The position numbers and the translations under genes are program-made. The notes beneath the pieces were generated by a model. That model ran no database searches, was not told the origin of the DNA, and saw only the letters and a program-made list of their open reading frames with translations. Of a stretch of 64,000 nucleotides of DNA, positions 1 through 64,000 are shown one piece after another; the first letter of the stretch is position 1; each line of letters begins with the position of its first letter. Source of the stretch: Mycolicibacter algericus DSM 45454 (GTDB lineage Bacteria > Actinomycetota > Actinomycetes > Mycobacteriales > Mycobacteriaceae); assembly GCF_002086455.1 (NCBI RefSeq), contig NZ_MVHC01000007.1, positions 62,001-126,000 of the forward strand, in the 5' to 3' direction.

Positions 1-775
1 CACCACCGCGCTCATCCCCGGTAAGCCGGCACCGCGGATCATCACCGCCGACATGGTCGCCTCGATGAGCCCGGGCAGCGTGATCGTGGATATGGCCGCA
101 GCCAACGGCGGCAACGTCGAGGGCACGGTGGCCGACCAGGCCGTCGTCACCGACAACGGGGTGACGATCATCGGCTACACCGATCTGGCCGGCCGGCTGC
201 CCGCGCAGGCGTCGCAGCTCTACGGCACCAACCTGGTCAACCTGATGAAGTTGATGACGCCGGGCAAGGACGGCCAGCTGGTGCTGGACTTCGACGACGT
301 GGTGCAGCGGTCGATGACCGTGGTGCGCGACGGCGAGTCGACCTGGCCGCCGCCGCCGGTACAGGTCTCGGCCGCCCCCGCCAAGGCCGCCGAAGCTCCG
401 GTGGCCAAACAGGAGTCGAAGGCGCCGATGACGGCCGGTCGGCGGCTGGGTCTGGTGGTAGCCGCGGCGGCGGTGCTGTTCGCGCTGGTGGCGCTGGCGC
501 CGGCGGCGCTGCAGGTGCACCTGACGGTCTTCGCGCTGGCGATCGTGATCGGTTATTACGTGATCGGGCATGTGCACCACGCGCTGCACACGCCGCTGAT
601 GTCGGTGACCAACGCCATCTCGGGCATCATCGTCGTCGGTGCGCTGCTGCAGATCGGGCACGGCGATCCGGCCATCACGGCACTGGCGACCGCGGCGATC
701 CTGCTGGCCAGCATCAACGTCTTCGGCGGTTTCGCGGTGACCCGCCGCATGCTGGCCATGTTCTCCCGCAGCTAG
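1..775 (+). CDS. pntA: NAD(P) transhydrogenase alpha subunit, fused type (5' end outside window)
   Basis: The reading frame is open from the window edge, so the N-terminal part is missing. PntA is half of the membrane proton-translocating transhydrogenase that passes hydride between NADH and NADP+. The visible part holds the end of the NAD-binding domain ([10 protein letters not shown], then [17 protein letters not shown]), an Ala/Pro-rich linker of about 35 residues, and a C-terminal membrane domain with about four hydrophobic segments ending [17 protein letters not shown]. tuberculosis splits these parts into pntAa and pntAb; here they form one polypeptide as in E. coli. PntB begins 32 nt downstream, so the two are very likely one operon. 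Confidence 0.93.
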
Positions 776-807
776 GCGCTGCGCACCCCGATTTGGAGTA
801 GACCCCT

Positions 808-2229
808 ATGTTCTCGATCGACACCGCCGCCTCGGCGGCATACATCGTCGCGGCGCTGTTGTTCATCCTGGCGCTGGCCGGGCTGAGTAAGCACGAAACG
901 TCCAAGGTCGGCAACAGCTTTGGCATTCTCGGCATGACGGTGGCGCTGGCCGCGACGATCGCCTTGGCGGTCAACCGCTGCATCCAGCCGGTCGGCCTGG
1001 CGCTGCTGATCGGGGCGACCGTGGTGGGCGCGGCGATCGGGCTGTGGCGGGCCAAGGTCGTCGAGATGACCGGCATGCCCGAGCTGATCGCGCTGCTGCA
1101 CTCGTTCGTCGGTCTGGCCGCCGTGCTGGTCGGCTGGAACGGTTACCTGCACATCGAAGCCGACATGCAGGGGGCCGACGCCCAGGAGTTGGCGGCCTCG
1201 GGGTTGCTGGGCATCCACTCCGCCGAGGTGTTCATCGGCGTGTTCATCGGTGCGGTCACCTTCACCGGCTCCATCGTGGCCAACCTCAAGCTGTCGGCGC
1301 GGATGAAGTCCAACCCGTTGATGCTGCCCGGCAAGAACTTCCTCAACGTCGGCGCCCTGGTGGCGTTCTTCGCGCTGACGGTGTGGTTCGTCAACGAGCC
1401 GCAGCTGTGGCTGCTGATCGTGGTCACCGTGCTGGCGCTGGCGCTGGGCTGGCACCTGGTCGCCTCCATCGGCGGTGGCGACATGCCGGTCGTGGTCTCG
1501 ATGCTCAACAGCTACTCTGGCTGGGCGGCTGCGGCATCGGGCTTCCTGCTCTCCAACGACCTGCTGATCATCACCGGTGCACTGGTCGGCTCCTCGGGTG
1601 CCTACCTGTCCTACATCATGTGCAAGGCGATGAACCGGTCGTTCATCTCGGTGATCGCCGGTGGCTTCGGCATCGAGGCCGGCCCGTCGGATGACACCGA
1701 TTACGGCGAGCACCGTGAGATCACCCCCGAAGGGGTGGCAGAACTGCTGGCCGGCGCCGACTCGGTGGTCATCACCCCGGGCTACGGCATGGCCGTCGCG
1801 CAGGCCCAGTACGGCGTCGCCGAACTGACCCGCAAACTGCGCGAGCGCGGGGTCAACGTGCGCTTCGGCATCCACCCGGTCGCCGGCCGGCTCCCGGGGC
1901 ACATGAACGTGCTGCTGGCCGAGGCCAAGGTGCCCTACGACATCGTCCTGGAGATGGACGAGATCAACGACGACTTCGACGACACCTCGGTGGTGCTGGT
2001 GATCGGCGCCAACGACACCGTCAACCCGGCCGCCGCCGAGGATCCGGGCAGCCCGATCGCCGGCATGCCGGTGCTGACCGTGTGGGAGGCCGACAACGTG
2101 ATCGTCTTCAAGCGCTCGATGGCATCGGGCTATGCCGGCGTGCAGAACCCGCTGTTCTTCCGGCAGAACTCCGCGATGCTCTTCGGGGACGCCAAGGATC
2201 GGGTCGAGGACATCCTGCACGCGCTGTAG
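808..2229 (+). CDS. pntB: NAD(P) transhydrogenase beta subunit
   Basis: A 473-aa membrane protein. Residues ~1-270 are a series of hydrophobic helices forming the proton channel. Residues ~290-473 are the NADP(H)-binding domain, with the diagnostic stretches [35 protein letters not shown] and [12 protein letters not shown], and a C-terminal [15 protein letters not shown]. Length and motifs match PntB. It lies 32 nt after pntA. The complex couples proton re-entry to NADPH formation at the cytoplasmic membrane. Confidence 0.96.
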
Positions 2230-2236
2230 GGGGCCG

Positions 2237-2242
2237 TAAGCT
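2237..2242 (+). promoter_or_regulatory. -10 box of purB (probable leaderless transcript)
   Basis: TAAGCT lies 8 nt before the purB GTG, and no Shine-Dalgarno sequence lies between. This is the spacing expected when transcription starts at the initiation codon in mycobacteria. The box lies just after the pntB stop. Confidence 0.5.
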
Positions 2243-2250
2243 AGCTGCTC

Positions 2251-3669
2251 GTGAGCATCCCCAACGTGCTGGCCACCCGCTACGCCAGCGCCGCGATGAC
2301 CGACATCTGGTCGCCGCGGGCCAAGATCGTCGCCGAACGCCGACTGTGGCTGGCGGTGCTGCGGGCGCAGGCCGAGCTCGGCGTGCCGGTACCCGAGGAA
2401 GCGATCGCCGACTACGAGGCCGTGCTCGACAATGTCGACCTCGAGTCGATCGCCGCCCGCGAGCGAATCACCCGCCACGACGTCAAGGCGCGCATCGAGG
2501 AGTTCAACGCGCTGGCCGGCCATGAGCACGTCCACAAGGGCATGACCAGCCGCGACCTGACCGAGAACGTCGAACAGCTGCAGATCCTGCAGTCTCTGAG
2601 GCTGGTGCACCGACACGGCGTGGCAGTCGCGATCCGGCTGGTTCTGCACGCGGAGGCCAACCGTGAGCTGGTGATGGCCGGGCGCAGCCACAACGTCGCC
2701 GCCCAGGCCACCACGCTGGGAAAGCGGTTCGCCTCGGCCGCCCAGGAGACGCTGATCGCGTTGCAGCGGCTGGAAGAGCTGATCGGCCGTTACCCGCTGC
2801 GCGGTATCAAAGGCCCGATGGGCACCGCCCAGGACATGCTCGACTTGTTCGACGGCGACACCGCCAAGCTCGCCGAACTGGAGCGCCGAGTTGCCGAATT
2901 CCTGGGATTCTCCACGGTTTTGACCAGTGTCGGCCAGGTCTATCCCCGATCGCTGGACCACGATGTGGTGTCCGCGCTGGTGCAACTGGGCGCCGGGCCG
3001 TCGTCGCTGGCCCACACCATCCGGCTGATGGCCGGTCACGAACTGGTCACCGAGGGTTTCGCGCCCGGCCAGGTGGGCTCGTCGGCGATGCCCCACAAGA
3101 TGAACACCCGAAGCTGCGAGCGGGTCAACGGATTACAGGTGGTGCTGCGCGGCTACGCGTCGATGGCCGCCGAACTGGCCGGCGCACAGTGGAATGAGGG
3201 CGACGTGTTCTGTTCGGTGGTGCGCCGAGTCGCGCTACCGGATGCGTTCTTCGCCATCGACGGACAGACCGAGACGTTCCTGACCGTGCTCGACGAATTC
3301 GGCGCCTACCCGGCGGTGATCACCCGCGAACTGGACCGCTACCTACCGTTCCTGGCCACTACCAAGGTGCTGATCGCCGCGGTGCGCGCCGGGATGGGTC
3401 GAGAAGCCGCCCACGAGGTCATCAAGGAGCACGCGGTGGCCGTCGCCCTGGCGATGCGCGAACGCGGCGCCGAACCCGACCTGCTGGACCGGCTGGCCGC
3501 CGACGAGCGGCTGCCGCTGGACCGCGCCGCCCTCGATGTGGCGATCGCCGACCGGCAGGCGTTCACCGGTGCGGCTGCCGACCAGGTCGACCAGATGATG
3601 GCGGAGGTCACCGCGCTGGTCGAGCGGTATCCGTCGGCGGCCGGCTACGTTCCAGGCGCGATTCTCTAA
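2251..3669 (+). CDS. purB: Adenylosuccinate lyase
   Basis: A 472-aa cytoplasmic lyase of the fumarase/aspartase superfamily. It cleaves SAICAR to AICAR and adenylosuccinate to AMP, each releasing fumarate. The superfamily signature GSSAMPHKMNTR lies near residue 275, and the substrate-loop stretches HVHKGMTSRDLTEN and MAGRSHNVAAQATTLGKR are present. The GTG start is supported by the TAAGCT -10 box 8 nt upstream. As in M. tuberculosis (Rv0777), it is separated from the other purine genes and followed by unrelated genes. Confidence 0.97.
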   Translation: MSIPNVLATRYASAAMTDIWSPRAKIVAERRLWLAVLRAQAELGVPVPEEAIADYEAVLDNVDLESIAARERITRHDVKARIEEFNALAGHEHVHKGMTSRDLTENVEQLQILQSLRLVHRHGVAVAIRLVLHAEANRELVMAGRSHNVAAQATTLGKRFASAAQETLIALQRLEELIGRYPLRGIKGPMGTAQDMLDLFDGDTAKLAELERRVAEFLGFSTVLTSVGQVYPRSLDHDVVSALVQLGAGPSSLAHTIRLMAGHELVTEGFAPGQVGSSAMPHKMNTRSCERVNGLQVVLRGYASMAAELAGAQWNEGDVFCSVVRRVALPDAFFAIDGQTETFLTVLDEFGAYPAVITRELDRYLPFLATTKVLIAAVRAGMGREAAHEVIKEHAVAVALAMRERGAEPDLLDRLAADERLPLDRAALDVAIADRQAFTGAAADQVDQMMAEVTALVERYPSAAGYVPGAIL

Positions 3670-3675
3670 CCGCGC

Positions 3676-4716
3676 ATGAGCGTGACGCGGTGGCCGGGAC
3701 CGGACGCCTTCGCGGCGGTGATGGCCACCGGCATCTTGTCGATTGCCGCCCGCAATCATCAATATTGGTGGCTTTCAGACACTTTGGGGGTACTGGCAAC
3801 CGGTCTGCTGGTGGTGTTGGGGGCAGTCGCAGCGCGCGCCGTCACCCGCTGGGACCTTCGCGACCCCGACGTGACGCTGCGGTTGTTCACGTTCGTCGCC
3901 GCGTGCGCGGTGCTGGATTCGCGGCTTGTCACCCACCCGGTGGTGGTGCGGATGCTGGGCGCGATTGCGCTGACGGCGTGGCTGGTGTTGCTGATCTTGA
4001 CGTGCCGCAACCTGGCTGCCGGTGGTCGGGTCGCGCTGCGTGGCAGTGCCCACGGCGCCTGGGAACTGGCCAGCGTCGGGACATCGGGGCTGGCGATCCT
4101 CGCCGCTCAGGTCGCCCGGCACACCGGTGATCGCGGCTGGACGGCGGTGGCCATGGCGGTCTGGCTGCTCGCGATCGCGATCTACATCGCGATGACCTGG
4201 CTGATCCTGTGGCGCGCCGTCCACGAGCGCAAAGACCGGGACGGCCTCGAACCGGACGACTGGATTCTGATGGGGGCGTTGGCGATCGCCACCCTGGCCG
4301 GTCACACCATCTACGGCGTGGCGGTGGGCTGGCCGGCCGGGGCCGTACGGGCCGTCACCGCCGTGACCTGGGTAGCGGCCAGCCTATGGATCCCTCCGCT
4401 GGTCTACTTCGTGTTGCACCGGATCAACCGGCGCCCGGCGGTCCTCAAATTGACCGGCGCGTGGTGGGCGCTGGTATTCCCATTGGGGATGTACTCGGTG
4501 GCCACCGGGGCGATGGCCACCGAACTGCGGATGCCCGCACTGCAGACCCTGTCGCTGGTGTTCTACTGGAACGCGTTGACCGCCTGGCTGATCGTGGCAG
4601 TCGCCGGGTTGCTGCGCGCGCGAGCCCTCAGTGCGGCCGCGCTGCATCGGCGCGGCGGCGCATCCGCGCGGTCAGCCTGGCCCATACCCACGTCAAGGGC
4701 ACGTCGCGGCCGGTAG
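3676..4716 (+). CDS. TDT-family (TehA/SLAC1-like) membrane transporter
   Basis: A 346-aa integral membrane protein with about ten hydrophobic segments. The N-terminal PDAFAAVMATGILSI and the late ALVFPLGMYSVATG are characteristic of the tellurite-resistance/dicarboxylate transporter (TDT) family, which carries C4-dicarboxylates, sulfite or anions. The substrate cannot be read from the sequence. It starts 6 nt after purB, so it may be cotranscribed. Its Arg/Ser-rich C-terminal ~30 residues lie on the strand opposite the end of the convergent channel gene (89 bp overlap), and this tail is poorly conserved-looking. Confidence 0.8.
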   Translation: MSVTRWPGPDAFAAVMATGILSIAARNHQYWWLSDTLGVLATGLLVVLGAVAARAVTRWDLRDPDVTLRLFTFVAACAVLDSRLVTHPVVVRMLGAIALTAWLVLLILTCRNLAAGGRVALRGSAHGAWELASVGTSGLAILAAQVARHTGDRGWTAVAMAVWLLAIAIYIAMTWLILWRAVHERKDRDGLEPDDWILMGALAIATLAGHTIYGVAVGWPAGAVRAVTAVTWVAASLWIPPLVYFVLHRINRRPAVLKLTGAWWALVFPLGMYSVATGAMATELRMPALQTLSLVFYWNALTAWLIVAVAGLLRARALSAAALHRRGGASARSAWPIPTSRARRGR

Positions 4717-6382
4717 CCAGGTACTCCACCGTGGCAGGGTAGTTGCACACCTCGCGCACCTGGGACAGCCCCTCGGGCTTGCCGACGAGCAGCACCTGGT
4801 CGTCGAGCGCCAGTGTGGTGTCCGGGTCCGGCATGAACGTCGGCGCACCGTCTCGCATCAGCACCAACGCGGCCAGCGGCAACCGCACCTCCCGGTCGTC
4901 GGGCCGGCGGATGAGATCGCCCAACGTCAGCGTCTCCCCACGTCGCAACCAGTCCGCGATCGCCGGAGCCTGCTCGGCCGACAACACGATGACATCACGA
5001 CTGGGCGTGCGCCGCCCGCAGGTCTCCTGCAGGTGGTCGCGCACCCTGGTGGCCCAAGCTTCATCGCGCCCGAAGGCGTGTTCAACAAAGCTCCAGAACA
5101 CCGGTGTGAGGGTTCGGGCCAGGACCTCGCGGGCAACGAGCTCGGGCGCGATGTAAACCGAGTCGATCTGCAACGCGTCGAGCAGGGCTTTCTTGGCGTT
5201 GGTCTGTTGGCGGACCACCAGATAGACGTCCGCGTTGGCCAACCTTGCCTGCTCTGCTACGGCGATGTTCGTGGTGTCGCTATTCGTCCCGGCGATGAAT
5301 CCGACGGCATCGGCGACGTCGAGTTCATCCTCGGCGGGGTCGACGAGGTCTACGGCCAGCCCGCTGGCGGTGAGATCACGTACCAGTTCGTCACCGAACT
5401 CGGGGTCGGCGCAGACCACCCAGCGGCCGGTGGCCAGTCCCCGCCGCAATGGCGGCAGCTGGTCTTCTTCGTTGTCCATCAGCCAGCGAAGCAGCTGGTG
5501 ATTGACCGGGCGATGAATGGACAGCGCGAGGTAGTCACCGAACCGGTCAGCGGGGTTGATGATTCCCGCCGGAGCGAAGCGCTCGATACGGGCCTGGATC
5601 TTCGGGTCGCTGCAGCGGGTGAACACGGGCACTTCAGGCCGCAGCAGCGCCACGGTCATCACCACCGCGAGGTTTGCGTCGTCATCGTTCGTCAAGGCCA
5701 GGACGCCCTCGCAGTCGCGGTGAGCGAGGCCGGCCACGCCGAGCACGGGCGGGCTGGCGCAATCTCCCTCGATCGCCGGGACGTCGGAACTGAGTTGCCC
5801 CGATGTCACCGATGCGACTCTGGATTCCTGTTTGTCGATGACGACGAACCGGCGCCCGTGTTCGTCGAGTTCGGCGCCGACGGCCCGGCCGGCCTGGCCG
5901 TAGCCGGCGATGATGACGAAGGGCTCGACCATCCGGCGGACTTGCCGGCGAAACCGCTGCGCGGCGATGGCGTCCTGAAAGGCGGTGTCGTTGATGACGG
6001 AGAAGAAGACGCCGATGGCGAAGGCCCAGCTGATCACGACCAGGTAGATCGACATCGACAGCCACATCCGCTGCGGGTAGCTGAAGGCGTGAGGCACCTC
6101 GCTGTAGCCGACCGTCGTCAACGTGATCGTCATCTGGTAGAACGCATCGAAGACGGTCAGCCGGTAGGGATTGCCCTGCGCATCGACACCGGGCATCAGC
6201 ATCAAGCCGGTGGTGCAGACGCTGAACATGGCGATGACGACAATGAACGGTGCGCGCATCCGCCGCATGAACAAGAAGATGACCTCGGTGGTCTCGACCG
6301 TCGTCGGGACTCGGATCGGCTTGGGCCGCGGCTTGTTCGGTCGCCGGGTCCAGAACGCCAAGAGGTGCAGGGAGTTGGGCAT
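4628..6382 (-). CDS. Potassium-channel-like protein with two RCK (TrkA-N) modules
   Basis: A 584-aa protein. The N-terminus has two membrane helices (about residues 44-66 and 106-130) flanking a pore loop with TTVGYSE at 89-95, a variant of the K+ selectivity filter TVGYGD. A Rossmann RCK domain follows (VIIAGYGQAGRAVG at ~156-169) and then a second nucleotide-binding-like region; the C-terminal 80 residues resemble TrkA-C. This fits a ligand-gated K+ channel. A small membrane protein is encoded just upstream (3-nt gap), which suggests an operon. The 3' end overlaps the convergent TDT gene by 89 bp. Confidence 0.85.
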   Translation of the reverse strand: MPNSLHLLAFWTRRPNKPRPKPIRVPTTVETTEVIFLFMRRMRAPFIVVIAMFSVCTTGLMLMPGVDAQGNPYRLTVFDAFYQMTITLTTVGYSEVPHAFSYPQRMWLSMSIYLVVISWAFAIGVFFSVINDTAFQDAIAAQRFRRQVRRMVEPFVIIAGYGQAGRAVGAELDEHGRRFVVIDKQESRVASVTSGQLSSDVPAIEGDCASPPVLGVAGLAHRDCEGVLALTNDDDANLAVVMTVALLRPEVPVFTRCSDPKIQARIERFAPAGIINPADRFGDYLALSIHRPVNHQLLRWLMDNEEDQLPPLRRGLATGRWVVCADPEFGDELVRDLTASGLAVDLVDPAEDELDVADAVGFIAGTNSDTTNIAVAEQARLANADVYLVVRQQTNAKKALLDALQIDSVYIAPELVAREVLARTLTPVFWSFVEHAFGRDEAWATRVRDHLQETCGRRTPSRDVIVLSAEQAPAIADWLRRGETLTLGDLIRRPDDREVRLPLAALVLMRDGAPTFMPDPDTTLALDDQVLLVGKPEGLSQVREVCNYPATVEYLATGRDVPLTWVWARLTARMRRRADAARPH

Positions 6383-6385
6383 CTG

Positions 6386-6772
6386 CTATCGACGTCTGAA
6401 GGACGCCGTTTCGACCACCAGCAGCGTGACCGACACGATGTTGGCCAACAGCGCCCCGCCGGACAGCGACACCACGCTGGCGATGGCATGTGCGTCCAGC
6501 CCGTAGCTGGACACCTGGGTGTAGTAAACCCACATCGTCGCTGCGCCGGCGAGCTGCAGCAGCGCGACCAGGCTCGTCGCCAGATGGACCGCTCCGAGCT
6601 GGGTGCGGTCACCGAACTTCAGGATCGAGGTGATGAAGGCGACGATGAGGGCGAGGAAGAGTTCCCACGGATTGTGGATGAGCGGGTCGCCGATGTCGCC
6701 GACGAAGAACCCGAAATTCAATGTCGCCGCTAGCAACACAAAGAAACCGAAAACCACCTTCTCGAGGTTCAC
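6386..6772 (-). CDS. Small membrane protein, DUF6394-like
   Basis: A 128-aa protein with four predicted hydrophobic helices and a conserved-looking N-terminus (NLEKVVFGFFVLLAATLNFGFFVGDI). It sits 3 nt upstream of the RCK channel gene in the same orientation and is almost certainly cotranscribed with it. The family assignment (DUF6394, typically beside such channels) is from memory. No catalytic motif is visible; a channel accessory role is inferred from context only. Confidence 0.7.
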   Translation of the reverse strand: MNLEKVVFGFFVLLAATLNFGFFVGDIGDPLIHNPWELFLALIVAFITSILKFGDRTQLGAVHLATSLVALLQLAGAATMWVYYTQVSSYGLDAHAIASVVSLSGGALLANIVSVTLLVVETASFRRR

Positions 6773-6781
6773 GACCGCAGC

Positions 6782-7420
6782 CTAACTCGCCGCGCTCAGG
6801 GATCGGGGATGTCGCGCCAGCCCGGCAGACCGTAGCTCGACGGCGGCGAGTTCGGCGATCACGGGGAGGTCTTGATGCCGCCATGCGCCGACCGGGTCGG
6901 GACTGACCGCGGTCAGCGCGCGGTGCGGCCGGTTCGCCAGCGCGCGCAGTGCCAGCAACTGCAGGCCGGCCGGCGTGGCGGCCAGCGCCAGCACCGCCCG
7001 TTTGCGCAGGAAGAATCGCAGCCGCAACGCCAGCCACGGCATCGCGACCGCCAGGATCGGTGGCGCCGCCACCGCGATCGCCAGCAGGTAGGCCAGCCAG
7101 CCGGCGGTGGTGTTCAGGTTGTGGCCGGCGCCGGCGATGTCGACTGCCGCCTCGCCGGCCGCGGTCAGTGGCTTGCTCACCGCATCGCCCACCAGCGGAA
7201 TGCGATCCGCGCTGTGCCCGGCCGAGGCCAGGCTCTCGGCCACCCCGTTGGCGCCTTGCTCGAACTGCCGTCCGACCCCGGCGATGGTGGCGACGGCCCC
7301 GTGCACGGCCAGCGCGACCAGCACCCACAGGAAGGTCCAGACCGCGACGATGGCGTCGCTGAACAACTGAGCCAGCAGGCGGCCGGGGGAGGTGGCGTAG
7401 GGCAGCAACCGTGACGTCAT
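6782..7420 (-). CDS. Conserved membrane protein (Rv0779c-like)
   Basis: A 212-aa protein with N-terminal hydrophobic segments (~residues 20-50), a middle Ala/Gly-rich stretch, a hydrophobic pair near 105-135, and a basic C-terminal cytoplasmic tail. It has no recognisable enzymatic motif. Its position between purB and purC matches the uncharacterised membrane protein Rv0779c of M. tuberculosis. It lies 9 nt upstream of the DUF6394-like gene, so the three minus-strand genes may form one transcript. Confidence 0.72.
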   Translation of the reverse strand: MTSRLLPYATSPGRLLAQLFSDAIVAVWTFLWVLVALAVHGAVATIAGVGRQFEQGANGVAESLASAGHSADRIPLVGDAVSKPLTAAGEAAVDIAGAGHNLNTTAGWLAYLLAIAVAAPPILAVAMPWLALRLRFFLRKRAVLALAATPAGLQLLALRALANRPHRALTAVSPDPVGAWRHQDLPVIAELAAVELRSAGLARHPRSLSAAS

Positions 7421-7467
7421 GTCGTTGATCCCAGCACAGTTGATGCCGTCTGGTGCGGTGGTGCGGC

Positions 7468-9621
7468 TCAGCTGTTGGGCGTCACCGTCACCGTGACGAC
7501 GGAAGCGCCGGCGTCGGAGGCGATCACCAGCACCGGGGCGTTCGGCTCCGAGGCGACCTCGCCGCCGGTGACCACCACCTGGTAGCCGTCCGGGTAGATG
7601 CTGGTCGGCACTGAGATGTCGGTGTGCGCGCCGGCGGCGAACTGGCCGGAGCCGTCGGCCATTGCGGTGGAGTAGCTGAACGCGAAGGTGCCTTCGGTGA
7701 ACGACCAGGTGCCCGGGATGCCCGACACCGCCTGCGGGTAAGGCGCGGCCAGGGTGAGCATCGCGTCGGTCGCCACGTTGTCCCCGGTCGGCGGCTGCGC
7801 CATGTCACCGACCAGCACGTTGTTGTAATCCCAGAACAGCCAGCCGAATCCGTGCTTGTCGGCGGCGCCGGTCGCGTTGCTGATGACGCCGGGAACGGTG
7901 GTGTTGCCGAACTCGGTGAGCATCCCCGGCAGGCCGTGGGTCTGGGTGTAGGCGGCGGCCTGATCCATGATGAAGCCCTCGTAGGCCGAGCAACCGATGT
8001 CGGTGCCCAGGACCTCGAACCACGGGCAGTAGCTGTGGAACGCGAAGATGAGGTTGTCATCGTCCGGCGGGGTCACGTGGGTGGGCACCGGCAGGTTGCC
8101 GAACAGCGTGTTGGGTTCGAAGAGTATCGGGGTGGTCGGGTCGACCGACCGGATCGCCGCGGTCACCTGGTCGTAGAACGGCGACAGCTGTTGGGTGTCG
8201 AAGAACGGGTTGCCGAACGCGGTCGACAGATAGCCTGAGCCCGGCCAGGGCTCGTTCATGATCTCGTAGCCGGCGACATTCGGGTTGCCGTTGAAGTAGC
8301 CGGCGACAGCTTGGAACATCGCGGCGTAGTGGTTCTGCAGGCCGATCCCGTCCGGTGCTGCGGAGTTGGTCCAGAACGCGTCCCAGGCGTGGTTCACCGC
8401 GAAGTTGAGCGGATAGTTCCACGGCCAGCCGAAGTTGATGTTGAGCGCATCGCCGGTCTGCACTGCCCACTCCGGCGCCCCGTCACCGATGCCGGTGATG
8501 GTGTCGCTGTACAGATCCTGGTGCATGTCGAGGACGCTGACGATGCCGTGCTTGGCGAGCAGGTCCACGGTGGCCTTGATCGACGCCAGGTACCCATAGT
8601 CGATCTCGCCGGGGTTGGGCTCGACCCCGGCCCAGATGATCCCGACCCGCACCGCGTTGACGCCGTTGGCGGCCAGGTACGCGGCGTGCTGCTCGTCGAA
8701 GTGGTTGGCCTCCGGGGTGAACGGCGCACCCTTGTTGACTTCGTTGACGCCGTGCAGGATCAGCACCCGGCCGTCGGCGTCGGTGAGCCAGGTGCCGGCG
8801 GTGCTGAAGGCACCGCTTCCGGTGGGCGGGCCGCCGCCCGCGGTGCCGAAGGCGCCGACCGCGCCGTGGGTGCCCGCCACCCCCGGGTTGCCGCCGGCCC
8901 CGCCCAGGGCCGGCACCGGGTGCCCGGCAACGGACCTGATGCTGTCGCCGTCGCCGGCGTCACCGCCGTGCCCGCCGGCGGCGAACAGCCCGATGCCGTT
9001 GCCGCCGTCACCGCCGTCACCGCCGGCGCCACCGTCGCCGCCGGCGCCACCGTTGCCCAGCAGCCAGCCGCCGGCCCCGCCCGCGCCGCCGTGAGCCCCG
9101 GCACCGCCCGCGCCGCCGGCGCCTCCGTTGCCGAACAGTCCCGCCGCGCCGCCGGTTCCGCCGCCGACCTCGGCCTGGTCGCTGTCCCAGCCGGCGCCGC
9201 CATCGCCGAACAACCAACCGGCCGCGCCGCCATTCGGGTTGTCTGCGGTGCCGGCGGCCCCGTCACCGATCACATGCGAGCCGAACCCGTTGAGGAACTC
9301 GGCCACCTGCTGGCCGGCTGTGCTGTCCAGCCACTGCTGCAGTCCGTCGTGCACCGGTAGGTAGATCGAGTGCTGGAACCAGTCGGTGAAGTCGAAGCTG
9401 GTGGCCGACGCCGCAAACGGGTCGCCCCAGTCGGCGGCGATCCCGGCCAGCAGCTGGTCGAAGGCGTCCTCGATGACCTCGGCGTGAGCGGTCGGGGCGC
9501 TCACCGGGGCCAGGCCGAACCCGAACGACACCCCGGCTACCACGGCCGCGCCGGCCAGTCGGGTGCGGCCGCTCAGCCGCGGCGGCCGGCGATTCTCCGA
9601 GACGGTGTGTGCGTGAGCCAT
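7468..9621 (-). CDS. Secreted GH5-family glycosidase (endoglycoceramidase/cellulase-like) with PGRS-like segment
   Basis: A 717-aa secreted protein. A basic N-terminus and hydrophobic core (~22-46, ending APTAHAEV) form a signal peptide. Residues ~50-120 are a short N-domain, ~130-265 a Gly-Gly-X repeat region as in PE_PGRS proteins, and ~275-640 a TIM-barrel GH5 domain. Catalytic residues visible are the acid/base E457 in YEIMNEPWP, the nucleophile E570 in LTEFGN, and DMHQDLYSD at 366-374 typical of endoglycosylceramidase-like members. The C-terminus is a beta-sandwich-like stretch. There is no PE domain. It likely hydrolyses a glycoside or glycolipid outside the cell; the substrate is unknown. 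RBS-like GAGGGA precedes the ATG. Confidence 0.85.
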   Translation of the reverse strand: MAHAHTVSENRRPPRLSGRTRLAGAAVVAGVSFGFGLAPVSAPTAHAEVIEDAFDQLLAGIAADWGDPFAASATSFDFTDWFQHSIYLPVHDGLQQWLDSTAGQQVAEFLNGFGSHVIGDGAAGTADNPNGGAAGWLFGDGGAGWDSDQAEVGGGTGGAAGLFGNGGAGGAGGAGAHGGAGGAGGWLLGNGGAGGDGGAGGDGGDGGNGIGLFAAGGHGGDAGDGDSIRSVAGHPVPALGGAGGNPGVAGTHGAVGAFGTAGGGPPTGSGAFSTAGTWLTDADGRVLILHGVNEVNKGAPFTPEANHFDEQHAAYLAANGVNAVRVGIIWAGVEPNPGEIDYGYLASIKATVDLLAKHGIVSVLDMHQDLYSDTITGIGDGAPEWAVQTGDALNINFGWPWNYPLNFAVNHAWDAFWTNSAAPDGIGLQNHYAAMFQAVAGYFNGNPNVAGYEIMNEPWPGSGYLSTAFGNPFFDTQQLSPFYDQVTAAIRSVDPTTPILFEPNTLFGNLPVPTHVTPPDDDNLIFAFHSYCPWFEVLGTDIGCSAYEGFIMDQAAAYTQTHGLPGMLTEFGNTTVPGVISNATGAADKHGFGWLFWDYNNVLVGDMAQPPTGDNVATDAMLTLAAPYPQAVSGIPGTWSFTEGTFAFSYSTAMADGSGQFAAGAHTDISVPTSIYPDGYQVVVTGGEVASEPNAPVLVIASDAGASVVTVTVTPNS
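8826..9231 (-). repeat. PGRS-like glycine-rich coding repeats
   Basis: Imperfect tandem GGNGG/GGAGG/GDGG codon repeats (GCCGCCGxx units on the + strand) cover about 135 residues of the GH5 protein. This is the low-complexity composition of PE_PGRS proteins, here in a protein with a classical signal peptide and no PE domain. Confidence 0.8.
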
Positions 9622-9836
9622 GGCTGGACGATCCCTCGCGGCTGGATTTTAAATATGAGTCAGGTGTGAGAAGCCTAACAAATAACTGTAGGCGATGATT
9701 GGGTCGTTGTCCGGGTTTGTGGACGACCGGCCACTCGGCCAGGTTGATGCGGCGGCCCCATCAGTGGTTCGGGGATCCCCCGCCTTGCGGAGTGCCCACG
9801 CGCCCGCCGCCGGCGCGTCGCGCATGTTCGCCCGGT
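9622..9836. promoter_or_regulatory. Divergent intergenic region between the GH5 gene and purC
   Basis: No gene is seen in these ~215 bp. The stretch ATTTTAAATAT (9646-9656) is strikingly AT-rich for this genome. It sits about 25-35 nt before the GH5 start on the minus strand, where it could be the -10 region of that promoter. The remainder is ordinary GC-rich sequence. Confidence 0.35.
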
Positions 9837-9842
9837 TAGGCT
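9837..9842 (+). promoter_or_regulatory. -10 box of purC (leaderless)
   Basis: TAGGCT is followed by 6 nt and then the purC ATG, with no room for a ribosome binding site. This is the classic mycobacterial leaderless arrangement. Confidence 0.65.
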
Positions 9843-9848
9843 GGCGCA

Positions 9849-10745
9849 ATGTCGCGTCCCGCGCTCTCCGACTATCAGCACCTGGCCAGCGGCAAAGTCC
9901 GCGAACTGTACCGGATCGACGACCACCACCTACTGTTCGTCGCCACCGACCGGATCTCGGCGTTCGACTACATCCTCGACAGCCAGATCCCCGACAAGGG
10001 GCGCATCCTCACCGCGATGAGCGTCTTCTTCTTCGACCTGGTCGACGCGCCCAACCACCTGGCGGGCCCGCCCGACGATCCGCGCGTCCCCGAGGAGGTG
10101 CTGGGCCGGGCGCTGGTGGTGCACGAACTGCAGATGATGCCGATCGAGTGTGTGGCGCGCGGCTACCTGACCGGCTCGGGCCTACTGGACTACCAGCGCA
10201 GCGGATCGGTCTGCGGCATCCCGCTGCCGCCGGGGTTGGTGGAGGCCAGCAAGTTCGCCAACCCGCTGTTCACCCCCGCCACCAAGGCCGAGATCGGCGA
10301 ACATGACGAGAACATCCCGTTCGCTCGGGTGATCGACCTGGTGGGCCCGGTGCGGGCCGGCCAGCTGCGCGACCGCACCCTGCAGGTCTACCTGCAGGCG
10401 GCCGACCATGCGCTGACGAAGGGGATCATCATCGCCGACACCAAGTTCGAGTTCGGCGTCGACGAACACGGCAACCTGCTGCTGGCCGACGAGGTGTTCA
10501 CCCCCGACTCGTCGCGGTACTGGCCAGCCGATCAGTACCGGGCCGGCGTGGTGCAGGAGAGCTTCGACAAACAGTTCGTCCGCAACTGGCTCACCGGCCC
10601 AGACTCGGGCTGGGATAGGGCCGGTACCGAGCCGCCTCCGCCGTTGCCGGACGAGATCATCGCCGCCACCCGCGCCCGTTACATCGAGGCCTACGAACGG
10701 ATCTCGGGCCTGTCCTTCGATGACTGGGTCGGCCACGCGGCATGA
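9849..10745 (+). CDS. purC: Phosphoribosylaminoimidazole-succinocarboxamide synthase (SAICAR synthetase)
   Basis: A 298-aa ATP-dependent ligase joining CAIR and aspartate to give SAICAR, the substrate of PurB. Family motifs are visible: [27 protein letters not shown] near the N-terminus, [14 protein letters not shown], and [10 protein letters not shown] followed by [13 protein letters not shown]. Length is typical of the actinobacterial enzyme. The ATG is fixed by the leaderless promoter. The stop overlaps the ptrB start (ATGA), indicating translational coupling. Confidence 0.97.
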
Positions 10746-12889
10746 CCGACGGTTCACGAACGCTGCCGGATCCCCCGTCGGCCAAGCGGGTGCACAGTAC
10801 CCGCACCCACCACGGGGACGTTTTCGTCGACCCCTACGAATGGCTGCGCGACAAGTCCGACCCCGCGGTGATCGCTCATCTGGAAGCCGAGAACGCCTAC
10901 ACCGACGCCGCTACCGAGCACCTGGAACCGTTGCAGCAACGCGTCTTCGACGAGATCAAGGCCCGCACCAAGGAAACCGACCTGTCGGTGCCGACCCGGC
11001 GCGGCGACTGGTGGTACTACGCCCGCACCTTCGAAGGTAAGCAATACGGCGTCCAATGCCGCTGTCCCGTCAGCTCGCCCGACGACTGGGATCCACCTCG
11101 ACTCGCCGGGGACATCGAGATCCCCGGCGAGCAGCTGATGCTGGACCAGAACGCCGAAGCCGAGGGGCACGATTTCTTCGCACTGGGCGCCGCCGGTGTC
11201 AGTCCGGACGGCAACATCTTGGCATACTCCGTCGACGTCGTCGGCGACGAGCGATACACGCTGCGATTCAAGGATCTTCGCACCGGCGAACTGTTCCCCG
11301 ACGAGATCGCCGGAATCGGCGCGGGGGTGACCTGGGCGACCGACAGCCGCACCGTCTACTACGTCACGGTCGACGCGGCCTGGCGCCCGGACACGGTGTG
11401 GCGCTACGGTATCGGCGCCGGTCAACCCGCCGAGCAGGTCTATCACGAGGATGACGAGCGGTTCTGGCTGTCGGTGGGGCGCACCCGCAGTGACGCCTAC
11501 GTGCTAATCGCCGCCGGCTCGGCGGTCACCTCCGAGGTGCACTACGCCGACGCCGCCGACCCACACGCGGAGTTCACCGTGGTGCTGCCCCGCCGCGAGG
11601 GCGTCGAGTACTCGGTGGAGCATGCGATCCTCGACGGCCGCGACCGGTTTCTCATCCTGCACAATGACGGCGCGGTCAACTTCACCCTGGTGCAGGTGCC
11701 CGTGGCGGACGCGGGGAACCCGGCCGCGCAGCAGACCCTGATCGCCGGAGCCGATGACGTCCGGCTCGACGGAGTGGACGCCTTCGCGCACCACCTCGTC
11801 GTCGGCTACCGCGCCGAGGGGCTGCCGCGGCTGCAGCTGTGGCCGATCAGCAGCGACGGCGACTATTCACCGCCGCAGGAGATCACATTCGACACCGAGT
11901 TGACCTCCTCGGGCCTGGCGGCCAACCCGAACTGGGACTGCCCCAAACTCCGGGTGGGTGCGACGTCGTTCATCACGCCGGTTCGCATCTACGACATCGA
12001 CCTCGCGACCGGCGAACGCACACTGCTACGGGAACAGCCGGTACTCGGGGACTACCGCCGCGAAGACTATGTGGAGTACCGCGACTGGGCCTACGGCGAG
12101 GACGGCACCCGCATCCCGGTCTCGGTCGTGCACCGGGCCGGCATCGAGCTACCGGCGCCGACCCTGCTCTACGGCTACGGCGCCTACGAGATGTGTGAGG
12201 ACCCGCAGTTCTCGATCGCCCGACTGTCGCTGTTGGACCGGGGCATGGTCTTCGCCGTCGCGCACGTCCGCGGCGGCGGCGAACTGGGCCGGCTCTGGTA
12301 CGAGCACGGCAAGTTGCTGGAGAAGAAGAACAGTTTCACCGACTTCGTCGCCGTGGCACGCCACCTGGTCGAGTCCGGGGTCTGCGAACCGGGGCGCCTG
12401 GTGGCGATGGGCGGCAGTGCGGGCGGACTGTTGATGGGCGCGGTCACCAATCTGGCACCGGAACTGTTCGCCGGCGTGGTGGCCCAGGTTCCGTTCGTCG
12501 ACCCGCTGACCACCATCCTGGACCCGTCGCTGCCGCTGACGGTCACCGAGTGGGATGAGTGGGGAAACCCGCTGGACGACAAGGACGTCTACTTCTACAT
12601 GAAGTCTTATTCGCCGTATGAGAACGTCACGGCCCGGGACTACCCGCCCATCCTGGCGATGACGTCACTGCACGACACCAGGGTGTTCTACGTCGAGCCG
12701 GCCAAGTGGGTTGCGGCGCTGCGCCACAACAAGACCGACGCCGGCCAAGTACTGCTGAAAACCCAGATGAGCGCCGGCCACGGCGGCATCTCCGGGCGGT
12801 ACGAACGCTGGAAGGAAACCGCGTTCTGCTACGCCTGGCTGCTGGCCATGGCCGGCTGCGACGTTCCCGGCGAACACCGATCGGGCTGA
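10742..12889 (+). CDS. ptrB: Oligopeptidase B (S9 prolyl oligopeptidase family)
   Basis: A 715-aa cytoplasmic serine peptidase that cleaves short peptides after basic residues. The N-terminal ~400 residues form the beta-propeller gate. The alpha/beta-hydrolase domain carries the nucleophile S559 in [10 protein letters not shown] and the catalytic histidine H680 in SAGHGG. The stretch [17 protein letters not shown] is typical of the S9A family. The gene overlaps purC by 4 nt. In M. tuberculosis the orthologous locus is split into ptrBa/ptrBb; here it is one uninterrupted frame. Confidence 0.94.
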
Positions 12890-12930
12890 GCTGATCGCAG
12901 TCGCCACCGGCAACGGGTAACCTCGCGGCC

Positions 12931-13419
12931 ATGAGCCTCGCCGATATCCCGCTGACCACCCTCGACGGCCGGTCCACGTCCCTGGCCGACTACGCCGATC
13001 GAGCGGTCCTGGTCGTCAACGTCGCGTCCAAATGCGGGCTCACACCCCAATACAGCGCCCTGGAGAAGCTCGCCCGGGACTACGCCGACCGCGGTCTGAC
13101 GGTGCTGGGGGTGCCCTGCAACCAGTTCATGGGTCAGGAGCCCGGGACCGCCGAGGAGATCCAGGACTTCTGCTCGACCACCTACGGGGTGACGTTTCCG
13201 CTGCTGGCCAAGACCGACGTCAACGGCGATGATCGTCACCCGCTGTATGCCGAGTTGGCCAAGACCGCCGACGCCGATGGCACCGCCGGCGACGTGCAAT
13301 GGAACTTCGAGAAGTTTCTGCTCGCTCCGGGGACGGTGGTGGCAAATCGCTTCCGGCCCACCACGGTGCCCGATGCGCCCGAGGTGATCGCCGCCATCGA
13401 GGCGGTCCTGCCAAGCTGA
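12931..13419 (+). CDS. Glutathione-peroxidase-family thiol peroxidase
   Basis: A 162-aa thioredoxin-fold peroxidase reducing hydroperoxides. Peroxidatic Cys35 is in NVASKCGLTPQY, and the family stretches VLGVPCNQFMGQEPG and VQWNFEKFL supply the Gln and Trp of the active site. Because mycobacteria lack glutathione, thioredoxin or mycothiol-linked reductants are likely donors (inference). A TAACCT -10 box at 12918-12923, 7 nt before the ATG, suggests a leaderless transcript. The stop overlaps the next start (TGATG). Confidence 0.92.
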   Translation: MSLADIPLTTLDGRSTSLADYADRAVLVVNVASKCGLTPQYSALEKLARDYADRGLTVLGVPCNQFMGQEPGTAEEIQDFCSTTYGVTFPLLAKTDVNGDDRHPLYAELAKTADADGTAGDVQWNFEKFLLAPGTVVANRFRPTTVPDAPEVIAAIEAVLPS

Positions 13420-14765
13420 TGCGTCCCAGCTCGGAGCGCTTCCCGAGTGTGCGGGCGTTGGCGCTGGCTTACCGGTTTCGCGAGAGTCTGTTTCTGCTGC
13501 CGCTGCTGATCGTGTTCGGCGGCATGCTGCTGGCCGTCGGCAGCCGAGTGCTCGATCGGCACGTCGGCCCGTCGCCCCGCTTCCTGCTGAAGATGGACAG
13601 CGGGGTGGCCACCTGGCTGCTGTCCACCATCGCCGGCGCGACCATCACCACCGCGGGGGTCATCTTCTCGCTGACCATCGTGAGCCTGCAGCTGGCCAGT
13701 TCGCAGCTGTCGCCGCGGGTGATGCGCTGGTTCATCCGGGATCGGCTCAGCCAGGTCGTGATCGGCCTGCTGGTCGCGACGTTCGTGTACTGCGTGCTGA
13801 GCCTGCCGGATCTGGACGGATCCTCGCCGCACCGCGCGCCGCCGGTGACGGTGACGGTCGCGGTCGTGCTGACGATCGTCACGGTGATCACGATCATCGC
13901 CCACATCGACCACCTGGCCCATCGGCTCGAGGTCGGTCAGGTGGTGCGGGAGATCGCGGCGGAGGGCTCGATGGTGATCGACACCGTCATGGCCGCCGCA
14001 GCCGATGAGCAACCGGCCCCCGAAACCGACATGGACGCTCCGCGGGACGCGCTGCGACTGACCTCGCCGGGCAACGGCTGGATCAGCCGGGTCGACACCC
14101 GGCGGCTGCTGGCCGCCATCCCACCGAACACCAAGATCCGGTTGGACACCCGAGTGGGCGCCTACATTCACCTGGGCCAGCCGCTGGTCACGATCTGGCC
14201 GGCGCCGGACAACCCGGACCGGGTGCGGCAGAAGCTGACCAGGGCGATCGCCGTCAGCGACAGCCGCACCATGCAGGAAGACGTCGACTTCGCGTTCCGC
14301 CAGCTCGTCGACATCGGCTTGCGCGCACTGAGTTCGGCGATCAACGACCCCACCACCGCGGTGGAGGCGACGCTGCGCGTCGGCAGCCTGCTGCGCCGCC
14401 TGCTGGTGGCGCCGTTGCCGCTGGTGGCGGTAGCCGGCCCGGAAGGGCGGATACTGCTGCGGCCCTGGGGCCTCAACGCCAAGGAGTACATCGCGCACGG
14501 CTTCGATCAGCTCCGTCAGGTCGCACCGGCTCAGCCCATGGTGGCGGCCGCGATCTTGCGGGTGCTGCGGATGCTGGCCGGTCATGTCGAGGAGGCCGGC
14601 CGTCCCGAGCACCTTCCCGCGCTGCGTGAGCAGGCCGACCTGCTGCTGGACTCGCTTGCCAAGATGCCGAACCTGCATCCCCGCGACCTGGCACGGTTGC
14701 GGGCGATCGCCGCCAACAGCACCGACCCGGCCAACCACAGTCGTCGCCGCCGGATGAACCCGTAA
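13419..14765 (+). CDS. DUF2254 membrane protein
   Basis: A 448-aa protein with about four hydrophobic helices in the first 165 residues, including the family-typical region ATWLLSTIAGATITTAGVIFSLTIVSLQLASSQLSPRV, followed by a soluble domain of ~270 residues. This is the DUF2254 layout, of unknown function. The ATG chosen overlaps the peroxidase stop (TGATG); an upstream in-frame start would lie inside the peroxidase gene. Tight coupling suggests cotranscription with the peroxidase. Confidence 0.85.
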   Translation: MRPSSERFPSVRALALAYRFRESLFLLPLLIVFGGMLLAVGSRVLDRHVGPSPRFLLKMDSGVATWLLSTIAGATITTAGVIFSLTIVSLQLASSQLSPRVMRWFIRDRLSQVVIGLLVATFVYCVLSLPDLDGSSPHRAPPVTVTVAVVLTIVTVITIIAHIDHLAHRLEVGQVVREIAAEGSMVIDTVMAAAADEQPAPETDMDAPRDALRLTSPGNGWISRVDTRRLLAAIPPNTKIRLDTRVGAYIHLGQPLVTIWPAPDNPDRVRQKLTRAIAVSDSRTMQEDVDFAFRQLVDIGLRALSSAINDPTTAVEATLRVGSLLRRLLVAPLPLVAVAGPEGRILLRPWGLNAKEYIAHGFDQLRQVAPAQPMVAAAILRVLRMLAGHVEEAGRPEHLPALREQADLLLDSLAKMPNLHPRDLARLRAIAANSTDPANHSRRRRMNP

Positions 14766-14826
14766 CGCCGGCTGACGTCTTTCCCGATGTCACCGGCCGG
14801 TCACCTGCACCGGCCACAATGATGGC

Positions 14827-15546
14827 GTGACCGGCCAGTTGATCGTCTCCGTCTCGGGCATCGGTGCACGTAGCCGCGCCGATGCCGAGGCGTTCTGCGC
14901 GCAACTGGACACCCGCGCCGTACCGGTGTCGCTGCTGGTGGCACCGCGGCTGGGCGCCGACTACCGGCTCGACCGTGACCCGGGCACCGTCGACTGGCTG
15001 ACGCAACGGCGGGCAGCCGGCGCCGCGATCGTGCTGCACGGTTTCGATGAGGCGGCCACCAAGAAGCGTCGCGGCGAGTTCGCCACCCTGCCCGCGCACG
15101 AGGCCAACCTGCGGCTACTGGGCGCCGACCGCGTGCTGGAACACCTCGGGTTGCGCACCCGGCTGTTCGCCGCGCCGGGCTGGACGGTATCGCCGGGAAC
15201 CGTGTTGGCATTGCCGCGCAACGGGTTCCGCCTTCTTGCCGGACTGCACGCCATGACCGACCTGGTGCTCGACCGCACGGTGCGGGCCCGGGTGGTCGGC
15301 GTCGGGGCCGGTTTTCTGACCGCGCCCTGGTGGTGCCGGATGGTGGTGGGGACCAGTGAACGCATCGCACGCCGCGGCGGGGTGGTGCGGCTCTCGGTGG
15401 GTGCTCGACAGCTGAGCCAACCCGGCGTGGTGGCGGCCATGCTGGACGCGGTGGACACGGCGCTGGGCTACGGCTGCCGACCGGTGCCCTACCGGTGGCC
15501 GGTCGCGGCCGACGTAGCCGACGTGGCCTCGGAGCTGAGCGCCTGA
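14827..15546 (+). CDS. DUF2334 / polysaccharide-deacetylase-like protein (Rv0784-like)
   Basis: A 239-aa protein of the NodB/DUF2334 type. The LHGF histidine motif near residue 78 and RLFAAPGW near 115 are retained. The usual N-terminal Asp metal motif (HDVSP-like) reads SVSGIG, so at least one metal ligand appears to be missing and catalysis is uncertain. The GTG start has a CACAAT box 6 nt upstream. Gene order (before the KstD-like flavoprotein) matches Rv0784-Rv0785. Confidence 0.75.
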   Translation: MTGQLIVSVSGIGARSRADAEAFCAQLDTRAVPVSLLVAPRLGADYRLDRDPGTVDWLTQRRAAGAAIVLHGFDEAATKKRRGEFATLPAHEANLRLLGADRVLEHLGLRTRLFAAPGWTVSPGTVLALPRNGFRLLAGLHAMTDLVLDRTVRARVVGVGAGFLTAPWWCRMVVGTSERIARRGGVVRLSVGARQLSQPGVVAAMLDAVDTALGYGCRPVPYRWPVAADVADVASELSA

Positions 15547-15565
15547 GTCGTTACCCTGGAACGCC

Positions 15566-17221
15566 ATGAGCGATAGGGCGGACGCCGACGCGATCATCGT
15601 CGGGGCGGGTCTGGCCGGCCTGGTGGCGGCCTGCGAACTGGTGGAGCGCGGCCAGCGGGTATTGATCATCGACCAGGAGAACAGCGCGAATCTGGGCGGG
15701 CAGGCATTCTGGTCCTTCGGTGGCCTGTTCTTCGTCGACAGCCCCGAGCAGCGGCGGCTCGGGGTGCGCGACAGCCATGAACTGGCACTGCAGGATTGGC
15801 TGGGCACCGCGGGCTTCGACCGGCCCGAGGACCACTGGCCGCGCCAATGGGCGCACGCCTACGTCGACTTCGCGGCCGGCGAGAAGCGCAGCTGGCTGAC
15901 CGCCCGCGGCCTGAAAGTCTTCCCGCTGGTCGGCTGGGCCGAGCGGGGTGGTTACGGCGCGATCGGGCACGGCAACTCGGTGCCGCGGTTCCATATCACC
16001 TGGGGGACCGGGCCGGCGCTGGTCGAGATCTTCGCGGGCCGGCTGCGGGGCCGCTCCAGGGTCCGCTTCGCACACCGCCACCAGGTCGACGAACTGATCG
16101 TCGAAAGCGGCCGGGTGACCGGGGTCCGGGGCAGTGTGCTGGAACCGTCGACTACGCCGCGCGGTGTCGCATCGTCACGGAACACGTTGGGGCAGTTTGA
16201 GTTCCGTGCGCCCGCGGTACTGGTGACCAGCGGCGGTATCGGCGGGAACCTGGAGCTGGTGCGGCAGAACTGGCCGGAGCGGATGGGCCGTGTCCCCGCA
16301 CAACTACTGGCCGGCGTGCCCGCCCACGTCGACGGCCGGATGGTCGGGATCACCGAGGCGGCCGGCGGCCGGGTGATCAACCGGGACCGGATGTGGCACT
16401 ACACCGAGGGCATCACCAACTACGACCCGATCTGGCCGGGCCACGGCATCCGGATCATCCCCGGCCCGTCGCCGCTGTGGCTGGACGCGGCCGGCGCCCG
16501 GCTGCCCGGGCCGCTGTATCCCGGCTTCGACACCCTGGGCACCTTGGAGCACATCGCCCGCTCCGGGCAGGACTACACCTGGTTCGTCCTCAACGCGAAG
16601 ATCATCGAGAAGGAGTTCGCGCTGTCGGGTCAGGAACAGAACCCGGACCTGACCGGGCGCAGCCTGCGGAAGTTGATCGCGTCGCGGGCGCGGTCGGGGC
16701 CACCGCCGCCGGTGCAGGCGTTCGTCGACCGCGGGATCGACTTCGTCAGCGCCGATTCGCTGCGTGATCTGGTCGCGAGGATGAACGAGCTGCCCGACGT
16801 GGCGCCGCTGGACTACGCGACGGTGGCTGCCGAGGTCACCGCGCGCGACCGTGAGGTGACCAACCGGTTCTCCAAAGACGGTCAGATCACCGCGATCCGC
16901 GGGGCCCGGGCCTACCTGGGTGACCGGCTGGGCCGGGTGGTGGCCCCGCACCGGTTGACCGATCCGGCTGCCGGTCCGCTGATCGCGGTCAAGCTGCACA
17001 TTCTGACCCGTAAGACGTTGGGCGGCTTGGAGACCGACCTGGACTCCCGGGTGCTCGGCGGCGACGGTAAGCCGATCGACGGGCTGTACGCGGCCGGCGA
17101 GGTGGCGGGCTTCGGGGGCGGCGGGGTGCACGGCTACCGGGCGCTGGAGGGCACTTTCCTGGGCGGGTGCATCTTCTCCGGACGTGCCGCCGGCCGGGGA
17201 GCCGCCGGCGATATCACCTAA
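15566..17221 (+). CDS. FAD-binding dehydrogenase, 3-ketosteroid-delta-1-dehydrogenase-like (Rv0785-like)
   Basis: A 551-aa flavoprotein of the fumarate reductase/KstD superfamily. The N-terminal dinucleotide motif is IIVGAGLAGLVAACELVERG, and the C-terminal FAD motif is DGLYAAGEVAGFGGGGVHGYRALEGTFLGG. The substrate is unknown; it lacks obvious fumarate-binding signatures. A TACCCT box 8 nt before the ATG suggests a leaderless promoter. Convergent with the MBL-fold gene downstream (12-nt gap). Confidence 0.87.
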   Translation: MSDRADADAIIVGAGLAGLVAACELVERGQRVLIIDQENSANLGGQAFWSFGGLFFVDSPEQRRLGVRDSHELALQDWLGTAGFDRPEDHWPRQWAHAYVDFAAGEKRSWLTARGLKVFPLVGWAERGGYGAIGHGNSVPRFHITWGTGPALVEIFAGRLRGRSRVRFAHRHQVDELIVESGRVTGVRGSVLEPSTTPRGVASSRNTLGQFEFRAPAVLVTSGGIGGNLELVRQNWPERMGRVPAQLLAGVPAHVDGRMVGITEAAGGRVINRDRMWHYTEGITNYDPIWPGHGIRIIPGPSPLWLDAAGARLPGPLYPGFDTLGTLEHIARSGQDYTWFVLNAKIIEKEFALSGQEQNPDLTGRSLRKLIASRARSGPPPPVQAFVDRGIDFVSADSLRDLVARMNELPDVAPLDYATVAAEVTARDREVTNRFSKDGQITAIRGARAYLGDRLGRVVAPHRLTDPAAGPLIAVKLHILTRKTLGGLETDLDSRVLGGDGKPIDGLYAAGEVAGFGGGGVHGYRALEGTFLGGCIFSGRAAGRGAAGDIT

Positions 17222-17233
17222 AGGCACCGCCGG

Positions 17234-17872
17234 TTAAAAAGCCACGGCACTCTCGGGCGGCAACACCTGAAAGTCGGTGCGCCCCATCTCGGCGAGCCGG
17301 CCGTGGTAGATGCCACGGGCGTCGGTCGCGATGATGCCCTGATGGATCGGCACCGCGGCGCGCGGCGCCACCGCGCGCAGATAGTCGACCGCCTCGGCGA
17401 TCTTCATCCACGGCGCCGCTGCCGGGGCCGCCAGCACGTCCACCGGTTCGCCGGGCACGAACAACGCGTCGCCGGGGTGCATCAACCGGGCCGGATGCCC
17501 GGCGTCACCGACCAGATAGGAGATGTTGTCGATCATCGGCAGCTCGGGATGGATCACCGCATGCTGCCCGCCGACACCGCGCACCCGCACCGAGCCGAGC
17601 TCGAAGGAATCCCCGACGTGCACCGGCCGCCACGGCGATCCGAGTTGGGCGGCGGTCTGCGGGTCGGCGTAGAGCGCGGCTTCCGGGTTGGCGTCGATCA
17701 GGGCCGGTAGCCGCTGGGTGTCGACGTGGTCGGGGTGTTGGTGGGTGATCAGGATGGCCGTCAGCCCGGTGATGCCCTCGAAGCCGTGCGAGAAGGTTCC
17801 GGGGTCGAACAGCACCGTGGTGTCGACGAAATCGGCGAGCAGACAGGAATGGCCGAAGTGAGTCAGTCGCAT
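17234..17872 (-). CDS. Metallo-beta-lactamase-fold metal-dependent hydrolase (Rv0786c-like)
   Basis: A 212-aa protein of the UlaG-like MBL group. The N-terminal MRLTHFGHSCLL and the metal motif ITHQHPDHVD (HxHxDH) are present, and later His/Asp residues (MHPGDALF) fit the binuclear zinc site. Start chosen at the ATG opening this conserved N-terminus; the frame continues upstream but only into low-complexity arginine-rich sequence overlapping purS. It diverges from purS, with 83 bp between starts. Confidence 0.85.
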   Translation of the reverse strand: MRLTHFGHSCLLADFVDTTVLFDPGTFSHGFEGITGLTAILITHQHPDHVDTQRLPALIDANPEAALYADPQTAAQLGSPWRPVHVGDSFELGSVRVRGVGGQHAVIHPELPMIDNISYLVGDAGHPARLMHPGDALFVPGEPVDVLAAPAAAPWMKIAEAVDYLRAVAPRAAVPIHQGIIATDARGIYHGRLAEMGRTDFQVLPPESAVAF

Positions 17873-17955
17873 GCCTACGATTGTGCGCTCCGGCGCCACG
17901 GATGGGCATCGGTATTGTTGACGCGACCGATCCTCATCGACAGTAGGGAGCGCGC

Positions 17956-18195
17956 GTGGCCCGGGTGGTTGTGCACGTGATGCCCAAAGCCGAGATCCTC
18001 GACCCGCAGGGGCAGGCGATCGCCGGAGCGCTTTCCCGGCTCGGACACACCGGCGTGTCGGACGTGCGGCAGGGCAAGCGCTTCGAACTCGAGGTCGACG
18101 ATTCGATCGACGATGCCGCACTCGCCGAGATCGCCGAATCGCTGCTGGCCAACACGGTGATCGAGGACTGGACCATCAGCCGGGAGACGCCGTGA
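17956..18195 (+). CDS. purS: Phosphoribosylformylglycinamidine synthase, PurS subunit
   Basis: A 79-aa protein bridging PurL and PurQ in the FGAM synthase complex. The typical sequence [18 protein letters not shown] and the late [17 protein letters not shown] are present. GTG start, preceded by TAGGGAG about 7 nt upstream. The stop overlaps the purQ GTG (GTGA), the usual coupling for complex subunits. Confidence 0.96.
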
Positions 18196-18866
18196 GCATC
18201 CGGGTCGGCGTCATCACCTTTCCCGGCACCCTCGACGACATCGACGCCGAACGCGCCGTCCGGTTCGTCGGTGCCGAACCGGTCAGCCTGTGGCACGCCG
18301 ACGCCGACCTGAAGGGGGTCGACGCGGTGGTGGTGCCCGGCGGGTTCTCCTACGGTGACTACCTGCGCGCCGGCGCCATCGCCCGGTTCGCCCCGGTGAT
18401 GGGGGAGGTCGTCGACGCCGCCAAGCGGGGTCTACCGGTGCTGGGCATCTGCAACGGTTTCCAGGTGCTCTGCGAGGCCGGGCTGCTGCCCGGTGCGCTG
18501 ACCCGCAATGCCGGCCTGCACTTCGTCTGTCGCGACGTCTGGCTGCGGGTGGCCTCCAACCAGACGGCCTGGACCTCCCGGTTCGACGCCGACGCGGACC
18601 TGTTGGTGCCGCTGAAGTCCGGCGAGGGCCGCTACGTCGCCCCCCCGCAGGTGCTCGACGAGCTGGAGGGCGAAGGCCGGGTGGTGTTCCGCTACCTGGA
18701 CAACATCAACGGCTCACTACGGGACATCGCCGGGGTGAGCTCGGCCAACGGCCGGGTGGTCGGTCTGATGCCGCACCCCGAGCACGCCATCGAAGCCCTG
18801 ACCGGTCCCAGTGACGACGGGCTGGGGTTGTTCTACTCCGCACTGGACGCGGTGCTGGCGGCCTGA
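18192..18866 (+). CDS. purQ: Phosphoribosylformylglycinamidine synthase, glutaminase subunit
   Basis: A 224-aa class I glutamine amidotransferase supplying ammonia to PurL. Nucleophile Cys is in [10 protein letters not shown] near residue 86, and the catalytic His/Glu are in [10 protein letters not shown] near the C-terminus; [14 protein letters not shown] forms the oxyanion region. It overlaps purS by 4 nt. It is convergent with the encapsulin gene (14-nt gap). Confidence 0.97.
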
Positions 18867-18880
18867 GCCGCGCGAACGTG

Positions 18881-19678
18881 CTAGCAGGTCAGCGCGACCG
18901 CGGCCTCGGCGGTGTAGCACAAGAATGTCAGCGTTTCCTGCAGGTACAGCTGCACGTTCTCGGCGTCGTGCGACAGGTAACCGATCGACACGTCGGTACC
19001 CAGGCGCAGATCGAAGTCGCCGCCCCGGGTGGTCAGCACGAACGCGCCGTCGATCGCCGGTGCCCAGATGATGTCGCCGGTGACCAGCCGGCGCAGGTGC
19101 TCCAGGATCGGGTAGCCGTGATCGGAGGTCTCGGCGACCTTGGTGTAGGCGTCCGCCGACAACAGCACCGAGTACGGGCCGTCCACCCCGGCCAGCCGTA
19201 GCGCCGACAGTGCCTGGGTGATCACGTCCGGGATGTCGCGCGGGTCCTCCGGCAGGGTCAGCTCCGGGTTCGAGCTCGCGCTGCGGATGCCCTCCACCGA
19301 GGCGGCCGGGTAGCCGCCGAAGACGATCCGGTCCTCGGCGAACGCCAGCTTCTTGGCCGCCGCTTTCACCGGGTCCCAGTCGGGGTCCTGCGAGCCCCGC
19401 TCGACATCGTCGATCTCGGCACGCGACAGTGTGAACGGAACCCGTAGGCGCACCAGCGGTTTGCTGTCGCGCAGGTGCGCGACCACACCGTCGGCCGGGT
19501 CAGCGATCCCGGTCAGCCGGCCGGTGCCCACCGCGGCCGCCGTCGGTCCGGCCGGCTCGCTCACATCGACGACCCGGCGCCCGGCGATGTGCCGCTTGAA
19601 GGTCCGGGCGGCCTCCTGCTCGATGTCGGCCCAGGCCGCTTCGGTGACCGGGGCCAGGTCGCGATACAGGTTGTTCAT
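18881..19678 (-). CDS. Encapsulin nanocompartment shell protein
   Basis: A 265-aa HK97-fold shell protein (Cfp29/Rv0798c family) that self-assembles into a protein cage. Family features are [16 protein letters not shown] at the N-terminus, DVERGSQDPDWDPVKAAAKKLAFAEDRIVF and the C-terminal FLCYTAEAAVALTC. The start overlaps the DyP peroxidase stop by 4 nt (ATGA), so shell and cargo are translated from one mRNA. Confidence 0.97.
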   Translation of the reverse strand: MNNLYRDLAPVTEAAWADIEQEAARTFKRHIAGRRVVDVSEPAGPTAAAVGTGRLTGIADPADGVVAHLRDSKPLVRLRVPFTLSRAEIDDVERGSQDPDWDPVKAAAKKLAFAEDRIVFGGYPAASVEGIRSASSNPELTLPEDPRDIPDVITQALSALRLAGVDGPYSVLLSADAYTKVAETSDHGYPILEHLRRLVTGDIIWAPAIDGAFVLTTRGGDFDLRLGTDVSIGYLSHDAENVQLYLQETLTFLCYTAEAAVALTC

Positions 19679-20709
19679 TGCGAGAATCCTTTCAGGCTGC
19701 CAATATTCAGTGAGCCGTCAACGCCGGGTCCGGCGGTCTCGACGGGCGTGGCGGACTCAGTGGGGGCCGGGACCGCCACGCCCGGGAGCGGCGGCGGATC
19801 GTCGAGGAAGTCGGCGGTGGGGGTGAAGAACAGTCCACCGGTGATCGCGGTGGAGAAATCCAGGATGCGGTCGGTGTTGCCCGGCGGGTCGCCCAGGAAC
19901 ATGTTGCGCAGCATCTGCTCGGTGATCTCCGGGCTGCGCGCATAGGCGATGTAGTAGGTACCGGACTCGCCGGAGCCCACCGAGCCGAACGGCATGTTGT
20001 GCCGCACGATGTCCAGTTCGTTGCCGTCCTCGTCGGTGATCACGTTCAGCGCGATATGCGAGTTCGCCGGCTTCACGTCGTCGTCGAACTCGATGTCGTC
20101 CGCCTTGGTGCGGCCGATCACCCGCTCCTGCTCGGTGACCGGCAGCGCCTCCCAGGCGGCCATGTCGTGCAGGTACTTCTGGATGTGCACATAGGATCCG
20201 CCGGCGAAGTCGGGATCCTCGTCGCCCACCGCGGTGGCCTCGAGCGCCTCCTCGTCGACCGGGTTCTCGGTGCCGTCGACGAACCCGAGCAGGTCGCGAT
20301 TATCGAAGAACCGGAAGCCGTGCACCTCGTCGACCACCGTGATCCCGTCGCCGATCGCCTTGACGATGCGTCCCGCCAGCTCGAAGCAGACGTCCATCGT
20401 CTCGCCCTTGATGTGGAACAGCAGATCGCCCGGGGTCCCCGGCGCGGTGTGCCGGGGACCGGTCAACTCGACGAACGGATGCAGCTCGGCCGGGCGGGCC
20501 CCGGTGAACAACCGGTCCCAGGCGTCCGAGCCGATCGAAGTCACCAGCGCCAGCCGCTTGGTCGGGTCGCGGAAGCCGATCGCCCGCGCGAATCCCGCCA
20601 GGTCCGGCAACGCCTCGTGTACCGCGGCCTCACCGCCCTCTTCGATGGTGGCGACCAGGAAAATGGCCGCACAGGTCAACGGGGTGGTGACTGGCTGAAG
20701 GGACGGCAC
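19675..20709 (-). CDS. DyP-type heme peroxidase, encapsulin cargo
   Basis: A 344-aa dye-decolourising peroxidase. The GFVDGTENP motif (catalytic Asp) and the proximal-His region NSHIALNV are present. The C-terminus [10 protein letters not shown] matches the targeting peptide that docks DyP inside mycobacterial encapsulin. The start is taken as the GTG aligned with Rv0799c; upstream in-frame ATGs would extend into the divergent pepC promoter region. It is followed directly by the encapsulin gene. The pair stores or protects an oxidative-stress enzyme in a cage. Confidence 0.93.
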
Positions 20710-20761
20710 GGTATCGACCCTAACGTCCCCGCCCGGGTCCGGATGCGAAAGACTTGAGCCC

Positions 20762-22024
20762 ATGGCGGCCACCGCGACCGGGTTATGCGAGTTCATCGAC
20801 GCCTCTCCATCGCCCTTTCACACCTGTCTGACCGTCGCCGAACGGCTGCGGGCAGCCGGCTACACCGAGCTCGCCGAGGCCGATCGGTGGCCCGGGGCCC
20901 CCGGGCGCTACTTCACCGTCCGGGCCGGCTCGCTGATGGCCTGGGACGCCGCCGGCGCCACCGACCCGGCCGCCCCGTTCCGGATCGTCGGCGCCCACAC
21001 CGACAGCCCCAACCTGCGGGTCAAGCAGCATCCCGCCCGCGAGGTCGCCGGTTGGCAGCTGGTGGCGCTGGCGCCCTACGGCGGCGCCTGGCTGAACTCC
21101 TGGCTGGACCGCGACCTGGGCGTCAGCGGGCGGCTCTCGCTGCGAGACGGAACCCACCACCTGGTCCGCATCGACGAGCCGATCCTGCGGGTGCCGCAGC
21201 TGGCCATCCACCTGGCCGACGACCGTGCAGCGGTCAAGCTGGATCCGCAGCGCCACGTCAACGCGGTTTGGGGCGATGGGCGGTCTCCGGACTTCCTCGG
21301 CTATGTGGCGGGACGCGCCGGTGTGGAACCCCGCGACGTGCTGGGCTTCGACCTGATGACCCACGACCTGGCGCCGTCGGCGGTGACCGGGCTGGGCCGC
21401 GACTTCGTCAGCGCGCCGCGGCTGGACAACCAGGCCAGCTGCTACGCGGCGCTGGCCGCGCTGGTCGCCACGGCCACCACCACGCGTAGTCGCTACCTGC
21501 CGGTGTTGGTGCTGTTCGACCATGAGGAGGTCGGTTCGACCTCGGATCACGGCGCCCAGTCGGATCTGCTGCTCACCGTCCTGGAGCGCATCACCCTGGC
21601 CGCCGGCGGCGACCGGGAGGACCTGCTGCGCCGGCTGGCCGGCTCGACGCTGGCGTCGGCGGACATGGCCCACGCCACCCACCCCAACTACCCCGACCGG
21701 CACGAGCCGGGCCATCAGATCGCGGTGAACGCCGGACCGGTGCTCAAGGTGCAACCCAACCTGCGGTACGCCACCGACGGCCGCACCGCAGCGACGTTCG
21801 CGCAGGCCTGCGACCAAGCGGGGGTCGCGCTGCAGCGCTACGAGCATCGCGCCGACCTGCCGTGCGGGTCGACCATCGGCCCGATGAGTGCGGCGCGCAC
21901 CGGTATCCCCACCGTGGACGTGGGCGCACCGCAACTGGCCATGCATTCGGCACGCGAGCTCATGGGCGCGCGCGACGTCGCGGCCTACGCGGCAGCGCTG
22001 GCGGCGTTCCTGGCGCCGGACTGA
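20762..22024 (+). CDS. pepC: M18-family aminopeptidase
   Basis: A 420-aa zinc aminopeptidase (aspartyl aminopeptidase family, Rv0800-like) removing N-terminal residues, usually acidic, from peptides in the cytoplasm. Metal-ligand motifs visible are [37 protein letters not shown] and [30 protein letters not shown]. Length is typical. It diverges from the DyP gene, and its stop lies immediately before the longest possible purL frame. Confidence 0.93.
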
Positions 22025-22039
22025 GTGAAATCGGTGCCC

Positions 22040-22045
22040 TACACT
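22040..22045 (+). promoter_or_regulatory. -10 box of purL (leaderless)
   Basis: TACACT is followed by 6 nt and then GTG at 22052. The box lies inside the longest possible purL reading frame (GTG 22025). It therefore argues that 22052 is the true start and that purL has its own promoter. Confidence 0.65.
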
Positions 22046-22051
22046 GTGGCC

Positions 22052-24349
22052 GTGACGCCCGGGCCTGCCATAGATACCGTCGAACACGCCGCCGCTACCC
22101 CCGACCATCCGCAACCGTTCGCCGAGCTGGGCCTCAAAGACGACGAGTACCAGCGCATCCGCGACATCCTGGGCCGCCGGCCCACGGACGCCGAGCTGGC
22201 CATGTACTCGGTGATGTGGAGCGAACACTGCTCCTACAAGTCCTCCAAGGTGCACCTGCGCTACTTCGGCGAGACCACCAGCGATGAGATGCGCAAAGCC
22301 ATGCTGGCCGGGATCGGTGAGAACGCCGGTGTGGTCGACATCGGCGACGGCTGGGCGGTCACGTTCAAGGTCGAGTCGCACAACCACCCGTCCTACGTGG
22401 AGCCCTATCAGGGCGCGGCCACCGGGGTGGGCGGCATCGTGCGCGACATCATGGCGATGGGCGCGCGCCCGGTGGCGGTGATGGACCAGTTGCGGTTCGG
22501 CGCCGCCGACGCCCCCGACACCCGCCGGGTGCTCGACGGGGTGGTGCGCGGCATCGGCGGCTACGGCAACTCGCTGGGCCTGCCCAACATCGGCGGCGAG
22601 ACCGTCTTCGACCCCTGCTACGCCGGCAACCCCCTGGTCAACGCGCTCTGCGTCGGGGTGCTCAAGAAGGAAGATCTGCACCTGGCGTTCGCATCGGGCA
22701 CCGGCAACAAGATCATCCTGTTTGGGGCGCGCACCGGGCTGGACGGCATCGGCGGCGTGTCGGTGCTGGCATCGGACACTTTCGGTGGCGACGAAACCGG
22801 CAGCGGCAGAAAGAAACTCCCGTCGGTTCAGGTCGGGGACCCGTTCACCGAGAAGGTGCTCATCGAGTGCTGCCTGGAGCTCTACGCCGCCGGCCTGGTG
22901 GTCGGCATCCAAGACCTCGGCGGCGCCGGATTGGCTTGCGCCACTTCCGAGCTGGCATCGGCCGGTGACGGTGGCATGGCGGTCGAACTGGAGAAGGTTC
23001 CGCTGCGGGCGGCGAACATGACCCCCGCCGAGGTGCTCTCCAGCGAATCGCAGGAGCGGATGTGCGCCGTGGTGGCCCCGGAGAACGTCGACGCCTTCAT
23101 GGCGGTCTGCGCCAAGTGGGAGGTGCTGGCCACGGTGATCGGTGAGGTCACCGACGGCGACCGGCTGCAGATCACCTGGCACGGGCAGACCGTCGTCGAC
23201 GTGCCGCCCCGCACGGTTGCCCACGAGGGACCGGTCTACCACCGCCCGGTGCAGCGCCCCGACACCCAGGACGTGCTGAACGCCGACCGCTCCGACAAAC
23301 TTCCGCGACCGGCCTCCGGCGAGCAGCTCCGCGCGACTCTGCTTGCGCTGCTGGGCAGTCCACACCTGTGCAGCCGCGCCTTCATCACCGAGCAGTACGA
23401 CCGCTACGTGCGCGGCAACACCGTGCTGGCCGAGCACGCCGACGGCGGCATGTTGCGCATCGACGAGGCATCCGGACGCGGAATCACCATCTCCACCGAC
23501 GCCTCGGGCCGCTACACCAAGCTGGACCCCTACGCCGGCGCCCAACTGGCGCTGGCGGAGGCCTACCGCAACGTGGCGGTCACCGGCGCCACGCCGGTCG
23601 CCGTCACCAACTGCCTCAACTTCGGGTCCCCGGAAGACCCCGGCGTGATGTGGCAGTTCGCCGAGGCGGTGCGCGGTCTGGCGGACGGCTGTGCGGCACT
23701 GGGGATTCCGGTCACCGGCGGCAACGTGAGCTTCTACAACCAGACCGGCGCGACACCGATCCACCCCACCCCGGTGGTCGGGGTGCTCGGCGTCATCGAC
23801 GATGTGAACCGCCGGCTGCCGACCGCGTTCGGCGTCGAGCCGGGCGAGACGTTGCTGTTGCTCGGTGACACCCGCGACGAGTTCGACGGATCGATCTGGG
23901 CGCAGGTGACCGGCGACCACCTGGGTGGCCTGCCGCCGAAGGTCGACTTGCAGCGGGAGAAGTTGCTCGCCGACGTGCTGCGCGCGGCATCGCGCGACGG
24001 CTTGGTCTCCGCCGCCCACGACCTGAGTGAAGGCGGGTTGATCCAGGCCGTGGTCGAATCGGCGATCGCCGGCGAAACCGGTTGTCGCATCCTCATTCCC
24101 GAGGGCCCCGAGGCTGCCGACCCGTTTGTTTTCTTGTTCTCCGAGTCGGCGGGGCGGGTGCTGGTCGCGGTGCCGCGCACCGAGGAGAGTCGGTTCCGGT
24201 CGATGTGCGAGGCACGCGGTCTGCCGGTGACCCGCGTCGGTGTGGTGGACCAGGCCTCGCAGCAGGTCGAGGTCCAAGGCCAGTTCAGCGTGTCGCTGGC
24301 CGAACTGCGCAGCACGTCGGAGGCGGTGCTGCCGGGGATCTTCGGATAG
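22052..24349 (+). CDS. purL: Phosphoribosylformylglycinamidine synthase, synthetase subunit
   Basis: A 765-aa ATP-dependent enzyme that, with PurQ and PurS, converts FGAR to FGAM. Signatures are [15 protein letters not shown] near the N-terminus, [36 protein letters not shown], and the second-half [13 protein letters not shown]. The GTG at 22052 is preferred over GTG 22025 because of the leaderless -10 box between them and because the resulting N-terminus aligns with [10 protein letters not shown] of known orthologues. The gene follows pepC directly. Confidence 0.95.
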
Positions 24350-24359
24350 CCGTACCGGC

Positions 24360-26090
24360 ATGGGGACCACGGCCGCACCCCCGGGCAGGCATCCACTTTT
24401 CGTGTGGGCGTGGGGGCTGTTGCGGCTGAAGTTCGTCGGCGTGGCGTTCGGCGCGCTGTTCTTCTGTCTGTCGCTGACCCCGTCGCTGCTACCGCGCGAT
24501 TGGCTGTTCCAAGGGCTGATCGGTGGCATCAACGCCGCTTTCGGATACGGCCTGGGAGTGGTGATCGGCGCGGCGGTCGACCGGTTCGTGCTGCGCGGCG
24601 CCCGGTGGTGGCCGCCGTCGAAACGGGTGCTGCTCGTGCTGAAGGCGGCCGTCGTGGTGGCGGCGCCGACCGCGTGCGTGCTCATGCTGATCCCGGCCGC
24701 CGGCTGGCAGCGGCAGGTTTCCGAACTGCTGGGCATCGAGGGCCCGGCAACGCTGGGCTACCTGCGCACGCTGGCCGTTGCGAGCGGTGTCGCCGCCGCC
24801 CTGGTGTCGACGGTGCGCACGCTGATCGACGCCAGCCGCCTGCTGGCGCGGGCGCTGATCCGGCGATGGCATCTGCACAGCGAGGTCGCGCTTTTCATCG
24901 GCACCGCGATCGTCGTCGTGCTGCTGGTCAGCCTGATCAACGGGGTGCTCATCCGCGGCTTCTTCGCCGGTGCCAGCGCGGTGTTCCAGCCCGAGAACAG
25001 CGCCACCAAACCCTGGGCGATCCAGCCGCAGCAGCCGGAGCGGTCCGGCAGCCCGGCGTCGCTGGCGCCCTGGGAGACCCTGGGCAGCCAGGGCCGCAGC
25101 TTCGTTTCCGGCGGTGCACACGCGGGGGAGCTGAGCCGGATCAACGGGCGGCCCGCCCGCGAGCCCATCCGTGTCTATGCCGGCCTGCACAGCGCCGACG
25201 ACGACCAGGACCGGATGGAACTGCTGGTCGACGAACTGGAACGCACCCGGGCCTTCGACCGCCGGGTGCTGGTGGTGATACCGACCACCGGCACCGGCTG
25301 GGTCAATCCGGCTGCCGCGGACTCGCTGGAGCTGCTCTACAACGGTGACACCGCGATCGTCGCCGTCCAGTACTCCTACCTGCCGAGCTGGATCTCCTTC
25401 CTGGCCGACCAGCGCAAATCGATGGACTCCGGCCGGTTGCTGGTGCATACCATCGCGCAGCGCTGGCAACGCCTGCCGGCCGACCATCGGCCCAAGCTGG
25501 TGCTCTACGGCGAAAGCCTGGGAGCGATGGCCGGTCAGGCCGCGTTCGACTGGCTGCCCGACATCGCCGAGATGGGTTTCGACGCGGTGCTGTGGGTGGG
25601 ACCCCCGCAGGCCAGCCCGCTGTGGCATGCGCTGATGGTGCGACGCGACCCGGGCAGCACCGCGACGCTGCCGCGCTACGACAACGGCCGCACCGTGCGG
25701 TTCTCGCAGGCCACGTATCCAGCCGAGATCGCCCGGATCGCCACGCCGCCGTGGGACGGCCCGCGGGTGCTGTTCTTGCAGCACGCCTCCGACCCGGTGG
25801 TGTGGTGGTCGCCGGATCTGCTGTTCGCCCGGCCGGATTGGCTCACCGAGCCTCCCGGCCCGGACCGCACCGCGTCGATGCGCTGGTACCCGGTGGTGAC
25901 GTTCTGGCAGGTCAGTGCCGACCTGGCGCACGGCGAAGCGATGCCGGCCGGGCACGGCCACAACTACTCCGACACCATCCTGGACGGCTGGATGGCGGTG
26001 TTGCCGCAGCAGGGTTGGACACCGGCCGACACCGAGCGGGTGCGCGCCGCGTTGCGCGAGGCGCGTGGTAGCGACGGCCCGGTGTCGTAG
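24360..26090 (+). CDS. Membrane-anchored alpha/beta-hydrolase family protein (Abhydrolase_9 type)
   Basis: A 576-aa protein. Residues ~15-240 have about five hydrophobic helices, starting RLKFVGVAFGALFFCLSLTPSLLPRDW, as in the Abhydrolase_9 N-terminal domain. The C-terminal half is an alpha/beta hydrolase with the nucleophile elbow LYGESLGAMAG and a late histidine in GHGHNYSD. Substrate unknown; members of this actinobacterial family are uncharacterised. ATG 24360 lies 10 nt after the purL stop. Family assignment is from motif recall. Confidence 0.82.
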   Translation: MGTTAAPPGRHPLFVWAWGLLRLKFVGVAFGALFFCLSLTPSLLPRDWLFQGLIGGINAAFGYGLGVVIGAAVDRFVLRGARWWPPSKRVLLVLKAAVVVAAPTACVLMLIPAAGWQRQVSELLGIEGPATLGYLRTLAVASGVAAALVSTVRTLIDASRLLARALIRRWHLHSEVALFIGTAIVVVLLVSLINGVLIRGFFAGASAVFQPENSATKPWAIQPQQPERSGSPASLAPWETLGSQGRSFVSGGAHAGELSRINGRPAREPIRVYAGLHSADDDQDRMELLVDELERTRAFDRRVLVVIPTTGTGWVNPAAADSLELLYNGDTAIVAVQYSYLPSWISFLADQRKSMDSGRLLVHTIAQRWQRLPADHRPKLVLYGESLGAMAGQAAFDWLPDIAEMGFDAVLWVGPPQASPLWHALMVRRDPGSTATLPRYDNGRTVRFSQATYPAEIARIATPPWDGPRVLFLQHASDPVVWWSPDLLFARPDWLTEPPGPDRTASMRWYPVVTFWQVSADLAHGEAMPAGHGHNYSDTILDGWMAVLPQQGWTPADTERVRAALREARGSDGPVS

Positions 26091-26118
26091 GGCTGCGACG
26101 AGCCCCGCGGCACCCGAA

Positions 26119-26124
26119 TACCCT
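26119..26124 (+). promoter_or_regulatory. -10 box of the sterol-carrier-family gene (leaderless)
   Basis: TACCCT is followed by 7 nt and then ATG at 26132. No ribosome binding site intervenes. Confidence 0.55.
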
Positions 26125-26131
26125 GAGGCAC

Positions 26132-26521
26132 ATGCCCGCCCCCGCCGATCCGGCGCAGACGCGCGCCGCCGTGCTGGCGGTCGCCGCGTGGCTGCGCGAC
26201 GAGACCCTGCCCGCCCCGGACCGGACCGAGCTGGCCGCCGCGGTCCGGCTGACCGCCCGCAGCCTGGCCGAGGCGGCCCCGGGCGCCAGCGTCGAGTTGC
26301 GGGTGCCGCCCTTTGTCGCGGTGCAGTGCATCGCCGGGCCGCGACACACCCGAGGCACCCCGCCCAACGTCGTCGAGACCGACCCCCGCAGCTGGCTGTT
26401 GCTGGCCGCCGGCCTGCTCAGCACCGCCGAGGCGACCGCCGCCGCGAAGCTGCGATTGTCCGGCTCGCGGGCCGCCGAGATCGCCGGATGGCTGCCGTTG
26501 GTGAAACTTGACGCATGTTGA
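26132..26521 (+). CDS. Sterol carrier family protein (Rv0807-like)
   Basis: A 129-aa small soluble protein with the layout of the bacterial SCP-like family found beside purF in actinobacteria. Visible conserved stretches are SVELRVPPFVAVQCI, GPRHTRGTPPNVVETDPRSWLLLA and RLSGSRAAEIAGWLPL. A lipid-binding role is suggested only by family name. It lies immediately upstream of purF, in the same order as Rv0807-Rv0808. Confidence 0.8.
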   Translation: MPAPADPAQTRAAVLAVAAWLRDETLPAPDRTELAAAVRLTARSLAEAAPGASVELRVPPFVAVQCIAGPRHTRGTPPNVVETDPRSWLLLAAGLLSTAEATAAAKLRLSGSRAAEIAGWLPLVKLDAC

Positions 26522-26524
26522 CCG

Positions 26525-26530
26525 TAGACT
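26525..26530 (+). promoter_or_regulatory. Candidate -10 box of purF
   Basis: TAGACT lies at the end of the preceding gene, about 44 nt before the purF GTG. Unlike most pur genes here, purF would then have a short 5' leader carrying a GGAG ribosome binding site at 26560-26563. No well-spaced -35 box is visible. Confidence 0.35.
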
Positions 26531-26573
26531 GAAGACCGTCACTTGAGGCCCGTCCCCCTGGAGCAGCTAAAAC

Positions 26574-28091
26574 GTGCCGGACCAGCAGCCCGTAGACCTT
26601 GAGAACTCCCCCCGCGAGGAGTGCGGCGTATTCGGCGTTTGGGCTCCCGGCGAAGACGTAGCCAAGCTCACATACTACGGCTTGTATGCGTTGCAGCACC
26701 GCGGTCAAGAGGCCGCCGGTATCGCCGTCGGCGACGGGTCGCAGGTGCTGGTGTTCAAGGACCTCGGCCTGGTCAGCCAGGTGTTCGAGGAGCAGACGCT
26801 GGCGGCGATGCCCGGCCACGTGGCGATCGGCCACTGCCGCTACTCCACCACCGGTGACACCACCTGGGAGAACGCGCAGCCGGTGTTCCGCAACACCGCG
26901 GCGGGCACCGGGGTGGCGCTGGGCCACAACGGCAACCTGGTCAACACCACCGAGTTGGCCGGCCGCGCCCGCCGGCTGGGGCTGATCGACACCCGTCGTC
27001 CCGGCGTGGCCACCACCGACTCCGACATCCTGGGAGCGCTGCTGGCGCACGGCGCCGCAGACACCAGCTTGGAGCAGGCGGCGCTGGAACTGCTTCCGAC
27101 CGCGCGCGGCGCCTTCTGCCTGACATTCATGGACGAGAACACCCTCTACGCGGCCCGCGACCCGTGGGGTGTGCGCCCGCTGTCGTTGGGGCGGCTCGAC
27201 CGCGGCTGGGTGGTGGCGTCGGAGACCGCGGCGCTGGACATCGTCGGCGCCTCGTTCGTTCGGGACATCGAACCCGGTGAGCTGCTGGCGATCGACGCCG
27301 ACGGGGTGCGCTCGTCCCGATTCGCGAACCCCACCCCCAAGGGCTGCGTGTTCGAGTACGTCTACCTCGCCCGACCCGACAGCACCATCGGCGGCCGGTC
27401 GGTGCACGCCACCCGGGTGGAGATCGGCCGCCGGCTGGCCCGCGAACATCCGGTCGACGCCGACCTGGTCATCGGGGTGCCCGAGTCCGGCACCCCGGCC
27501 GCGGTCGGGTACGCCCAGGAGTCCGGCATCGACTACGGGCAGGGCCTGACCAAGAACGCCTATGTCGGGCGGACCTTCATCCAGCCGTCGCAGACCATCC
27601 GCCAGCTCGGCATCCGTCTCAAACTCAACCCGCTGCGCGAGATCATCCGCGGCAAGCGGCTCATCGTCGTCGACGATTCGATCGTGCGCGGTAACACCCA
27701 GCGGGCACTGGTGCGGATGCTCCGCGAGGCGGGCGCCATCGAGGTGCACGTACGGATCGCGTCCCCACCGGTGAAATGGCCGTGCTTCTACGGCATCGAC
27801 TTCGCCTCACCGGCCGAGCTGATCGCCAACGTCGTCGAGGACGAGACCGAGATGCTCGAGGCGGTGCGGCGCACCATCGGCGCGGACAGTCTGGGCTACG
27901 TCGGGCTGGAGGACATGATCGCGGCCACCGAGCAGCCCAAGTCGCGACTGTGCAGCGCCTGCTTCGACGGCAACTACCCGATCGAGTTGCCCGGTGACAG
28001 TGCGCTGGGCAAGAACGTCGTCGAGCAGATGCTTGCCACCACCGCATTACAGGCCGAGAGTGACATCGACCCGGCGCTGAGTAAGCCCTAA
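26574..28091 (+). CDS. purF: Amidophosphoribosyltransferase
   Basis: A 505-aa enzyme for the first committed step of purine synthesis (PRPP to phosphoribosylamine). The N-terminal glutaminase nucleophile is Cys17 in EECGVFGV, after a 16-residue propeptide as in [4Fe-4S] PurF enzymes. The PRPP loop is RLIVVDDSIVRGNT. C-terminal cysteines in SRLCSACFDGNYP and the earlier PVKWPCFYGIDF fit the iron-sulfur cluster. GTG start with GGAG 10 nt upstream. In M. tuberculosis purM follows at once; here the island intervenes. Confidence 0.97.
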   Translation: MPDQQPVDLENSPREECGVFGVWAPGEDVAKLTYYGLYALQHRGQEAAGIAVGDGSQVLVFKDLGLVSQVFEEQTLAAMPGHVAIGHCRYSTTGDTTWENAQPVFRNTAAGTGVALGHNGNLVNTTELAGRARRLGLIDTRRPGVATTDSDILGALLAHGAADTSLEQAALELLPTARGAFCLTFMDENTLYAARDPWGVRPLSLGRLDRGWVVASETAALDIVGASFVRDIEPGELLAIDADGVRSSRFANPTPKGCVFEYVYLARPDSTIGGRSVHATRVEIGRRLAREHPVDADLVIGVPESGTPAAVGYAQESGIDYGQGLTKNAYVGRTFIQPSQTIRQLGIRLKLNPLREIIRGKRLIVVDDSIVRGNTQRALVRMLREAGAIEVHVRIASPPVKWPCFYGIDFASPAELIANVVEDETEMLEAVRRTIGADSLGYVGLEDMIAATEQPKSRLCSACFDGNYPIELPGDSALGKNVVEQMLATTALQAESDIDPALSKP

Positions 28092-28108
28092 CCACCCGCG
28101 GCATCCGC

Positions 28109-28121
28109 GGCCCTTCGGGCC
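28109..28121 (+). terminator. GC-rich hairpin downstream of purF
   Basis: GGCCC-TTC-GGGCC forms a short stem just after purF. There is no T-tract, so this is at best a weak or mycobacterial-type terminator separating purF from the oxygenase operon. Confidence 0.35.
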
Positions 28122-28133
28122 GAAGCCCCGGCA

Positions 28134-28177
28134 CAAGTATCAACTACTTGACACTAGATCGGTCACTTCGATAGCGT
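28134..28177 (+). promoter_or_regulatory. Operator and promoter of the oxygenase A operon
   Basis: A perfect inverted repeat CAAGTA-TCAAC-TACTTG (28134-28150) overlaps a consensus -35 TTGACA (28148-28153). An 18-nt spacer and TAGCGT (28172-28177) complete a sigma-70-like promoter. The 14-mer ATCAACTACTTGAC at 28139-28152 is nearly the same as the palindrome before the second oxygenase operon, and differs at two positions from the KstR2 consensus AnCAAGnnCTTGnT (recalled). A repressor here would block RNA polymerase. Confidence 0.6.
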
Positions 28178-28229
28178 CGGCGCCATCGAAGCTCGTCCCT
28201 GACGTCATCAGGCCAGGACAGGAGTGGTT

Positions 28230-29492
28230 GTGGCGCGTTTTCCCAAGCCGCCCGAGGGCAGTTGGACCCAGCACTATGAACTCGGTACCGAACCGGTGTC
28301 CTACCGCGATTCCATCAGCCCCGCGGTCTACGAGAAGGAGCGGGCGGCGATCTTCCAGCGCGCCTGGCTCAATGTCGGTCGGGTGGAACAACTTCCACGC
28401 AAGGGCAGCTACTACACCAAGGAACTCAAGGTCGCCAACACCTCGATCATCGTGGCGCGCACGACATCTGACGAGGTCAAGGCCTACCACAATGTCTGCC
28501 GGCACCGCGGCAACAAGCTGGTGTGGGACACCATGCCATTGGAGGAGACCAGCGGGAACTGCCGCCAGTTCACCTGCAAGTACCACGGCTGGCGCTACGA
28601 CCTCGACGGCAACCTGACCTACGTGCAGCAGGAAGAGGAGTTCTTCGACCTGGACAAGAGCCGCTACGGGCTGGTCGGCGTGCACTGCGAAGTCTGGGAG
28701 GGCTTCATCTTCGTCAACTTCGCCGCGGCGCCCGAGCAGTCGCTACGCGAATTCCTCGGCCCGATGGTCACGGCTTTGGCGGGTTACCCGTTCGGGAAGA
28801 TGACATCGCGTTGGCAGTACCGTTCGGAAGTCAACTCGAACTGGAAGCTGTTCCTGGACGCGTTCCAGGAGTTCTACCACGCTCCGGTGTTACACGGGAA
28901 CCAGACACCCGTAGCGTTCAGGGTGGCGGCCGAGGAGGCCGGTTTCGAAGCGCCGCACTACCGGCTCGAGGGGCCGCACCGGTTGGTGAGCACCTCGGGG
29001 GTGCGGGCCTGGGAGATGTCGGCCGAGATGCGCAAGCCGATCGAGGACATCTGTCAGAGCGGGTTGTTCGGCCCGTGGGACCCGCCGGACATCGGTCCGG
29101 TTCCCGACGGCCTCAACCCGGCCAACTGCGATCCCTGGGGCCTGGACTCGTTCCAGATCTTCCCCAACTTCACCATCCTGTTCTGGGGCCAGGGCTGGTA
29201 CCTGACCTACCACTACTGGCCGACGTCGCACGAGTCGCACATCTTCGAGGGCACGCTGTACTTCCCGCAGCCGCGCACGCCCCGCGAGCGGGTCGCCCAG
29301 GAACTCGCGGCCGTATCGTTCAAGGAGTACGGGTTGCAGGACGCCAGCACGCTGGAGGCCACCCACACGATGCTCGGCACCGGAGCGGTGGACCACTTCC
29401 TGCTCAACGACCAGGAGGTGCTGATCCGGCACTTCCACCACGAAACCGCCCGATGGATCGCCGAATACGAGCACGCGAACGCGAAGGTGTGA
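28230..29492 (+). CDS. Rieske non-heme iron oxygenase alpha subunit (oxygenase A)
   Basis: A 420-aa ring-hydroxylating-type oxygenase. The Rieske [2Fe-2S] ligands are C90/H92 (NVCRHRG) and C116/H119 (FTCKYHGW); the 23 residues between the pairs are more than the usual 15-17. The mononuclear iron site is EFYHAPVLHG with H217 and H222; E214 takes the place of the usual bridging Asp. GTG 28230 is chosen because ACAGGAG ends 5 nt upstream; an in-frame GTG at 28224 overlaps that site. The paired small protein follows 6 nt downstream. No reductase or ferredoxin is encoded nearby. Substrate unknown. Confidence 0.9.
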   Translation: MARFPKPPEGSWTQHYELGTEPVSYRDSISPAVYEKERAAIFQRAWLNVGRVEQLPRKGSYYTKELKVANTSIIVARTTSDEVKAYHNVCRHRGNKLVWDTMPLEETSGNCRQFTCKYHGWRYDLDGNLTYVQQEEEFFDLDKSRYGLVGVHCEVWEGFIFVNFAAAPEQSLREFLGPMVTALAGYPFGKMTSRWQYRSEVNSNWKLFLDAFQEFYHAPVLHGNQTPVAFRVAAEEAGFEAPHYRLEGPHRLVSTSGVRAWEMSAEMRKPIEDICQSGLFGPWDPPDIGPVPDGLNPANCDPWGLDSFQIFPNFTILFWGQGWYLTYHYWPTSHESHIFEGTLYFPQPRTPRERVAQELAAVSFKEYGLQDASTLEATHTMLGTGAVDHFLLNDQEVLIRHFHHETARWIAEYEHANAKV

Positions 29493-29498
29493 GTTGCC

Positions 29499-29828
29499 AT
29501 GACCGCGATGCTGCCGACCGAGTTCTCCGACCTCGAACCCTTCAACGGCTGGTGCCTGGCCTCTGAACCGGAGCGCTACGCCAAGCGGATGGCCAGTTCC
29601 ATGGCGGACATGCAGGCGTTCTACGATGCCATCACGGCGCGCGCCGAAGACGCGCTGGCCTACTGCGACAAGTTCAGCCTCGACGACCTGCCCGAGGACG
29701 TCCTCAACCTGATGCATCTGCTGTATTCCATGATCACGGTGGCGTTCCCGGCCGAATCCTGGAAGCAGCCCACGGTTCCCGACTCCGGGGCCGCCGTCAT
29801 CGAGTGCGTCGCCGAGCCGTTCCCGTGA
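29499..29828 (+). CDS. Oxygenase-associated small protein (copy A)
   Basis: A 109-aa, mostly alpha-helical-looking acidic protein of unknown family, lying 6 nt after oxygenase A. It shares with the 111-aa product of the gene after oxygenase B the pattern WCL, ER, FYDA, YCDKF, LPED, LNL.HL.YS and QP. Because each copy follows its own oxygenase, a dedicated partner (assembly factor, small subunit or electron-transfer adaptor) is inferred. It does not look like the classical cystatin-fold beta subunit. The stop overlaps the amidohydrolase GTG (GTGA). Confidence 0.75.
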   Translation: MTAMLPTEFSDLEPFNGWCLASEPERYAKRMASSMADMQAFYDAITARAEDALAYCDKFSLDDLPEDVLNLMHLLYSMITVAFPAESWKQPTVPDSGAAVIECVAEPFP

Positions 29829-31078
29829 GCGAGACCGGGACCACTGTGCTGCGGGCCGCCCGGTGGCTCGACATCGATGCCGGCGTGCTGCGGTCGCCGG
29901 CCGTCATCGTGATCGAGGACGGGCGCATCGCGGCGCTCAATCCCGAAGCGCCGGTAGCCGATTCCGCCGAGGACATCGACCTCGGTGACGTGACGTTGCT
30001 GCCCGGCCTGATGGACATGGAACTCAACCTGCTCATCGGCGGTCCGGGCAGCCCCGAAGGGCTGCCCACGCCCATGCACGGTGTACAGGACGACCCGGTC
30101 TATCGCACACTGCGGGCGGCGGTGAACGCGCGGACCACGCTGGAAGCCGGATTCACCACGGTGCGGAACCTCGGCCTGATGGTCAAGACCGGTGGTTATC
30201 TGCTCGACGTCGCACTTCAGCGCGCCATCGACCAGGGTTGGCACGTCGGCCCGCGCATCTATCCCGCCGGCCATGCCGTCACGCCCTACGGTGGGCACCT
30301 GGATCCGACGGTCTTCCAGCGGTTGGCGCCCGGAATCATGCCACTGTCGGTCGCCGAGGGCATCGCCAACGGGGTACCCGACGTGATCGCCTGCGTGCGG
30401 TACCAGATTCGCCACGGCGCCAAGCTGATCAAGGTCTCGGCGTCCGGCGGCGTCATGTCGCACAGCACCTCGCCGGGCGCCCAGCAGTACTCCGATGCCG
30501 AGTTCGCCGCGATCGCCGACGAGGCCCACCGGGCCGGGGTGCGCGTGGCCGCCCACGCCGTCGGTGACGTCGCCATCCAGGCCTGCATCCGGGCCGGCAT
30601 CGATTGCATCGAGCACGGCTTCCTGGCCAGCGACGAGACCATCGCAATGATGGTCGATCACGGCACTTTCCTGGTGTCCACCACCTATCTCACCGACGCG
30701 ATGGCCGTCGACCGTATCGCCCCCGAGCTGCGCAAGAAGGCCGCCGAGGTGTTTCCGCGCGCAAAAGCCATGCTGCCCAAGGCTATCGCCGCTGGCGTGA
30801 AGATAGCGTGCGGCACCGACGCGCCGGCCATCCCGCACGGCCAGAACGCCAAGGAGCTGGCGGCGCTGGTGCAGCGCGGCATGACACCGGTACAGGCGCT
30901 GCGGGCGGCCACCACCACCAGCGCCGAACTCATCGCCGCCGAGCACGAACTCGGCCGGGTGGCGCCGGGCTACTGCGCCGATATCATCGCGGTGCCCGGC
31001 GACCCGACCCGCGACATCGCAGTCACCGGTGACGTGCGGTTCGTCATGAAGGACGGCCGAGTCTTCAAGCGCAGCTGA
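29825..31078 (+). CDS. Amidohydrolase-superfamily protein lacking the HxH motif
   Basis: A 417-aa TIM-barrel metal-dependent hydrolase (imidazolonepropionase/Xaa-Pro dipeptidase-like group). The barrel-strand ligands K203 region (LIKVSASGG), H244 (VAAHAVGD), H264 (CIEHGF) and the late Asp (ACGTDAP) are present. The usual PGLIDxHxH reads PGLMDMELN, so E66 and N68 replace the two histidines. GTG start overlaps the previous stop by 4 nt. It may open a ring or amide in the pathway fed by oxygenase A; metal content and activity are uncertain. Confidence 0.83.
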   Translation: MSETGTTVLRAARWLDIDAGVLRSPAVIVIEDGRIAALNPEAPVADSAEDIDLGDVTLLPGLMDMELNLLIGGPGSPEGLPTPMHGVQDDPVYRTLRAAVNARTTLEAGFTTVRNLGLMVKTGGYLLDVALQRAIDQGWHVGPRIYPAGHAVTPYGGHLDPTVFQRLAPGIMPLSVAEGIANGVPDVIACVRYQIRHGAKLIKVSASGGVMSHSTSPGAQQYSDAEFAAIADEAHRAGVRVAAHAVGDVAIQACIRAGIDCIEHGFLASDETIAMMVDHGTFLVSTTYLTDAMAVDRIAPELRKKAAEVFPRAKAMLPKAIAAGVKIACGTDAPAIPHGQNAKELAALVQRGMTPVQALRAATTTSAELIAAEHELGRVAPGYCADIIAVPGDPTRDIAVTGDVRFVMKDGRVFKRS

Positions 31079-31094
31079 CCTGGGAAGTGGGGAC

Positions 31095-31550
31095 ATGGAT
31101 CTCAACCGCAATACCCTGTGGCTGCTCAAGCAGGCCTTCTACTACTCGCTGACCACCGTGAACGAGGCGATCAGCGATTACGGGGTGAGCACCGCCCAGA
31201 TCGGGTTGTTACGCCAACTGGCCGGCGAGCCGGGGCTGTCCGGCGCGGAGTTGGCGCGCCGGCTGCTGATCACTCCGCAGGGCGTACAGCTGGCGCTGAG
31301 CGCGCTCGAGGGACGCGGTCTGGTGGAGCGCAAGCAGGATCCGCGGCACGGCCGAATCCTGCGGGCCTATCTCACCGATGAGGGGCGTTCGGTGGCCTCG
31401 GCGGTGGTCGCCGACGCGATCGCCGCGCACGAGAAGGTGTTCGGCGTATTGACCGCGCAGGAACAGGAGACGCTGCGGGCGCTGCTGACCCGCGTCGTCG
31501 AGCAGGGCACCGGGCATACCCTGTTCGACGACCACGTCGAGCCTCACTAG
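31095..31550 (+). CDS. MarR-family transcriptional regulator
   Basis: A 151-aa winged-helix regulator. The helix-turn-helix LSGAELARRLLITPQGVQLALSALEGRGLVER and the wing DPRHGRILRAYLTDEG are clear. AAGTGGGGA precedes the ATG. Last gene of the oxygenase A operon (16 nt after the amidohydrolase). It probably senses an aromatic or acyl ligand and controls the local operon. The stop overlaps the convergent VWA gene by 4 bp. Confidence 0.9.
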   Translation: MDLNRNTLWLLKQAFYYSLTTVNEAISDYGVSTAQIGLLRQLAGEPGLSGAELARRLLITPQGVQLALSALEGRGLVERKQDPRHGRILRAYLTDEGRSVASAVVADAIAAHEKVFGVLTAQEQETLRALLTRVVEQGTGHTLFDDHVEPH

Positions 31551-33229
31551 CGTCGGGGCCCGGGTTTCGGCGCGGCGAGTTCGGCCAGCGCCGCCGAGAA
31601 CAACTCGTCCATCCGCGGGCTCAACGCGGCCAGCGTCGTGGCGCTGGCATGGCCGGCGGCGCCGAAGACCGGCCGGTCGGTCTCGCCGGTGGCGCCGATG
31701 GTCAGACACAGGCAGCCGAGGCCGTCTGCGCGGAGTTCCTCGATGGCCTTGCCGACGTCGGCCTCGGCGTAACGGCCTTCGTAGCCGACGTCGTAGGGAA
31801 AGCCGTCCGACAAGACGAGCAACAGCCGATTGGGGGTGCCCGCCTCGGCCTTGAGGATCTGCGCGGCGCCGCGGATCCCGGCGCCGAGCCGGGTGTAGCC
31901 CGACGGCTGGAGCTGGTTGAGCCGGGCCCGCCCGACCGCACCGAAACGTTGCCCGAAGGTCTTGATCGCCGGCAGCTCAACACAGTGCCTGCCCTGCGAC
32001 CGGAACGCATAGACGGCCACCCGATCGCCGAGCTCCTCGAGCGTGACGGCCAGCGTGGCGGCCGCTCGGCGCTGATGGTCATGCACCGCGAGGCCTGCCG
32101 GGTCGGTGTCCGTCGACGATCCGGACGCATCCAGCAAGATCAGGACGCCGAGATTGCGGGCAAGCTTGCGCCGTTCGGTGTAGACGTGTTCCGGTGGCGA
32201 ATGGCCGGAGCGCAAGTCCACGAACACATCGACGAGCGCCTCGAGGTCCAGCTCGTCCCCGTCGGGCTTTCCCCGTAACACCTTGGGCCCCAAGCCGACC
32301 CGCGACAGCCGCCGGCGAAGCACATCATCGTGGATCACACCGGCGCCGGAGGGGGGTGCGGCGGCGGTGAGCGGGAAATCGACGACGCGGCACCAGTTGG
32401 GCCGGTAGGTGTTGCTGAAGACATCCCACTCGGGATACCAGGCTCCGCCGATACCCGCCGTTGCCGCCGGCTTCTCGTCGGTGAATCGGATCCGGCTGGG
32501 CAGCGGGCGGGCGTTCGGTCCGGCCGACCGCGTCCGGCGCAGGGTGCGGGCCGACAGCTCACCGCCGGAGTTGCTGTCGCCGGACCGCGAGCCGCCGAGC
32601 AGTTTTCGCAGAAACTCGGAGAGGGCTGGCGAATTGAAGACCGGGTTGTCGAACAACTTGAGGATCCTGCTCTGGCCGGCGTCCGTCTCGTCATCGTCAT
32701 CGTCTGCCGGTGCGTCGGTGGCAACGAGCTCGAAGCGCAGGTCGGCGTCGGCGGCTTTCGCGCTGGCGGTGCCGGCCGACTGCAACAGCCGGGCGGGTTT
32801 GATGACACCGAACCACTCCGGTGGGTCTGCGATGTTGACCCGCGTTCTGGCCAGCCGCAGCGATTCGTCGGCCGTCGCGGTACGCGGCGGCGACCCGGAG
32901 CGCAGTGCCGCCGCCAGCGGCAGCCGGGTGGCGACGTCGCTCAGTACCCGGTCGCCTTCGAGCGCTAGATAGCGCCGGGCCACCGAGGGGCGTGCCCGCA
33001 GCGCCTTGACCAGCCGCGGTTCCAGGCTCCCGGCGCCCAGCAGCGCGCCCTGGACCAGGATCTCGCGGCGCTGCGTCGCCGCCGATGCGCCCGCCGACAC
33101 GAAGATGGCATGCCCGTTGGTGTGTGCGGCCTCGCCCGCGGGCGCCTGCGCAACCTCGACCGACCGGCCCGCGAGGTAGCCGGCGATGAACGTGAACCGG
33201 TCGGGCGTGGCCGGGCCCGGCGCGCTCAC
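31547..33229 (-). CDS. VWA-domain protein, NorD/CbbO-like
   Basis: A 560-aa protein. Residues ~1-340 are a poorly conserved N-region with an acidic patch (DDDDDETDAGQ). The C-terminal ~200 residues are a von Willebrand A domain with the MIDAS motif LLDASGSS, followed by SGYTRLGAGIRGAAQIL and VLSDGFP. This matches NorD/CbbO-type partners of MoxR AAA+ ATPases that activate metalloenzymes. GTG start overlaps the AAA+ stop (GTGA). Confidence 0.87.
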   Translation of the reverse strand: MSAPGPATPDRFTFIAGYLAGRSVEVAQAPAGEAAHTNGHAIFVSAGASAATQRREILVQGALLGAGSLEPRLVKALRARPSVARRYLALEGDRVLSDVATRLPLAAALRSGSPPRTATADESLRLARTRVNIADPPEWFGVIKPARLLQSAGTASAKAADADLRFELVATDAPADDDDDETDAGQSRILKLFDNPVFNSPALSEFLRKLLGGSRSGDSNSGGELSARTLRRTRSAGPNARPLPSRIRFTDEKPAATAGIGGAWYPEWDVFSNTYRPNWCRVVDFPLTAAAPPSGAGVIHDDVLRRRLSRVGLGPKVLRGKPDGDELDLEALVDVFVDLRSGHSPPEHVYTERRKLARNLGVLILLDASGSSTDTDPAGLAVHDHQRRAAATLAVTLEELGDRVAVYAFRSQGRHCVELPAIKTFGQRFGAVGRARLNQLQPSGYTRLGAGIRGAAQILKAEAGTPNRLLLVLSDGFPYDVGYEGRYAEADVGKAIEELRADGLGCLCLTIGATGETDRPVFGAAGHASATTLAALSPRMDELFSAALAELAAPKPGPRR

Positions 33230-34047
33230 ATCGGGGGAAGTACGGCGTCGGCGAGTTCACCGAGCGCGCGGATGACGTCGGTGTCGTCGGAGAGGACTTG
33301 GACGATGGCGGCCTGGACTGCGCTGCGCAGGCCGAGGCCTTCGGCGACCAGGCCGCCGGCCAGGATCAGCATCCTGGTGGAGGCGCCCTCGCGCAGCGGT
33401 GAGCCGTCCAGGTTCCGGATGGCGTTGCCGAGTGCCACCAGAGCCTGCGCCGTCTGCGGATCGACCCCGGTTTCGTGCGAGACGATGTCGATCTCGGCCT
33501 GCGCCGGCGGGAAGCCGAGCTCGATGGCGACGAACCGTTGCCGGGTCGACTCCTTGAGATTCTTCAGCACGCTCTGGTACCCGGGGTTATAGGAGATCAC
33601 CAGCTGAAACCCCGGTGCCGCCGGCACCGTCGTGCCGAGTCGATCCACCGGCAGGGCACGGCGGTGATCGGCGAGCGGATGGATGACGACGGTGGTGTCC
33701 TGGCGCGCCTCCACCACCTCGTCCAGATAGAAGATGGCGCCTTCGCGTACCGCACGGGTCAGCGGACCGTCGACCCAGACCGTTTCCGAGCCCTTGAGCA
33801 GGAATCGGCCCACCAGGTCCGCCGACGTCATGTCCTCGTGTCCGGCGACGGTGATCAGCTCGCGACCCGACTGCTCGGCCATGGCCTCCACGAAACGCGT
33901 CTTCCCGCATCCCGTGGGCCCCTTCAACAGCACCGGCAGCCCGCGACGCGCCGCCGCCCGAAAGACTTCGATCTCATCGCCGACCGCCCGGTAAAAGGGC
34001 GCCCCGGTACGGCTTTCGGCCGATGTGGCGGAGCTGTTGTTCAGCAC
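33226..34047 (-). CDS. MoxR-type AAA+ ATPase, NorQ/CbbQ-like
   Basis: A 273-aa AAA+ ATPase. Walker A is GPTGCGKTRF, Walker B is IFYLDEVVEAR, and ISYNPGYQ, the CbbQ/NorQ-typical sensor region, is followed by STRQRFVAIEL. Such ATPases pair with a VWA protein to remodel and activate metal-dependent enzymes. Start: the GTG beginning LNNSSATSAES, preceded by GGGAAG and located just after the AveC-like stop; the frame is open far upstream but there it only runs antiparallel through that gene. Coupled to the VWA gene. Confidence 0.9.
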   Translation of the reverse strand: MLNNSSATSAESRTGAPFYRAVGDEIEVFRAAARRGLPVLLKGPTGCGKTRFVEAMAEQSGRELITVAGHEDMTSADLVGRFLLKGSETVWVDGPLTRAVREGAIFYLDEVVEARQDTTVVIHPLADHRRALPVDRLGTTVPAAPGFQLVISYNPGYQSVLKNLKESTRQRFVAIELGFPPAQAEIDIVSHETGVDPQTAQALVALGNAIRNLDGSPLREGASTRMLILAGGLVAEGLGLRSAVQAAIVQVLSDDTDVIRALGELADAVLPPM

Positions 34048-34049
34048 TG

Positions 34050-35204
34050 TTACTTCCCGGGCTCGAAGGGCACGATCGGGGGCACCGAAACCCCGTCGGG
34101 CATCACCAGTTGGCCGTCGACATTGATGTAGCCGGACCGGTTGGACGGCATCGGCAGGGCCGGATGCGGACACGGCTTGTCGGTCCCGTCGCCGCAGATG
34201 CCGCCGGTGAAGTAGGAGCGCTTCTGGTGGTCTTGCGGCCACGGATCGGCATGCAGGGCGATCCATTGCGCCGGGCCCATGTAGAAGGCGAAGAAGCACG
34301 CGCTCACCCCGGCGAAGATCGCCAGGAACCGGGTGAACTGCTGCCGCGCGAATCCGCCGCGGACGCCATCCAGTCCGCGCTCGACGACGGTGCGGCCGCG
34401 ATCGTCGGTGAAGTAACGCAGGCAGCACAGCGCCGCCTGCACCGCTCCCCACATGAGTCCCTCGTAGACGGGCCATTGGTAGTAGGTGTCGGCATTGATC
34501 GACACCGACCGGATGGCGCCGGGGTAGGTGTACAGGCCGATCGGCAGCAGGACCAGGCCCTCCATGACGAAGTCGAAGACGAACGAGATCGCATAGGTCA
34601 CGGCGATCAGGCGAAGATTGCTGATGCCGGGCCAGCGCGCCTTGATCTTTCGCATCACGGCGCATCCGACGATGGTGATCAGCAGCACCCCGTAGGCGTA
34701 GCCCGGAAGGTTCGTCAACAGCGGCTCGGCGACCTGGCGGCCGGGTTCCTCCGGTGACGCCCACCCGGGGATGTGCGACGTCCAGGCGCCCCGGTTGAAC
34801 AGCCAGGTGTTGTAGGTGCACCAGGTGTTGAAGTAGTTGAGCAGCGGGTCTTGGAAGAACATCAGGCCGATCGATAAAAAGAGCATGCCGTCCAACGTGA
34901 TTCGCCGCTCGCGACGCCAGGGGCGGATGAAGAACCACCAGATGGCGAACGGCAGGCCGACCCACAGCACGATGGCGTTGGCCATCAGCGGAACCTTCAT
35001 GTACATCGGCGGATCGTTCGGTCCGACCGGGACGCGTTCGAAGTACGGGCCGGTGATCCAACGCGCCCACACATACAGCTGCAGCGCCAGCAGCGCGCCG
35101 CCGGCGGCCGCCCAGATCCGGATGGCCCCGCCGCCTCGACTGCCGGCGGACTCCGGCCGCGCGGCAACTGACACGTTCTGCTGGCTCGGCACGCCGCTAC
35201 CCAT
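34050..35204 (-). CDS. AveC-like (spirocyclase family) membrane protein
   Basis: A 384-aa integral membrane protein with about seven hydrophobic helices and conserved polar stretches (FFQDPLLNYFNTWCTYN, FDFVMEGLVLLPIGLYTYPGA, MGPAQWIALHADPWP). These fit the AveC-like/spirocyclase family, common and mostly uncharacterised in mycobacteria. It heads an operon with the AAA+ and VWA genes (2-nt gap to the AAA+ start) and diverges from the TetR gene. It may be the enzyme that the ATPase pair activates; that is inference. Confidence 0.8.
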   Translation of the reverse strand: MGSGVPSQQNVSVAARPESAGSRGGGAIRIWAAAGGALLALQLYVWARWITGPYFERVPVGPNDPPMYMKVPLMANAIVLWVGLPFAIWWFFIRPWRRERRITLDGMLFLSIGLMFFQDPLLNYFNTWCTYNTWLFNRGAWTSHIPGWASPEEPGRQVAEPLLTNLPGYAYGVLLITIVGCAVMRKIKARWPGISNLRLIAVTYAISFVFDFVMEGLVLLPIGLYTYPGAIRSVSINADTYYQWPVYEGLMWGAVQAALCCLRYFTDDRGRTVVERGLDGVRGGFARQQFTRFLAIFAGVSACFFAFYMGPAQWIALHADPWPQDHQKRSYFTGGICGDGTDKPCPHPALPMPSNRSGYINVDGQLVMPDGVSVPPIVPFEPGK

Positions 35205-35293
35205 GTTGCGGTCCCCTTCCCGGATGACGCAGTGTGTGCCGAAATATACTCATCGGTATCTGAGTTGCCAATAGGTATCGCAGATTCTGTGGG
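35205..35293. promoter_or_regulatory. Divergent promoter/operator region of the AveC operon and tetR
   Basis: The 89-bp gap is AT-richer than its surroundings. It contains the interrupted palindrome ACTCA-TCGGTATC-TGAGT, and a near direct repeat GGTATCTGAG / GGTATCGCAG about 20 bp apart. A TATACT element reading toward tetR is a plausible -10 box. The layout is typical of autoregulated TetR operators. No CAAGTACTTG element is present here. Confidence 0.5.
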
Positions 35294-35908
35294 ATGATCT
35301 CGGGCATGGTGGAGCGGTGGACCCGGGAGCGGCGGCTGGCTCACACGCGTTCGCTGCTACTGGACGCCGCCGAAGAAGTGTTCGCCGAAAAGGGCTTCAC
35401 CACCGCGACTCTCGATGACATCGCCCAGGCCGCCGGCTACACCAAGGGCGCCATCTACAAGCACTTCGGCGCCAAGGAGGAGCTCTTCCTGGCCGTCAGC
35501 GACCGGTACTGGCGGCGCTATTTCGAGAACTTCGCCGAGGTGATGGCGAGCGCGAGTCAGATCGGGGCGCGGGAACTCGACGACATCGCCGAGCGGTGGC
35601 GGCAGCTGAGTCAAGACCGCGGCGCAGAGCACGCCGCGCTCGGGCACGAGTTCGCGCTGTATCTGCTGCGCAACCCCGACGCCCGGGAGCGGGTCGCCGC
35701 CAAGCGGGCCGAGGTCGTCGAGCAGCTGGCGCAGTTCATCGTCGCCGGTGTCGAACGGCTGGGCGGAACGCTGCTGATCCCCGCATTGACGCTGGCCCAG
35801 GTTCTCGTCGCCACCAGTGATTCGGCCGTGCTGGCCAGCCGGCTCGACGACGTCGATCTGTATCGGCCGGTCGTGGCGATGTACGTCTCCATGATCAAGC
35901 TGCCCTGA
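35294..35908 (+). CDS. TetR-family transcriptional regulator
   Basis: A 204-aa regulator. The N-terminal HTH is canonical: AEEVFAEKGFTTATLDDIAQAAGYTKGAIYKHFGAKEELFLAV. The C-terminal ligand domain is divergent. ATG 35294 is used; M5 is an alternative start. It is encoded divergently from the AveC operon and upstream of the second oxygenase operon. Candidate targets are the divergent gap, and the CAAGTACTTG palindrome 43 bp downstream of its stop. Confidence 0.9.
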   Translation: MISGMVERWTRERRLAHTRSLLLDAAEEVFAEKGFTTATLDDIAQAAGYTKGAIYKHFGAKEELFLAVSDRYWRRYFENFAEVMASASQIGARELDDIAERWRQLSQDRGAEHAALGHEFALYLLRNPDARERVAAKRAEVVEQLAQFIVAGVERLGGTLLIPALTLAQVLVATSDSAVLASRLDDVDLYRPVVAMYVSMIKLP

Positions 35909-35935
35909 CCGGTTGTCAGCGGTGCAGCGCCCGGC

Positions 35936-35965
35936 ACTTGAGATTAATGACAAGTACTTGATAAT
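35936..35965 (+). promoter_or_regulatory. Operator and promoter of the SDR-oxygenase B operon
   Basis: TTGAGA (35938-35943), a 16-nt spacer and GATAAT (35960-35965) form a promoter. The perfect palindrome CAAGTACTTG (35951-35960) lies within the spacer and touches the -10 box. ACTTG and CAAGT at 35936 and 35951 form a second, wider inverted repeat. Read on the minus strand the site is ATCAAGTACTTGTC, one mismatch from the recalled KstR2 consensus AnCAAGnnCTTGnT, and it matches the oxygenase A operator at 16 of 20 positions. Confidence 0.65.
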
Positions 35966-36022
35966 ATCCGTCACGATGCAGTGCGCAGTTGTGATTCGCC
36001 GATCGGCGCCGAAGGGGATGCA

Positions 36023-36781
36023 ATGACCACAGAGGTGTCGCCGCGGGTCGCCGTGGTCACCGGCGGAGCCTCCGGCATGGGCGAGGCCACCTGTCACGAA
36101 CTGGGCCGCCGCGGCTATCGCGTCGCCGTTCTCGATGTCGATGACCAAGCTGCGCAGCGGGTTACCGACGACCTTCGCGGCCTGGGGGTCACTGCGCTGG
36201 GAGTCGGGGTCGACGTCACCGATCGGGTCGCCGTCGACGACGGCCTGGCCAAGGTGCGCAGCCAGCTGGGGCCGGTCGCCGCACTGGTCACCAGCGCGGG
36301 CGTGTTCGGCTACTCCGCCTTCGCCGACATCACGCCGCAGGAGTGGGCGCGAATCATCGACGTCAACCTCACCGGCACCTTCCACTGCTGCCAGGCCGCG
36401 CTACCGGACATGGTCGAGGCCGGCTGGGGGCGCATCGTGATGATCTCGTCGTCCAGTGCCCAGCGCGGCACACCGTTCGCGGCCCACTACGCGGCGTCCA
36501 AGGGCGGGGTCATCACCCTGACCAAGTCGCTGGCCCGCGAGTACGCCGGCCGCGGCATCACGGTCAACAACATCCCGCCCTCGGGAATCGAGACGCCCAT
36601 GCAACACCAGTCGCAGGCGGCCGGACACCTGCCGCCCAACGAGCAGATCGCCGCCAACATCCCGCTGGGCCGGCTGGGCACCGGCGCCGACATCGCCGCG
36701 GCTGTCGGGTTCCTGTGCTCGGAGGAGGCCGGCTTCATCACCGGTCAGGTGCTGGGCGTCAACGGCGGATCAGTGATGTGA
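36023..36781 (+). CDS. Short-chain dehydrogenase/reductase
   Basis: A 252-aa classical SDR. The cofactor motif is TGGASGMGEA near residue 16. The catalytic triad is the Ser pair in MISSSSAQ, Tyr in YAASKGG and the following Lys; the C-terminal ITGQVLGVNGGSVM is typical of the FabG-like group. ATG 36023 is chosen over an upstream GTG because AAGGGG lies 5-6 nt before it. First gene of the operon with oxygenase B; it likely oxidises or reduces an alcohol/ketone in the pathway. Confidence 0.92.
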   Translation: MTTEVSPRVAVVTGGASGMGEATCHELGRRGYRVAVLDVDDQAAQRVTDDLRGLGVTALGVGVDVTDRVAVDDGLAKVRSQLGPVAALVTSAGVFGYSAFADITPQEWARIIDVNLTGTFHCCQAALPDMVEAGWGRIVMISSSSAQRGTPFAAHYAASKGGVITLTKSLAREYAGRGITVNNIPPSGIETPMQHQSQAAGHLPPNEQIAANIPLGRLGTGADIAAAVGFLCSEEAGFITGQVLGVNGGSVM

Positions 36782-36817
36782 CACAGCGTATTTCGCCGGG
36801 TAATCAGGGAGGTTCAG

Positions 36818-38032
36818 ATGCAACGATCCGGTAGGCCCGCAGTGGGTTCGTGGACCGAGCACTATGGGCTCGGCACCGGCCCGGTCTCGTTCGCCGACTC
36901 CACCTCGCCCGAGTTCTACGAGGTCGAGCGCGAGGCGGTGTTCAAACGAGCCTGGCTCAACGTCGGCCGCGTCGAGGAGGCGCCCGACCACGGCAGTTAC
37001 GTCACCAAGGAGATCGAAGCGGCCCGGGCATCGGTCATCCTGGTGCGCACCGACGGCGGGGTTCGCGCATTCCACAACGTCTGCCCGCGGTGCGCCACGA
37101 AGCTGGTCTGGGACGACTTCCCGGACCGCGAGACCGCCGGGCAATGCCAGGAGTTCACCTGCAAGCGCTGCCGCGGCAGCCACGGATTCGACGGTGCCAA
37201 GCCGGACCTGATCGCAGTCCACTGCGACATCTGGAACGGCTTCGTCTTCATCAACTTCGCCGCCGAACCGCGGCAGGGTCTGCGCGAATTCCTCGGGCCG
37301 ATGATCACCGGTCTCGACGACTACCCGTTCGAGAAACTGACCGAACGCTACGACTGGGTGGCGCACAACAACAGCAACTGGAAGATCTTCGCCGACGCGT
37401 TCCAGGAGTACTACCACGTGCCGGCGCTGCACTCGCAGCAGGTTCCCGCCGCGGTGCGAGTGCCCGATGCCGGCTTCACCTGCGGTCACTTCCAAGTCGA
37501 CGGGCCGCACCGGTTGGTGTCCACCGCCGGGCGGCGCCGCTGGTTGCTGCCGCCGGAGTACATGTACCCGATCGAGCGCGCCACCCGCAGCGGACTGGTC
37601 GGTCCTTGGGAGACCCCCGATATCGGTGAGATACCGGCCGGGGTGAACCCGGGCGGCATCGAACCATGGGGGATCAGCAACTTCCAGATCTTCCCCAACA
37701 CCGAGATCCTCATCTACGGCGGCTGGTACCTGCTCTACCGGTACTGGCCCACGTCGCACAACACCCACCGGTTCGAGGCCCACACCTACTTTCACCCGGC
37801 CCGCACCGTGCGTGAACGCATCGAACACGAGGTTGCCTCGGTGGTGCTCAAGGAGTTCGCACTTCAGGACGCCGGCATGCTCGGCGGCACCCAAGCCGCG
37901 CTGGAGTACGGCATCGTCGACGACTTCCCGCTCAACGATCAGGAGATCCTGGTCCGGCACCTGCACCAGGTGGTCAACGACTGGGTGGACGACTACCGGC
38001 GCGACCACGTCGGCGCGGGAGGGCCCCGGTGA
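36818..38032 (+). CDS. Oxygenase B: Rieske-oxygenase paralogue with a four-cysteine CxxC/CxxC site
   Basis: A 404-aa protein aligned along its whole length with oxygenase A (for example RAWLNVGRVE, HNVC, KLVWDD, REFLGPM, GPHRLVSTAG, FQIFPN, YWPTSH, LNDQEIL.RH). The mononuclear iron site EYYHVPALHS (H200, H205) is kept. At the Rieske site the CxH and CxxH pairs are replaced by C89-P-R-C92 and C115-K-R-C118, and about 20 residues that follow in A are absent. The four cysteines could bind Fe as in rubredoxin, a [2Fe-2S] cluster or zinc. AGGGAGG precedes the ATG. Its stop overlaps the small partner gene. Function unknown. Confidence 0.85.
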   Translation: MQRSGRPAVGSWTEHYGLGTGPVSFADSTSPEFYEVEREAVFKRAWLNVGRVEEAPDHGSYVTKEIEAARASVILVRTDGGVRAFHNVCPRCATKLVWDDFPDRETAGQCQEFTCKRCRGSHGFDGAKPDLIAVHCDIWNGFVFINFAAEPRQGLREFLGPMITGLDDYPFEKLTERYDWVAHNNSNWKIFADAFQEYYHVPALHSQQVPAAVRVPDAGFTCGHFQVDGPHRLVSTAGRRRWLLPPEYMYPIERATRSGLVGPWETPDIGEIPAGVNPGGIEPWGISNFQIFPNTEILIYGGWYLLYRYWPTSHNTHRFEAHTYFHPARTVRERIEHEVASVVLKEFALQDAGMLGGTQAALEYGIVDDFPLNDQEILVRHLHQVVNDWVDDYRRDHVGAGGPR

Positions 38033-38364
38033 CCGCCAAGAAGCTGCCGAGCGCCTTCGCCGAGCTGGAGAGGTTCGCCGAAACCTGGTGCTTGCCAACC
38101 GAAACCGAACGATTCAGTCAGCGGCTGGCCAGCACCATCCCGGAGCTGCGGGTGTTCTACGACGCGTTCTTCCCGCGGTTGGAGGAGGCGATCGACTACT
38201 GCGACAAGTTCGCCCTCGACGAGCTTCCCGAGGACGCGCTCAACCTGCTGCACCTGATCTATTCCCTGGTCATGGTGGCCATGGCGGTCGAGGTCATGCA
38301 CCAGCCCGCCCCCGTCGACGCCGCCGACGCGGTCATGATCCGCACCCGCTGGCCCGTTCCGTGA
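38029..38364 (+). CDS. Oxygenase-associated small protein (copy B)
   Basis: A 111-aa paralogue of the small protein beside oxygenase A. Shared signature: WCLPTETER, FYDA, E.A.DYCDKFALDELPEDALNLLHLIYS, QP..D and a C-terminal PVP. The GTG start overlaps the oxygenase B stop (GTGA), so translation is coupled. No known domain recognised. Conservation of the two cysteines (WC and YC) and of the DELPED core in both copies suggests a specific binding surface. Confidence 0.75.
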   Translation: MTAKKLPSAFAELERFAETWCLPTETERFSQRLASTIPELRVFYDAFFPRLEEAIDYCDKFALDELPEDALNLLHLIYSLVMVAMAVEVMHQPAPVDAADAVMIRTRWPVP

Positions 38365-38398
38365 CCGCCGGAGTGCCCTGCCCGAAAGGACGCAGCCG

Positions 38399-39244
38399 AT
38401 GAGTCTGCTCACCATCAACAAACTCACCTCCTCGGTGGGCGCCGAGGTCATCGGTGTCCAGCCGGAACGACTGGTCGACGACGATCACCTCAGCGCCGCG
38501 GTGCTCGAGGCGCTGGAGGGCAACGGGGTCCTGGTGTTTCGGGATCTGCATCTTGAGCCCACCGACCAGGTGGCGTTCTGCGGGCGGCTGGGCAGCGTGG
38601 ACTTCTCCTCGGACGGCCACCACGAGGTGGCCGGGATCTACCCGATCACGCTGAACAGCGCGAAGAATTCCGCCGCGAGCTACCTGCGCGCCACGTTCGA
38701 CTGGCACATCGACGGTTGCACGCCGATGGGCGACGAGTGCCCGCAGAAGGCGACCGTGCTCTCCGCGGTGCAGGTCGCCGAGCGGGGTGGCGAGACCGAG
38801 TTCGCCAGTTCCTATGGCGCCTACGACCTGCTCACCGACGAGGAGCAGCACCGCTTCGGCGCCCTGCAGGTGGTGCACTCGCTGGAAGCCTCTCAGCGCC
38901 GGGTCACCCCCGACCCGACACCGGAAGAGCTCGCGAGGTGGCGGGCCCGGCCCACCCACACCCATCCGCTGGTGTGGACACACAACACCGGTCGAAAGTC
39001 ATTGGTGCTGGGCGCCTCCGCCGACTACATCGTCGGCATGGATCTCGACGAGGGGCGCGCGCTGCTGACCGAACTGCTCGAGCGCGCCACCGTCCCCGAC
39101 AAGGTCTACCGCCACAACTGGTCGGTCGGCGACACCGTCATCTGGGACAACCGCGGCGTGCTGCACCGCGCCGCCCCGTACGATCCGGACTCCCCGCGGG
39201 AGATGCTGCGCACCACGGTGCTCGGCGACGAGCCCATCCGGTGA
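38399..39244 (+). CDS. TauD/TfdA-family Fe(II)/2-oxoglutarate dioxygenase
   Basis: A 281-aa enzyme. The iron facial triad is H103-x-D105 (FDWHIDGC) and the distal H256 (NRGVLHRAAPYDP), followed by R267/R271 for 2-oxoglutarate. N-terminal VLVFRDLHL and WDNRGVLHR are typical of TauD/TfdA. Hydroxylates an unactivated carbon, coupled to succinate and CO2 formation; substrate unknown. It follows small protein B by 34 nt, with GAAAGGA about 9 nt before its ATG. Confidence 0.92.
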   Translation: MSLLTINKLTSSVGAEVIGVQPERLVDDDHLSAAVLEALEGNGVLVFRDLHLEPTDQVAFCGRLGSVDFSSDGHHEVAGIYPITLNSAKNSAASYLRATFDWHIDGCTPMGDECPQKATVLSAVQVAERGGETEFASSYGAYDLLTDEEQHRFGALQVVHSLEASQRRVTPDPTPEELARWRARPTHTHPLVWTHNTGRKSLVLGASADYIVGMDLDEGRALLTELLERATVPDKVYRHNWSVGDTVIWDNRGVLHRAAPYDPDSPREMLRTTVLGDEPIR

Positions 39245-39332
39245 CCCGGCGGGAGCCGGTGTGTCAGAACGGTCGGCGATACGGTCTACTTGGCGTGGCG
39301 GTCAAGGCCTTTAGCGTCCAGGAGGAGACCAC

Positions 39333-40481
39333 ATGACCGAGTTGTCCACCGAGAGTGAGCTGTTCGTCGCGACCGCGCGGGCGTTTCTCGACAAGACCGC
39401 GGCGATCAGCGCGCAACGCGAGCTGCACGCCCAGGGCCGCTCCTATGACCCGGCGTGGTGGAATCGGGCTGCTGAACTCGGCTGGGCCGGCCTGCTGGTG
39501 CCTGAGGAGCTCGGCGGCGGCAGCGTCTCGGCAAGCGGTCTGCACGACCTGGCGGCGATCGCCGAAGCGAGCGGGCGCACGGTGGGCCCGGGGCCGCTGT
39601 ACCCGGTGAGCACCGTGCTGGCCGGTCTGATCGACGCCGACAACGCCGACGCCCACGCCGAGAGCATCGCCGCGCTGGTAGCCGGGGAACAGGTGGGCAC
39701 CTGGGCTGCGGATGAACCGGGTCGGGCCTTCCGCCCGCATGCGCCGAGCGCTACCGCCACGGCCACCACGAAGGCCGCCGGAACCGGTTACCGGCTCAAC
39801 GGCGTCAAGGACCGGGTCGAGGCCGGCGCGCAGGCAGACCTGATTCTCGTCGGCGCCCGCACCGACGACGGCGCGCTGCAGCAGTTCCTGATCCGCTCCG
39901 ACGCCCCGGGCGTCACGGTGCGCCCGCAGACCTGTATCGACCTGGTGAAGCAGTACGCCCGCATCGAGTTCGACGACGTCGAGGCCGAGGTGGTCGTCGG
40001 CACGGCCGCGCAAACCGCGGCCCTCATCGACCGGCAGACCCAGGTCGGCATCGCGCTGGCGTGCGCCGAATCCGTCGGGATCCTGGACGCCGTGCTGGCG
40101 CTGACCATCGAGTGGTGTCGCGACCGCTACAGTTTCGGCCGGCCGCTGGCGTCCTACCAGGCGCTCAAACACCGGCTTGCCGACATGACCATGTGGCTGC
40201 ACGCGGCACGCGCCATCACCGCCGGCGCCGTCGACAAGATCGCCGCGCGCACCCCGGACGCCGGGATGTGGGCCAGCGCCGCCAAATCCTATCTGGGGGA
40301 GCACGCCGGCCTGCTGGTCCAGGAGTGCATCCAGCTGCACGGCGGTATCGGCGTCACCTGGGAGCACGACCTGCACGTCTATCTGCGGAGGATCACGTTG
40401 TACCGCAATCTGCTCGGCACCCCGGGCGAGCATCACCAGGCGATCTTCACCGCCGCGAACTCGACGGAGCCCGCCGCATGA
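39333..40481 (+). CDS. Acyl-CoA dehydrogenase, subunit 1 of a probable heteromer
   Basis: A 382-aa flavoprotein of the FadE type. N-terminal helix domain, RDRYSFGRPLASYQALKHRLADM and the C-terminal HGGIGVTWEHDLHVYLRR are typical of the short subunit of heterotetrameric steroid/side-chain acyl-CoA dehydrogenases in actinobacteria. AGGAGGAG precedes the ATG. Overlaps the second dehydrogenase by 4 nt. Paired, overlapping ACAD genes usually form alpha2beta2 enzymes with one active site per dimer (family knowledge). Confidence 0.88.
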   Translation: MTELSTESELFVATARAFLDKTAAISAQRELHAQGRSYDPAWWNRAAELGWAGLLVPEELGGGSVSASGLHDLAAIAEASGRTVGPGPLYPVSTVLAGLIDADNADAHAESIAALVAGEQVGTWAADEPGRAFRPHAPSATATATTKAAGTGYRLNGVKDRVEAGAQADLILVGARTDDGALQQFLIRSDAPGVTVRPQTCIDLVKQYARIEFDDVEAEVVVGTAAQTAALIDRQTQVGIALACAESVGILDAVLALTIEWCRDRYSFGRPLASYQALKHRLADMTMWLHAARAITAGAVDKIAARTPDAGMWASAAKSYLGEHAGLLVQECIQLHGGIGVTWEHDLHVYLRRITLYRNLLGTPGEHHQAIFTAANSTEPAA

Positions 40482-41719
40482 GCCAGACCGCCGCAACCGA
40501 GCTCAGCGTGGCGGAGTTCGCCGCCCGGGCGCGTGCCTGGCTGGCCGACAACATGCCGCGGCTGGACCCCCAGCAGCCGCCGCGCAACGGTCGTGACGAC
40601 GAGGGCGCCTGGCAGCGTGCCCGCGAACTCCAGCGACGCCTCTACGAGGGTGGCTTCGCCGGGATCTGTTTCCCGCGCGAATACGGCGGCCTCGGACTGG
40701 ACATCGGCTACCAGAAGGCCTTCGACGTGGAATCCGACGGCTACGAGATGCCGTTGATCCTCAACGTCCCGACCTTCACCATCTGCTGCGCGACGCTGCT
40801 CGACACCGGCAGCGAGGAGCAGAAGCGCGAGCACATCGGCGCCGCGCTACGCGGTGACGAGGTGCTCGTCCAACTGCTCTCGGAGCCCAGTGGCGGGTCG
40901 GATCTGGCGGGGCTGATCACCCGCGCCGACCGCGACGGCGACGGCTGGGTGATCAGCGGGGCCAAGACCTGGAGCACCAGTGCCTTTGCCGCCGATTACG
41001 GGCTGCTGCTGGCCCGCACCGACGTGACGGTGCCCAAGCACGACGGCCTGACCATGTTCCTGATGCCGATCGACGCGCCCGGCGTCACACTGCGGCGCAT
41101 CGAACAGGTCGACGGATCCAACGAGTTCTGCGAGGAGTTCTTCGACGGACTGCGCCTCGGCGACGACGCGGTGGTCGGTGAGGTCAACAAGGGCTGGGAC
41201 GTCGCCTCCCGACTGTTGTTCCATGAGCGGCGCGCGGTCGGGCAGGGCTCGGAGTTCGCCAGCGGCCGCGGCGCCGAACGCACCGAGATGGCCGCCGGTG
41301 ACTTCCTCACCCTTGCCGCCGAAGCCGGGACCGCCGACGACCCGTTGACCCAGGACAAGATCGGCCGGGTGCTTGCCCGCCGGATGGTCCGCGACTGTCT
41401 CGTCGACCATGTCGGGCGTGCCATGCGCACCGGGGCGCTGCCGCCCGCCGCGGGCTCGCTCATCCGGCTGTTCCATTCCGACGTCACCTTCCTGGAGGTC
41501 GACACCGCCACCGAGGTCGCCGGCCCGCTCGGCGTCGTCGACGACGCGCAGTTGCTCAAGGTCGGAAAGCGGTACCTGTCCCGCCAGACGGTGGCGCTCG
41601 GCGGCGGCAGCAACGAGATGGCCCGCAATGTCATCGCCGAGCGGGTCCTCGGCCTGCCCCGTGAATACGCCGCCGACCGCGGCGTCCCGTTCAACCAGGT
41701 CCGACACAACAGGGCCTGA
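40478..41719 (+). CDS. Acyl-CoA dehydrogenase, subunit 2 of a probable heteromer
   Basis: A 413-aa acyl-CoA dehydrogenase. Visible motifs: GICFPREYGGLGLD, VLVQLLSEPSGGSDLAGL, GWVISGAKTWSTSAFAADYGLLLART and the C-terminal ALGGGSNEMARNVIAERVLGLPRE. ATG 40478 overlaps the preceding stop (ATGA). The frame is open upstream but only through the preceding gene. It probably dehydrogenates a CoA-thioester of a branched or steroid-derived side chain with its partner. Last island gene before purM. Confidence 0.88.
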   Translation: MSQTAATELSVAEFAARARAWLADNMPRLDPQQPPRNGRDDEGAWQRARELQRRLYEGGFAGICFPREYGGLGLDIGYQKAFDVESDGYEMPLILNVPTFTICCATLLDTGSEEQKREHIGAALRGDEVLVQLLSEPSGGSDLAGLITRADRDGDGWVISGAKTWSTSAFAADYGLLLARTDVTVPKHDGLTMFLMPIDAPGVTLRRIEQVDGSNEFCEEFFDGLRLGDDAVVGEVNKGWDVASRLLFHERRAVGQGSEFASGRGAERTEMAAGDFLTLAAEAGTADDPLTQDKIGRVLARRMVRDCLVDHVGRAMRTGALPPAAGSLIRLFHSDVTFLEVDTATEVAGPLGVVDDAQLLKVGKRYLSRQTVALGGGSNEMARNVIAERVLGLPREYAADRGVPFNQVRHNRA

Positions 41720-41740
41720 CCGCGGCACGCGCGAGCACGG

Positions 41741-41746
41741 TAGCCT
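41741..41746 (+). promoter_or_regulatory. -10 box of purM (leaderless)
   Basis: TAGCCT, then 7 nt, then the purM ATG. purM therefore carries its own promoter, which would let it be expressed despite the island between it and purF. Confidence 0.6.
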
Positions 41747-41753
41747 TACCGCG

Positions 41754-42845
41754 ATGACGGATCCCGCAGCACATTCGAGCGCCCAGGGCGTCACCTACGC
41801 TTCGGCCGGTGTGGACATCGAGGCCGGTGACCGGGCCGTCGAACTGTTCAAGCCGCTGGCCGCCAGGGCGACCCGGCCGGAGGTGCGGGGCGGGCTCGGC
41901 GGGTTCGCCGGGCTGTTCGCCCTGCGCAACGATTACCGCGAGCCGCTGCTGGCGTCCTCCACCGACGGGGTGGGGACCAAGCTGGCGATCGCCCAGGCGA
42001 TGGACAAGCACGACACCGTCGGCATCGACCTGGTCGCGATGGTGGTCGACGACCTGGTGGTGTGCGGTGCCGAGCCACTGTTCCTGCAGGACTACATCGC
42101 TGTCGGCCGCACGGTGCCCGAACGCGTCAGCGCGATCGTGTCCGGTATCGCCGAAGGCTGCGTGCAGGCCGGCTGTGCGCTGCTGGGCGGCGAGACCGCC
42201 GAACACCCCGGACTGATGGAACCGGATCACTACGACATCTCCGCGACCGGCGTGGGTGTGGTGGAGGCCGACGACGTGCTGGGACCGGACCGGGTTCGCC
42301 CCGGCGACGTGCTGATCGCGATGGGCTCCTCGGGACTGCACTCCAACGGCTATTCGCTGGCCCGCGCGGTGCTGCTCGACATCGACCGGATGAACTTGGC
42401 CGGCCATGTCGAGGAGTTCGGCCGCACCTTGGGCGAGGAACTGCTGGAACCGACCCGCATCTACGCCAAAGACTGCCTGGCGCTGGCCGCCGAGACGCAG
42501 GTGCGGACCTTCTGTCACGTCACCGGTGGCGGGCTGGCCGGCAACCTGGCCCGCGTCATCCCGGACGGCTTGATCGCCGAGGTGGATCGGGGCACCTGGA
42601 CGCCCGCGCCGGTGTTCGGCATGATCGCGCAGCGCGGCCGGGTGAGCAGGGCCGAGATGGAGAAGACGTTCAACCTGGGCGTCGGCATGGTCGCGATAGT
42701 CGCACCGGAAGACACCGACCGGGCGCTTGCGATCCTGACCGCTCGCCATGTCGACTGCTGGCCGCTCGGCACAGTGGCCAAGGCCGGCAAGAGCGCCAGG
42801 GCCGGTGCCGGCGCCAAGCTCGTCGGGCAGCACCCGAGATTCTGA
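41754..42845 (+). CDS. purM: Phosphoribosylformylglycinamidine cyclo-ligase (AIR synthetase)
   Basis: A 363-aa ATP-dependent enzyme closing FGAM to aminoimidazole ribotide. Motifs: YASAGVDIEAGDRAV, LLASSTDGVGTKLAIAQ, MVVDDLVVCGAEPLFLQDY, LLGGETAEHPGLM and CHVTGGGLAGNLARV. The ATG is set by the leaderless promoter and by the N-terminus of known orthologues. In M. tuberculosis it follows purF directly. Confidence 0.97.
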   Translation: MTDPAAHSSAQGVTYASAGVDIEAGDRAVELFKPLAARATRPEVRGGLGGFAGLFALRNDYREPLLASSTDGVGTKLAIAQAMDKHDTVGIDLVAMVVDDLVVCGAEPLFLQDYIAVGRTVPERVSAIVSGIAEGCVQAGCALLGGETAEHPGLMEPDHYDISATGVGVVEADDVLGPDRVRPGDVLIAMGSSGLHSNGYSLARAVLLDIDRMNLAGHVEEFGRTLGEELLEPTRIYAKDCLALAAETQVRTFCHVTGGGLAGNLARVIPDGLIAEVDRGTWTPAPVFGMIAQRGRVSRAEMEKTFNLGVGMVAIVAPEDTDRALAILTARHVDCWPLGTVAKAGKSARAGAGAKLVGQHPRF

Positions 42846-42868
42846 CGACGGGCGCTACGCCGCAGTGC

Positions 42869-43036
42869 TCAGCGACGCCAGTCGTCGTCGCCGCTCCACG
42901 AGTCGTCGCCGTCGTGGTTGGATTTGTCAGACCCAGCCAGCTCACGTTGTAGCTGGGTGAAATCGGTGGTCGGTGAGCTGTATTTGAGCTCACGAGCAAC
43001 CTTGGTCTGCTTCGCCTTAGCCCGGCCGCGGCCCAT
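42869..43036 (-). CDS. DUF3073 small protein (Rv0810c-like)
   Basis: A 55-aa protein beginning MGRGRAKAKQTKVARELKY and ending in an acidic SWSGDDDWRR tail, with basic N-terminal and acidic C-terminal halves, as in the DUF3073 family conserved beside purM in actinobacteria. GAGGGGG about 8 nt upstream serves as ribosome binding site. Function unknown. Convergent with purM (23-nt gap). Confidence 0.9.
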   Translation of the reverse strand: MGRGRAKAKQTKVARELKYSSPTTDFTQLQRELAGSDKSNHDGDDSWSGDDDWRR

Positions 43037-43184
43037 GGGGGGACCCCCTCGCGCAATAACGGAGCGGCCCCAACAAGCAGGCGGCTCCGATCTGAGTGTG
43101 TGTATTGTCCTGCCGACAGCTTACCGTGCCGCGCGCGCGACTGCCGACCAGGCCTGTGAGGTGTGACGCCCGTCAACTCCGGGA

Positions 43185-44264
43185 TCAGGCCCGGCCGCGC
43201 AGTCGGTCGACGGCGACCCGTCCCGCGCCCGGCGCATCGGGCGGCGGCATCGATTCGGCATCGATCACCGCGCTGACCTGCCCGTCCGGCCCGGTCGACA
43301 GGGGTGTCTCGGCCGACAGCCCGCGCTTGAGCAGTGCCAGTGCGATCGGGCCCAGCTCGAAGTGGTCCACCACGGTGCCCAGCCGGCCCACCGGGCGCCC
43401 ACCGGAAGAGATCGGGTCGCCGGTCGACGGCCGGTCCACCGATCCGTCCAGATGCAGCAGCACCAGCATCCGAGGCGGCTTGCCCAGGTTGTGTACCCGC
43501 GCCACAGTCTCCTGCCCGCTGTAGCAACCTTTGTCCAGGTGCACCGCGCCGACGCCGGGACCGCCGATCCAGTTCAGCTCGTGCGGGATGCTGCGCTCGT
43601 CGGTGTCCAGTCCCAGCCGCGGCCGCCGCGCCGCCACCCGCTCGGCCTCGTAGGCCCAGATACCGGCCGGCTTCACCCCGGCACGTGCCAGCCGGCGCTG
43701 CCAGTCGCCCTTCTCGGCGCGCGGCACCACCAGCTCCAGCGCGTGCTCGCCGGGGCCACGCCGCACGAAGCCGTCGGCGTCTCCGATCGCCACCGCCGCC
43801 TCGCCGGGCGGCGCGGCAACGCCCAGTGCGTCGAGCACCGCGGGGTCGGCGAGGCGGGGGCCCAGCAGTGACAGCACCGCGAGATCTGCCGGTTGGATCG
43901 TCACGTCGGCCCAGAACACCATCTTGCGAAGGTGTTCGGTCAGCGGATCGCCCAGCCACGGCTCGGTGTCGAGGTAGGTGCGCCCGCCCAGTTCGGTCTG
44001 CACCCAGTGATTGGTGATGCGGCCCTTGCCGTCCAGGGTCAGGTTCTCGGTGGTGGCGCCGTCAGCCAGCTCGGCGACGTGCTGGGTGCACAGCGTGTGC
44101 AGCCACGTCTGGCGCTCCGAGCCGCTCACGGTGAGCGCCGCGCGATGCGAACGATCCACCAGGACGGCTTCGGTTTGGGCGCACCGCTGTTCGCCGAACG
44201 GATCGCCGTAGTGCCAGATCGCACCGGCGTCGGGCCCGGAATCTGGGGCGGGGACGGCAGGCAC
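43185..44264 (-). CDS. ygfZ: Folate-binding YgfZ/GcvT-like protein
   Basis: A 359-aa tetrahydrofolate-binding protein of the GcvT superfamily (Rv0811c-like) that helps iron-sulfur enzyme assembly or repair. The signature KGCYSGQETVARVHN is present near residue 240. The N-terminal domain has the aminomethyltransferase-like fold with DRSHRAALTVSG. It diverges from pabC. The 148-bp gap to DUF3073 downstream holds no gene; it is GC-rich with no clear terminator. Confidence 0.93.
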   Translation of the reverse strand: MPAVPAPDSGPDAGAIWHYGDPFGEQRCAQTEAVLVDRSHRAALTVSGSERQTWLHTLCTQHVAELADGATTENLTLDGKGRITNHWVQTELGGRTYLDTEPWLGDPLTEHLRKMVFWADVTIQPADLAVLSLLGPRLADPAVLDALGVAAPPGEAAVAIGDADGFVRRGPGEHALELVVPRAEKGDWQRRLARAGVKPAGIWAYEAERVAARRPRLGLDTDERSIPHELNWIGGPGVGAVHLDKGCYSGQETVARVHNLGKPPRMLVLLHLDGSVDRPSTGDPISSGGRPVGRLGTVVDHFELGPIALALLKRGLSAETPLSTGPDGQVSAVIDAESMPPPDAPGAGRVAVDRLRGRA

Positions 44265-44310
44265 ATGTCAACTCTACGGAGCCGCTACGCTCAGGGTCTA
44301 TGCCCGGTCG

Positions 44311-45177
44311 ATGCCCGCCGATGACGTCGTGACCATCGTCACCGTGGGCGGCGGCCCGGTGGCCGCGGACCGCCCGTTGTTGCACGCGGACGACCTGGCG
44401 GTGTTGCGCGGCGACGGGGTCTTCGAAACGCTGCTGGTGCGCGATGGTTCGGTCTGTCTGCTCGAGGCCCACCTACAGCGGTTGGCCCGTTCGGCGGAGC
44501 TGATGGATCTGCCCGCGCCGGATCTGGCCGCGTGGCGAGACGCCATCGACACGGCGGTGCGGCAGTGGACGACGGCCGGCGAGGGGGCACTGCGGCTGAT
44601 CTACAGTCGCGGCCGGGAAAGTGGCTCCCAAAATGACCCGCAGCCAACCGCATACGTGATGATCACCCCGCTGCCGGCTCGCATCATCGCGGCACGGCAA
44701 GCGGGCGTGACGGCGCTGACCCTGGACCGCGGTGTGCCGGCGCAAGGAGAGCCGATGCCGTGGCTGCTGGCCGGCGCCAAGACCCTGTCGTACGCGGTCA
44801 ACATGGCCGCGCTGCGCCACGCCGCCAGGCAGGGCGCCGACGACGTGATCTTTGTCAGCTCCGACGGCTTCGTTCTGGAAGGCCCGCGCTCCACCGTCAT
44901 CTTGGTGGAACCAGGACGGTTGATCACCCCGCCCTCGTCGCAGCCGATTCTGCGCGGCACTACCGCCGAGGCGCTGTTCGAGGTGGCGCGTGGCGCCGGG
45001 TACCGCTGCGAGTACATGCCGCTGCGCGCCGCGGACCTTGTTGCCGCGCAAGATATCTGGCTGGTCTCGAGCATCACCCTGGCTGCGCGGGTGAACACCC
45101 TGGACGGCCGGGTGCTCAACCCGCGAATGCCCGGCGAAGAGATCAGCGGGCTGGTGGACCAGGCCATCGGCCGTTGA
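44311..45177 (+). CDS. pabC: Aminodeoxychorismate lyase-like PLP enzyme (class IV aminotransferase fold)
   Basis: A 288-aa fold-type IV PLP enzyme (Rv0812-like). It has LLHADDLAVLRGDGVFETLLV, the PLP lysine in GAKTLSYAVNMAALRHA, and the late DIWLVSSITLAARVNTLDG. Could make p-aminobenzoate for folate, fitting the folate-binding YgfZ neighbour; branched-chain or D-amino acid transaminase activity cannot be excluded. Start is uncertain: ATG 44311 or GTG 44329. A TACGCT box at 44286-44291 would start a transcript near 44300, only about ten nt before the ATG. Confidence 0.85.
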   Translation: MPADDVVTIVTVGGGPVAADRPLLHADDLAVLRGDGVFETLLVRDGSVCLLEAHLQRLARSAELMDLPAPDLAAWRDAIDTAVRQWTTAGEGALRLIYSRGRESGSQNDPQPTAYVMITPLPARIIAARQAGVTALTLDRGVPAQGEPMPWLLAGAKTLSYAVNMAALRHAARQGADDVIFVSSDGFVLEGPRSTVILVEPGRLITPPSSQPILRGTTAEALFEVARGAGYRCEYMPLRAADLVAAQDIWLVSSITLAARVNTLDGRVLNPRMPGEEISGLVDQAIGR

Positions 45178-45189
45178 CGCCGCGGCCGA

Positions 45190-45867
45190 TCAGCCGACGA
45201 AGCGGGCCAACCGCGCCGAAAGGTGCGGCACCAGTTCGCCGTCGGCGTCCACCCGCTCCTCCACGTAGGCCAGGTCACCGTCGGCGACGATCCCGTAAAG
45301 CCGCTTGGCCCCACCGATCAGCGCACCCGATTTGCTGCGCGCCAGCGCGTCGGTGACCAACTCCCAAGACGCCGGGCCGTGCGGGCGCCCGTAGAACAAC
45401 TCCACGTAGCCGCTCGAGTGCGCCAGCAGCAACTCGATCGCCTGCGACTCCTCCGGATCGCCGGGATCACTGTTGAAACGCCAGAAGCCGGTTTCCCGCA
45501 GGGCCGGCCCGGTGAGCTCGGCGGCATCATCGAGCGGCCAGGACCGCGCCTCCCAGTTCAGGTAGTCACCGCCGTCGTGGGAGACCACGATCTGCTGGCC
45601 GAACCGGTAGTCGCCGTGCGCATGGTGGCCCACGCCTTCGCCCCGCCACACCCCGACCAACGGCAGCAGTGCCAACAGGGCGTCGTGCAGATCGGCGCCT
45701 TCACGAAGGTTGGCCGTGTCGCTGACCGGAAGGTCCTCGAAGACCGGGATATTGCGGGCCGCGGTCCGGGCGCCCCGTTCGGCAGCCGCGGCTATCGCAC
45801 GGTCACCGGAACCCGGGATGACCGGACGGTCGCCGCCGCCCTGCGCGTCACCGTCTGGGGCGCTCAC
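45190..45867 (-). CDS. Nitrobindin (THAP4-like heme-binding beta-barrel, Rv0813c-like)
   Basis: A 225-aa protein with a 60-residue variable N-terminus and a ~160-residue FABP-like beta barrel. The motif GVWRGEGVG and the C-terminal heme-ligand region [11 protein letters not shown] identify nitrobindins, which bind ferric heme and can isomerise peroxynitrite to nitrate. The GTG start overlaps the stop of a 32-aa membrane peptide, so it is probably translated from a transcript starting at that peptide. Confidence 0.9.
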
Positions 45868-45962
45868 ATCTCGTCGGTGATCAGCCGATACAGCGTGTAC
45901 AGCGCGAACCAGGTGATCAGGCCCGTAGCCGCCACCAGCATCAACTCGAAGAACAGCACCAC
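45864..45962 (-). CDS. 32-aa single-helix membrane peptide upstream of nitrobindin
   Basis: Reads from GTG as [20 protein letters not shown] then [13 protein letters not shown] and stop. One hydrophobic helix of ~22 residues is followed by a short polar tail. The start is supported by TAGACT at 45969-45974, exactly 6 nt upstream on the minus strand (leaderless). The stop overlaps the nitrobindin GTG. Likely a conserved small membrane protein or translational coupler; function unknown. Confidence 0.65.
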
Positions 45963-45968
45963 GGGGGC

Positions 45969-45974
45969 AGTCTA
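45969..45974 (-). promoter_or_regulatory. -10 box of the small membrane peptide-nitrobindin operon
   Basis: TAGACT on the minus strand, 6 nt before the GTG at 45962, no ribosome binding site between. It lies just downstream of the sseC stop. Confidence 0.55.
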
Positions 45975-45984
45975 TCGCGAGTCG

Positions 45985-46287
45985 TCAGGCGACCTTGATG
46001 TCGACCTCGTGCAGACCGGCGCCCGACGGTGACACCACGGCGTCACCGTTGCCCGCCGAGGACAGTGCCCGCACCGTCCACAGGCCCGGTGCGGCGAAGA
46101 ACCGGAAGTCACCGGTCGCCGATGCGACCACCTCCGCGGTGAATTCGTCGGAGGAGTCCAGCAGTCGCACGAAAGCGCCCCCGACGGTCGCACCGGAGCT
46201 GTCCACCACGCGGCCCGTGATCACCGTCTCCTTCGCCAGGTCGACGTTGGCCGGCAAGACGAGTCCTTGTTTCGGTCCAGAGCACAT
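45985..46287 (-). CDS. sseC: DUF1416 protein, SseC-like
   Basis: A 100-aa beta-sandwich protein (carboxypeptidase-regulatory-like fold) beginning MCSGPKQGLVLPANVDLAKE. Rv0814c/SseC family, always next to the rhodanese CysA. Gap to the rhodanese stop is one nucleotide, so cotranscribed. Proposed role in sulfur metabolism rests on this linkage. Confidence 0.9.
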   Translation of the reverse strand: MCSGPKQGLVLPANVDLAKETVITGRVVDSSGATVGGAFVRLLDSSDEFTAEVVASATGDFRFFAAPGLWTVRALSSAGNGDAVVSPSGAGLHEVDIKVA

Positions 46288-46288
46288 A

Positions 46289-47122
46289 TCAGCTTCCCAA
46301 TTCGATCGAGGCGCCCACCAGGGAGCCGTATTCCATCCAACTGCCGTCGTAGTTCTTGACATTCCGGTGTCCGAGGAGTTCGTGCAGCACGAACCAGGTG
46401 TGTGAGGAGCGCTCACCGATCCGGCAGTACGCGATGGTCTCCTTCTCGCCGTCCAAGCCGGCGGCGGCGTACAGCTTGGCCAGCTCCTCGTCGGACTTGA
46501 AGGTGCCGTCTTCATTGGCGGTGCGGCTCCAAGGCACGTTGATCGCGCTGGGGATGTGGCCGCGCTGCTGGCTCTGCTCCTGGGGTAGGTGCGCGGGCGC
46601 CAGGATCTTGCCGGAGAACTCCTCCGGGGAGCGCACGTCGATGAGGTTCTTGGTGTTGATCGCGGCGATCACCTCGTCGCGCCGCGCCCGCAGCGACTCA
46701 TCGAGCGGCTTGGCCGTGTAGGACGTGGCCGGACGGGTGACCTGCTCACCGGAGAGCGGGCGCCCCTCGAGCTCCCACTTTTTACGGCCACCGTCGAGCA
46801 GTTTGACCGATTCGTGACCGTAGAGCTTGAAGTACCAGTAGGCGAACGCGGCGAACCAGTTGTTGTTGCCGCCGTAGAGGACCACCGTGTCGTCGTTGCC
46901 GACACCGCGTTCGGAGAGCAGTTTGGAGAATCCGGCGGCGTCGACCACGTCGCGACGGACCGGGTCCTGCAGGTCCGTTCGCCAGTCCAGTCGGATCGCG
47001 CCGGGGATGTGGTTGGTGTTGTAGACACTGGTGTCTTCATCGACTTCGACGAAGACGGTGCCCGGCGCGTCGAGATTGCTCTCGGCCCAGTCGGTGGAGA
47101 CCAGGACGTCAGAGCGAGCCAT
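46289..47122 (-). CDS. cysA2: Thiosulfate sulfurtransferase (rhodanese, CysA2-like)
   Basis: A 277-aa tandem-rhodanese enzyme transferring sulfane sulfur from thiosulfate. Active-site Cys is in AYCRIGERSSHTWF near residue 233; the first domain motif is ILYGG-like VVLYGGNNNWFAAFAYW. The second ATG (MARSDVL) is chosen because GAAAGGA lies 8 nt before it, whereas it would overlap an ATG 9 nt upstream. In M. tuberculosis this locus is cysA2 (Rv0815c). Confidence 0.94.
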   Translation of the reverse strand: MARSDVLVSTDWAESNLDAPGTVFVEVDEDTSVYNTNHIPGAIRLDWRTDLQDPVRRDVVDAAGFSKLLSERGVGNDDTVVLYGGNNNWFAAFAYWYFKLYGHESVKLLDGGRKKWELEGRPLSGEQVTRPATSYTAKPLDESLRARRDEVIAAINTKNLIDVRSPEEFSGKILAPAHLPQEQSQQRGHIPSAINVPWSRTANEDGTFKSDEELAKLYAAAGLDGEKETIAYCRIGERSSHTWFVLHELLGHRNVKNYDGSWMEYGSLVGASIELGS

Positions 47123-47161
47123 GGCGGGCATCCTTTCGGTGATTCGAGGCAGCCGCTGCGG

Positions 47162-47617
47162 TCATGCCGCCGTCGGGCGCAGGCGGACGACGAGCGGGTA
47201 AAGCTGACAGGCCAGGCAGATGCCGAAGGCCGCGTTGAGGAAGGCCGCCGCCAGCGCAACGGTCGTCGCGATGATTCCCACCACCGGGGCGGCGGCGAAA
47301 CCGGCGAGTCCGATCAGGGCGAAAACCAGGCCGACGAGCTGGGCGAATTTCAGCGGAGCCACCGGCTCGCGCGCGCTGGCCGGACTCAGCCGCGGCGCCA
47401 GCAGTCGGGCGAACAGCACACCGTAGGGGTGGCGCCGGGGGCCCGACACCGCGCCGATCGCGAACGCCACCGCCTGGCCGGCAAGCAAGACGGTCGCACC
47501 GGCCGGGCTGACCTCGAAGGTGAGCAGAACGGCCGCCAGCACCGCGGTGGTGACCCAGGCGCTGAACCGGGGACCCCGGACGTCTACCTGCCCGGTGTCG
47601 GAGGAGGTGTCCGGCAT
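47162..47617 (-). CDS. DUF4395 membrane protein
   Basis: A 151-aa protein with about four hydrophobic helices and a C-terminal CLAC motif (GICLACQLYPLVVRL) typical of DUF4395 proteins found with thioredoxin and sulfurtransferase genes. The two cysteines could exchange electrons with the neighbouring membrane thioredoxin (inference). It lies between the poly-Cys leader peptide and the rhodanese, in the same orientation. Confidence 0.85.
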   Translation of the reverse strand: MPDTSSDTGQVDVRGPRFSAWVTTAVLAAVLLTFEVSPAGATVLLAGQAVAFAIGAVSGPRRHPYGVLFARLLAPRLSPASAREPVAPLKFAQLVGLVFALIGLAGFAAAPVVGIIATTVALAAAFLNAAFGICLACQLYPLVVRLRPTAA

Positions 47618-47711
47618 GGTGTTGCTCCCTGGCTGTCGTGGCGAATGGCTGGGTGGAGACATGCCACGGATTCACCGGGCGGCTCCCAGAGCGACGCGAG
47701 AACGCGGCTAC

Positions 47712-47801
47712 TCAGCGGCAACGACAACAGCAGCAGCCCGCGGTGCGGCACAGATCGACTGCGCGACGCTTGGTGAGCACAAGCTCAAGGCGGGCGAACA
47801 C
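47712..47801 (-). CDS. Leaderless poly-cysteine leader peptide (cysteine attenuator)
   Basis: A 29-aa peptide beginning (GTG) MFARLELVLTKRRAVDLC and ending GCCCCRCR. Its GTG is 7 nt after TAGGCT (47809-47814), i.e. leaderless. It closely fits the class of poly-Cys short ORFs reported upstream of sulfur operons in mycobacteria, where ribosome stalling at Cys codons when cysteine is scarce raises downstream expression. Downstream targets here would be DUF4395, cysA2 and sseC. Confidence 0.85.
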   Translation of the reverse strand: MFARLELVLTKRRAVDLCRTAGCCCCRCR

Positions 47802-47808
47802 GACGAAC

Positions 47809-47814
47809 AGCCTA
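47809..47814 (-). promoter_or_regulatory. -10 box of the poly-Cys leader
   Basis: TAGGCT on the minus strand, 7 nt upstream of the leader-peptide GTG. It gives the DUF4395-cysA2-sseC operon a promoter separate from the thioredoxin gene upstream. Confidence 0.65.
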
Positions 47815-47830
47815 CCCAATGCCGGGGCGT

Positions 47831-48262
47831 TCAAGCCAATAACGGCTCCAGCGCCGACCGCAGCGCAGCGGCCGTCGGCACACCGGCGGCCCGGTAGCGC
47901 TGCCGGCCGGCGGCGTCGAAGATCAGCGTGGTGGGCAACGACAGCACCGAGAACCGCCGCGCCGCAGCGGGGTTGGTGTCGATGTCGACTTCGCGATGCG
48001 CTATCTCTCCCGGGCCGCCCAGGTCGTCGCAGACCGTCTCGACCACCCGCCGCACCCCGGCGCAGGGTCCGCACCAGGGCGCGGAGAAATGCACCACGGT
48101 CGGGCGGCCGGGCTGCAACCCGAGAAACGCAGCACCGCCGTCGTCTGCGCCGATCTCCGGGGCGGTGGCCGCCACCGCCTTGAGCGCCCCGGCCCGCCGG
48201 CTCATCCACCACCCGATGACGCCCGCCAGGAGCAGGCCGGTGAGCATCGCGACCACGCTCAC
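47831..48262 (-). CDS. thiX: Membrane-anchored thioredoxin-like protein (Rv0816c-like)
   Basis: A 143-aa protein with one N-terminal hydrophobic helix (~4-19) and a thioredoxin fold containing the redox motif [14 protein letters not shown] and the cis-Pro loop SLPTTLIFD. Likely a membrane-tethered disulfide reductase. The GTG start overlaps the LmeA stop by 4 nt, so it belongs to the LmeA transcript. Confidence 0.9.
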
Positions 48263-49050
48263 CGCGGGCGGAACTCCGGCAGGGTGACGGTCATGTCCTC
48301 GGCGATGCCCTCGATGATCACATCGGAGCCGCGGGCACCCTGGCTGGTCGGCACCAACCCGAACGGCAGCCGCTGCTGCGGCACGCTGCCGTGGAACGCC
48401 GCCAGCACCGCGGCCCGCTGCTCCTCGGGAACGTGCTGGTCGGCGGTATCCGGACCCGTGAGCACCCCGGTCGGGGTGATCACCAGTGTGCTGTGGTCAG
48501 CACCGCCGACCGAGAGGTCCACCGCCACGCTCACCCGCTTGCCGTAGCCGGCCGGCGTGCCGGTGAACACCAGGCCGTGATTGCTCGAGATCCCCGACTC
48601 GGTGGTGCCGCCGGTGGCGTCGTTGGTCTCGTTCGGCGGTGCCTCCACCATCAGGTCGCGGATGCCCAGATAGCGACCCAGGTACACCGAGCCGATGATG
48701 ATCCGGCTCTCCAGTTTGGCGACCGAGATCTTGGCGCCCGGCCGGAATCGCCAGGACGCCTCGCTCAGGTCGACCGAATGCATGGTGGCCTCCAGCATCG
48801 CCTTGCCGACCATCGGCTGCTCGACGGCAGGGGCTTTGATCTCCACTTCGTCGTAGTGATCCCGCCGTGCCTGCGGGATGAACGGGAACCCCAGGATCGC
48901 GACGAAGGGGTCGGATCCGAGGTCGGTGGCCCGGCGCACCGCCCGGGACAATTGGTATTCGGCGTAGACGCTGGTCCCGAAATCGACCCCGCCAGCTGCG
49001 ACCGCCACCGCCGCGATCACGGCCGATATCCCGATAAGCACCCTGCGCAC
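48259..49050 (-). CDS. lmeA: DUF2993 envelope protein, LmeA-like
   Basis: A 263-aa exported lipid-binding protein (Rv0817c family). N-terminal signal/anchor [21 protein letters not shown], then [19 protein letters not shown] and the C-terminal [17 protein letters not shown]. LmeA is needed for mannan-chain elongation of lipomannan/LAM in mycobacteria (family knowledge). Diverges from the winged-helix regulator. Confidence 0.88.
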
Positions 49051-49110
49051 CCGGTCATTCTGGCAGGTCGCACGCTATCGTTAGATCACCTGGGACGCTG
49101 GAGGGCCACG

Positions 49111-50807
<1,697 letters not shown>

Positions 50808-50821
50808 CCGGTCGGCTATCT

Positions 50822-50839
50822 ATTCACCGCCCGTTCACC
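50822..50839 (+). promoter_or_regulatory. PHO-box-like direct repeats upstream of pstS
   Basis: ATTCACC (50822-50828) and GTTCACC (50833-50839) are spaced exactly 11 nt apart, as in actinobacterial PHO boxes (GTTCACC direct repeats), and lie about 80 nt before the pstS start. A RegX3/PhoP-type response regulator would be expected to activate here under phosphate limitation. Confidence 0.65.
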
Positions 50840-50914
50840 TGCCATGCGGTTCCCATCCATAAGTGGCGCATACGTTCCGGGGGGATTTGAACCTGAGCGA
50901 GGAAGTGAGGAGCG

Positions 50915-52018
50915 ATGAAACCCACAACGGCGGGTGTTGCCCTGTTGGCGGCGACCCTGGGGCTGGCACTGAGCGGCTGCGGCAGTGACGACAACTCCGG
51001 TGGTGCGGCCGGCGCCGGCGCGTCGGGATCCGCCGAGTGTGCCGGCAAGAGCACGCTGACCGCCGAGGGTTCGACGGCCCAACAGAACGCGATCGCGGTG
51101 TTCAATCAGGTGTGGGGCAAGGAGTGCGCGGGCAAGAACCTGTCGTACAACCCGACGGGGTCCGGTGCCGGCCGGGAGCAGTTCATCGCCGGGCACGTCG
51201 ATTTCGCCGGGTCCGATTCGCCGCTGAGCGAGGCGCAGGTCGAACAGGCCGCCGCCCGCTGCGACGGAAATCCCGCGTGGCATCTGCCGCTGGTGTTCGG
51301 TCCGATCAGCATGGCGTATCACCTCGACGGGGTGGAGCACCTGGTGCTCAACGCGGACGTGCTGGCCCGCATCTTCAGCGGATCGATCACCAGCTGGGAC
51401 GACCCCGCGCTGGTCGCCCTGAACCCGGGCGTGGAACTGCCCGCGATCGCCATCACGCCGATCTACCGGTCGGACTCCTCGGGGACCACCGACAACTTCC
51501 AGAAGTACCTCAGCGCCGCCGCGCCGCAGGCCTGGACCAGGGGCGACGGCAGCGAGTTCCAGGGCGGCGTCGGTGAGGGCGCGCAGAAATCGGCCGGCGT
51601 GGTGCAGGCCGTGCAGAGCACGCCCGGCGCCATCGGTTACGTCGAGAAGGGCTTCGCCGACCAGGCGAACCTGCACTCGGCGATGATCGACTCGGGTGCC
51701 GGCGTGGTCGCCGCCACCGACGAGTCGGCCGGCGCGGCGATCCAGTCCGCCGCGTTCGTGACCGAGGACAGCAATGACATGCGACTGGACCTGCGGTCGC
51801 TCTACGGGACCAAGCAGGCCGCTGCCTACCCACTAGTCTTGGTGACCTATGAGATCGTCTGCTCCAAGGGCTACGACGCGGATACGGCGGCGGGCGTGAA
51901 GTCCTTTCTGAAGGCGGCGTCGACCACCGGTCAGGAAGGCCTGGCGGACGTGGGCTATGTCCGGTTGCCCGACCAGCTCAAGCGGCGACTGAGTAGCGCT
52001 ATCGACGCGATTCAGTAG
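50915..52018 (+). CDS. pstS: Phosphate-binding lipoprotein (first copy)
   Basis: A 367-aa periplasmic phosphate-binding protein. Signal peptide with lipobox LALSGC (Cys about residue 22). Phosphate-binding motifs are [32 protein letters not shown], and [16 protein letters not shown]. First gene of the pstS-pstC-pstA-phoT operon. GAAGTGAGGAG precedes the ATG. Confidence 0.94.
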   Translation: MKPTTAGVALLAATLGLALSGCGSDDNSGGAAGAGASGSAECAGKSTLTAEGSTAQQNAIAVFNQVWGKECAGKNLSYNPTGSGAGREQFIAGHVDFAGSDSPLSEAQVEQAAARCDGNPAWHLPLVFGPISMAYHLDGVEHLVLNADVLARIFSGSITSWDDPALVALNPGVELPAIAITPIYRSDSSGTTDNFQKYLSAAAPQAWTRGDGSEFQGGVGEGAQKSAGVVQAVQSTPGAIGYVEKGFADQANLHSAMIDSGAGVVAATDESAGAAIQSAAFVTEDSNDMRLDLRSLYGTKQAAAYPLVLVTYEIVCSKGYDADTAAGVKSFLKAASTTGQEGLADVGYVRLPDQLKRRLSSAIDAIQ

Positions 52019-52039
52019 CGGCACCGCGCAACCGAAGGG

Positions 52040-53056
52040 GTGTCTAGTATCGCCGAGTCGTCGAGTTTCAGCGTGACGGAGTCACCGGTGGCGAACAAGT
52101 CGCCGCTGACTCCGCCGACGAGGCGCTCCGCCACGGGTTCCCTGACCGACCGGCTGTTCCGGCGGGTGGCCGAGGGTTCCGGCGTGTTGATCATCGTCTT
52201 GATCACCGCCGTCGGCGGCTTCCTGCTGCTGCGTGCCGTCCCGGCGTTGCAGCGCAACAAGGAGAACTTCTTCACCTACGGCGGCAACTGGGTCACCACC
52301 GACACCTCCGCCATGCATTTCGGCGTCGCCGAGCTACTGCAGGTGACGGTGTTCGTCTCGGTGTTCGCCCTGCTGCTGGCCATGCCGGTGGCGCTCGGTG
52401 TCGCGATCTACCTCACCGAGTACGCTCCCCGGCGGCTCGTCGGACCGCTCGCCTACATGGTCGAGTTGTTGGCGGCCGTGCCGTCGATCATCTACGGCGC
52501 GTGGGGGCTGTACGTGCTGGCGCCGCAGCTGCGGAGCACGGCGCAGTGGCTCAACGACAATCTCGGCGGGTTCTTCCTGTTCGCCACCGGCAACGCCTCC
52601 GTCGCCGGCGGCGGCACGGTCTTCACCGGCGGGATCGTGCTGGCGGTGATGATCCTGCCGATCATCACCGCGGTCACCCGGGAGGTGCTGGCTCAGACCC
52701 CCCGGGGCCAGGTCGAGGCCGCCCTGGCGCTGGGTGCGACTCGCTGGGAAGTGGTCAAGGTGGTGATGTTGCCGTTCGGGCGGTCCGGCTACATCAGCGC
52801 CGCGATGCTGGGGCTGGGCCGTGCGCTCGGCGAGACGGTTGCGTTGTTGATCATTCTGCGGGCCACCCAGACGACGTTCAACTGGTCGCTGTTCGACGGC
52901 GGCTACACCTTCGCCACCAAGATCGCCGCCACCGCATCGGAGTTCAACGACCAGTACAAGGCCGGCGCCTACATCGCGGCCGGACTGGTGCTGTTCGTGC
53001 TGACCCTGGTGGTCAACGCGTTGGCACGTGCAGCCATCACGAAGAAGGTGCACTGA
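52040..53056 (+). CDS. pstC: Phosphate ABC transporter permease PstC (first copy)
   Basis: A 338-aa permease with six membrane helices. The EAA loop is [25 protein letters not shown], then [18 protein letters not shown]. Start uncertain: GTG 52040, or GTG 52073, which would shorten the protein by 11 residues. Its stop overlaps pstA (TGATG). Confidence 0.93.
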   Translation: MSSIAESSSFSVTESPVANKSPLTPPTRRSATGSLTDRLFRRVAEGSGVLIIVLITAVGGFLLLRAVPALQRNKENFFTYGGNWVTTDTSAMHFGVAELLQVTVFVSVFALLLAMPVALGVAIYLTEYAPRRLVGPLAYMVELLAAVPSIIYGAWGLYVLAPQLRSTAQWLNDNLGGFFLFATGNASVAGGGTVFTGGIVLAVMILPIITAVTREVLAQTPRGQVEAALALGATRWEVVKVVMLPFGRSGYISAAMLGLGRALGETVALLIILRATQTTFNWSLFDGGYTFATKIAATASEFNDQYKAGAYIAAGLVLFVLTLVVNALARAAITKKVH

Positions 53057-53970
53057 TGACCGCCCTGCTGGACCGGCCCGTCAAGGAGCGCACCTTCGCG
53101 ACGGTGAGCCTGCGTCGCCGGGTGGCCAACGCCATCGCGACGGTGTTGGTCACCGTCGCGATGGGGGTAGCGCTGGTGCCGCTGATCTGGGTGATGTACT
53201 CGGTGTTCGAACGCGGGTTCGGCGCGGTCAGTTCCAGTGTCTGGTGGACGAATTCGCAGGCCGGGATGACGGCTTTCGCAGCCGGGGGCGGCGCCTACCA
53301 CGCGATCGTGGGAACCCTGTTGCAGGGACTGGTGTGCGCGGCGCTGTCGATCCCACTGGGCATCTTCGTGGCGATCTATCTCGTCGAATACGGTGCCGAC
53401 ACCCGGCTCGGCAAGCTTGCGACATTCATGGTCGACATCTTGACCGGGGTCCCGTCGATCGTGGCGGCGCTGTTCATTTACGCGCTGTGGGTGGCGACGC
53501 TGGGCTTTCACCGCTCCGGTTTCGCGGTGTCGTTGTCGTTGGTGCTGCTGATGGTGCCGGTGATCGTCCGGGCCACCGAAGAGATGCTCCGGATCATTCC
53601 GATGGATCTGCGAGAGGCCAGTTACGCACTGGGCGCGCCGAAGTGGAAGACCATCGTCAGCATCGTGATCCCGACCGCGCTGTCGGGCATCATCACCGGG
53701 ATCCTGCTGGCGCTGGCCCGGGTGATGGGCGAGACGGCGCCGCTGCTGATCCTGGTCGGTTATTCGCAGGCGATCAACTTCGACATGTTCCAGGGCTTCA
53801 TGGGGTCGTTGCCGGGCATGATGTACGACCAGACGTCGGCGGGCGCGGGCACCAGCGCGGTTCCCACCGATCGGCTCTGGGGTGCCGCGCTGACGCTGAT
53901 CGTCCTGATAGCGATACTGAACATCGCGGCCAGGTTCGGAGCGCGGGTGTTCGCGCCCAAGAAGTTCTAG
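53056..53970 (+). CDS. pstA: Phosphate ABC transporter permease PstA (first copy)
   Basis: A 304-aa permease. The EAA loop is EASYALGAPKWKTIVSIVIPTALSGIITG, then ALARVMGETAPLLILVGYS. ATG 53056 overlaps the pstC stop. Partner of PstC in the membrane channel of the high-affinity phosphate importer. Confidence 0.93.
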   Translation: MTALLDRPVKERTFATVSLRRRVANAIATVLVTVAMGVALVPLIWVMYSVFERGFGAVSSSVWWTNSQAGMTAFAAGGGAYHAIVGTLLQGLVCAALSIPLGIFVAIYLVEYGADTRLGKLATFMVDILTGVPSIVAALFIYALWVATLGFHRSGFAVSLSLVLLMVPVIVRATEEMLRIIPMDLREASYALGAPKWKTIVSIVIPTALSGIITGILLALARVMGETAPLLILVGYSQAINFDMFQGFMGSLPGMMYDQTSAGAGTSAVPTDRLWGAALTLIVLIAILNIAARFGARVFAPKKF

Positions 53971-54026
53971 TCTGACGGCAATCCAGCGCGAAGCGGTGGG
54001 AGAAGAATAATTAGGAGTGCTGCACG

Positions 54027-54803
54027 GTGGCTAAAAGGTTGGACCTGACCGATCTCAACATCTATTACGGGGCCTTCCATGCCGTTGCCGACGTGACGCT
54101 GTCGGTCGCCCCGCGCAGCGTGACCGCGTTCATCGGACCGTCCGGATGCGGCAAGTCGACGGTGTTGCGCACCTTGAACCGGATGCACGAGGTCATCTCC
54201 GGCGCCCGGGTGGACGGGTCGGTGCTGCTCGACGGTGAGGACATCTACGGCCCGTCGATCGATCCCGTCGGGGTGCGGAAGGCCATCGGCATGGTCTTCC
54301 AGCGTCCGAACCCGTTTCCTACCATGTCGATCCGCGACAACGTGGTCGCCGGGCTGAAGTTGCAGGGTGTTCGCAACCGCAAGCTACTCGACGAGACCGC
54401 GGAGCATTCGCTGCGCGGCGCCAACCTGTGGAACGAGGTGAAGGACCGGCTGGACAGGCCCGGCGGCGGGCTGTCGGGCGGGCAGCAGCAGCGATTGTGT
54501 ATCGCCCGGGCCATCGCGGTGCAGCCCGACGTGCTGTTGATGGACGAGCCCTGTTCGGCGCTGGACCCGATTTCGACGATGGCCATCGAGGAGTTGATCG
54601 CTCAACTCAAGCAGGACTACACCATCGTCATCGTCACCCACAACATGCAGCAAGCTGCCCGGGTCAGTGACCAGACCGCGTTTTTCAACCTCGAGGCCGT
54701 TGGCAAACCGGGCCGGCTGATCGAGATCGACGGCACCGAGAAGGTCTTCTCCAACCCCAGCTGCAAGGAGACCGAGGACTATATCTCGGGCCGGTTCGGC
54801 TGA
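54027..54803 (+). CDS. phoT: Phosphate ABC transporter ATP-binding protein
   Basis: A 258-aa PstB-type ATPase (Rv0820-like). Walker A is [14 protein letters not shown], the ABC signature [14 protein letters not shown] and Walker [14 protein letters not shown]. It is the only PstB in the window, whereas two permease sets are present, so it probably powers both. GTG start with TTAGGAG about 9 nt upstream. Confidence 0.96.
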
Positions 54804-54915
54804 CCCCGCACCCCGAACGGCTGACAGCGCAGGCGAACGGTTGCGCATGTAGCCGGTATTTCCGACACCGAGATCGACTACGGTGTAGTGATCAGCGCCG
54901 GCGGGAGGAATGTGT
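54804..54915 (+). promoter_or_regulatory. Intergenic region before the second pstS
   Basis: Contains the direct repeat CGAACGGnTG at 54814 and 54834 (20 bp apart, in helical phase). A GGGAGG ribosome binding site is at 54903-54908. No clear PHO box here. Confidence 0.3.
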
Positions 54916-56016
54916 GTGAAGTCCAATCGATTCCGCATCGCGTTGAGCCTGATGGTGACGACTCTGCTGCTGGTCGCGGGCTGTGGCGGCTCGACGAAGT
55001 CGGACTCCGCCTCGAATATATCGGTGCAGTGCGGTGGAAAGAAGAAGCTGCTCGCCAGCGGGTCGACCGCCCAGGCCCATGCCATCGAGCAGTTCGTCTA
55101 TGCCTACATCCGGGCCTGTCCGGACTACACGTTGGACTATCGGGCCAACGGCTCCGGCACGGGAGTCGCACAGTTCGCCAGTGGCCACACCGAGCTGGCC
55201 GGGTCCGACTCCCCGCTGGACCCGTCGACGGGCGAGCCGCAACGGGTAGCGGCCCGCTGTGGGTCGCCGGCGTGGCATCTGCCCACAGTGTTCGGTCCGA
55301 TCGCGGTCACCTACAACGTCAGTGGTGTCGGTGATCTCGCCGTGGACGGGCCGACGCTGGCGAAGATCTTCAACGGCACCATCACCAGTTGGGACGATCC
55401 CGCGCTGCGGGCTCTCAACGAGGACGTGCAGTTACCGGCCGAGCCGATCCATGTGTTGTTCCGCGGTGACTCGTCCGGGACCACCGACAATTTCCAGAAG
55501 TATCTCGACGCTGCCTCCGACGGCGCTTGGGGCAGGGGCGCCGGTAAAACTTTTAACGGTGGTGTCGGCGTCGGGGCGACCGGCAACGACGGGACTTCCG
55601 CGCTACTGCGCAGCACCGAGGGATCGATTACCTATAACGAATGGTCTTTTGCGGTGGGGCGGCAGTTGAAAATGGCCCGGATCATCACTTCGGCGGGCCC
55701 GGAACCGGTGACGATCTCGACCGAGTCGGTGGAGAAAACCATTGCCGGTGCCAAGTTCATCGGCGAGGGCAACGATTTGGTGGTCGACACGTCATCGTTC
55801 TACAAGCCGACTGACGCCGGGGCCTACCCGATCGTGCTGGTGACCTACGAGATCGTGTGCTCGAAGTACCCCAACGCCTCGAACGGGCAGGCGGTGAAGG
55901 CGTTCATGAGCGCGGCGATCGGCGCCGGCCAGGAGGATTTGGATCAGTACGGCTACATACCGCTGCCGGATTCGTTCCGGGCGAAATTGCGGACGGCAAT
56001 CGACGCGATCCAATAG
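54916..56016 (+). CDS. pstS: Phosphate-binding lipoprotein (second copy)
   Basis: A 366-aa phosphate-binding lipoprotein with lipobox LVAGC. Motifs [32 protein letters not shown], and [19 protein letters not shown] 54916 is preferred over ATG 54910, which lies immediately against the ribosome binding site. Most similar in this window to the third PstS (at 61271). Stands without its own permease, upstream of pknD, resembling the pstS2-pknD pair of M. tuberculosis. Confidence 0.92.
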
Positions 56017-56129
56017 CCGACCGGTCTCCGGTTGCGTTGGCGGCCCCGCAGGGGGTGTTGCCGATACGAATTCGTGGTTCTTCTGAATTTCATTCTGACC
56101 AGGAATGTAGCCCTACCTTAAGGTTCAGC

Positions 56130-56158
56130 TGTAACCTCTGGTTAACCTGCCCTTCATT
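56130..56158 (+). promoter_or_regulatory. PHO-box-like triple direct repeat upstream of pknD
   Basis: TGTAACC (56130-56136), GTTAACC (56141-56147) and CTTCATT (56152-56158) recur every 11 nt, matching the spacing of the PHO box before pstS and sharing its CC-N4-GTTNACC-TGCC core. It lies about 75-100 nt before the pknD start, suggesting that the kinase is induced with the phosphate regulon. The rest of the 217-bp gap holds no gene. Confidence 0.55.
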
Positions 56159-56233
56159 TGGGAGGTCGCTGCAGTCATGCTGCAGAGCGGGTCACGCCGG
56201 TGCCATCGGCATGACTAGGTCGGAGGGAGTGTC

Positions 56234-58216
56234 GTGGACAGTCGTGAGGCGAGTTCGCTGGTAGGGACGCAATTCGGGCCCTACCTGCTGCTGCGGCTGC
56301 TGGGTCGTGGCGGGATGGGCGAGGTCTATGAAGCCGAAGACGTCCGCAAGCACCGGTCGGTCGCACTGAAACTGATCTCGCCGCCGCTGTCAGGTGACCC
56401 GATGTTTCGGGCCCGCATGCAACGGGAGGCGGACGCGGCGGGACAGCTCAGGGAACCGCACGTGGTGCCCATCCACGACTACGGCGAGATCGACGGCCAG
56501 ATGTTCGTTGCCATGCAGTTGGTCGACGGCGACGATCTGGCCGCGGTGCTGCGGCGGTCCGGTCCGATGAACCCGGCACGAGCGGTGGCCATCATCGACC
56601 AGGTGGCCGCCGCCCTTGACGCCGCCCACGGCAACGGCGTGACGCACCGCGACGTCAAGCCGGAGAACATCCTGATCACCCGCCGCGATTTCGCTTATCT
56701 GGTCGACTTCGGTATCGCACGCGCCGCGACCGATCCGGGATTGACCCAGACGGGTACCGCCGTGGGCACCTACAAGTACATGGCCCCGGAACGGTTCGGC
56801 GCCGACGAGGTCACCTACCGGTCAGACATCTATTCACTGGCCTGTGTGCTCAATGAGTGCCTGACCGGTGTGCCGCCATTCCGGGTCGATAGCGTCGAGC
56901 GGCTGATCACCGCGCACCTGATGGAGCCCCCGCCGCGGCCCAGTCAGCTGCGGCCGGGCGTCGTCCCGATAGCCCTCGATCAGGTGGTCGCCCGGGGCAT
57001 GGCGAAGAGTCCGTGGGAGCGCTACAGCAGCGCCGGGGATCTGGCGAACGCCGCTCACGACGCGCTGACGGTGGCAGAGCAGCATCGGGCCGCCATGATC
57101 GTGCGGCGGGGTGAGGAAGCCGACCGCCCGGTCAGCGTTGCCGGAATCGCGGTCGGCGGCACGACCGAGCGGCCCAACGGCCACCCCGGCCAACCCGGGC
57201 AAACGGGCGGCTTCGACGCGACCATGGCCCGGCCGGCGGCCGCCGAGTCGTGGCGGGAGCGGCCGGCGCCCCCGCAGCGGTCGACGCCCGAACGGTTCGA
57301 GAGCCGGTCGTTCGCCGCGGCACCGCGCGGACACCGACGCAAGTGGCTGCTGCCGGCCGCCGTGGCGGCGGTGGTGCTTGCCATCGCGGGCGTGGCCGGC
57401 GGATACGCGCTCAGCCGTGAGTCGGGTTCGACAACCGGCGTCTCGGCGGACGGGCAGAGCGTGGTGCCGCTGGAGGGGCTGAGCTTTCGGCTGTCCCCGG
57501 GTGGCCTGGCGCTCGACGGTGACGACAATCTGTACATCACCAACCAGAGCATGTACGGCCGGGTGCTGAAGCTGGCGCCGGGATCGAGCAATCCGGAAGT
57601 ATTGCCGTTCACCGGTCTCTACGAGCCGCAGGGCGTGGCCGTCGCCGCCGACGGCTCGGTCTATGTCAGCGACTTCAACAACCGGGTGGTGAAGTTGGCC
57701 CCGGACACCGGCGAACAGACCGAACTGCCGTTCGCCGGACTCAACTACCCGGAGGGGGTGGAGGTGGACGCTCAGGGCAGCGTCTACGTCGCCGACCGGG
57801 GCAATAACCGGGTGCTCAAGTTGCCGGCCGGAGCCGGCGCCCAGGTGGTGCTGCCCTTCACCGGACTTCATCATCCAGACGACGTGGCCGTCGACAGCAA
57901 CGGCAACGTCTACGTCACCGACACCGACAACGACCGGGTGGTGCGGCTGAGCGCCGGGTCCAATACCCAGACGGACCTTCCGTTCACGGGGCTGTCCTCA
58001 CCGTGGGGCGTCTCGGTCGACCGCGCCGACAACGTCTACGTCACCAACCACGAGAACCACAAGGTCATGAAGCTGGATCCCGTGACCAACAACCAGACCA
58101 AGTTGCCGTTCTCCGGCCTCAACACCCCCTTGCAGGTGGTGGTCGACGCCGACGGTGCGGTGTACGTAGCCGACCGCGGTAACAACCGGGTGGTCAAGCT
58201 GGCGGCCGGCTCATAG
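56234..58216 (+). CDS. pknD: Serine/threonine protein kinase with extracellular NHL beta-propeller
   Basis: A 660-aa receptor kinase. Cytoplasmic kinase domain (~15-270): glycine loop LLGRGGMGEVYEAED, VALKL, catalytic loop THRDVKPENI, DFGIAR and APE. Then a Pro/Arg-rich juxtamembrane linker, one membrane helix (~373-392, LLPAAVAAVVLAIAGVAGGYAL) and six NHL-like propeller repeats (VYVADRGNNRVLKL type) outside the cell. As in M. tuberculosis it is linked to pst genes. GTG start with GGAGGGAG about 4 nt upstream. Confidence 0.94.
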   Translation: MDSREASSLVGTQFGPYLLLRLLGRGGMGEVYEAEDVRKHRSVALKLISPPLSGDPMFRARMQREADAAGQLREPHVVPIHDYGEIDGQMFVAMQLVDGDDLAAVLRRSGPMNPARAVAIIDQVAAALDAAHGNGVTHRDVKPENILITRRDFAYLVDFGIARAATDPGLTQTGTAVGTYKYMAPERFGADEVTYRSDIYSLACVLNECLTGVPPFRVDSVERLITAHLMEPPPRPSQLRPGVVPIALDQVVARGMAKSPWERYSSAGDLANAAHDALTVAEQHRAAMIVRRGEEADRPVSVAGIAVGGTTERPNGHPGQPGQTGGFDATMARPAAAESWRERPAPPQRSTPERFESRSFAAAPRGHRRKWLLPAAVAAVVLAIAGVAGGYALSRESGSTTGVSADGQSVVPLEGLSFRLSPGGLALDGDDNLYITNQSMYGRVLKLAPGSSNPEVLPFTGLYEPQGVAVAADGSVYVSDFNNRVVKLAPDTGEQTELPFAGLNYPEGVEVDAQGSVYVADRGNNRVLKLPAGAGAQVVLPFTGLHHPDDVAVDSNGNVYVTDTDNDRVVRLSAGSNTQTDLPFTGLSSPWGVSVDRADNVYVTNHENHKVMKLDPVTNNQTKLPFSGLNTPLQVVVDADGAVYVADRGNNRVVKLAAGS

Positions 58217-58220
58217 CGGT

Positions 58221-58235
58221 CCGGCCGGCGGCCGG
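58221..58235. terminator. Hairpin between convergent pknD and pstA
   Basis: CCGGCC-GGC-GGCCGG forms a 6-bp GC stem immediately after pknD, between the convergent genes. It has no T-run, so bidirectional termination is only possible, not shown. Confidence 0.3.
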
Positions 58236-58236
58236 G

Positions 58237-59142
58237 TCATCGCTGGCGGACCGAGGTGAGCCGGGTTGCCACCGCGGCCATCACGGCGCTGAGCGCCACC
58301 ACGATGATCAATGTCAGTGCCGCCCCCCACACCCGGGTATGGCCGGCGGCCTCCGGATTGGCGAGTTCGCTGTAGATCAGCAGCGGTAGTGAGGCCATGT
58401 TGTCGTGCAGGATGTCGTAGTTGATCGAGCGGCTGTAACCCACCAGAACCAGCACCGGGGCCGTCTCACCGATGATTCGGGCCAGCGCCAGAAATGTTCC
58501 GGACAGGATCCCTGACAGGGCGGTCGGAAGCACGATCCGGATGATCGTCTTCCACTTCGGTACGCCCAACGCGTAACTGGCCTCCCGCAACTCGTCGGGG
58601 ACCAGCCGAAGCATCTCCTCGGCGGACCGCACCACGATGGGCAGCATCAGCAGCACCAGTGCCAGCGAGACCGCCAGCGCGCTCTGCTCGAAGCCCAGGG
58701 TGGCGATCCACAGACTGAAGATGAACAGCGAGGCGACGATCGACGGCACCCCCGCGAGCACGTCGACCATGAACGTGGTCAACCGGGCCCACCAGCCCGA
58801 GCCGTACTCGACCAGGTAGATCGCGGTCATCAGACCCAGCGGTACCGCCAGTAGGGCGGCGACCCCGGCCTGCACCAGGGTGCCGTACAACGCGTGATAC
58901 ACCCCGCCGGCCAACTCATCGGGCAGTACGCCGCGCAGCGAGTGCGTCCACCAGGACGCGTGGACGACTGCCCGCCAGCCGCGCGCGATCACCACCCACA
59001 GCAGCCAGATCAGCGGCACCGTCGCGATGCCGAACGAGATCATGAATATCAGCGCGGCGAAGCGGTCCTTGATCCGGCGCCTGATGCTGATGTGGCTGCG
59101 CACCCGGGACTTGACCGGTGCTGTCAGTGCGGGGGCGCTCAT
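58237..59142 (-). CDS. pstA1: Phosphate ABC transporter permease PstA (second copy)
   Basis: A 301-aa six-helix permease. EAA loop [29 protein letters not shown], then [19 protein letters not shown]. The GTG/ATG start overlaps the pstC stop by 4 nt. Together with the upstream pstC and pstS it forms the pstS3-pstC2-pstA1-type operon, which lacks its own ATPase gene. Confidence 0.93.
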
Positions 59143-60113
59143 CCGTTGACCTTTCCGCCGGCCACCGCACGCGCGGCGGCGTTGACGACGAACGTCAGGA
59201 CGAACAGGGCGAAACCAGCGGCGATGTAGGCGCCGGTCGGCAGCGGGGCACTGAACTCCGAGGCGGCGGACGCGATCTTGGACGCAAACGTGTACCCGCC
59301 GTCGAACAGCGACCAGTTACCGGGGCGCGGGGCCGCTCGCAAGATGATCAGCATGGCGATCGTCTCGCCCAGGGCACGGCCCAGCCCCAGCATCGACGCG
59401 GCGATGACACCGCTGCGGCCGTAGGGCAGCACCACGATCCGCACCACCTCCCATCGGGTGGCGCCCAGCGCCTGAGCCGCCTCGATGTGCGCGGTCGGGG
59501 TCTGACGGAAGACCTCCCGGGACACCGAGGTGATGATCGGCAGGATCATCACGGCCAGCACGATCCCGGCGGTGAAGATGGTTCCGCCGCCGGCCAGTGA
59601 CACATTGCCTTTGGCGAACAGAAACAGCCAGCCCAGGTGGTGATTGAGAAACTTCGTCACCGGATAGAGCATCGGCGCCAGCACGAAGATCCCCCACAGT
59701 CCGAAGATGATGGACGGGACCGCAGCCAACAGGTCGATGACGATCCCGCACGGCCGCGACAGCTGCCGTGGCGCATAGCGGGTGAGGAAGATCGCGATGC
59801 TGATCGAGATCGGCACCGCCACTACCAATGCGAGCAGCGAGGTCAATACCGTCACCACCAGCAGGTCCCGGATCCCGAACGCCAGACCGTCGGCGCCGCC
59901 GGTGCTGAAGGTGGCGGTGGTGAAGAAGTTCGCGGTGTTGGCTTGCAGGGACGGTACGGCGCGGATCAACAGGAAGACGGCGATCAGCGCGATCGCGACG
60001 ACGACCGTCGAACCGGCCGACAGCGCCAGCGCCCGGAATATCCGTTCTCCGCCGGACCCGTGCTTGCGGGGCAGTGATACGGGCGCCGACGATTCCGAGG
60101 TGTTATCGGCCAC
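59139..60113 (-). CDS. pstC2: Phosphate ABC transporter permease PstC (second copy)
   Basis: A 324-aa six-helix permease. EAA loop [25 protein letters not shown], then [18 protein letters not shown]. Its N-terminus ([38 protein letters not shown]) closely matches mycobacterial PstC2. Lies 42 nt after the pstS. Confidence 0.93.
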
Positions 60114-60155
60114 GGCGACAACACCCTCGAAACCGCGGTGACCGGTGGGGCAGGA

Positions 60156-61271
60156 TCACTCGATGGCGTCGACTGCGGTCGACAGGCGCGGCTTGAACGC
60201 ATCCGGGATCGGCACGTATCCGTATTCGTCCAGGCCGAACTGTCCGGAACTGATGGTCGATTTCAGGAACATCCGCACAGCGGTGCCCACCTCGGCATCG
60301 GGGTACTTCGAGCAGACCACCTCGTAGGTGGCGAGCACGATCGGGTAGGAGCCGGCGTTGCTGGGTTTGTAGAACGACGCGGTGTCGAGCACCAGATCGT
60401 TGCCCTCGCCCTTGATGGTGGCTCCGGCGATCGTCTTGCCGACCGATTCGGTGCTGATCGCGACGGGATCCGGACCGGCCGATGTGATGATCTGCGCGGT
60501 GCGAAGATTCTTGGCCTGGGCGAACGACCACTCGTTGTAGGTGATGGCGCCCTCGGTGGTGCTGATCGCGGCCGCGGTGCCGTCGTTGCCCTTGGCGCCC
60601 TCGCCGACGCCGCCGTTGAACGACTTCCCGGTGCCCTTGCCCCACGCGCCATCGGAGGCGCCCTCCAGATACTGCTGGAAGTTGTCGGTGGTGCCGGACT
60701 CGTCGCTGCGGAACACCACATGGATGGGCGCGGCGGGCAGTGCGGCGCCCGGGTTGAGATCTTTCACCGCAGGGTCGTCCCAGCTGGTGACGGCGCCGTT
60801 GAAGATCTTTGCGACGGTCGGACCGTCGAGAATCAGATTGTCGACACCGGCGATGTTGTAGGTGATCGCGATCGGGCCGAACACCGCGGGCAGGTTCCAG
60901 GCCGGGGAGCCACAGCGCTGCTGCGCCTGGGCGTACTCATCGGCGCTGAGCGGCACGTCGGTGCCGGCGAAATCGGTCTGGCCGCCGACGAATTCGCGGA
61001 TGCCGGCACCGGACCCGTTGGCCGTGTAGTTCACCGTCTGATCGGGGCACTCTGCGATGAAAGTCTTGACGAATCTGGCCATGGCATTCTGCTGGGCCGT
61101 CGATCCGCTCGCTTTCAGCGTCTCGGTGCCGCCGCAGTCGCTGCCGGCCGACGAACCTCCGGAGGAATCGGTGCCGTGAGAGGTGGTGTTGGGGTCGCTG
61201 CCGCAGCCGGACAAGGCCAGCGTGCCGGCGGCCAGGATTCCCAGTGCCGCACCGTAACCGTTCCGTGTCAT
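60156..61271 (-). CDS. pstS3: Phosphate-binding lipoprotein (third copy, PstS3-like)
   Basis: A 371-aa phosphate-binding lipoprotein with lipobox LALSGC. Motifs [32 protein letters not shown] and [16 protein letters not shown]. First gene of the second pst operon. GAAAGG precedes the ATG. Confidence 0.94.
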
Positions 61272-61512
61272 CTCGGGGCCTTTCGGGTCGAATCAGGGTG
61301 TCGAATCAAGGTTGCTACACACCCGCTGTATCACCGGATCGGCCCGGCCGCGAAACCACACGGAGCAAGCACGGCACGGGCTGCCAGCAGACTAACAGCC
61401 TGCTGTCGAAAAAAAGGATGATATTCCTCTTGGAAATGGACCTGAAAAACGGACCCGCCGCACGAGGCGACGACGCGGTAGCCGGCGTCGCGCTGCTGGG
61501 CGCGCGACCGTC
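61272..61512 (-). promoter_or_regulatory. Intergenic region upstream of the second pst operon
   Basis: No gene is seen in these 241 bp. A perfect 9-bp direct repeat GTCGAATCA (61287-61295 and 61300-61308, 13 nt apart) lies 16-37 nt before the pstS3 start. Further upstream are an inverted repeat CAGCAG...CTGCTG (61387-61407) and an A7 run. I could not find a convincing GTTCACC-type PHO box. Confidence 0.4.
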
Positions 61513-62181
61513 CTAGTCGGGTGGGGGCAGGGTGTTCTCGTCGGGGAACTTGCCGGTCGCCTGGAAGATCACCCGGCGCGCCACTTCCACAGCGTGGTCG
61601 GCGAATCGTTCGTAGAACCGGCCGAGCAGTGTCACGTCGACTGCCGCGGCGACGCCGTGCCGCCACTCCTTGTCCATCATCACCGAGAACAAATGCCGGT
61701 GCAGATCATCCATCGCATCGTCTTCTTCGCGGATCCGGGCGGCCTTCTCCGGGTCCCGCGACAGCAGCACCTCTTGTGCGCTGTTTCCCAAATCGACTGC
61801 CACCCTGCCCATTTCGGCAAAGTATCCGTTCACCTCTTCGGGCAGGGCGTGTTGCGGGTGCCGGCGGCGGGCGATCTTGGCGACGTGCAGTGCCAGCGCG
61901 CCCATCCGGTCGATGTCGGCGACCATCTGGATGGAGCTGACGATGGCCCGCAGGTCCCCGGCGACCGGTGCCTGCAACGCCAGCAGCACGAAAGCGCTCT
62001 CCTCGGCGCGCGCGCTCATCGCGGCGATCTTCTCGTGGTCGGTGATCACCTGCTCAGCCACCACCAGGTCGGCCTGCAGCAGGGCCTGCGTGGCACGTTC
62101 CATGGCGATTCCGGCCAGGCCGCACATCTTGCCGAGCTGTTCGGCCAAGTCCGAGAGTTGCTCGTGATAGGCGGTTCGCAT
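61513..62181 (-). CDS. phoY2: Phosphate transport regulator PhoU
   Basis: A 222-aa protein of two tandem PhoU helical-bundle repeats (~residues 12-105 and 115-212), with the conserved [24 protein letters not shown] start and the acidic metal-binding patches [20 protein letters not shown] and [16 protein letters not shown]. It links PstB activity to the phosphate-sensing kinase, repressing the regulon when phosphate is plentiful (family knowledge). Same position as Rv0821c. Confidence 0.94.
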
Positions 62182-62235
62182 GCCCTCAAGACTAACCCGG
62201 ACGGGGCTCGAGGCGGCTGCGCGCCGCCGCCGCGC

Positions 62236-64000
62236 TTACTCGCAGGTGGTGTCGGCGGCGTTGGTGACCGTCAGGTCGTCGGGCAGCTCGGTGGGTTCGA
62301 CGCTGGCGCCGCGGTTGAGTTGCACGTTGATCTGCGAGCCGGTGACCGCCGGCCTGCTGACGGCGCGGAAATCCGCGCCCAGCACCACGCGCACGATGCT
62401 GCCCAGCCCGGCGACCCGTTCGATCGGCGCACCGGTCAGCGCTGAGGCCACGGTGGCGGCGGCCTGTTCATTGCCCGGAGAGAACAGCACTTTGGTGTTC
62501 TTGACCGTAGCCGGGTAGTCGTCGGCGCTGTCGACGTCGAAGCCCCAGTGCTGCAGGCCCTCGGAGGTGGCGGCGGCCAGGCCGGACTGGTCGGTGGCGT
62601 TGGATACCCGTACGGTGACCTCGCCGGGGGAGGTGGTGACCGCCCGGACCTGCTCGCTGTACGGCTTGGCGGTCGGGCTGGCCGGTGTCGCGGCGGCCTG
62701 GGTGGAATGCGGAGTCGGGCTGGTCGCGGTGGTCGGGACCGACGTGGCGTTGTGATCGTTCTCGCCGGGCAGCGGGTCGTCGTTGATGATGGCGTCGAAC
62801 AGCGCTCGCATGTCGTCCATCCGAGGGACCTCGTCGCCGTTCTCGTCGGTCTCACTGGTCGGCACGGTGACGAAGGTGATGTGCCCGGCGGACACCTTCT
62901 GCAGCGACTGCCCCAGGTTCACCAGGTCCTTGGTCTTGATGTTGTCCACGTAGCTGTCGCCGATGAACATGTTGACCACGTTGTTGAGCTTGGTCGGGGA
63001 GAAGAAGGTGTTGGTGGAGATCAGCGAGCGCAGCAGTGACGACAAAAAGAGCTGCTGGCGTTTGATCCGGCCGTAGTCGCCGTTGTCCTCGGTGGTGACG
63101 TTGCGGGCGCGCACGTAGCTCAGTGCGGTCGCGCCATTGACCCGCTGGCGCCCGCTGTTCTCCAGCACGCTGCCCAGCTCGAGGTCGTAGAGCGGGCTGG
63201 TGGTGCACACCTCGACGCCGCCCAGGGCGTCGACCATCTTGCCGAAGCCGACGAAGTCGACGGCCATGAAGCGGTTGACCGCCAGCCCGGAGAGCTTCTG
63301 GATCTCCTTGACCAGACACTTGGGACCGCCGAAGGCGTAGGTGGAGTTCAGCTTCGTCTCGGTGTAGACCGTGTCGTCGCTGTAGGTGCCGGTGTCCTGG
63401 TCGTAGATCGGGCCGTAGGCGCCCGTCTCGGGATTCCAGACCTCGCATTGAATCGGCGTGATCGCCAGGTCGCGTGGGAAGGACACCACCACCACGCGTT
63501 TCCGGTTCGCCGGGATGTTGACCAGCATGATCGTGTCGGACCGGGCACCCTCGGCGTCCTCGGTGCTGCCGGCGCCGATATTGCTGTTGGCCCCGGCCCG
63601 GGTGTCGGCGCCGACGATCAGGAAGTTCTCGTCGCCGTACTGCCCGGCCGCGTCGAGGATGTCGTGCGAGTTGGGGTCCAGCGCGCTGACGTGGTTGAGG
63701 CTGCGGTTCTTCGAGGCGCTCCACTGCCAGGCCGAACCGGTCAGCACCAGGGCCAGAACCGCCATCATGGCCGCTGCCGCCCGGCCGGCCAGCAGCGCCC
63801 CGTGACCGGTCTTTCGCGGCCGCGGCTCGTCGGATTCCAGGTCGTCGTGCCCCGGCGGGTCGATTCGCGCCGGCGGTAGCTCGCGGGCGAAGCTGGGACC
63901 GCCGACCGAACCCGCCGGTTCGGTGGTGGGCTCGGACCCGGCCCAGTCGTCGGACCAGTCGGTTTCACCGGGCTCGTCGTAGTCCGTGCCGTGAATCCGG
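62236..64000 (-). CDS. LytR-CpsA-Psr (LCP) family protein with LytR_C domain (5' end outside window)
   Basis: The frame is open from the window edge to 62236 (at least 588 residues visible). An acidic, Pro-rich cytoplasmic N-terminus (FARELPPARIDPPGHDD) leads to one membrane helix (AAAAMMAVLALVLTGSAW). The extracellular LCP domain has FLIVGADTRAG, GARSDTIMLVNIP, VVVSFPRDLAITPI and YVRARN, followed by a Ser/Thr/Pro linker and a LytR_C domain (VRVSNATDQSGLAA). LCP enzymes attach arabinogalactan to peptidoglycan. Rv0822c-like. The ATG at 63768 is internal to the membrane segment, so it is not the true start. Confidence 0.9.
   Translation of the reverse strand, partial: RIHGTDYDEPGETDWSDDWAGSEPTTEPAGSVGGPSFARELPPARIDPPGHDDLESDEPRPRKTGHGALLAGRAAAAMMAVLALVLTGSAWQWSASKNRSLNHVSALDPNSHDILDAAGQYGDENFLIVGADTRAGANSNIGAGSTEDAEGARSDTIMLVNIPANRKRVVVVSFPRDLAITPIQCEVWNPETGAYGPIYDQDTGTYSDDTVYTETKLNSTYAFGGPKCLVKEIQKLSGLAVNRFMAVDFVGFGKMVDALGGVEVCTTSPLYDLELGSVLENSGRQRVNGATALSYVRARNVTTEDNGDYGRIKRQQLFLSSLLRSLISTNTFFSPTKLNNVVNMFIGDSYVDNIKTKDLVNLGQSLQKVSAGHITFVTVPTSETDENGDEVPRMDDMRALFDAIINDDPLPGENDHNATSVPTTATSPTPHSTQAAATPASPTAKPYSEQVRAVTTSPGEVTVRVSNATDQSGLAAATSEGLQHWGFDVDSADDYPATVKNTKVLFSPGNEQAAATVASALTGAPIERVAGLGSIVRVVLGADFRAVSRPAVTGSQINVQLNRGASVEPTELPDDLTVTNAADTTCE

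Follow-up and report, generated by a model that had tools for sequence, protein, structure and literature searches.

The alpha subunits of the Rieske oxygenases (RHOs), among them CntA, GbcA and stachydrine demethylase, combine a Rieske domain (PF00355) with a catalytic domain (PF00848), and their Rieske ligands (C-x-H...C-x2-H) are usually taken as a defining and invariant feature. In RHO trimers the Rieske cluster lies about 12 Å from the iron of the next subunit, and an acidic residue is hydrogen-bonded, between the subunits, to a cluster histidine and an iron histidine (PMC12445004, PMC5033481). The caffeine N7-demethylase NdmC, part of NdmCDE, is a RHO-type subunit without a cluster of its own that is fed by the Rieske domain of a partner (PMC4408171), and it provides a precedent for an oxygenase that draws on a Rieske domain borne by a different protein. 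The ligands themselves have been altered by engineering in ARF, a small archaeal Rieske ferredoxin from Sulfolobus: exchange of only the second histidine for cysteine (H64C) gives a low-potential [2Fe-2S] cluster with 3Cys-1His ligation, exchange of the first histidine for cysteine fails, cluster assembly largely fails in the double His-to-Cys mutant, and the H44I/K45C/H64C variant holds a rubredoxin-like mononuclear Fe(Cys)4 site (Fe/Zn) (PMC2946596).

The locus described here lies in a window of 64,000 nucleotides from Mycolicibacter algericus DSM 45454 (the whole stretch of DNA that was analysed; Table 1) and encodes two RHO alpha subunits, oxygenases A and B, the second of which belongs to a family that departs in part from the usual ligands. 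B has the fold, iron ligands and bridging acid of the described alpha subunits, but differs from them in carrying CxxC/CxxC for CxH/CxxH, in a loop that is 16 residues shorter, and in a PF00355 match below the cut-off.

Table 1. Positions in the window of the oxygenase genes, their sites and their same-strand neighbours.
Feature	Position	Strand	Basis or remark
Oxygenase A, partner RHO alpha subunit, canonical CxH/CxxH	28224..29492	+	PF00355 E 2.4e-15, PF00848 E 3.5e-33
sA, 109 aa, putative small subunit of A, paralogue of sB	29499..29828	+	47% identity to sB
SDR oxidoreductase directly upstream of B	35981..36781	+	PF13561 E 6.8e-59; 36-base gap to B
Oxygenase B, RHO alpha subunit with converted Rieske site	36818..38032	+	404 aa; ORF and translation
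First metal knuckle C89-P-R-C92 (canonical form C-R-H-R)	37082..37093	+	Sequence
Second metal knuckle C115-K-R-C118 (canonical form C-K-Y-H)	37160..37171	+	Sequence
Loop after second knuckle, 16 residues shorter than in canonical orthologues and A	37172..37225	+	Alignments
Bridging Glu197 and iron ligands His200, His205	37406..37432	+	100% conserved
Third iron ligand Asp351	37868..37870	+	100% conserved
sB, 111 aa, putative cognate small subunit of B	38029..38364	+	Start overlaps B stop
TauD/TfdA-type dioxygenase downstream of sB	38399..39244	+	PF02668 E 2.3e-57
Two acyl-CoA dehydrogenases	39333-40481, 40478-41719	+	PF00441, PF02770, PF02771

The re-liganded Rieske site of oxygenase B

The reading frame of B is open over all 404 codons, the two knuckles are encoded by TGC CCG CGG TGC and TGC AAG CGC TGC, and the cysteines are spaced CX2C-X22-CX2C (CPRC at residues 89-92, CKRC at 115-118). 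Codons and spacing thus agree with a preceding sequence-only reading, which had described the replacement of the Rieske ligands within an intact frame, and at the level of sequence the change is established. The same reading had A aligning with B from end to end and retaining ordinary ligands, as is indeed the case (54% identity over nearly the whole length; CRHR...CKYH in A), while the deletion of about 20 residues that it placed after the second cysteine pair comes to 16 in the alignments. The Pfam scan assigned the catalytic half of B to PF00848 (E 1.8e-50), with Glu197 three residues before the first iron histidine; the Rieske family PF00355 scored 16.2 bits in that scan, under its cut-off of 20.3. 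The AlphaFold2 model has a mean pLDDT of 80.9 and is confident over the knuckles (block means of 91-93 for residues 91-120), and a fold search placed it nearest to RHO alpha subunits, with CntA first (Foldseek probability 1.00) and stachydrine demethylase also among them. RHO Rieske domains are still the top matches for a profile of the N-terminal domain.

The ligand pattern of B is that of rubredoxin, and its two CX2C knuckles making one four-cysteine site resemble a zinc ribbon. No rubredoxin family matched B in the Pfam scan at E values up to 1, and no zinc-ribbon family was found above threshold: TFS_arch reached E 0.061 with 14 bits against a cut-off of 64.75, and RPA12 was a weak sub-threshold match of zinc-ribbon type to the N-terminal domain profile (E 0.87). 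Unlike rubredoxins and zinc-ribbon proteins, B has a four-cysteine site that arose inside a Rieske domain. The sequence-only reading knew of no described oxygenase with an all-cysteine site, and we likewise found none in the open-access literature, to which subscription journals could add one.

Ligand states and descent of the B orthologues

Orthologues of B were collected from a genome-contig search, a genus search of 297 genomes, an order search and fetched regions; the nearest named match, from the genome-contig search, is M. senuensis GF74 (98% identity). Both Rieske histidines are present in 112 of the 163 distinct orthologues and one or both are lost in the other 51, and remodelling is therefore wider than the Mycolicibacter form. 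The Cys4 state (CPRC or CPGC with CKRC or CRRC) is found in 18 orthologues, all of the Mycolicibacter clade. Ten others, from M. aurum, M. wolinskyi, Gordonia rhizosphera and further species, have C-x-H with CxxC, and 21 have C-x4-H with CxxC (CRRRGH or CRQRGH), the carriers including M. setense, M. peregrinum, M. septicum, M. porcinum, M. houstonense and Aldersonia. C-x-H with CxxS occurs in two (M. neoaurum and locus L173), so that four strong ligands are not universal among the altered proteins. These two CxxS genes, at L071:8001-9200 and L173:601-1806, carry the motifs CAQS and CARS, and their sites could possibly be three-ligand or serine-liganded. A single family thus holds canonical, 3Cys-1His, C-x4-H and Cys4 versions in proteins that are otherwise similar and whose catalytic iron site does not vary; this natural series reproduces protein engineering once done in an archaeal Rieske protein.

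Several positions are held constant through this variation. Cys115 is present in all 163 orthologues and Cys118 in all 18 of the Mycolicibacter clade; in the 33 altered proteins outside Mycolicibacter, Cys89 and Cys115 are invariant and either His91 (12) or His94 (21) is found, always one and never both. As His91 or its stand-in His94 is always there, the number of ligands would be largely maintained. Within the Cys4 clade the four cysteines are invariant in 18 of 18 proteins, and both TGC and TGT are used at each of the four positions. Conservation across species, which the sequence-only reading had proposed as a check, thus holds for all four cysteines in Mycolicibacter and does not extend to the other altered orthologues, which differ. 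Judged from the alignments, the invariance of the four cysteines and the mutual exclusivity of His91 and His94 are what would be expected if a metal site were being maintained. Glu197, His200, His205 and Asp351 are present in every canonical, Cys4 and otherwise altered protein of the 163, in keeping with the earlier statement that the mononuclear iron site is retained. The intact gene and a motif common to 18 distinct orthologues rule out a pseudogene or sequencing error, an ordinary motif misread having been the other worry; the CxxC pairs recur in many separately sequenced Mycolicibacter genomes. Ligand variation that is widespread among RHOs in general was also considered and rejected, every non-B actinobacterial RHO locus being canonical in what was a small sample of 30 loci, B orthologues included.

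Selection acts unevenly along the Cys4-clade proteins, with a median dN/dS of 0.26 for residues 80-135, 0.18 for residues 1-79 and 0.10 for residues 136-404, which makes the segment 80-135 the fastest-evolving part. For the tree inference residues 80-137 were left out. A single Cys4 clade (support 100/99) lies within the canonical Mycobacterium orthologues, and a second group (support 80/88) unites the remaining altered proteins. Two changes are required on the unconstrained protein tree, but AU tests did not reject trees on which the altered state arose once (p 0.29 for protein, 0.57 for DNA); a claim of convergence was accordingly dropped, and one or two origins would fit the sequences. The 21 His94 proteins are related to each other, compatible with a single His94 origin (p-AU 0.52). 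A route through the C-x-H/CxxC state, in which the second histidine was lost first, is attractive because loss of that histidine is tolerated experimentally in ARF, and the order of events may have been this one.

Proposed metal, partner subunit and electron supply

At the loci examined each alpha subunit is followed by its own small protein of about 110 residues, giving the module A-sA ... B-sB, a pairing that gene order establishes. It is found in Mycobacterium, Mycolicibacter, Mycolicibacterium, Gordonia, Nocardia, Aldersonia, Williamsia, Actinomadura and an acidimicrobial MAG, a few of the loci being broken by contig ends. Neither sA nor sB has a Pfam or NCBIfam match or a significant PDB match in profile and fold searches; both are all-helical (AlphaFold2 mean pLDDT 88.9 for sB), and the two are possibly an undescribed family of RHO small subunits. 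In the search of 297 genomes, every genome listed with a match of B strength (E below 1e-170) has a second match. Three genomes of the genus (G149, G217, G263) are listed with one match each, of A-like strength, which suggests that A can occur without B. The Rieske segment of A is canonical in all 25 loci with an altered B in which it could be read, and the sole altered A, in Williamsia faeni (L080:1419-2684; CRHH...CKQRACGW, with a two-residue insertion bearing a cysteine near the lost second histidine), stands beside a canonical B. Every readable A/B pair has at least one normal Rieske site. This pattern should be interpreted with caution, as the altered state may have arisen only once and few independent events may underlie it.

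That the four cysteines of B bind a metal is strongly indicated by their pattern and conservation. In Mycolicibacter B the first histidine has become arginine, the next residue cysteine and the second histidine cysteine, which is the pattern of ARF H44I/K45C/H64C, and a mononuclear zinc or iron site is for this reason the best-supported inference from the comparison. The C-x-H/CxxC orthologues of M. aurum, M. wolinskyi and others, having lost only the second histidine to cysteine, resemble ARF H64C instead. The site in B differs from the engineered ones in being natural, conserved by selection and part of an oxygenase subunit.

We tentatively suggest, at a little short of an even chance, that B is an iron oxygenase subunit in which the Rieske site has been converted to a Cys4 site, holding structural zinc or rubredoxin-type iron, and which receives electrons in trans from A. 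Most likely the metal would serve chiefly in upkeep of the fold, and the catalytic iron of B would be fed by the intact Rieske cluster of A. A and B would then assemble into a mixed trimer, with the donor cluster provided by a neighbouring subunit, as in RHO trimers generally, and with A supplying its iron the cluster of B itself would be dispensable. On our reading of the RHO family the cluster histidine bonded to the bridging acid is the second Rieske histidine. B has lost this histidine and kept the acid, as expected if the Rieske histidine of another subunit meets it. The hetero-oligomer and the electron route are both inferred; A and B could also form separate homotrimers acting on successive substrates. 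If this reading is right, B would work to some extent as NdmC does; it is without canonical cluster ligands, and a canonical A is encoded alongside. The partner of NdmC is a reductase carrying an additional Rieske domain, whereas that proposed for B is a paralogous alpha subunit, and B keeps its Rieske domain in re-liganded form with the metal site apparently retained. B may represent a natural change from a Rieske [2Fe-2S] domain to a mononuclear Cys4 site in an oxygenase that, within a mixed trimer, takes its electrons from the Rieske cluster of its paralogue, a combination in which our confidence is again somewhat less than even.

The positional match to the rubredoxin-like ARF variant, together with full conservation of the catalytic site and bridging glutamate, would also suit a self-sufficient B, in which a rubredoxin-type iron centre acts as one-electron donor to the neighbouring B of a homotrimer. 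We consider this unlikely: the histidine joining the cluster to the bridging acid is gone, the segment is fast-evolving, and the chemically different sites elsewhere in the family (C-x4-H with CxxC, and CxxS) are hard to fit to one redox role. Loss of the electron-donating ligands and constant association with A could also be expected of a non-catalytic B with a structural or regulatory purpose within an A/B complex, but the iron ligands, the bridging glutamate and their surroundings are all invariant and purifying selection is stronger on the catalytic domain than elsewhere, which leaves such a role rather improbable. Retention of a [2Fe-2S] cluster of lower potential, with all-cysteine or 3Cys-1His ligation, draws on the cluster that assembles in ARF H64C and on the CxH/CxxC orthologues as its positional equivalents; for Mycolicibacter B it appears decidedly improbable, since the double His-to-Cys mutant of ARF was largely without cluster and a mononuclear site formed in the shifted-cysteine variant, which is the one that Mycolicibacter B matches. 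Decay of the Rieske domain with incidental cysteine pairs, to which the raised dN/dS of the segment, the loop deletion and the two CxxS proteins might point, is highly implausible and, as the sequence-only reading had argued, is rejected on grounds of conservation by the four cysteines kept under synonymous codon variation and the strict His91/His94 alternative.

The family makes it possible to test whether RHO trimers can be mixed, with the cluster of one subunit serving the iron of another, and how much drift of the metal loop is tolerated before the type of cluster changes. Naming by PF00848 alone calls for caution, as it hides enzymes without a Rieske cluster.

Gene neighbourhood

B stands in a same-strand run formed by the SDR oxidoreductase, B, sB, the TauD-type dioxygenase and the two acyl-CoA dehydrogenases. 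The scanned neighbours include no reductase or ferredoxin. The interval between A and B holds an amidohydrolase, MarR-like and TetR-like regulators (assigned by inspection), a VWA protein, an AAA+ ATPase and an AveC-like protein. The VWA protein (PF13519) and the ATPase, which is of the CbbQ/NirQ/NorQ type (PF07728 and PF08406), lie on the reverse strand at 31547-34200. Pairs of VWA protein and CbbQ/NorQ-type ATPase are chaperones of metalloenzymes or Rubisco in other systems, and by analogy this pair could serve oxygenases A and B. The AveC-like protein, a spirocyclase relative (PF17198, E 5e-106), is also encoded on the reverse strand within the oxygenase cluster, at 34050-35204. A third RHO paralogue (L003, at 152275-153534 of genome contig C75), outside the window and about 26 kb past its end, has canonical ligands and 47% identity to B.
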